Shown here: positions 1-26,024 of the stretch, in pieces
Layout: the number at the start of each line of letters is the position of its first letter
Numbering within the stretch: position 1 is the stretch's first letter
Origin: a virus
Virus record (IMG/VR): IMGVR_UViG_3300050120_000238
Span: 1-26,024 of that record
DNA: 26,024 bases
Direction: 5' to 3' (one strand)
Made by a program: the position numbers and the translations under genes
The notes under the pieces: generated by a model
Told to the model about the DNA's origin: nothing
What the model saw: only the letters and a program-made list of their open reading frames with translations
The model's database searches: none

Positions 1-164
1 TAACCAGCACCACACAATGCAGCGCGGGCTGTATAACGCGAAACGACTTGAGGCACAGGGACGGGCATTGTCGGTAACTGTTCAACGAATTTGGTGAATC
101 CCATATTAGGTTCTTCAAGTTCAGAGAAACCAAGTTTCACACCAGTTGGGTCTATATAGGGCAT
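1..164 (-). CDS. Small tail-fibre-associated protein, 5' part only (runs off window)
   Basis: Only the first 54 codons lie in the window; the 3' end is beyond base 1. The translation begins MPYIDPTGVKLGFSELEE and continues with a proline/valine-rich stretch and then VVSRYTARAALCGAG. That last pattern, an (S/T)R-x-x-A-R-AAL segment, is common in small phage proteins encoded just downstream of tail fibres, so a fibre-associated or chaperone-like role is inferred. The ATG at 164-162 follows the fibre stop codon (169-167) by 2 nt and has a GGAAG Shine-Dalgarno 7 nt upstream, located in the end of the fibre gene. It is therefore translationally linked to that fibre. The function is not established. 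Confidence 0.55.
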   Translation of the reverse strand, partial: MPYIDPTGVKLGFSELEEPNMGFTKFVEQLPTMPVPVPQVVSRYTARAALCGAG

Positions 165-166
165 AA

Positions 167-1501
167 TTAATCTTCCAAGAAATCGGTATAACCGCGACTT
201 ACCAAATAAAATCCGGTTGTTGAACCATCCAACGCCTGAGTACATCGAAGAGAAACCTGCGCAACCGTATTTGATAACGCTATAAAAGTGGAAGCGACAC
301 TGTATCCGGCCCCAATACCAAGAATGGGATAATCACCACCCGCTAATGCACCACTACTTACAGAATCCCCTCCAAAAATACTAAATCCAGAACCCTGGCC
401 CATGGCGGTTACCAACGCTGTGCCGTGAACTAAGCATCTAACACCAGTTGGACTTGACACATTAGCTATTTCGTTTGTGTTAGCGGGTATGCTTGCAAGT
501 CCATAATTTGATATACCCAGTAAATATTCTGTTAATGGGCCACGCTGTAGATATGGATAAATGTTATTTGAGACATCGGTTCTAAAAAATCCAACACGAC
601 GCCATTCGGTATAACCAGTCGGTCTATTACTCGCAACCGGATTAGTATCAAACCCAATATCTGTCACAGACGTTGCATCATTTCTGATGACAAATATATG
701 GTAGCCACTACTGGCTGTTCTAGCACCAGTAAATAATCCATTGTTTCCTGTTCCTGCCGTCCATGCGCCAGAAGTTTGAACAGTCTTAGTTATGACCGAA
801 CTTAGATAAATATCACAATTATCGGCATTAGAACGCCATGAAGCAGCATTTACCTTAATCTGGGTAACGGAAACCCATTCAGTGTGTCCACCACTATTAG
901 GTCGATATTTAGTCGGAAGATTATTTGCAGCATATCTACCCAAATAAAATTTCATTCGACCAAAATAAGGCGAAGCGTCAGGTACATAGATATCCCCAAC
1001 GTTGGTAAGGGGAATAGACGCGGCGGCAAACGATGGAACTAAATGGCTTTCGACCGAAGCAAAGGCTGCTTGAACATTCGTATTGGCAGTTAAAACTGAA
1101 CCACCTGTGGCCGTTACAGCAACATCACTGGATGCACCGCTTGTTGCCACGGGTTTTAATGTTGCGCTTAAAGTTGAAACGGCTGTAGAAATTGCGGTTG
1201 CCTGGGCCGTGGAAACAGGTTTATTAGCATCCGATGTATTCGTAACATTACCCAGACCGATCATGGTCGAAGTGATACCTGCTACGGTTCCGGTAAAGGT
1301 AGGCGAATTGAGATTAGCCTTTAGGGCTATTGCAGCGGCCTGGGCGGTCGAAACTGGCTTATTAATATCAGAAGTATTATCTACATTGCCTAGGCCGATT
1401 CCAGCGGGAGTAGGAGCAACGGCAGATGCTAGAATTTGGTCCAAAGATTGACTCGTTGGTCTGTGCCAAACCTGTGCCGTCGAAAGTATGACTAGGGACA
1501 T
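167..1501 (-). CDS. Tail-fibre-like structural protein with GLGNV repeats
   Basis: A 444-residue protein, probably a host-recognition fibre. The N-terminal ~120 residues contain two copies of a module beginning IGLGNV(D/T)NTSD and continuing NKPVSTAQA, separated by a segment with TFTGTVAGIT. Such repeats are typical of trimeric phage tail fibres and collar-type domains. The remaining ~300 residues are rich in Ser, Thr, Gly and Asn with no recognised enzyme motif, as expected for a beta-rich shaft and receptor-binding tip. There is no S74 chaperone motif at the C-terminus, so folding help may come from the small gene directly downstream (1-164). The start is ATG at 1501 with a weak AGAG Shine-Dalgarno. 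A CTAAATA late-promoter-like box lies 24 nt upstream. The repeat is shared with the fibres at 12875 and 15835. Which part of the virion it belongs to is not determinable here. Confidence 0.8.
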   Translation of the reverse strand: MSLVILSTAQVWHRPTSQSLDQILASAVAPTPAGIGLGNVDNTSDINKPVSTAQAAAIALKANLNSPTFTGTVAGITSTMIGLGNVTNTSDANKPVSTAQATAISTAVSTLSATLKPVATSGASSDVAVTATGGSVLTANTNVQAAFASVESHLVPSFAAASIPLTNVGDIYVPDASPYFGRMKFYLGRYAANNLPTKYRPNSGGHTEWVSVTQIKVNAASWRSNADNCDIYLSSVITKTVQTSGAWTAGTGNNGLFTGARTASSGYHIFVIRNDATSVTDIGFDTNPVASNRPTGYTEWRRVGFFRTDVSNNIYPYLQRGPLTEYLLGISNYGLASIPANTNEIANVSSPTGVRCLVHGTALVTAMGQGSGFSIFGGDSVSSGALAGGDYPILGIGAGYSVASTFIALSNTVAQVSLRCTQALDGSTTGFYLVSRGYTDFLED

Positions 1502-1524
1502 ATTTTACTCTTTAATTGTATTAT

Positions 1525-1532
1525 GTATTTAG
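1525..1532 (-). promoter_or_regulatory. Putative late promoter, left-facing half of divergent pair
   Basis: Read on the minus strand this is CTAAATAC, resembling the T4 late promoter (TATAAATA) recognised through gp55/gp33. It ends 24 nt before the fibre start at 1501. It forms an 8-bp perfect inverted repeat with 1540-1547. The motif recurs ahead of other virion genes in this window. The promoter role is inferred. Confidence 0.5.
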
Positions 1533-1539
1533 CCAGCGC

Positions 1540-1547
1540 CTAAATAC
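1540..1547 (+). promoter_or_regulatory. Putative late promoter, right-facing half of divergent pair
   Basis: CTAAATAC on the plus strand, 30 nt before the ATG at 1577, so a transcript starting about 6 nt downstream of the box would have a short leader holding the AAGG Shine-Dalgarno. Same core as the boxes at 12568, 14659 and 19159. The promoter role is inferred by analogy with T4 late promoters. Confidence 0.5.
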
Positions 1548-1576
1548 TTGAAATAAAACAATAAAAGGTTTTCCTA

Positions 1577-2707
1577 ATGTCCAATTCCTTTGGCTACAGA
1601 CCATACCAGTATACCAGTCAGAAGAATTCCAATATCTTCGTGAAAAAGAATTCTATTACTGCCACAAGTGACGGGCAGGATACTTATAACTTCGATTTCC
1701 CGATTATTGCAGGAAATACCCTGGTATTTTTCAATTCGGCGTTATTGGTTGAAGCAGAGTATCAGATTGTTACTCCAACCCAGATCAAATTAGTATTCAC
1801 CCCTCTGCCCGTTACTAGTGATACTATTACTGCTATTACGTTCCTAGAACGTGCCGGGGATAGTTTCACGCGTCGGAAACAGGATTATCCTATTACCGTT
1901 GGTGGTAATGATTTAGACACTACCTATGATTTTGACATTGAATTTACGTCATTTTACAAGAATGGTATCTATCTTCCGCCTACCGCATGGTCAAAAAGTG
2001 GAACCACGGTTCATTTTAGTGCTGCACTGATCAATGGCGATCTTGTTAGTTATGTGGAAGATGTTCCGGATACGGTAAGTAATTACACCCTGACATGGGA
2101 TCAAGTCACGGGAAAACCGGCTAATTTCACAGTCGATCCGTCAAATGTTCAAAATATTGCAAGCGCCTACCTTCAATCCCAACTACAAATCATTGGAACA
2201 GGGACCGGAGCGGATTATATTTATTATACAACTGGCGTAACGGTCAAGGCTCAATTAGATGCTTTGACTTCCAGTATTGTTACAAATCCTCCCATCGCCA
2301 AAGCTGGTGATACTGGCGTAGGAACGATTTCTGGTAATGAATGGCGTCTTTCGGCACCGGAACATTACTTCCGTTTTTACTACAATACAGCTTCAGATTG
2401 GGCTGGTGTTCGCCATACCGCAGATGATCGTACCGTATTTGCCCAGGGTGTAGGTAATCCAGTAGATACGTTTGCTATCATGTCAACCGATGTTTGGCAT
2501 AAAGCTTTGGGTAATTTCACTGATTATTTCTTCCCCAAGACCGGATTTCTCTACCTGGGAATTGGTTCCCATACCCTTTATGCTGGTGATGGTGGAGTAA
2601 ATGGTACAATCTTTACCCCACCTGGAATGGTCGGAAGTTGGAAAGTCATGGGGGCAACCAATAAGGGAACCCAATATATCACTACTCTAATCCTACGAGT
2701 CGCATGA
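1577..2707 (+). CDS. Tail-fibre/adhesin-like virion protein
   Basis: A 376-residue protein with no enzyme motif. Residues ~25-95 (TYNFDFPIIAGNTLVFFNS onward) and ~110-165 (TTYDFDIEFTSFYKNGIYL onward) look like two related beta-sandwich modules. This resembles the 'TFxFxFP...VFxNGxxL' modules at the N-termini of many phage fibres. A linker with VTGKPANFTVDPSNVQN follows, then a Gly/Tyr/Phe-rich C-terminal domain (~240-376) that could be a receptor-binding knob. AAGG lies 8 nt before the ATG. The stop overlaps the start of the next gene (ATGA), implying coupled expression. It diverges from the fibre at 167-1501, so the two probably form one host-range locus. The fibre assignment is by composition and context only. 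Confidence 0.6.
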   Translation: MSNSFGYRPYQYTSQKNSNIFVKKNSITATSDGQDTYNFDFPIIAGNTLVFFNSALLVEAEYQIVTPTQIKLVFTPLPVTSDTITAITFLERAGDSFTRRKQDYPITVGGNDLDTTYDFDIEFTSFYKNGIYLPPTAWSKSGTTVHFSAALINGDLVSYVEDVPDTVSNYTLTWDQVTGKPANFTVDPSNVQNIASAYLQSQLQIIGTGTGADYIYYTTGVTVKAQLDALTSSIVTNPPIAKAGDTGVGTISGNEWRLSAPEHYFRFYYNTASDWAGVRHTADDRTVFAQGVGNPVDTFAIMSTDVWHKALGNFTDYFFPKTGFLYLGIGSHTLYAGDGGVNGTIFTPPGMVGSWKVMGATNKGTQYITTLILRVA

Positions 2708-2907
2708 AATATATCAACGCAAAAAATCCGGTCTGGTTTAATCAGGACCGGAATGCTATTTTCCTGGAAGTCGAGTTTGATAATCCCCAACTTCCTGGAT
2801 ATATTCCATTTGTCGCAGACATAAACGATCCAGAACCCCATGGAAAAGAATTATTCCAGTTGGCTGTAGATGGATCGTTTGGACCTATTAAGGTATTTCA
2901 ACCTTAG
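2704..2907 (+). CDS. Small protein coupled to the preceding fibre
   Basis: A 67-residue acidic/aromatic protein beginning MKYINAKNPVWFNQDRNAI. It starts inside the stop of the 376-residue fibre-like gene (ATGA overlap at 2704-2707), so it is very probably translated by coupling. The family was not recognised. Small proteins in this position often serve as fibre chaperones or accessory tip proteins, but no sequence feature proves that. Its TAG stop (2905-2907) overlaps the TAA stop of the convergent gene on the other strand (2906-2904). Confidence 0.6.
   Translation: MKYINAKNPVWFNQDRNAIFLEVEFDNPQLPGYIPFVADINDPEPHGKELFQLAVDGSFGPIKVFQP
2889..2906. other. Hairpin at convergent gene ends
   Basis: TAAGGT (2889-2894) and ACCTTA (2901-2906) form a perfect 6-bp stem with a 6-nt loop, covering the last codons of the plus-strand gene and the stop of the minus-strand gene. 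There is no U-run on either side, so a terminator role is weak. Confidence 0.3.
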
Positions 2908-3044
2908 AAAATAAGGCTTTCGACATCCTCAAATTCGTCTTCCGCGAACCAATGACCATGTTCATCTTCCTCATCACTGAAGAATAGATCATTGTCCTGT
3001 TCGACCTGATCCAGGACGTTCAGATATTCATCAATCAGATTCAT
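2904..3044 (-). CDS. Small acidic protein of unknown function
   Basis: A 46-residue protein starting MNLIDEYLNVLDQVEQD, strongly acidic towards the C-terminus (EDEHGHWFAEDEFEDVESL). The ATG at 3044 is chosen over the longer open frame to 3131 because AAGGA lies about 8 nt upstream, and because the longer start would overlap the upstream gene by ~100 nt. It overlaps the upstream 73-residue gene by 14 nt. Acidic micro-proteins are common in the early regions of T4-type phages, but no function can be assigned. Confidence 0.6.
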   Translation of the reverse strand: MNLIDEYLNVLDQVEQDNDLFFSDEEDEHGHWFAEDEFEDVESLIF

Positions 3045-3252
3045 TTTCCATTTCCTTGGAAAGTTCAACAAAAAGCTTTTGAAAGGATTGTAAATCCTTA
3101 AACCAATCATCAGATAGGTCACCGGGGTCAAGAAACGATAGCCCTAGCTTAGACCCTTCAATTGTTGAATTGAGGGCTTTTCGCAAGGCAATCACTTCCA
3201 CCCAATCCAGGTAAACAATCTTACCTAGATTACCGTTGTTTTTGGAATTCAT
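3031..3252 (-). CDS. Small hypothetical protein
   Basis: A 73-residue protein (MNSKNNGNLGKIVYLDWVEV...) with no recognised family. The predicted secondary structure is mostly helical: residues ~15-32 and ~48-70 look like amphipathic helices. The ATG at 3252 follows the stop of the upstream gene (TGA, 3262-3260) by 7 nt. GGTG, part of that stop region, is the likely ribosome-binding site, and the start codon is embedded in the recurring ATTGAAAAATG element. It is part of the minus-strand run of small genes downstream of the replication cassette. Confidence 0.6.
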   Translation of the reverse strand: MNSKNNGNLGKIVYLDWVEVIALRKALNSTIEGSKLGLSFLDPGDLSDDWFKDLQSFQKLFVELSKEMENESD

Positions 3253-3259
3253 TTTTCAA

Positions 3260-3568
3260 TCACCAAACATAGAAATTGGGGACATCGAAGGATGCAATCG
3301 CAGGACTTCCAATCCGGTTCAATCGAACAAATGCGCGGGAAGGATAGGGAATATAACCTATCTCTTGTGAAATCCCTGAATTGACACCACCCGGTTCAAA
3401 ACTCTTGGCGTAGATATGAACGTATTTCTTAACGTTCGCATCGGTAGGTTTACCGTGACGCTTATATTCCCAAATCATCACCACAGGCACATGTGCAATC
3501 GAATTATCCTTCCTGACTCTTGGTTCGATAACTTCAATCACGTACTTTGGAGTAGAGGAACGACCCAT
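3260..3568 (-). CDS. Hypothetical phage protein
   Basis: A 102-residue protein beginning MGRSSTPKYVIEVIEPRVRK, basic in the first half, with many Val/Ile/Tyr residues suggesting a small beta-rich fold. The open frame extends to a TTG at 3589, but the ATG at 3568 is preferred because a TGGAAAA purine tract precedes it and the extension overlaps the repeat element. It lies just downstream of the minus-strand terminator at 3613-3633, so it is probably first in its own transcript. The function is unknown. Confidence 0.6.
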   Translation of the reverse strand: MGRSSTPKYVIEVIEPRVRKDNSIAHVPVVMIWEYKRHGKPTDANVKKYVHIYAKSFEPGGVNSGISQEIGYIPYPSRAFVRLNRIGSPAIASFDVPNFYVW

Positions 3569-3612
3569 TTGTTTTCCAGTATTTTTCAATCAATAGACAA
3601 ATTCTAGACGAT

Positions 3613-3633
3613 AAAAAAGGGCTTGTAAAGCCC
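3613..3633 (-). terminator. Rho-independent terminator for the minus-strand replication block
   Basis: Read on the minus strand: GGGCTT, loop TAC, AAGCCC, then six T residues. It lies 24 nt after the stop of the small gene at 3657-3827 and would end the transcript that carries 45-44-62-regA-thyX. Confidence 0.8.
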
Positions 3634-3656
3634 TAATTGAAAAATATTTTGATGAA

Positions 3657-3827
3657 TCAATCGCTATTTGCTACTGACAGAAGCATAGTTGCCACAATGA
3701 TAGCTTCCTCTTTTGTAAAGACATACCCATCAAAAAATGCATTTTCCTGTGAAAGGTCAAGATGAATCAGACCAATATCCTTATAAGCGGATATTTCAAT
3801 TTTATCAAACTGTCTAGTAATTTTCAT
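3657..3827 (-). CDS. Small hypothetical protein downstream of thyX
   Basis: A 56-residue gene, beginning MKITRQFDKIEISAYKDIGL and ending LSVANSD. GGAG lies 7 nt before the ATG, at the end of thyX, and the thyX TAA stop (3833-3831) is 3 nt upstream of the ATG, so the two are probably co-translated. An alternative ATG 4 nt further upstream stops after five codons. The C-terminal half (TKEEAIIVATMLLSVA) may form an amphipathic helix. No family was recognised. It is the last gene before the terminator at 3613-3633. Confidence 0.65.
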   Translation of the reverse strand: MKITRQFDKIEISAYKDIGLIHLDLSQENAFFDGYVFTKEEAIIVATMLLSVANSD

Positions 3828-3830
3828 TCA

Positions 3831-4664
3831 TTATCTCCAAAATATGTCTCTTTCTTCCAACAATGAACGAAATTGTAGGAAACCTTTAAAGTTCTTGGAC
3901 CATTCGTCCAGATTCATCAATCCTTTAGCTTGGTGTTCGGCAGGGCTGGCATGCAAAGGGCGACTGCCTACAAGACGGGCATAGAGTTTCAAATCCTTTT
4001 CCACTACAGGTTCTGACCCATCGTGGTTCAGGAATGACACGCGAGCACATCGGGCAACGGAACATTCAATCTGCTGTTCCACAGACAAAATTCCCTTTTC
4101 ATAGTCAGTAATGTAAGGCAAATGCCATTCATCACGGGCTAATTGAGTCGCCACTGAATTTTTCAATGCCGTCTTCATCATCCTGGCAAGATAACGAATT
4201 TCAGGTTGTGCGTCAGGATGGTCCCGTAAATTGAACCAATTATCCCATTCCGTTGCTGTGACAATGGTATTCATGAACTGATAGGGTTCAGTCACACGAT
4301 TGACAATCTGCTTATGGGCACCCCGTTCACACATCATTTCAGCAATATGGCAAGCATTCTTGGCTGATAGAATCCAAAGTCTTTGGACTTCATCTAACTC
4401 TTGGCCTTCCAGGAAAGACTTAGCCTGCATTCCAGGTTCATTCTTTCCCCATTCTACAAACGTAGCTGGATAGGCTCGAATTTGTTCCAGAAACTTATTG
4501 ACTGGAATGGCTCGGCTTGAGGATGCATTTCGTGAGAAAACTCTGTGCGTCATCAATTCGGCATGAATAAATCGTGGATAACGTAACTGAAAGGTTACAA
4601 TTTCACCACCATGTTCTGCCACTGAATGAGCAACTATCTTTACCTGCATACCAAAATCTAACAT
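3831..4664 (-). CDS. thyX: FAD-dependent thymidylate synthase (ThyX)
   Basis: A 277-residue enzyme that methylates dUMP to dTMP using methylenetetrahydrofolate and reduced FAD, supplying dTTP for phage DNA synthesis in the host cytoplasm. The signature is THRVFSRNASSSR (residues 39-51), a clear version of the ThyX motif (R/T)HRxxSxNxxSxR that binds dUMP and flavin. The C-terminal LHASPAEHQA segment, followed by NFKGFLQFR, matches the phage/bacterial ThyX subgroup. The ATG at 4664 is preceded by GGGAAA in the end of regA. The second Met (residue 6) lacks a ribosome-binding site. It follows regA by 3 nt. T4 itself uses the unrelated ThyA-type td gene, so this phage carries the alternative enzyme. 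Identification is confident. Confidence 0.92.
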   Translation of the reverse strand: MLDFGMQVKIVAHSVAEHGGEIVTFQLRYPRFIHAELMTHRVFSRNASSSRAIPVNKFLEQIRAYPATFVEWGKNEPGMQAKSFLEGQELDEVQRLWILSAKNACHIAEMMCERGAHKQIVNRVTEPYQFMNTIVTATEWDNWFNLRDHPDAQPEIRYLARMMKTALKNSVATQLARDEWHLPYITDYEKGILSVEQQIECSVARCARVSFLNHDGSEPVVEKDLKLYARLVGSRPLHASPAEHQAKGLMNLDEWSKNFKGFLQFRSLLEERDIFWR

Positions 4665-4667
4665 TTT

Positions 4668-5108
4668 TCAATTATTTCCCAATTTATATTTTGCTTTCAA
4701 TACCCATTGACTTTTCTGGTTATAGGGAACTATCATGGTGTTACCTAAACCTGCCATCGGATCGTCTATCATGGATGGGTCCACGATGGCACATAGACCC
4801 CATTCTTCTAATAGACTGATAATCTTGTTCTGACGGGCGATGTCACCCCGCGTCAGGTTATTGTCTCGACCGTCTAGGACAAACAGTGTCTTAAAGTGCA
4901 GGATGTAATACCGACTACGTTTTTGTAGGATATGGCAGGTTTGAAATAGAACTTTATCTTCAAATTTGCTGGCTATTCCAATTCGAGTCAGGGTTTCTCT
5001 TATCTTTAGGAAACTATCTTCTTTAGGATCGGGCAATTGAATCTCGACCAGCATAGGGATAATATCATCCCTTTGTCCATGCCAGTCTACAATATCAACG
5101 GATTTCAT
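4668..5108 (-). CDS. regA: RegA translational repressor
   Basis: A homologue of T4 RegA, an RNA-binding protein that blocks translation of many early phage mRNAs at their initiation regions. The diagnostic block FLKIRETLTRIGIAS, then KVLFQTCHILQKRSRYYILHFK, aligns with T4 RegA from near its N-terminus, and the C-terminal WVLKAKYKLGN matches its end. It follows gp62, as in T4. The start is uncertain. ATG 5108 (146 residues) has GAGG 11 nt upstream and directly follows the gp62 stop. ATG 5054 (128 residues) is nearer the 122 residues of T4 RegA and aligns with its first Met. The longer frame to 5141 uses GTG inside gp62 and is unlikely. A 6-bp inverted repeat at 5055-5072 lies immediately before the inner ATG and may be a control site. 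Confidence 0.9.
   Translation of the reverse strand: MKSVDIVDWHGQRDDIIPMLVEIQLPDPKEDSFLKIRETLTRIGIASKFEDKVLFQTCHILQKRSRYYILHFKTLFVLDGRDNNLTRGDIARQNKIISLLEEWGLCAIVDPSMIDDPMAGLGNTMIVPYNQKSQWVLKAKYKLGNN
5055..5072 (-). promoter_or_regulatory. Hairpin at the inner start of regA
   Basis: On the minus strand AGGGAT, loop GATATT, ATCCCT, immediately followed by the ATG at 5054. The 5' arm contains the only Shine-Dalgarno-like sequence (AAAGGGA) for that ATG, so folding would hide it. Autoregulation of regA is known in T4, but the link to this hairpin is inference. Confidence 0.35.
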
Positions 5109-5121
5109 TATTCTTATTACC

Positions 5122-5517
5122 TCATTTATACACGTCTCCACCCATAAGTTTTTCTATTCGCTTATATTGATCATCCGTCAAGAGGGAAAGGTAATCTTCC
5201 GCACGGTCCCTTGAGACTGAATAATACTTTTGAATGATATCTAATCGGGCTTCAAACTTTTTATCAATGTCACCCTTTTTGATCCATTTACCATATCGCT
5301 TGGCCTTTCGGATTGAAAAGCTTAAGAAATCGTATTGCATTCTAGGTGTCAGATTACTTAATCGATTCATTTCAGAGGCAAAAAGGATACAATCCAAGTT
5401 GTTTGAAAGTCCCCGATTTACGATGAATGGAATATATTCGCCTTCCAATCCCTCTTGCATTAGATCGGTTTTGGTGTAGGTAATGGATTCAACCCATTGA
5501 TATGGTGCAATGGTCAT
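5122..5517 (-). CDS. 62: Sliding-clamp loader small subunit (gp62-like)
   Basis: A 131-residue protein equivalent to T4 gp62, the single non-ATPase subunit of the 4:1 gp44/gp62 clamp loader that places gp45 on primer-template DNA. T4 gp62 is 187 residues; this shorter form matches the far-T4 type. It reads ESITYTKTDLM, then YIPFIVNRGLSNNLDCILFASEMN, and contains the RKAKRYGKWIKKGD segment shared with T4 (RGKRYGKWAK). The ATG at 5517 comes 2 nt after the gp44 stop, with AAGGGG from the end of gene 44 as the Shine-Dalgarno, so 44 and 62 are tightly coupled, which fits the fixed stoichiometry. Confidence 0.88.
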   Translation of the reverse strand: MTIAPYQWVESITYTKTDLMQEGLEGEYIPFIVNRGLSNNLDCILFASEMNRLSNLTPRMQYDFLSFSIRKAKRYGKWIKKGDIDKKFEARLDIIQKYYSVSRDRAEDYLSLLTDDQYKRIEKLMGGDVYK

Positions 5518-5519
5518 AC

Positions 5520-6470
5520 TTACCCCTTGAATTGAACGTCCATCATAATCTTAGTACATAGCTGCGCGGCATGCAGAAACATATCCGGCACCACGGTATG
5601 AACCTTTTGTTCTTCCCCAAGGATCAAGATCAATTGAGGAAGTGACTGGGTTTCAATTACCGACTTCATGGATTCATAAAGCAGGCCATAAAAATCATCC
5701 GTCAACCCATTTTCATTGTCCCGGCACCATTGAAGAATCTTAGTAAATTCCTTCTTTTTCATCATTTCAACCAGATTTTCCACCCCATAGGTGTCAATCT
5801 GCTTTAATACCCCTTCATCAATCGGTCCATTTCTGGAACAATCCTGAAGGACTTGAAGCAATTTCCGATTATCTGGACTATAGGTTTGTACCAATTCGGC
5901 CAGCACCGCAGGCTTGAACACAACCCCTTCATGAGTCAGGATGTCAAAAGCACGCTGAAACATGAACGCGGACACGGCAAGCTGATCCGATTCCGAGAAA
6001 ATGAAATCCACTTCCATGCACCGCGAACGGATCGGTTCAATGATTTTAGCTTTGGAATTGGTTGTCAAGATAAATCGACAGTTCTTGGCAACGTCTTCGA
6101 TTACACCTTTTAGAGCTTCCTGGGCCTGGGCAGACAACCGTTCGCATTCGTCCAGGACGATTACTTTATGGTTACCTGTCAGGCTTACGGTGGTGGCATA
6201 ATCGATGATTGTAGTTCGAATGTCTACAACGGAATTCGTTACGGACCCATTAATAAAAAGGGGACGAATACCCAGGTCATTACAGATTGCCCGCGCCAGG
6301 GTGGTTTTACCCGTGCCTGGGGAAGGGCTGTAGAACATCAGGTTAGGAATTTGACCTTCGCTCAAATAGGCTTTAATCCTACCCTTGATGGTCTGGGGGA
6401 TGATGACATTTTCAACAGTCTGGGGACGATATTTTTCGACCCAGACATATTGGTCCTTAACTACTTCCAT
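5520..6470 (-). CDS. 44: Sliding-clamp loader ATPase subunit (gp44)
   Basis: A 316-residue AAA+ ATPase, the four-copy motor of the T4-type clamp loader, which opens and loads gp45 in an ATP-dependent way. The Walker A region is SPSPGTGKTT (residues 48-57), nearly identical to T4. Walker B is VIVLDECERL (~103-112, DEC in place of the usual DEA/DEF). The sensor region is ILTTNSKAKI, and the SRC arginine-finger motif is at 149-151. T4 gp44 is 319 residues. The ATG at 6470 is chosen over the TTG at 6476 because GAGG sits 9 nt upstream. It lies between 45 and 62 as in T4. Confidence 0.95.
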   Translation of the reverse strand: MEVVKDQYVWVEKYRPQTVENVIIPQTIKGRIKAYLSEGQIPNLMFYSPSPGTGKTTLARAICNDLGIRPLFINGSVTNSVVDIRTTIIDYATTVSLTGNHKVIVLDECERLSAQAQEALKGVIEDVAKNCRFILTTNSKAKIIEPIRSRCMEVDFIFSESDQLAVSAFMFQRAFDILTHEGVVFKPAVLAELVQTYSPDNRKLLQVLQDCSRNGPIDEGVLKQIDTYGVENLVEMMKKKEFTKILQWCRDNENGLTDDFYGLLYESMKSVIETQSLPQLILILGEEQKVHTVVPDMFLHAAQLCTKIMMDVQFKG

Positions 6471-6506
6471 TATCAATTACCTCAAAATATAAATGAAACA
6501 AATTTT

Positions 6507-7181
6507 TTATTGCTTTTCCAATCCAATGAAGTAAACAATATCACGGGTTTTGTGTTGAAACTTGGTCACGCCCGCTGCACTGATTTCCAATTGATAGTCA
6601 CCAGGGATAAGGTTAACATTCTGGACTTTCAGATTATACTCGGCATTGTCGGCCTGAACCGTGCCCAAATCATCGGAATAATCGTTTGACGTGTCATTGT
6701 TTGGCGTCGTGGCAATGATAAACGCATTGTTATCGACAACCCGCAAGGTCATCAAAGTATGCCCTAAAGCCGATGCCGCACGTCTGAAGCTGTCTAGAAC
6801 TGAGTCAGATAGTTCAACATTCAATTCAACTGACGGCAAATTCAGGACTTTATCAGGATGGGTAACAAAGGTTTGTTCAGTAAAGAAGTAGTTGATGACG
6901 CTCTTTTCCGAGCGAATTTGAACCTTTTTATCATCCTCAAACACCAATTCTGCATCCTTCATGTTAGGAAGGTTCAGAACTGACAAGAATTTGGGTAGTT
7001 CATAGATTGCAAAATCCTGGGGAATTACTTCCTGAATTTGCGCTGAAGCTGCCACAGAGCCAGTATTATTGATTGTTCTTAGCTCAGAACCGGCCTTGAA
7101 TTTAAGACTGTTATTAATGGTAGCGAAGTTTTTAAGGATATCGATTGTATCCTGGGAAAGACGAATTGCAGTAGCTGGCAT
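6507..7181 (-). CDS. 45: Sliding clamp (gp45)
   Basis: A 224-residue protein (T4 gp45 is 228), the trimeric ring that tethers the phage DNA polymerase and, in T4, also activates late transcription through gp33/gp55. The N-terminal block LSQDTIDILKNFATINNSLKFKAGS matches the T4 LSKDT...LLKNFATINS...LKSGQ block, and DFAIYELPKFLSVLNL matches DVAIYDLNGFLGILSL. PGDYQLEISAAGVTKFQ near the C-terminus matches the T4 PGNYKL region. AAGG is 8 nt before the ATG. A sigma70-like promoter with the TTGAAAAAT element lies at 7235-7263. The late-promoter-like boxes elsewhere in the window are consistent with a gp45-dependent late transcription system. Confidence 0.93.
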   Translation of the reverse strand: MPATAIRLSQDTIDILKNFATINNSLKFKAGSELRTINNTGSVAASAQIQEVIPQDFAIYELPKFLSVLNLPNMKDAELVFEDDKKVQIRSEKSVINYFFTEQTFVTHPDKVLNLPSVELNVELSDSVLDSFRRAASALGHTLMTLRVVDNNAFIIATTPNNDTSNDYSDDLGTVQADNAEYNLKVQNVNLIPGDYQLEISAAGVTKFQHKTRDIVYFIGLEKQ

Positions 7182-7234
7182 ATATTTACCTTATCAAATA
7201 ATGTTAAAAATGAACGTACAGGTGAATTTTACTC

Positions 7235-7263
7235 CATATATTAATCAAAAAATCATTTTTCAA
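7235..7263 (-). promoter_or_regulatory. Sigma70-like promoter for the 45-44-62-regA-thyX block
   Basis: On the minus strand: TTGAAA (7263-7258), 17-nt spacer, TATATG (7240-7235), about 50 nt before the gp45 start. The -35 is part of an AATTGAAAAATGATTTTT element also found at 8707-8724. It overlaps the stop of the membrane-protein gene upstream. Confidence 0.5.
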
Positions 7264-7718
7264 TTAACATCTTTGGTCATTGGAGTAGGGGGCAAAATCG
7301 TGGGAGTTGGAGCAACCGGAGCGGGTAACGATGTAGTCGGTACGGGAACAGGCGGTTCCAGAGGAATTTGTGGGTTCTGGGGCGAAATGACATTCACGTC
7401 CATCTTTTTAGCGATCCACTGGCTAATCCAGTCTTTACCGTACATTTCCACTAAACCAAGTAAAGGCCATGCGGAAAAACCTGCCAGCATTAGGATTCCG
7501 TCCCGATATTCAAAAGTATGGGGGACAAAGCTACCGACAAAGTTTCCTACAAAGAAGGAAAGGAAAGAACTTGTGGCAAAACTGGTGAGTTTGAACGGGC
7601 GGTCTGATTTGACGTTTTGATAGACATAGGCGGCAATTCCACCAAAGGCAGACATGAATCCCGCTGCTAGGAACTCCATCACCTTTTCGTAGATGGTAAA
7701 TTGGGCATCAGTCATCAT
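7260..7718 (-). CDS. Three-span membrane protein, holin-like, with proline-rich tail
   Basis: A 152-residue protein with three probable membrane spans at residues ~14-33 (MEFLAAGFMSAFGGIAAYVY), ~46-65 (SFATSSFLSFFVGNFVGSFV) and ~73-92 (DGILMLAGFSAWPLLGLVEM). A soluble tail of about 60 residues follows, with residues ~112-147 very rich in Pro, Val and Thr. Three spans and a charged tail fit a class I holin, and phages often encode such proteins next to lysis genes, but no endolysin is in this window. The proline-rich end could be a flexible cytoplasmic or periplasmic spacer. It starts 5 nt after the stop of the other membrane protein, suggesting that the pair acts together. Membrane location is confident; the holin role is inferred. 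Confidence 0.65.
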   Translation of the reverse strand: MMTDAQFTIYEKVMEFLAAGFMSAFGGIAAYVYQNVKSDRPFKLTSFATSSFLSFFVGNFVGSFVPHTFEYRDGILMLAGFSAWPLLGLVEMYGKDWISQWIAKKMDVNVISPQNPQIPLEPPVPVPTTSLPAPVAPTPTILPPTPMTKDVN

Positions 7719-7723
7719 TTATT

Positions 7724-8059
7724 TCACCGGGTTTTTGGTCTAGTTCGTCGCACACCCCTATACTTATTGAACGTTTCCAAGATTGAAAGATTTACAAGGC
7801 TGGAAAAACATCCCCCTGCCAGAAAGAAAATCTTAAAAAATGGGGACGTTTGAAGAATGGTAGAAGGGTTTATTAGATGATTCCCGGCAGATGCGGCCTG
7901 TAGTAGGCCAACCATCATGATTCCGACTGTGATCATTTGTTCGCTATGTAGACCCCGTTTACACAGATGACGGAAGACAAATAGGGCTTTAATGAATAGT
8001 CCAGAACCAAAGACTAAAAACAACCAGTATTCAAAAGCTAGGGATTGAAAATCAAGCAT
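7724..8059 (-). CDS. Small multi-span membrane protein, possible holin partner
   Basis: A 111-residue protein with three hydrophobic segments: ~10-30 (YWLFLVFGSGLFIKALFVF), ~42-59 (MITVGIMMVGLLQAASAG) and ~74-92 (FFKIFFLAGGCFSSLVNL). It ends in a short basic tail (KYRGVRRTRPKTR), which by the positive-inside rule would be cytoplasmic. It is encoded directly upstream of the other three-span protein. Two adjacent small membrane proteins suggest a holin/antiholin or lysis-control pair, but no family was recognised. No strong Shine-Dalgarno precedes the ATG at 8059. It is the first gene of the minus-strand block and borders the 0.73-kb gene-poor island. Confidence 0.6.
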   Translation of the reverse strand: MLDFQSLAFEYWLFLVFGSGLFIKALFVFRHLCKRGLHSEQMITVGIMMVGLLQAASAGNHLINPSTILQTSPFFKIFFLAGGCFSSLVNLSILETFNKYRGVRRTRPKTR

Positions 8060-8129
8060 AGGGATAGATTCTTATTATTTTCGATTAGATTTACAGCTTA
8101 CTTAGATTTATTGTAAATTCTATTTTTAT

Positions 8130-8142
8130 TGTAATTATTACA
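8130..8142. repeat. 13-bp perfect palindrome
   Basis: TGTAAT-T-ATTACA, a symmetrical operator-like site about 70 bp upstream of the minus-strand membrane-protein gene. No binding protein is known. Confidence 0.4.
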
Positions 8143-8193
8143 TTTAACCATAGAAATATCTCTTTTATCCTCGTGGTTTTGACCTCTTTTAAT

Positions 8194-8201
8194 TATAAAT
8201 A
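8194..8201 (+). promoter_or_regulatory. Exact T4 late-promoter octamer
   Basis: TATAAATA on the plus strand, the exact T4 late consensus. The next plus-strand gene (8791) is nearly 600 bp away, so if active it would make a long leader or a separate non-coding transcript. In such AT-rich DNA a chance match is quite possible. Confidence 0.3.
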
Positions 8202-8228
8202 TAATCAATTTAATTAAGATTTAAAGGG

Positions 8229-8276
8229 ATTAATTTAAAAATAAGATCATAAAAAGAAGAATTAATTTAGAAATAA
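8229..8276. repeat. Pair of 16-bp direct repeats with 32-bp period
   Basis: ATTAATTTAAAAATAA (8229-8244) and ATTAATTTAGAAATAA (8261-8276) differ at one base and are spaced 32 bp start to start, about three helical turns, so both would face the same side of the DNA. They may be protein-binding iterons. Confidence 0.45.
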
Positions 8277-8558
8277 AAGAAGAAAAGTTAAAACCTATTC
8301 TTTAATTCAAAGAGAAAACTGTCTGGATTCTCTAATTCATTCTCTTTACCACTACCCATTGCTGTCTGGGAGATTATCCTTTAAAAGGAAATCTGGATTA
8401 CTAGATTGCTCTAACCCTTTATTGCTGCTCTGTCAGTCTTAGGGTTCAGGGGTACTTACTGCTTGATTTGGCGACCACCTGTTATCCTTGTTTCTCTATT
8501 TTTGATTCTCATCCTCATGAGAAACCTTGATTTCAATGAACCAGCAAACCCAAATCGT

Positions 8559-8675
8559 TCATTTATCAAGCGTGTTAGAGGATGGACTATCCCGCATTGG
8601 GTAGTCTTTTGGGAATAAATCTTTCAATTCCCACCACTGATCGATGTCGTGAATCAGAGTCACACGTTGCACCAC
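8559..8675 (-). pseudogene. Possible small gene or gene remnant in the island
   Basis: A 38-codon minus-strand frame starting at tandem GTG codons directly after an in-frame TAA. It reads QRVTLIHDIDQWWELKDLFP and on to PMRDSPSSNTLDK. The sequence has ordinary coding character (amphipathic, Trp/Asp/Lys-rich). There is no good Shine-Dalgarno. An overlapping frame on the same strand (8587-8715, 42 codons) starts with ATG in the recurring TTGAAAAATG element and has a hydrophobic start (MIFTQFIVILYTVSG), raising the possibility of a frameshifted gene. Neither was recognised. Confidence 0.25.
8585..8610 (+). terminator. Hairpin with short T-run inside the island
   Basis: GACTA(T)CCC, loop GCATT, GGGTAGTC, then TTTT: an 8-bp stem with one bulged T. 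It is a weak intrinsic-terminator candidate on the plus strand, followed at once by a second stem (GGGAAT 8611-8616 / ATTCCC 8627-8632). Confidence 0.35.
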
Positions 8676-8713
8676 TTACTGTATATAGTATCACAATAAA
8701 TTGGGTAAAAATC

Positions 8714-8724
8714 ATTTTTCAATT
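8714..8724 (-). repeat. Copy of the recurring AATTGAAAAAT element
   Basis: Reads AATTGAAAAAT on the minus strand and is followed by GATTTTT, as at the gp45 promoter (7255-7265). There is no good -10 at the expected spacing here, so promoter activity is uncertain. Confidence 0.4.
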
Positions 8725-8747
8725 GATTTTGTTTTTGAATTGAGTGG

Positions 8748-8754
8748 ATAAGTA
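8748..8754 (+). promoter_or_regulatory. Putative late promoter for the baseplate block
   Basis: ATAAGTA in the context GGATAAGTAAG, 36 nt before the gp6-like ATG. The same GCTAAGTAAG context occurs 38 nt before the gene at 18629, and both differ by one base from the CTAAATA boxes. Confidence 0.4.
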
Positions 8755-8790
8755 AGAAAAGAATAAGAATATCAAGGGCATAGACCACAA

Positions 8791-10575
8791 ATGGCAGAAT
8801 ATACAAGTCCCCAAAGCTACGACTTTGATGACCTCATGGACGGTTTTGTCCGCTATCTAAAGACACAGGACTATTGGAAAGACTATAATTTTGAAGGTGC
8901 GGGGCTGACTCAGCTAATGCGCCTGCTTTCCTACAACACGCAAACTCAGGCGTTGGAAAACAATTTTGTTATTTCCGAGCTATTTCCTGACTCCGCTCAG
9001 ATTCCGAACAATGTGGGTTCCTTCGCCTCATCGGTCCTGGGATATATTCCGGTCAATAAATCGGCTTCCCGGCTTTCCAATGTCACGATTACGGTCACGC
9101 CTAGCCCATCTGGCGATATCACGACCAATCTGGTTATGGATACGTCCATGCGGTTTTTTGCGGCCAAAGACGGGGCCAGTTACATCTTTTCCCCCGACAT
9201 GGCCTATCAGGCGGCGTTAAATGCGGACGGACTATGGGTGTTCAGTAATGTGACTCTGTTACAAGGAACCTGGGTTTCATCCACGTTCCTGGTCCAAAGT
9301 GCAGGCATTGAAAGTTACGAGTTGCCCAATGCAGACCTTGATTTGTCTACCATTCAGGTTCAGGTTTTCAGTTCATCCACCAGTACGTCCTATGATGTCT
9401 ACAACCGTTTTACCTCGGCACTTGACCTTGGACCCACGGCACAGGTCTTTTTCCTGCGTAAGAACCGTTCTGGCACGTACAGCATCGAATTTGGGGATGG
9501 CAAGTTAGCCAATGCACTTCCCTATGGGTCTGTGGTCCTGGTTTCCTATCTGGTGACTTCGGGCGATGCGGGCAATGAAATTCCCACGGTCACGGCGGCG
9601 TCGTCCATTTCGGGCCAGTTCAACATTGCGGTGACGGCTGATGATGTTTCCTATGGTGGTGGGGAACCGGAAGATATTGCTACGACCAAGTTCAATGCAC
9701 CATTGGCTTTTGAAAATCAAGGCAATGCAGTGACGGATGCCGATTATGTGTCCATCACACAGGAATTATTCCCAGATGCCGATTCGGTTGCTGCCTGGGG
9801 TGGGGAAAAGAATGATCCGCCCAAGTATGGATACGTCTACGTGGCTGTAAAACCCAAAGACGCTACCTCGCTATCAAGCGACCAACAAACGGCGCTCCTA
9901 GCCCTGCTACAGGCCCGCAATGTAGGTTCTATTACGCCCATCCTGGTTGATCCTCAATACGTCTACGTTCATATCATTTCGAACGTGCGTTACAACCCCA
10001 ACCAGACCGTTTTGACAACCACATCTTTGAAACAAAAAGTATCAGATTCAATTGCCAAATATAGCACGACGACTCTGGAACGATTCAATTCGGTTTTGAA
10101 TTTCTCTGATATTGGAGATTATATCAAGACAGTGGATCGTTCGATTAAGGGAAGTTCAAATGTTGTTCAATATGAACGTCAGTTTGTACCAGAACTAAAT
10201 GCTCCCTATGCCTATTCAATCAGTTTTGGTTGTCCGATTATCCCTGGATCGGTACAAATGACGGGCTTTCGTGTCGCGGATACGGACATCGGATATGTCT
10301 ATTCGGTTATTGATGATAGCGCTGGAAATCTCAGTTTGACCAAAACCAATGGAACCGCAACGATTGTCATGGCGACTAATTATGGAACCGTGAACTATAC
10401 GACTGGGGTAGTGGCATTGTCGGTATTCAACCCTTCCAGCTTACTTGGAACCTATGTGTCAATATTTGTGACGCCTACCGACGATGTAGATGAATACGTG
10501 GGTCCGCTTAACGCAATTATCGAAATAAGTAATATTGTCGTAAACCTAGAGATTAGTAATGTCCAATCCGTCTGA
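8791..10575 (+). CDS. 6: Baseplate wedge protein (gp6-like)
   Basis: A 594-residue homologue of T4 gp6 (660 residues), which dimerises between wedges to form the inner baseplate ring and belongs to the gpJ/baseplate_J-like group. The N-terminal block TSPQSYDFDDLMDGFVRYLKTQDYWKDYNFEG, with LMRLLSYNTQTQALENNFV, is characteristic of far-T4 gp6. The middle has FENQGNAVTDADYVSITQELFPD and KYGYVYVAVKPKD, both typical of the baseplate_J fold, followed by QKVSDSIAKYSTTTLERFNS. The Shine-Dalgarno AAGGG is 12 nt before the ATG, rather far. It overlaps the next gene by 17 nt. The assignment is confident at family level. Confidence 0.88.
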   Translation: MAEYTSPQSYDFDDLMDGFVRYLKTQDYWKDYNFEGAGLTQLMRLLSYNTQTQALENNFVISELFPDSAQIPNNVGSFASSVLGYIPVNKSASRLSNVTITVTPSPSGDITTNLVMDTSMRFFAAKDGASYIFSPDMAYQAALNADGLWVFSNVTLLQGTWVSSTFLVQSAGIESYELPNADLDLSTIQVQVFSSSTSTSYDVYNRFTSALDLGPTAQVFFLRKNRSGTYSIEFGDGKLANALPYGSVVLVSYLVTSGDAGNEIPTVTAASSISGQFNIAVTADDVSYGGGEPEDIATTKFNAPLAFENQGNAVTDADYVSITQELFPDADSVAAWGGEKNDPPKYGYVYVAVKPKDATSLSSDQQTALLALLQARNVGSITPILVDPQYVYVHIISNVRYNPNQTVLTTTSLKQKVSDSIAKYSTTTLERFNSVLNFSDIGDYIKTVDRSIKGSSNVVQYERQFVPELNAPYAYSISFGCPIIPGSVQMTGFRVADTDIGYVYSVIDDSAGNLSLTKTNGTATIVMATNYGTVNYTTGVVALSVFNPSSLLGTYVSIFVTPTDDVDEYVGPLNAIIEISNIVVNLEISNVQSV

Positions 10576-12571
10576 CCGCCTTGTCTATCAGCTTCCGCAT
10601 CACTTTCAAGAGGATTTTCCTCGTTTCATTGAATTTGTGCAGGCTTATTACGCGTGGTTATATCGGAATGGAGGATTTACTGAGGCAGAGATAACCTATC
10701 TGCGTGGGGAAGAAAATTGGTTCATTGATGATATAAGCAAATATTATGAAACGGGTGATCTACGTTATATCGCAAAAGGCGATGCAAGTCTAGAAACCCA
10801 GGCTATCATTAATGCCAGTAACCACAAGAATCCAGGCAAAGTGGCGACCGATTTGATGGGCGACTATCAATTGGATCGGGCTTTTGCGTTCTTTGAAACT
10901 TCTGATGGGTTTGCCTTGGAAATGGCTGATGGGGTCGATTTTCAGGCTCCCAAAACCAATCCGTCCTTCATTACATCCTGGTTTTCTGCCTTATCCTTTG
11001 TTGATCCGGGTCTGGTTGCCAATGGGGTAACTGTGGATAAAATGTTGTTGATTCGGCTCTTGAAGTTCATCTATTTGATTAAAGGAACTGCCAAATCAAT
11101 TGAAATATTTTTCAATATATTCCTGAATCTACCTGTTTCCATTTCTGATGGTTCGCTAACGCTCTTTAACCCAAAGGATAGAATCGCTATTTTAGACGAT
11201 AACTTTGTCCTGGATGGTAACATTTTTCTAAGGGATGATGATTATTACAATGAATTCACTTATGTTATTCAAGTCTATGACCCATCGGGGGTTTCTGATA
11301 GTGTTTTCAACAATTTCTACCTTAGATATATTCATCCTTCGGGCTTTAAAGCAGTACTTCAGAACACCTATGTACCGCCTTCAACACTACCTAATCCAGT
11401 TAATCTCATCGATGTAGAGAATGGATCAATCTATGATTCCTTTACTTTTGATCGAAATTCAGTTGCTTATTTGGTTGATACTGACAGAAACCTGAAAGAA
11501 GTAGGAATTAACCAACCTCGACTGTCCTATGATCCTTTGTATGCAACCCCGAAAGGCTGTATTTTCGAAGCCCAGTCAACTAATATGTTGCTAAAAAGCA
11601 ACGGATTTGACCAAACAGTATGGACTAAGACAGGCGGAACAATTGTTTCCGATACGTTTGCTGGAATTGATGGGAATACGACTGGCTGGAAATTGGTTGA
11701 AGGTGTCGGTGCAACCGCTAAATTTATTACTCAGACCGTTGCTGTTGCAATAGGAAAAGTGTGTAGTTTTTCAGTCTTTGTTCAGGCACAGGGTAGAACC
11801 TTTGTCCGCTTGTCATGCGATTCGACAACCTTCAATACTAGCGCTGTGAATGCTATTTTTGATATTCAAAATAATTTGATTATCTCAAAAAGTACACAGG
11901 TTACCGCAAAGATTACTCCTTATCGGGATGGTTGGTGCCGTGTAGATTTCTCGGCAACAAGCTTAAATACAACGCCTGCCGTGATGTCAATTTCATTAAT
12001 GTCTAATGGTACGACGACCGCATATCAAGGGAACGGAACATCTGGAATTCACCTATATGGTGCACAATTTGAATATGGTCCGGTGACTTCGCGCATTATT
12101 ACTACGACAACCTCAGAAACCCGTGATGATGAAATCTTGACCTTTATTACCGATGCTCCATGGTATACGGCTGGCGAAGGAACAATGACATTCAATCTGA
12201 TTCAACCTACCAATTTGGTTCTGGGTACGTTGGCTGAATTTCTGGATATTCAATCAGGTTCCTATATTCGCTTGAATATTGAATTAGGCACTATTAAATT
12301 CAATTGTTCTGATGGTAGAACAACTACCGGGATTCCTTCGGTTCCAGGAAGTGTCACTAAGATAGCAATTTCGTGGAATGCGGCAGGCCAATTTAGGTCC
12401 GCAATCAATGGAAATATTTCTGATGTATTAAGTGCTGCTATTTTCCAGGCAGATAATATCAACATTGGAAACAGTAGTGGATTGACTCGTAGCATTCAGG
12501 CCGTTGTTCAGGATGTTAACTATTATCCAGTATTAGCCACGAATGACAATCTCGTTTCGTTCACCAGCTAA
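10559..12571 (+). CDS. Baseplate wedge protein (gp7/gp8-like) fused to a carbohydrate-binding-type module
   Basis: A 670-residue two-part protein. Residues 1-~265 (LVYQLPHHFQEDFPRFIEFV, YAWLYRNGG, and LLIRLLKFIYLIKGTAKSIE followed by IFFNIF) match the 'PxFIxFLxxYYxWL...RSKGTxxSIxxFF' pattern of far-T4 baseplate wedge proteins encoded after gp6. From ~290 the sequence changes to a module known from many phage tail proteins: FTFDRNSVAYLVDTD, GCIFEAQSTNMLLKSNGFD, DGWCRVDFSATS and IHLYGAQFEYG. A second lectin/laminin-G-like beta domain lies at ~520-670 (GTMTFNLIQPTNLVLG). The N-terminal part would anchor in the wedge and the C-terminal part could bind surface sugars. It starts inside gp6. Whether it corresponds to gp7 or gp8 of T4 is not certain. 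Confidence 0.75.
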   Translation: MSNPSDRLVYQLPHHFQEDFPRFIEFVQAYYAWLYRNGGFTEAEITYLRGEENWFIDDISKYYETGDLRYIAKGDASLETQAIINASNHKNPGKVATDLMGDYQLDRAFAFFETSDGFALEMADGVDFQAPKTNPSFITSWFSALSFVDPGLVANGVTVDKMLLIRLLKFIYLIKGTAKSIEIFFNIFLNLPVSISDGSLTLFNPKDRIAILDDNFVLDGNIFLRDDDYYNEFTYVIQVYDPSGVSDSVFNNFYLRYIHPSGFKAVLQNTYVPPSTLPNPVNLIDVENGSIYDSFTFDRNSVAYLVDTDRNLKEVGINQPRLSYDPLYATPKGCIFEAQSTNMLLKSNGFDQTVWTKTGGTIVSDTFAGIDGNTTGWKLVEGVGATAKFITQTVAVAIGKVCSFSVFVQAQGRTFVRLSCDSTTFNTSAVNAIFDIQNNLIISKSTQVTAKITPYRDGWCRVDFSATSLNTTPAVMSISLMSNGTTTAYQGNGTSGIHLYGAQFEYGPVTSRIITTTTSETRDDEILTFITDAPWYTAGEGTMTFNLIQPTNLVLGTLAEFLDIQSGSYIRLNIELGTIKFNCSDGRTTTGIPSVPGSVTKIAISWNAAGQFRSAINGNISDVLSAAIFQADNINIGNSSGLTRSIQAVVQDVNYYPVLATNDNLVSFTS

Positions 12572-12575
12572 ATAA
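12568..12575 (+). promoter_or_regulatory. Putative late promoter for the fibre locus
   Basis: CTAAATAA overlaps the stop codon of the baseplate-fusion gene and ends 27 nt before the next ATG (12602), the same geometry as at 1540 and 19159. Confidence 0.45.
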
Positions 12576-12601
12576 TAAAAAGAATAATTGGGATTTACCA
12601 A

Positions 12602-12871
12602 ATGAATTATCAGCAACCGATGATTGCTCCTTATGGGTTTTATACCATTGGACCAGTAACATTTAATTTCACATCTTTCCTAACGATACCGTCTGGAACG
12701 ACTGATGAAAGGGCGGATGGCATAGATGACACTATCGCCCTTTTGCGTTTTAACACAGAAATTGATGGATTGGAAGTTAAAAACTCCACGGGTTGGACGC
12801 CACTTCTAACTGATAACAATAATACAAATAATGATGACGCGTTAATCATGGCTCTGGTTCTGGGAAGCTAA
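12602..12871 (+). CDS. Small fibre-locus protein
   Basis: An 89-residue protein beginning MNYQQPMIAPYGFYTIGPVT, with an acidic, Asn-rich end. The section DTIALLRFNTEIDGLEVKNSTGWTPL resembles the 'xALRYNTxxxxxExxxxxxWxxL' segment found in many small phage tail proteins and fibre N-termini, where it packs as a beta-hairpin domain. It is 3 nt upstream of the first large fibre gene. It may be a fibre-attachment or hinge protein. The family assignment is tentative. Confidence 0.6.
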   Translation: MNYQQPMIAPYGFYTIGPVTFNFTSFLTIPSGTTDERADGIDDTIALLRFNTEIDGLEVKNSTGWTPLLTDNNNTNNDDALIMALVLGS

Positions 12872-12874
12872 TAA

Positions 12875-14638
12875 ATGTCAAATAATACTAAACTTGTTAA
12901 TGCTTATGCCACGCCTGCGGATACAACCCGCACGCTCATCTATACGCCTGATATTCTAGCAGATTCGACCGTTATTCATGCTGGAACACTGAGCAATATT
13001 GATGATTTAAACAAACAACCTCACATGGTAACCCTGGAAGTTGAAGTTTCTTCTGGCGTCTTCAAAAAAATCGGTAATGAAATCATTGTCGAATACGGCA
13101 TTTCGGTGGCTGTTCCAAAGATTAATTTGGGGTTCGGACAGACCTTGTGGGCGACTTTATCCCAAGGAAACACAGTTGACATTTTCCTGAACGTTCTTCA
13201 GATTTTGAATGATGCTTCTGGTGATACGCCTGACGATACTGTTCTGGAACAACTAATTACCCATGAAAATAATGTAGCAAATCCCCATGCCGTCACGGCA
13301 ACTCAAGTCGGTCTTGGGAATGTAAACAATACGTCTGATGCAAACAAACCTGTTTCGTCGGCTCAATTGACGGCATTGAATGCTAAAGCAAACCTTTTAA
13401 CCACAACCTCTGCATCAGGTTCAATTTCCCTAGTTAATGTTAACACAGGTCAATTGAAATCGTTGGTGGCCGGAACTAATGTCACAATTACCGATACATC
13501 CGGTGTTTTAACGATTGCCGCAACAGGCGGCGGCGGGGGTTCTGGAACAGTGACTTCCGTTGCGTTGGCTCTCCCATCCATTTTTACCGTAAGTGGAAGT
13601 CCGGTTACGACAACAGGAACCCTAACTGCGGTCTTGGCTAATCAGGCTGCAAACTTGATTCTTGCCGGACCGACTTCAGGTACTGCAACTCCTACCTTTA
13701 GAGCATTGGATATCAGTGATATTCCTCTATGGGGTCAACCCAACGGTATTGCCCAGTTGGATGGTGGTGGTGGGTTGGTTCAACGTTTGAAATTGGCATC
13801 CAATGGTGATGCGGCTTTCATTCGTGATAATGAAGATTCAGGAAGTGGTAAAAACTCGTTCTTTTGTGCGTCGTTCGATTATACCAGTGCTGTTGTTTAT
13901 GCATTGTTGACCACACAGATTTACACGGCTACCCAAAGCTGGTCTGCCAGAATTGTAGGTATGTCGGTAACAGGTGCCGGTCTAATTGATATTACTGTTT
14001 ATCGTGTGATGAATGGTTCAACTCCGACTTATGGTCATATCAATAACGGTACTATTCCCGTTGTTTGTACCCATGGAACTGTTACTGCATCTGGTTATTA
14101 TGCCGTTGGTATTGCCATTAATAGTACTGCGGGGGCTAACTTTGGCGTTAGTAATTTCCTAGTCACTGAAGTCATGTTGAATAACAGTGCTGGCGATGGT
14201 CAATTACAAGGTTGGGATATTCAGCATGCCGCTAATTTATCAGCTTTGTCATCAACGGCTGATATGCCATTGGTTAAAGGTGCACGTAAATCGTTTGTGA
14301 CGGCTTTCCAATTGGCTAAACCGACTGCAAGTCAGATTATTACCTCACGTATTCCGGGTGGTATTTGGAGTATTCCGGTTGGTATTACTGAGGGTACAGC
14401 ATCATCGGATGTCGCTGCAACAGCTTCGACAACCTTTAATATAACTAAGGTAACTGCGACTGGAACATCAACCACAATTGGAACGATTGTATTTGCTGCG
14501 GCTGGTAAATCTGGAACGGTTTCAATTACGACCGCTGCGGTAGGTGCTGCGACAGATAAAATTCGTATTATTGCTCCGGCAACTGCCGATAGTACCTTAG
14601 CCAGTATTGACTTCTGTGTCCCATTTTTTGGTGGTTAA
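12875..14638 (+). CDS. Long tail-fibre protein with GLGNV repeat
   Basis: A 587-residue fibre. Residues 1-~110 form a domain shared with the fibre at 15835 (P-x-DTxRTLxYT, then GTLxNxD, Y-x-I-x-x-x-x-PKI, and QxNTVDxxxNxxxI), probably the virion-attachment domain. Next comes NPHAVTATQVGLGNVNNTSD, continuing ANKPVS, the repeat seen in all three fibres, and then a glycine run (TGGGGGSG) with a TVTSVAL...TGTLTAVL shaft segment often seen in phage fibres. The C-terminal ~250 residues are Gly/Ser/Thr-rich and lack an S74 motif, ending SIDFCVPFFGG. GGAAG lies 6 nt before the ATG. It is followed by the glycosyltransferase gene. It is probably a receptor-binding fibre of the baseplate periphery. Confidence 0.8.
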   Translation: MSNNTKLVNAYATPADTTRTLIYTPDILADSTVIHAGTLSNIDDLNKQPHMVTLEVEVSSGVFKKIGNEIIVEYGISVAVPKINLGFGQTLWATLSQGNTVDIFLNVLQILNDASGDTPDDTVLEQLITHENNVANPHAVTATQVGLGNVNNTSDANKPVSSAQLTALNAKANLLTTTSASGSISLVNVNTGQLKSLVAGTNVTITDTSGVLTIAATGGGGGSGTVTSVALALPSIFTVSGSPVTTTGTLTAVLANQAANLILAGPTSGTATPTFRALDISDIPLWGQPNGIAQLDGGGGLVQRLKLASNGDAAFIRDNEDSGSGKNSFFCASFDYTSAVVYALLTTQIYTATQSWSARIVGMSVTGAGLIDITVYRVMNGSTPTYGHINNGTIPVVCTHGTVTASGYYAVGIAINSTAGANFGVSNFLVTEVMLNNSAGDGQLQGWDIQHAANLSALSSTADMPLVKGARKSFVTAFQLAKPTASQIITSRIPGGIWSIPVGITEGTASSDVAATASTTFNITKVTATGTSTTIGTIVFAAAGKSGTVSITTAAVGAATDKIRIIAPATADSTLASIDFCVPFFGG

Positions 14639-14658
14639 TAATACTCTTTAATTTAACA

Positions 14659-14666
14659 CTAAATAT
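14659..14666 (+). promoter_or_regulatory. Putative late promoter before the glycosyltransferase
   Basis: CTAAATAT, 73 nt before the glycosyltransferase ATG. A TTAAATA at 14694-14700, 38 nt before the ATG, is an alternative. If the second is used, the transcript would start at or just after the GGAG ribosome-binding site, so the two choices have different consequences for translation. Confidence 0.4.
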
Positions 14667-14702
14667 AGAGGAATACCCTTCCTCGAAAAACAGTTAAATA
14701 AT

Positions 14703-14741
14703 GGAGATTCCAAGGGACATAATCCCTTGGGAAACTAAATG
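14703..14741 (+). promoter_or_regulatory. Hairpin-spaced ribosome-binding site of the glycosyltransferase gene
   Basis: GGAG (14703-14706) lies 32 nt from the ATG, far too distant for a normal site. Between them is a perfect 8-bp stem (CCAAGGGA 14710-14717, loop CATAA, TCCCTTGG 14723-14730), extendable by T-G and T-A pairs to 14708-14732. With the hairpin folded, GGAG is about 7 nt from the ATG. This matches the structure known for T4 gene 38. No other Shine-Dalgarno precedes the start. Confidence 0.6.
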
Positions 14742-15827
14742 AGTTCACATAAATACCCTCGCGTTCTATTCGTTTTGAAAAAACAAGGCATCTACAATGG
14801 AAATGATTATTCCACTACGCCTGTTTATAGTAGTGGTTTAGGTAATAGTGCTAGATTTGTAGTTGATATGCTAAAGGATATTGGTGTACCGACTGATGTT
14901 GCCTATGTTATTGATAATAATGGCATTCATAAACAAATCGTGGAATATAAGGCTGATGTAGTAATCATCGAAGCATTCTGGGTTGTTCCAGAAAAATTCG
15001 ATGAATTGAAAAAAGCATGCCCAAAGGTAACGTTTATCATTCGTAATCACTCAGAAACCCCTTTCCTCGCTCAAGAAGGAATGGCTTTTGGTTGGATTAT
15101 GAAGTACTTAAATAAATCAAATGTGTTGTTAGGGTGCAATTCGACTCGGATGTTGGAAGACACAAGGTTCCTGGCTTTTGCTCAAGACCCTACGCTTTCG
15201 GATAGAGAAATTGAAAGAAAAACTGTTTTACTGCCGAACTATTACCCAACTACTGATGCAAAGCGTGCTTCTGCAATCCATCATTCAGAATTCCTAGATA
15301 TTAGTTGTTTTGGTGCTGTACGTCCATTGAAAAATCATATGATTCAAGCCATGGCGGCAATGAAAGCAGCTACGAGAATGGGTAAACGTCTGCGATTCCA
15401 TATTAATGGTGGTCGAGTAGAACAAAAAGGCGAACCGATTCTGAAGAATCTGAAGGAACTTTTTGCTGCTTTCCCACAACATGAATTGATTAATCATGGT
15501 TGGTTGGCACATGATGAGTTTAAAGAACTGGCTTCAACGATGGATATTGCCATGCAAGTTTCATTGTCTGAAACTTTCAATATCGTAGCGGCTGACACGG
15601 TGACCCTGGGTATTCCTACCATCACGTCTCCGGAAGTACGTTGGGCAAGTGGATGTTTTCAAGCGAATCCTACCGACTCCAATGAAATCGCCAAGATGGT
15701 TGAAAAAGCATATAACTTTAGACGCTCATGGCCTAGTTACAATCCGAGTTTAAAAGGATTGAAAAGCTTTAATAAAATGTCGATCAAAGAATGGTCTGAT
15801 GTTTTGTTAAAATTGAAAGGACGATAA
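14739..15827 (+). CDS. GT-B-fold glycosyltransferase (GT4-like) in the tail-fibre locus
   Basis: A 362-residue enzyme candidate that would transfer a sugar from a nucleotide-sugar donor. The N-terminal half opens with PRVLFVLKKQGIYNGNDY and SSGLGNSARFVVDML, the glycine-rich acceptor-side loop of GT-B enzymes. The C-terminal half has FGAVRPLKNHMIQAM (~191-205), then HGWLAHDEFKELASTMDIAM and SLSETFNIVAADTVTLGIP. The E278-x7-D286 pair stands where GT4 enzymes have E-x7-E, with Asp for the second Glu. There are no membrane spans, so it is cytoplasmic. It sits between two fibre genes, so plausible acceptors are the fibres themselves; phage DNA or host surface sugars are alternatives. Translation seems to depend on an intervening hairpin (14710-14730). 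The fold assignment is good; the donor and acceptor are unknown. Confidence 0.75.
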   Translation: MSSHKYPRVLFVLKKQGIYNGNDYSTTPVYSSGLGNSARFVVDMLKDIGVPTDVAYVIDNNGIHKQIVEYKADVVIIEAFWVVPEKFDELKKACPKVTFIIRNHSETPFLAQEGMAFGWIMKYLNKSNVLLGCNSTRMLEDTRFLAFAQDPTLSDREIERKTVLLPNYYPTTDAKRASAIHHSEFLDISCFGAVRPLKNHMIQAMAAMKAATRMGKRLRFHINGGRVEQKGEPILKNLKELFAAFPQHELINHGWLAHDEFKELASTMDIAMQVSLSETFNIVAADTVTLGIPTITSPEVRWASGCFQANPTDSNEIAKMVEKAYNFRRSWPSYNPSLKGLKSFNKMSIKEWSDVLLKLKGR

Positions 15828-15834
15828 GAATAAA

Positions 15835-17394
15835 ATGGCATCAAAAACCCTTAATACAATTATTTCACCAACGGATACAAACCGTACTCTAGTCTATACG
15901 GCTCCGACTACGGCTACTTCCGCTATCGTGTTTGGCGGAACATTGACCAATACCGATGCAATCACCAAGACGGTAAAAACCGCTACGGTTGAAATTCTGG
16001 TATCTGCCGGTGTTTATAAGCGTGTTGGGGGTCAAGTATCTGTTCCTTATGCTATTGGTATTGGTCTTCCAAAGATTACCCTGAACCCAGGTCAAAGCAT
16101 TTATGTAACTATTTCACAGGCAAACACAGTTGATTGTCTGTTTAATATTATGGAAATCTACTCAAATATTGCTTTGGGTGGAACGGGTTCGACGGTTCTT
16201 GAAGCCTTAAATGACCACATTGCGAATCTGAATAATCCCCATGGAACTACGGCTACTCAAATCGGTCTAGGTTCAGTTAACAATACCTCTGATGCAAATA
16301 AGCCTGTCTCCGTCATTCAACAGGCCGCGTTGGATTTGAAAGCCAGTTTGACGGGTGCCACATTTACCGGAACAGTCAATGGTATCACCAAAACGATGGT
16401 TGGTCTAGCCAGTGTAGATAATACCGCTGATACTGCTAAACCTGTTTCAACCGCACAACAAAATGCGTTGAATTTAAAATTGAATTTGTCTGGTGGAACC
16501 ATGAGTGGTGGTTTGACTATTTCAAGCAATACGACCACGAATTCTCCCGCACTTATACTTGGAAATACTACCTCATCTGCTTATATTCAGATGCAGGGGA
16601 CTAATCTATATTTCATTAACGCTGCTAATAATGCTGTTAATGCATCAATTACCGATGCAGGGGCTGTTTCTTTTCCGAGAGCAAGACCTACATGGGCAGG
16701 GTTAACCCCATGGGATAGTGGCAATTTTAACCCGGCCAACTATGCGCCTCTCAGTACTTTTAATGCTGATATAACCAGTCTTCAAAGTCAAATAACGGGC
16801 AATTACAATGCTTATGCGGCTGAAGTCGGCTTTCTTCAGAGTGAAATCAACAGTGTAAGTAGCACGGCCACGACCGCCTATAATGTCGCGGTTGGTCGAA
16901 TGGTTCCCGATTCTGTCAGTACGGGTGGTTGGGCCAGTGGAAATTCCCAAGCGCCATACTTCAGTAACGGCACGGCTGTTGGAATGATTCAGCAACGATA
17001 TCTAGGTGGTATCTATGACGTGTTCTTTGATGGAGCATTAAAAATTACATCGGGCGGAACACAATATTTCTTCCCGATTAACGGATCGGATGCAAGACTG
17101 AAAGAAAACATTGTGGATTCAACAATATCTGCACTGGATGTTGTCAATAAAATTAAATTTAAACAGTTCAATTTTAAAGAAAGCAGTGTTTTTGATCATA
17201 CTAAGGTTCATAAAGTTGGAGTTATAGCCCAGGAACTTCGGGAAGTAGAACCGACTTTTGTCATACCAAGTGATAGTTATTATCAACTTGATCTGCTTCC
17301 TATGTTGAATCATGCCCTAAAGGCGATTCAGGAACTATCTGCCCAGGTAGAAGATTTAAAGACTCAGGTAGCGGCCTTAAATCCAAAAGTTTAA
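15835..17394 (+). CDS. Tail fibre with C-terminal S74 intramolecular chaperone
   Basis: A 519-residue fibre. Residues 1-~110 are a paralogue of the N-terminus of the fibre at 12875. Two GLGNV-type modules follow: IGLGSVNNTSDANKPVS and MVGLASVDNTADTAKPVS, with TFTGTVNGIT between. The C-terminal ~100 residues are a peptidase S74 / endosialidase-type chaperone domain that directs trimer folding and then cleaves itself off. It starts at S418-D419 in GSDARLKENI, continues IKFKQFNFKES and KVGVIAQELREVEPTFV, and ends in a leucine-rich coiled coil (LKAIQELSAQVEDLKTQVAAL). The mature fibre would therefore end near residue 418. It begins 7 nt after the glycosyltransferase stop, with AAAGGA 13 nt before the ATG. 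A bidirectional terminator follows. Confidence 0.87.
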   Translation: MASKTLNTIISPTDTNRTLVYTAPTTATSAIVFGGTLTNTDAITKTVKTATVEILVSAGVYKRVGGQVSVPYAIGIGLPKITLNPGQSIYVTISQANTVDCLFNIMEIYSNIALGGTGSTVLEALNDHIANLNNPHGTTATQIGLGSVNNTSDANKPVSVIQQAALDLKASLTGATFTGTVNGITKTMVGLASVDNTADTAKPVSTAQQNALNLKLNLSGGTMSGGLTISSNTTTNSPALILGNTTSSAYIQMQGTNLYFINAANNAVNASITDAGAVSFPRARPTWAGLTPWDSGNFNPANYAPLSTFNADITSLQSQITGNYNAYAAEVGFLQSEINSVSSTATTAYNVAVGRMVPDSVSTGGWASGNSQAPYFSNGTAVGMIQQRYLGGIYDVFFDGALKITSGGTQYFFPINGSDARLKENIVDSTISALDVVNKIKFKQFNFKESSVFDHTKVHKVGVIAQELREVEPTFVIPSDSYYQLDLLPMLNHALKAIQELSAQVEDLKTQVAALNPKV

Positions 17395-17397
17395 GAA

Positions 17398-17419
17398 AAA
17401 GCCCCAATTAAGGGGCTTT
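17398..17419. terminator. Bidirectional terminator between convergent genes
   Basis: AAAGCCCC (17398-17405) and GGGGCTTT (17412-17419) form an 8-bp stem with a 6-nt loop. CTTT follows on the plus side, and on the minus side the stem is followed by further T residues. It closes both the fibre transcript and the convergent minus-strand transcript. Confidence 0.85.
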
Positions 17420-17421
17420 CT

Positions 17422-17940
17422 TTATGATTCAATCACTTCTGGTTCGACTACATTTTTCTTTCGACCCGCTTTGCTGTTCTTGATCAATACTTTATTGTTG
17501 ACAATTTCGACAATCATTCCAGCACTGATAGCGCGTGATATTTCATGTCGCAACCATAATAGTTCTTTTTCCGCATTTAGTGGATTTTTTGCAGTCACAA
17601 ATTTGGAAACCAACTTGGATAGGGTTTGATTCCCCAGTTCGATTTGTTCTAGAAATACCGCATATCGACCACGTAAACGATATTTTTCAGCATGCTTGGC
17701 TTGGAAATATTCCGGTGTGACTCGAAATTCACGCTCAGAATTCTCTGTTCTGGCATGTTTCTTGGCAAGTGCAAGCGAAAACCCACGACTTTTCAGGGCT
17801 TTTCCGGACAGTAATCGATTAATATTACTGTCTTTTATATACTTGGCACCATTCGTTTTAAGTGCATTGACCATTTCACCAATTGTTCTACCATTGGCTC
17901 TGACCGAAACTGCACCATTTGTGATCATCAACTTAGACAT
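17422..17940 (-). CDS. Basic hypothetical protein
   Basis: A 172-residue Lys/Arg-rich protein with no family I recognise. The first ~65 residues (MSKLMITNGAVSVRANGRTI, then NALKTNGAKYIKDSNINRLL) have short helices that could form a small DNA- or RNA-binding fold. Residues ~100-150 are mainly amphipathic helix (LSKLVSKFVTAKNPLNAEKELLWLRHEISRAI). The tail KNSKAGRKKN is basic. This fits a nucleic-acid-binding regulator, but that is inference from composition. GGAAG lies 4-5 nt before the ATG, and the start overlaps the stop of a tiny membrane-peptide gene by 8 nt. It ends at the bidirectional terminator. Confidence 0.65.
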   Translation of the reverse strand: MSKLMITNGAVSVRANGRTIGEMVNALKTNGAKYIKDSNINRLLSGKALKSRGFSLALAKKHARTENSEREFRVTPEYFQAKHAEKYRLRGRYAVFLEQIELGNQTLSKLVSKFVTAKNPLNAEKELLWLRHEISRAISAGMIVEIVNNKVLIKNSKAGRKKNVVEPEVIES

Positions 17941-18016
17941 GTTCTTCCACCAGCAATGCTTTTACAAAAATATAGTATAAAGCAAACATCACTAAAATTT
18001 CAATAACTAATTTCAT
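17933..18016 (-). CDS. 27-residue single-span membrane peptide
   Basis: A very short gene. The protein reads MKLVIEILVMFALYYIFVKA and ends LLVEEHV: one hydrophobic span (residues ~3-23) with a Lys near each end and an acidic C-terminus. GGAG from the end of the upstream gene lies 8 nt before the ATG at 18016. An in-frame ATG two codons earlier (18022) is too close to GGAG. Its stop overlaps the start of the 172-residue gene by 8 nt, so it is locked into the operon. Small single-span phage peptides can be lysis regulators, superinfection-exclusion or protease inhibitors, but nothing here decides between these. Confidence 0.6.
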   Translation of the reverse strand: MKLVIEILVMFALYYIFVKALLVEEHV

Positions 18017-18018
18017 AA

Positions 18019-18273
18019 TCATAGCTCCGGGCGTCGTGCAATGTAGGAACCGGGTTCTGGTTCACCATCCCAGGCTTCCAGGTCGGATAGGGCGGCTTTC
18101 GCTTCACCAAGGCTATTGAAACAAAACCTTCGACTATACCCAACTTCATCCATTCGGGTACAAAGACCCACGCTATAAAGCAATCGGATTAGACCCGCGT
18201 AGGTTCCGTCAGGGAGTTTTCGGACATCGGAATACCCCTGTTCTTCCATTCGTTCGATGAATTTATCAGGCAT
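18019..18273 (-). CDS. Small hypothetical phage protein
   Basis: An 84-residue protein starting MPDKFIERMEEQGYSDVRKL. It contains GTYAGLIRLLYSVGLCTRMD and YSRRFCFNSLGEAKAALSDLEAWDG, a pattern I have the impression of seeing in small uncharacterised proteins of myoviruses, with no function known to me. AAGGA is 8 nt before the ATG and overlaps the stop of the upstream gene. It is part of a four-gene minus-strand operon between two plus-strand structural blocks. Confidence 0.7.
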   Translation of the reverse strand: MPDKFIERMEEQGYSDVRKLPDGTYAGLIRLLYSVGLCTRMDEVGYSRRFCFNSLGEAKAALSDLEAWDGEPEPGSYIARRPEL

Positions 18274-18284
18274 CAGTCTATTCC

Positions 18285-18494
18285 TTAAAATTCAATATCA
18301 AATTCACGGGGTTGATCGTAATCGTATTCCCCGACAAATTCATGTTCATCTTCCGGATGGGGAACTTTTGGTCCTAGATAGAATGGGTTCTTTTCCCAAG
18401 TATCGTAGGGACTCAAAATCCAGGCAACATCCTGATTATCATGACCCAGATTATGGGCATATTCCTTGACTGCATCTGACATTTTAGCAAGCAT
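18285..18494 (-). CDS. Small hypothetical phage protein
   Basis: A 69-residue acidic protein beginning MLAKMSDAVKEYAHNLGHDN, with QDVAWILSPYDTWEKNPFYL and a Glu/Asp-rich end (HPEDEHEFVGEYDYDQPREF). AAGGAAAA precedes the ATG at good spacing. It is the first gene after the sigma70-like promoter at 18520-18548. No function is recognised. Confidence 0.7.
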   Translation of the reverse strand: MLAKMSDAVKEYAHNLGHDNQDVAWILSPYDTWEKNPFYLGPKVPHPEDEHEFVGEYDYDQPREFDIEF

Positions 18495-18519
18495 AGCGTT
18501 TTCCTTGGTTCGATAATTA

Positions 18520-18548
18520 ATTGTATATCAATACCTGAAATTTTTCAA
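18520..18548 (-). promoter_or_regulatory. Sigma70-type promoter for the small minus-strand operon
   Basis: On the minus strand TTGAAA (18548-18543), exactly 17 nt, TACAAT (18525-18520): 5/6 matches in each box with ideal spacing, about 25 nt before the ATG at 18494. The -35 lies in the recurring AATTGAAAAAT element. Confidence 0.7.
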
Positions 18549-18583
18549 TTAATATTTGAATCTTCAGGATTTTCCCTGGCTGG

Positions 18584-18590
18584 CTAAGTA
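18584..18590 (+). promoter_or_regulatory. Putative late promoter for the second structural block
   Basis: CTAAGTA in the context GGCTAAGTAAG, 38 nt before the ATG at 18629. It differs by one base from the CTAAATA boxes and shares its flanks with the site at 8748. Confidence 0.4.
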
Positions 18591-18628
18591 AGTTGTTGAA
18601 CTATATAACATTTCTAGAGAAAAATCAA

Positions 18629-18997
18629 ATGAAAGTTGAAAGCTGTCAAGACCTCGAATTTAAACGTGGCGAAACCATTAGCCTGACCGTCCTATATCTA
18701 GAAAATGGTCAACCTAAAGACTTAACCGGATATACCGTGACCAGTCAAGGCAAAACCGGGTATCCACTCGCCAGTGCAGGTCCATCGCAGGCATTTAATA
18801 TGGTAGCTACCTTGGCCGATCAAACCACTGGCAAGGGTATGGTTACGCTATCTGCAACGGCTGATATCACTGCCGCCCTGAAAGTGGCTCCGTTTCAGGT
18901 AGATGTAAGATATGTGGATTCCCTCGGCAATGCCAAAATGAGTGACACTTTCACCATCCAGATCGTCCAGGAAGTGACGGGGTTGACCAGTGTCTGA
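18629..18997 (+). CDS. Small virion-type protein, Ig-like fold likely
   Basis: A 122-residue protein starting MKVESCQDLEFKRGETISLT. The 'D-x-x-F-(K/R)-RG-(E/D)-T' opening, followed by alternating beta strands (GQPKDLTGYTVTSQGKT, FQVDVRYVDSLGNAK and DTFTIQIVQEV), is typical of BppU-like and other Ig-like tail/baseplate accessory modules. The ATG at 18629 is preferred over the TTG at 18593, which would place the start only a few bases after the promoter-like box. Its Shine-Dalgarno is weak (AGAG, about 8 nt upstream). Its stop overlaps the GTG start of the next gene. It is probably a minor virion protein. Confidence 0.6.
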   Translation: MKVESCQDLEFKRGETISLTVLYLENGQPKDLTGYTVTSQGKTGYPLASAGPSQAFNMVATLADQTTGKGMVTLSATADITAALKVAPFQVDVRYVDSLGNAKMSDTFTIQIVQEVTGLTSV

Positions 18998-19166
18998 ACT
19001 GATTCTAATCCCTAATACCCAGGAAAGATTGAAAATTTTTCCTCTCCAACGCGATAAGTTGGTAGTAAGCAAGGATGATAGTGACTTTGTTCGAATAGAA
19101 CCTTTGTCCAGGGATAGGCTTGTGGTGTCAGAACCTACAGAATCCATTATCCGCGTGACTAAATAA
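18990..19166 (+). CDS. Small GTG-start protein with internal repeat
   Basis: A 58-residue gene starting with GTG that overlaps the stop of the previous gene by 8 nt. GGGG lies 7-8 nt before the GTG. There is no in-frame ATG. The protein (start read as Met) begins MSELILIPNTQERLKIFPLQ. It contains two copies of an ~23-residue unit: FPLQRDKLVVSKDDSDFVRI and EPLSRDRLVVSEPTESIIRV. The PLxRDxLVVS repeat suggests a small beta-repeat or two-stranded structural piece. It probably belongs with the preceding virion-type gene. The stop codon lies within the CTAAATAA box that serves the next gene. Confidence 0.65.
   Translation: MSELILIPNTQERLKIFPLQRDKLVVSKDDSDFVRIEPLSRDRLVVSEPTESIIRVTK
19159..19166 (+). 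promoter_or_regulatory. Putative late promoter for the DUF4815 protein and neck genes
   Basis: CTAAATAA, overlapping the stop of the small GTG-start gene and ending 32 nt before the ATG at 19198. Confidence 0.45.
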
Positions 19167-19197
19167 TTAAACTAATAAGATTGATTGGATTATAAAG

Positions 19198-22100
19198 ATG
19201 TCTGATAACATGCAAGAAACCCCTCTTGACGTAGCGCCGTATTACGACGATTACGATTCCGACAAGAATTTTCATAGAGTTTTGTTCAAGGCCGGTCAAA
19301 CGGTACAAGCCCGAGAATTAAATCAAATTCAGGACATTGGACAAGACCAAGTAAACCGATTCGGAAAAAATATCTTCGCGGAAGGGTCTATTGTCATTCC
19401 GGGTGGTATTACGGTCAAAACAGACCAAGACAGTATCAAGCTATTCTTTGATACTGGTTTTGCCTTTACCGACATCCAAAATTCCACGGCTACCCTTTAT
19501 ATTAAGGGTAAAACTTCTGGAACCACGGCCCAAGTAGCAAAAATGATTGCTCAAGTCGGTGCCGATCCCATTACATTTCTTATCGACTATCTGTCTTCTG
19601 GCAATTCCGGTGTGACTAATGTCTTTGCGGATAATGAAGATTGCACGGTTTATTCCCTAAATTCTGACGGTACTCAAAATTCTCTGTCAGAATTGACAGT
19701 TGTTACTGCTACCAAAACCATCTGGGCAATTTCTATTCCTGGAACCTATTTCCTGCGCGGAAACTTTGTGGATGCTTATGATGACAATATCGTCATTTCC
19801 AAGTATGCCGATGTTACTTCCGCCAAGGTTGGTTTCCTGATTCAGGAACAAATCATCACGTCAACGGATGATCGTACCCTATTTTCAAATGCCCTGGGTG
19901 AACCCAACTTCAAAGCCTCTGGTGCTGATCGTCTGAAAATTGGTTTGACCTTGGCTACGATTGCCGTCACTGATCAAAACAAGGACTTCATTGAGATTGT
20001 GCGTCTGGTAGACAGTGCGATCCAATCCAACGTCACGACATCAACTTATTCCCTGATTGAAAAGTCTATTGCTACCCAAACGTTCGAGACAAACGGTAAT
20101 TATACCGTGACTCCATTTGGTCTGCAATTGAAAGAACATCTGAAAAATAGTCCGACTGACATCAATGGTGTCTATCTGGCTGCTAATGGTGGTCTGGAAT
20201 CGAAATTTGTAGCCCAATTAAAACCTGGAACAGGTTATGCAGGGGGCTATCGTACTGCCACGGTTGGTATTCAAAGTATTTCTATTGACAAAGCCCGTTC
20301 GACTACAACTGTCCCTAATACAGTTACGTCTGCTGATTACGGCCCTTATATCATGGTTACGGCTGTTCATTCGTTTCCTGATATCAATATTCAGAAGCGT
20401 ATTCGTTTTCTAAATTCAAGTTCAGTTGCTATTGGAACATGCGCCATTCGCGCTTTCCGTAGGGACTCGACTTCAAATTATCGTCTTTATGTATTCGATT
20501 TCCAGTTTACTACAGGAAATACCTTTAATAATGTAACTAAGATTGATTATCAGGATTCATCAAACCTCTTTACTGCGAACCTTGTTTCAGCGGTTATTTT
20601 TGATTCGTCTAAAGATTCTATGGTCTTTAAACTACCCTACAACTCAATTAATTCATTGAAGACGGGTGGAATTAGCCATACATCGTATACGGTCATGCGT
20701 TCCATGATCGTGACTACGAATGCCTCTGGCGTGGCCTCAGTGTCTGTGGCATCCAATGAAATTTTTGGTTCGATCAACAATTTCGAATATTTCATTTGTC
20801 AGACTGGTGCATCTACCCCTGGCGCGGTGATTGATCCTACGACTGCTGGTTTGGTCTTGTCTGGTTCGCCTGTCGGACGGACATTGAATATCAATCTATC
20901 GGCAACTTACGCAACCCAAACCATCAAGATTATAGCTCCAATCATTAAATCGGCTCCGGTTGAAAGAACTAAAATTCTTCAATCTAACTCGGAAACCTTC
21001 AATTTAGGGGTAGGTGGTAAATCAAGCATTGCCTTAGCTAAAGGCGATATAATTGGTATTACCTCTGTTATGGATGGCGCGACCGATGTCACTACACTTT
21101 TTACATTTGACAATGGTCAAAAACCAAGCTGGTATGGTCAAGGTTCGATTTCAACCACTGACGGACGTATCTATTTCTCATCTGCTTTAGTGGTGACGTA
21201 TCAGTATTTTGAACATACAACTGGCGATTACTTCAGCGTAGATTCTTATGCCGGTATTGATCGTGACCTAATTCCTACCTGGAATGGTGGCGCATTGACC
21301 GATTATTTTGACTTCCGTCAAGATCGTGACAGTGTGGCCGGAACTTTTAGCACATTGGGTGAATGTTCCAAACCGGGTGATTCTATCCGCGCTGATATTA
21401 CCTTCTATCTGCCCAGAATGGATTCGATCTATTTGGCTCCGGAAGGAACTTTTGCGGCGGTAACAGGGGTTCCAAGTTCAAATCCTGTCGCTCCGGATGT
21501 TCCTGGCAATAGCATGAAGCTATATCAGTTGTATATCCCTGCGTACACGCCAGATATTACCCTGATCGCTCCTACGATGATTGAAAATAAACGTTACACA
21601 ATGCGCGATATTGGTGCATTGGATACCCGTATTTCCAATCTTGAATATTACACAACCCTTTCGGCTTTGGAAGCTTCAGCTAATTCGATTGACGTGATTG
21701 ATCCTACGACTGGAAATAATCGCTTTAAGAACGGTATTGCTGCCGATGGATTCATTGATTTCCGTTTAGCCGACACGACCGATCCACAATTCCAAGCTTC
21801 ATTGGATGCGACAACGGGAACATTGCAACCGACATTTACACCAAATGGTGTCGATTTGGCTGTTGCCGCCCTGAATAATGGTAAAGCCACGGCCAGTGTA
21901 TATCAATTGCCTTATACGGAAACCCTGATCGTAAGTCAACCTTACGCTACCACGACCTCAAACATTAATCCATACGCCGTATTCACATGGTCTGGATCAA
22001 TTCAATTGACGCCGGATTCGGATTTCTGGAAGGATGTTGTTTATTTACAACCAATTTACAATAGTATCAGTGTAGATAACACTGGTGGTGCGCGTGAAGG

Positions 22101-24132
22101 TTCAGTAACCAACGTTATTTCTCAGACATTCCTATACAAAACAGATAATACCTCACCAGTTCAACAATATGTGAGTACTGGTGATGGGAACGGAACGGAT
22201 TACTTCCAAACGGTGAATTTGCCCAATGGAACAACTACCGATTATTATTCGACTTCATCACAAACGACGACTACGACTTTCACGTCTCAGTCAAGTTCCA
22301 GCGTGTCGGATGCTTTGGTTAGCACGTCCCCGATTTACTTCATGCGTTCGATTGATATCACATTCAGCGCGACCAAGTTCAAACCGTATACGCGTCTATA
22401 TCCATTCTTCGATGAATTATCGGTTGCTTCGGTATGTAAGCCTGTTTCTGGTGCCTATGGTGATCCAATCATCACAGACATTAATGGTGCGGTAACAGGG
22501 GTCTTTACGGTTCCGAATACGGCTACTTTTAATTTCCAAGTGGGAACCGGAACGTTCCGTCTGACTGATTCGGCTACGAATGCCAATGATGATACGGTTC
22601 AAACTGATGGTGAAACAACGTTCTTGTCAGGTGGAACCCTGGAAGATCGTGAAGATACCTATACAACCACTACGGTTTTGGGTGCCCAAACATCAACCAC
22701 GCTGACAACGGGACAGACTTCAGTTACCCGTAAGACCGATCCGATTGCTGAATCCTTTACTGTAACAGGTACGGGTGGTAATTTTATTACCAAGGTTGGA
22801 ATTAAATTTGCTACCAAGTCACAAACAGTTCCTGTTACCCTGCAAATCAGAACCGTTGATAATGGTCTTCCTACCCTTAATTTGTTAGTTGATGGGGAAG
22901 TCACCCTTAACCCTAACCAAGTTACTGCATCGGCTGATGCCTCATTGACCACGTATTTCACCTTCCGTAATCCAGTTTATCTGGCTGACGGGGCAGAATA
23001 TGCCATTGTAATGATTGCTGAAACGCAAGATTATAATGTTTATATCGCTGAAATGGGTGATGTTGTTATTGGACAACAGATTGCTTTGTCCAAACAACCT
23101 TATACCGGCGTGTTCTTTACCTCTTCGAACGGTTCAACCTGGACGCCTGCACAGACTCAGGATTTGATGTTTGAAGTTTGGGCGGCTAATTTTGATCCGA
23201 CCGTGACCGCAACGATTGACTTCGGAAATGTGGCATTGCCTGCATTGCCTACCAAATACAGTCCGATTGCAACCACATTGTCTTCTGGTTCGCTGGTGGT
23301 TTACATGCGTTCGAATGGATTGAAAGGTGGTGATACGGTCATTATTGGTGGTGCCGTGGATGGAAATGGATTCCTGGCTACTGATTTGAATGGAAGCCAT
23401 ACAGTTATTTCTTCGACTATTGATACCTTTACCATCAATATTGCAGGAAAAACGGCTGCTGTGACTGGTTCATATGGTGGTTCTGCCATCATGATTACTG
23501 CCAATTATCCGTTCGATACGTTCTATGCCAACATGAATGATTTCATTCTGCCTGGAACAGCGATTGACTATCAGGTTCAATATGTGGATTCGGTTACCCG
23601 CACTCCCAGTGATTTCATTGGATTGAATATTGGTAATCCTTGTTATGTCCCAAGTGAAGGGGTGATTAATCAAGCGGCCAACCTCTTTAAAATCCGAGCG
23701 ATTTTGTCAACTACTAAGACAAATTTGACGCCTGTAATTGCTCAGTCCGGTATGACTACGGCCTTGATTTCTAACCGAATCAATACCGATATCTCGAATG
23801 CGGCATTTGGATATGTAACTAATGATGTGAAATTCGATAATCCGTCTACATCGGTTCGATTCTATATCGGTGCCTATCTACCCGGTTCGACAACGATGAT
23901 TGTCAATTACAAGCTGTTTGTGACCTCGGATGAAGATGTGTCTACGCTCGCATGGACTCCACTGACTCCGACTACACCCTTAGTGAATGATGACTTGAAT
24001 TTTGCAGAATATGAATATGACTTAAGCGGTGTCGGAACGTTTGTTGGATATAAGATTTACATCCAACTATTAGGGACAGATTCAGTAAAAACGCCTGCCC
24101 TGACTGACTTCAGAAGCATTGCTTTAGCATAA
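19198..24132 (+). CDS. Giant virion structural protein (DUF4815 type)
   Basis: A 1644-residue protein, the largest gene here, occupying 4.9 kb. The N-terminus (DVAPYYDDYDSDKNFHRVLF, then KAGQTVQARELNQIQDI and VNRFGKNIFAEGS) is the hallmark of DUF4815 proteins of far-T4 phages, which are virion components of the baseplate/tail and take the position of T4 gp10-type wedge proteins. The end of that domain is marked near residue 800 by YTMRDIGALDTRISNLEYYT. Beyond it are Ser/Thr-rich linkers (~1000-1040), then beta-rich modules, including one at ~1330-1440 (SSGSLVVYMRSNGLKGGDTV) that looks like an inserted Ig-like domain. No enzyme motif is visible. It is likely a peripheral baseplate protein. Confidence 0.78.
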   Translation: MSDNMQETPLDVAPYYDDYDSDKNFHRVLFKAGQTVQARELNQIQDIGQDQVNRFGKNIFAEGSIVIPGGITVKTDQDSIKLFFDTGFAFTDIQNSTATLYIKGKTSGTTAQVAKMIAQVGADPITFLIDYLSSGNSGVTNVFADNEDCTVYSLNSDGTQNSLSELTVVTATKTIWAISIPGTYFLRGNFVDAYDDNIVISKYADVTSAKVGFLIQEQIITSTDDRTLFSNALGEPNFKASGADRLKIGLTLATIAVTDQNKDFIEIVRLVDSAIQSNVTTSTYSLIEKSIATQTFETNGNYTVTPFGLQLKEHLKNSPTDINGVYLAANGGLESKFVAQLKPGTGYAGGYRTATVGIQSISIDKARSTTTVPNTVTSADYGPYIMVTAVHSFPDINIQKRIRFLNSSSVAIGTCAIRAFRRDSTSNYRLYVFDFQFTTGNTFNNVTKIDYQDSSNLFTANLVSAVIFDSSKDSMVFKLPYNSINSLKTGGISHTSYTVMRSMIVTTNASGVASVSVASNEIFGSINNFEYFICQTGASTPGAVIDPTTAGLVLSGSPVGRTLNINLSATYATQTIKIIAPIIKSAPVERTKILQSNSETFNLGVGGKSSIALAKGDIIGITSVMDGATDVTTLFTFDNGQKPSWYGQGSISTTDGRIYFSSALVVTYQYFEHTTGDYFSVDSYAGIDRDLIPTWNGGALTDYFDFRQDRDSVAGTFSTLGECSKPGDSIRADITFYLPRMDSIYLAPEGTFAAVTGVPSSNPVAPDVPGNSMKLYQLYIPAYTPDITLIAPTMIENKRYTMRDIGALDTRISNLEYYTTLSALEASANSIDVIDPTTGNNRFKNGIAADGFIDFRLADTTDPQFQASLDATTGTLQPTFTPNGVDLAVAALNNGKATASVYQLPYTETLIVSQPYATTTSNINPYAVFTWSGSIQLTPDSDFWKDVVYLQPIYNSISVDNTGGAREGSVTNVISQTFLYKTDNTSPVQQYVSTGDGNGTDYFQTVNLPNGTTTDYYSTSSQTTTTTFTSQSSSSVSDALVSTSPIYFMRSIDITFSATKFKPYTRLYPFFDELSVASVCKPVSGAYGDPIITDINGAVTGVFTVPNTATFNFQVGTGTFRLTDSATNANDDTVQTDGETTFLSGGTLEDREDTYTTTTVLGAQTSTTLTTGQTSVTRKTDPIAESFTVTGTGGNFITKVGIKFATKSQTVPVTLQIRTVDNGLPTLNLLVDGEVTLNPNQVTASADASLTTYFTFRNPVYLADGAEYAIVMIAETQDYNVYIAEMGDVVIGQQIALSKQPYTGVFFTSSNGSTWTPAQTQDLMFEVWAANFDPTVTATIDFGNVALPALPTKYSPIATTLSSGSLVVYMRSNGLKGGDTVIIGGAVDGNGFLATDLNGSHTVISSTIDTFTINIAGKTAAVTGSYGGSAIMITANYPFDTFYANMNDFILPGTAIDYQVQYVDSVTRTPSDFIGLNIGNPCYVPSEGVINQAANLFKIRAILSTTKTNLTPVIAQSGMTTALISNRINTDISNAAFGYVTNDVKFDNPSTSVRFYIGAYLPGSTTMIVNYKLFVTSDEDVSTLAWTPLTPTTPLVNDDLNFAEYEYDLSGVGTFVGYKIYIQLLGTDSVKTPALTDFRSIALA

Positions 24133-24143
24133 AAGGAATATAA

Positions 24144-24425
24144 ATGGCTGATGTAAAAGTAAGAAATCATCCTGCCCTAGTTCGGGACGAGGCTGGTTTT
24201 ATTAAAAATGTGGATAAAGAAGCCTATCTAAATTACGTTTCCAATAGACAAAAACGATTGGACAACGAAAAAAACATGATAGACATGCAGAATCGAATTG
24301 CTACTCTGGAAAAGTTGGTTAAAGCGTTGACCACGCCTACTCCGACTGCTCCACCAGTAGCGGTTCCTCCTAAGCCGCCTGCCGCGCCTGTGGCTGTTCC
24401 GGCTCCCGTGGTGGATAAAAAATGA
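24144..24425 (+). CDS. Small coiled-coil, proline-rich virion-associated protein
   Basis: A 93-residue protein. Residues 1-25 (MADVKVRNHPALVRDEAGFI) resemble an N-terminal motif seen in short proteins of T4-type structural regions, in which HPxLVRD precedes a coiled coil. Residues ~28-62 form a heptad-like helix (NRQKRLDNEKNMIDMQNRIA followed by TLEKLVKAL). The tail ~63-93 is Pro/Ala/Val-rich (TPTPTAPPVAVPPKPPAAP). AAGGA lies 6 nt before the ATG. It overlaps gp13 by 4 nt (ATGA). It may be a trimeric or dimeric linker between baseplate or neck proteins; the function is unproven. Confidence 0.65.
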   Translation: MADVKVRNHPALVRDEAGFIKNVDKEAYLNYVSNRQKRLDNEKNMIDMQNRIATLEKLVKALTTPTPTAPPVAVPPKPPAAPVAVPAPVVDKK

Positions 24426-25243
24426 ATAGAGTAACCAGTAGGGAAGACCTTCATAGGGATATCCGACTTGGCCTAGGTGAACCCATTATTAAGGTGGAAT
24501 TAACTCCGGATCAAATGGATAACGCTATTGATTATGCATTGAAACAGTTCTGGAAGTATCGTGCTGATGGTTCCTATGAATCGTATTTCATGTATCGCGT
24601 GACGGCTGATGATGCTAGAAACAATTCTATACCGATTCCGATAACGATTGAATCGGTAGTTGAAGTCATGCCCAAAGCTTTTCATTCCAGTGAATTACTG
24701 TTTATGAACCCTGAATGGCAAATCGAATCGTCGGCCATGGCTGTAGCCAATGGGGTAGGAATGCCCTTTGGCGGGGGTGCCAATACAGGCGGTGCAATTG
24801 GTGGGAATGAACGTGTCGCTAGAAACTCCTATTACAACATCAATCTGTATGACTGGGTAATTGCCCAGAATTACATTGATACCCTGAATATTGTAACAGG
24901 TGCTTCGACTCAGTGTTTTCAGTTTTCCAAATATACCGCAAAGATGACTCCCTATTTTCCAATATGTGAAGGGGAATCAATTTGCATGAAAGTCTGGCAG
25001 AACGTAGACCCCGAAGCAGATGAATCCAATTTTGGTGCCTGGGATGATACATGGCTAAAAGATATGGCTTTGGCTCAGGCGAAATGGATTTGGGGTTCAG
25101 TTCTGCGTAAGTTTGGACAGGTAGTTATCTCTGGTGGGGTAACGGTAGATGGTCAAACTTTGATCAATGAAGCCAATGAGGATATTAATTTACTCATGGG
25201 TGATGCTCAAAAGGAAATGCCAACAGGAATGTTCTGGGGATAA
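24422..25243 (+). CDS. 13: Neck protein (gp13-like)
   Basis: A 273-residue homologue of T4 gp13 (309 residues), which with gp14 forms the collar that seals the filled head and joins the tail. The N-terminus SREDLHRDIRLGLGEPIIKV, followed by ELTPDQMDNAIDYALKQFWK, is the family hallmark (LG-xPxIxIxLTxDQxxxxIxxAL). The C-terminal half has LYDWVIAQNYIDTLN and MALAQAKWIWGSVLRKFGQV, also typical. A Gly-rich loop at ~110-130 (GMPFGGGANTGGAIGGN) is probably disordered. The start overlaps the preceding gene, with GGTGG 7 nt upstream. gp14 follows, as in T4. Confidence 0.88.
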   Translation: MNRVTSREDLHRDIRLGLGEPIIKVELTPDQMDNAIDYALKQFWKYRADGSYESYFMYRVTADDARNNSIPIPITIESVVEVMPKAFHSSELLFMNPEWQIESSAMAVANGVGMPFGGGANTGGAIGGNERVARNSYYNINLYDWVIAQNYIDTLNIVTGASTQCFQFSKYTAKMTPYFPICEGESICMKVWQNVDPEADESNFGAWDDTWLKDMALAQAKWIWGSVLRKFGQVVISGGVTVDGQTLINEANEDINLLMGDAQKEMPTGMFWG

Positions 25244-25267
25244 GTACTCTATAAAAGAGAATAATAA

Positions 25268-25927
25268 ATGCTGAATAAGTGGATAAATGGCACAAGTATT
25301 GCCCCATCTGAACAAGACCTATACCAAAGCCTGACTACCGAATCTATTCAAATGAAAGGAATGGATGTTAGATATCTGGTAAGAACGATGGAAAACCGTG
25401 ACTTTCTTTTCGGAGAATCCACGGTTTCTTCGTTTTCCGATTACTTTGTGGTGGAAATGTACCTAGCACATATTGAAAATTTCAATGGTGATGGGGCTTT
25501 GTTCGCTCAATTCGGTATGGAAATGAAGGATAGAGCCACGTTCGAAGTGTCAATTCCGCGCTTCAAAGATGAAGCCAGGGCATATGAATTGGACCGGCCC
25601 CGCGAAGGTGACCTGATTTATATGCCAATGGATGAAGCATTATACGAAATTACACGGGTAAAACAAGACCCACAGTTCAGGAAATTAGGGAAAAATTATA
25701 GATATATCCTGGTTTGTGAACTCTTTTCTTATTCATATGAAGACATGCCAGAAGACGGTCCAGAACAAGATATCGTTAATGTCCTGGTTAATGACTCGGA
25801 TGGTATCTCGGAAGCATTGGGTCTGTCCCCTAATAATCTAAATAATGAGAATGAAGAAATCAAAGCCAAAGGTAATGATGTAATCAGTCCATTTAATGAA
25901 GATACTGTGTTTGGCGGTGACCAATGA
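25268..25927 (+). CDS. 14: Neck protein (gp14-like)
   Basis: A 219-residue homologue of T4 gp14 (256 residues), the partner of gp13 in the neck. Key blocks: EQDLYQSLTTESIQMKGMDV, then RYLVRTMENRDFLFGESTVS, MYLAHIENFNGDGALFAQFG, and PREGDLIYMPMDEALYEITRV. The last ~40 residues are acidic and Asn-rich. GAG lies 8 nt before the ATG. The short inverted segment CTCTATAAAAGAG lies 5' of the gene. It overlaps the next gene by 4 nt. Confidence 0.88.
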   Translation: MLNKWINGTSIAPSEQDLYQSLTTESIQMKGMDVRYLVRTMENRDFLFGESTVSSFSDYFVVEMYLAHIENFNGDGALFAQFGMEMKDRATFEVSIPRFKDEARAYELDRPREGDLIYMPMDEALYEITRVKQDPQFRKLGKNYRYILVCELFSYSYEDMPEDGPEQDIVNVLVNDSDGISEALGLSPNNLNNENEEIKAKGNDVISPFNEDTVFGGDQ

Positions 25928-26024
25928 TTGACTTCTTTTCCAAAGAAAAATGCTTTTATCATAAATCGACCAAGCGTTATAGTTTCGCTTTTTGGCGCAT
26001 TTTCACGAATTTTAATGTTTTACG
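25924..26024 (+). CDS. Tail terminator, gp15-like, 5' part only (runs off window)
   Basis: The first 33 codons are present: MIDFFSKEKCFYHKSTKRYS, then FAFWRIFTNFNVL. The pattern 'FYHxSxKRYxxxFxxxFxNxxV' matches the N-terminus of T4 gp15 (FYNSSFRRYATLMGDLFSNI), the tail-completion protein that caps the tail and docks onto the neck. gp3-type tail-tip proteins share a similar start, so gp3 is the alternative. The position directly after gp14 is as in T4, which favours gp15. Start by ATGA overlap with gp14. Confidence 0.65.
   Translation, partial: MIDFFSKEKCFYHKSTKRYSFAFWRIFTNFNVL

Follow-up and report, generated by a model that had tools for sequence, protein, structure and literature searches.

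The window analysed here, a 26-kb (26,024-nucleotide) IMG/VR-type viral record, derives from an uncultured T4-superfamily myovirus. Its + strand carries gp6-, gp13- and gp14-like structural genes, and its opposite strand those for the clamp and the clamp loader. Judged by gp6, Pseudomonas phage Cygsa01 (43%) and Delftia phage PhiW-14 (38%) come closest among named phages. When gp6, the 10559 protein and the complete glycosyltransferase were used in tblastn and pattern scans, they found no close phage relatives, and distant matches at most. A glycosyltransferase gene lies between two tail-fibre genes, the downstream one at 15835-17394 (Table 1). Its product belongs to a large phage family, reached solely via the conserved motif WVVPEKF, with 544 relatives in one IMG/VR scan, the best of which (L216) shows 60% identity; some relatives sit in Acetobacter/Gluconobacter genomes. 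The ATG at 14739 is backed as the start codon by homologues sharing the N-terminus (MSH..PRVLFVLK in L128 and L204), and L216 starts four codons later. Rfam and tRNA scans of the whole window gave no match, including at 8060-8790, where 732 nt between divergent genes hold a 9-bp hairpin (8584-8607) and no long listed open reading frame.

The leader of the glycosyltransferase gene has an unusual anatomy, much of which the original prediction described accurately. The gap between the distal GGAG and the ATG is exactly 32 nt, and 14710-14717 and 14723-14730 form eight Watson-Crick pairs, to which U709-G731 and U708-A732 add to give the 10-pair stem. Once folded, the 25-nt hairpin leaves 7 nt to the ATG, again as proposed. 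The prediction was silent on the GGGA within the 3' arm, on the CTAAATA box and on a mini-ORF that lacks a Shine-Dalgarno (SD) sequence and possibly encodes a leader peptide, or else is there by chance. The sequence TGGGA likewise precedes the window genes at 12602, 12875 and 3831.

Table 1. Features at and around the glycosyltransferase start (window coordinates, except for the homologues in the last row)
Feature	Position	Strand	Remarks
Small hairpin GAGGAA/TTCCTC	14668..14684	+	predicted start 14671 would cut its 5' arm
Late-promoter-like box CTAAATA	14659..14665	+	73 nt from ATG; predicted +1 = 14671
Late-promoter-like box TTAAATA	14694..14700	+	38 nt from ATG; predicted +1 = 14706; TAAATA so near: 6.8% by chance
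Mini-ORF MEIPRDIIPWETK, 13 codons	14701..14742	+	stop overlaps glycosyltransferase start (ATGA); 4.2% by chance
GGAG, distal SD candidate	14703..14706	+	sequence; anti-SD duplex -6.4 kcal/mol
Hairpin, 10-bp stem 14708-14717/14723-14732, loop CAUAA	14708..14732	+	fold -14.9 kcal/mol, z -3.1; such stem in 13/3000 shuffles
GGGA in hairpin 3' arm, proximal SD candidate, hidden if folded	14729..14732	+	6 nt from ATG; duplex -4.2 kcal/mol
Glycosyltransferase gene	14739..15827	+	362 aa, GT group 1/GT4-like; weak Pfam PF13692/PF00534, slightly under cut-off
Gene e-like glycosyltransferase homologues	L249 1100-1145; L231 1000-1040; L152 10955-10995 (L159 same); L218; L221; L244; L105/L100		stem arms flank or overlap late TAAATA; 3' arm reaches start codon

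The hairpin is real and non-random. The fold energy in Table 1 is the minimum free energy of 14703-14741 (39 nt, GGAG to AUG), a stability equalled in 2 of 200 shuffles, and a stem of at least 10 pairs with at most one G-U arose in 0.4% of the shuffles of the 100-nt intergenic region. The longer interval 14690-14760 (71 nt), whose folding had been proposed as a check, gave a z of just -1.2 because the flanks dilute the hairpin signal. A composite scan of 1857 genes for a strong SD tetramer, a hairpin of at least 7 pairs and an effective spacing of 4-14 returned 5 matches where 1.35 were expected for stems of at least 7 bp: the window, with the longest stem (10 bp), T4 gene 25 as the positive control, and three 7-bp cases, two of which are near-duplicates. 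T4 gene 38 was missed for the sole reason that stem and SD overlap there. Few genes have a hairpin that ends 14 nt or less from the start (14 of 1679, several of the ORFs being doubtful), and T4 gene 38 and the window are alike in this respect. That a strong tetramer should adjoin a hairpin is expected at about 7% by chance, a rough estimate that counts against bridging.

Two other roles for the stem were considered and rejected. It is not an intrinsic terminator, as no U-run follows 14708-14732 on either strand. Nor is it an RNA thermometer, and the temperature dependence that the original prediction had allowed for is contradicted: in the model the stem is about 90-99% paired across 10 to 55 C, with a mean pair probability of 0.99 at 10 C and 0.90 at 55 C.

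The phage uses SD sequences: averaged over 21 other starts in the window, the 20 nt that precede the start codon pair with the anti-SD at -4.2 kcal/mol, compared with -1.0 to -1.6 further upstream. The distal GGAG, at -6.4 kcal/mol, pairs more strongly than this mean, and the in-stem GGGA, at -4.2 kcal/mol, equals it. For an RNA from 14671, the opening cost is 4.9 kcal/mol in the bridged (split) mode versus 11.5 kcal/mol for freeing the in-arm GGGA together with the start region. In a simple equilibrium model, the bridged site is favoured over the in-arm GGGA by about 9 kcal/mol if the RNA has the GGAG, a figure whose main weakness is that the model omits a steric term for a hairpin on the ribosomal platform. 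In longer RNAs, the model predicts weak pairing of the GGAG with other segments, which counts against bridging.

Which of these elements a message contains is a matter of where it begins. T4 late promoters have TATAAATA at -13 to -6, and the late promoter of phage Aeh1 has CTAAATA from -12 (PMC1524935). Two boxes of this kind lie upstream of the glycosyltransferase gene, which is expected by chance at 1.9%. The box at 14694 fits the usual distance, as TAAATA distances to starts peak at 20-39 nt over many loci, and the box at 14659 fits the sequence form used elsewhere in the window, where CTAAATA also precedes 1577, 12602, 19198 and the 167-1501(-) gene by 25-33 nt. The 14694 box is probably a late promoter. 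A predicted RNA from 14706 loses the GGAG and keeps the hairpin, whose stem begins after 2 nt, and one from 14671 has both. No + strand terminator was found in the intergenic region, and read-through RNA from the fibre gene would also carry both. Whether most messages include the GGAG would depend on the promoter box used, 14659 providing it and 14694 not. An RNA starting past the GGAG from TTAAATA, which the original prediction regarded as fatal to itself, is a live possibility given the position of this box within the 20-39 nt peak and its predicted +1 at 14706. The late timing that it had suggested is likely, with the promoter boxes rather than the hairpin as its source.

Natural split-SD sites that depend on a hairpin are few, T4 genes 38 and 25 being the textbook cases, and the gene 25 structure is conserved solely in T-even phages. 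The hairpin shortens the SD-AUG gap from 22 to 5 nt at gene 38 and from 27 to 11 nt at gene 25 (PMC3014915). In the window, the linear gap of 32 nt is too long, a stable hairpin lies wholly between SD and AUG, and the effective spacing of 7 nt falls within the range of about 5-11 nt; a nearer SD candidate, the GGGA at 14729-14732, is present but in the stem, at a cost of about 11.5 kcal/mol to free. The window shares with gene 38 the order in which an SD, a short strong hairpin and a brief A/U-rich stretch lead up to the AUG, with an effective spacing of 5 in T4 and 7 here, and side by side the two leaders have a near-identical layout, CATAAGGAG-[hairpin]-TCTAAATATG versus AATGGAGA-[hairpin]-AACTAAATG in T4. 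There are also differences. The gene 38 hairpin, at the junction of genes 37 and 38, has a UUCG loop and no late box beside it, whereas in the window the gene is unrelated, the stem is longer and has an SD-like GGGA in its 3' arm, and late boxes stand immediately upstream. At the 26-25 junction, as in the window, a hairpin shortens an extended SD-AUG gap; however, gene 25 lies within an operon with an overlapping upstream gene, and its case is proven by reporter and probing, while that of the window is a prediction. The split ribosome-binding site of E. coli thrS illustrates that the ribosome accommodates a folded hairpin within its binding region (PMC3936740), although thrS is a large regulated operator with another layout.

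On these grounds, the window may well be a new example of the split-SD type of T4 genes 38 and 25, with a probability of roughly 0.45; this value and the weights worded for the alternatives below are judgements and were not computed. Within the region where glycosyltransferase translation is initiated, the hairpin would act as a structural spacer. In messages containing 14703-14706, whether read-through from the upstream fibre gene or late RNA with a start near 14671, the 30S subunit would pair with the GGAG and the hairpin of 25 nt would remain folded, bringing the effective distance to the AUG down to 7 nt. By analogy with T4, we infer that the ribosome would tolerate the hairpin, and the GGAG-containing messages would be the productive ones. 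The gene 38-like start originally proposed is partly supported: it agrees with the anatomy and, for RNA that has the GGAG, with the energy model, but its need for the hairpin is conjectural, as the hairpin of L216 is weak and the 14694 box may drop the GGAG.

A stable hairpin bridging a distal SD and the AUG was absent from all of the other approximately 130 distinct homologues examined. Ahead of its ATG, the leader of L216 has GGGAG followed by a 5-bp hairpin (-2.9), an order shared with the window (leader similarity p of about 0.05), and it also has AGGA close to the ATG, which counts against bridging. With no stable counterpart among the homologues and a weak one in L216, the strong hairpin appears to be a recent feature of the window lineage. 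An apparent compensatory change from A-U to U-A between the window and L216 was dropped, because the aligned columns pair in a different register.

Inhibitory helices occur at the starts of T4 genes e, soc, 49 and I-TevI, and the window resembles them in that the helix abuts the start, SD-like bases lie in its 3' arm and a late promoter is near. The hairpin might accordingly hide the real SD, the GGGA 6 nt from the ATG, and keep glycosyltransferase translation low as at e, soc and 49, the GGAG being incidental. This we consider unlikely, although the GGGA has the average pairing strength for the phage and the family itself is rich in such structures. Stems of at least 9 pairs with the 3' arm against the start codon were found in 8 of 131 distinct glycosyltransferase leaders, one of them the window (1.05 expected), versus 23 of 1246 other genes (10.7 expected; Fisher p 0.006), and among genes with a late box in 6 of 47 glycosyltransferases versus 2 of 189 others (p 0.001), p-values that are somewhat optimistic because the stem definition was fixed after a few examples had been viewed. 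In the clearest cases, L249 (14 bp), L231 (10 bp) and L152 (10 bp), the SD is buried in the 3' arm, which in L231 carries GGAG.

At T4 gene e, the read-through RNA is closed and the late RNA is open (PMC3014915). In seven of the eight helix-bearing glycosyltransferase leaders, the late box lies within the loop, in the 5' arm or next to that arm, and in these relatives a gene e-like arrangement would likewise leave read-through RNA closed and late RNA open. The exception is the window, which has the start-codon position in common with these helices and a different promoter placement. The window helix does pair an SD-like sequence; however, whereas the gene e late promoter removes the 5' arm, the predicted +1 here is 14706 or 14671 and the 5' arm begins at 14708, and a gene e-type assignment was rejected. 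The late RNA of the seven relatives would lose the 5' arm and that predicted for the window keeps the whole hairpin, so there is no visible step that would release a hidden SD, and a stronger SD, GGAG, stands exactly where bridging requires it. A wider proposal, that the family repeatedly evolved start-codon RNA structures tying translation to promoter choice, with gene e-like helices in some lineages and here two late promoters in tandem, the upstream one alone giving a GGAG before the bridging hairpin, strikes us as rather doubtful.

Alternatively, the hairpin could form the 5' end of a late mRNA from the 14694 box and guard it from decay for the benefit of the fibre gene at 15835-17394, the glycosyltransferase being translated weakly or without an SD. 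The predicted closeness of the stem to the 5' end (2 nt), the usual late-promoter position of the box, a similar promoter-hairpin order at PhiW-14 30736 and the relatives that start without an SD are all consistent with this. It is nevertheless improbable, since the box reads TTAAATA whereas the other pre-gene boxes of the phage read CTAAATA, and a hairpin directly behind a late box was found in 2 of 223 cases, leaving such an order unsupported as a general design. Least probable of all is a hairpin with no or some other function (chance, a terminator remnant, or melting by ribosomes on the mini-ORF with termination-reinitiation): an IMG/VR search for the exact stem pattern gave one match, a terminator in the unrelated contig L215 (0.6 chance matches expected, by estimate), the hairpin is not conserved and the mini-ORF overlaps the glycosyltransferase start, but neither strand has a U-run after the stem, such a stem is rare in shuffles, and the mini-ORF, which lacks an SD, turns up in 4% of them.

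Several other hairpins were seen at phage starts and promoters. In PhiW-14, near-identical hairpins GGGCGGGCC..GGTCCGCCC occur on the minus strand at about 46805 and upstream of gene 17 (L003 32785-32812), one after ATAAATA and the other after a TAAGT variant, as a duplicated promoter-hairpin cassette. At PhiW-14 gene 2 (L084 12848), a gene e-like candidate, the arms of a TCCTCCATAA/TTATGGAGGA helix enclose the late box ATAAATA, and the 3' arm includes the SD GGAGG. The start at L171 3937 is preceded by ATAAGG, a strong hairpin AGGGGAGG..CCTCCCCT and ATCAT before the ATG, so that the SD is within the hairpin or split by it. In addition, the glycosyltransferase homologue of L278 has a hairpin, TCCTTTAGTGAATCTACATTAAGGGA, at -32 to -6, positioned as in the window and without a clear distal SD.

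Finally, the excess of start-codon helices across the family suggests that the timing or amount of glycosyltransferase is under selection, and these leaders provide a ready comparative set. If the bridged SD proves true, the window would hold a third natural split-SD site, in a distant phage of the T4 superfamily and before an unrelated gene, which would mean that this design arises independently.
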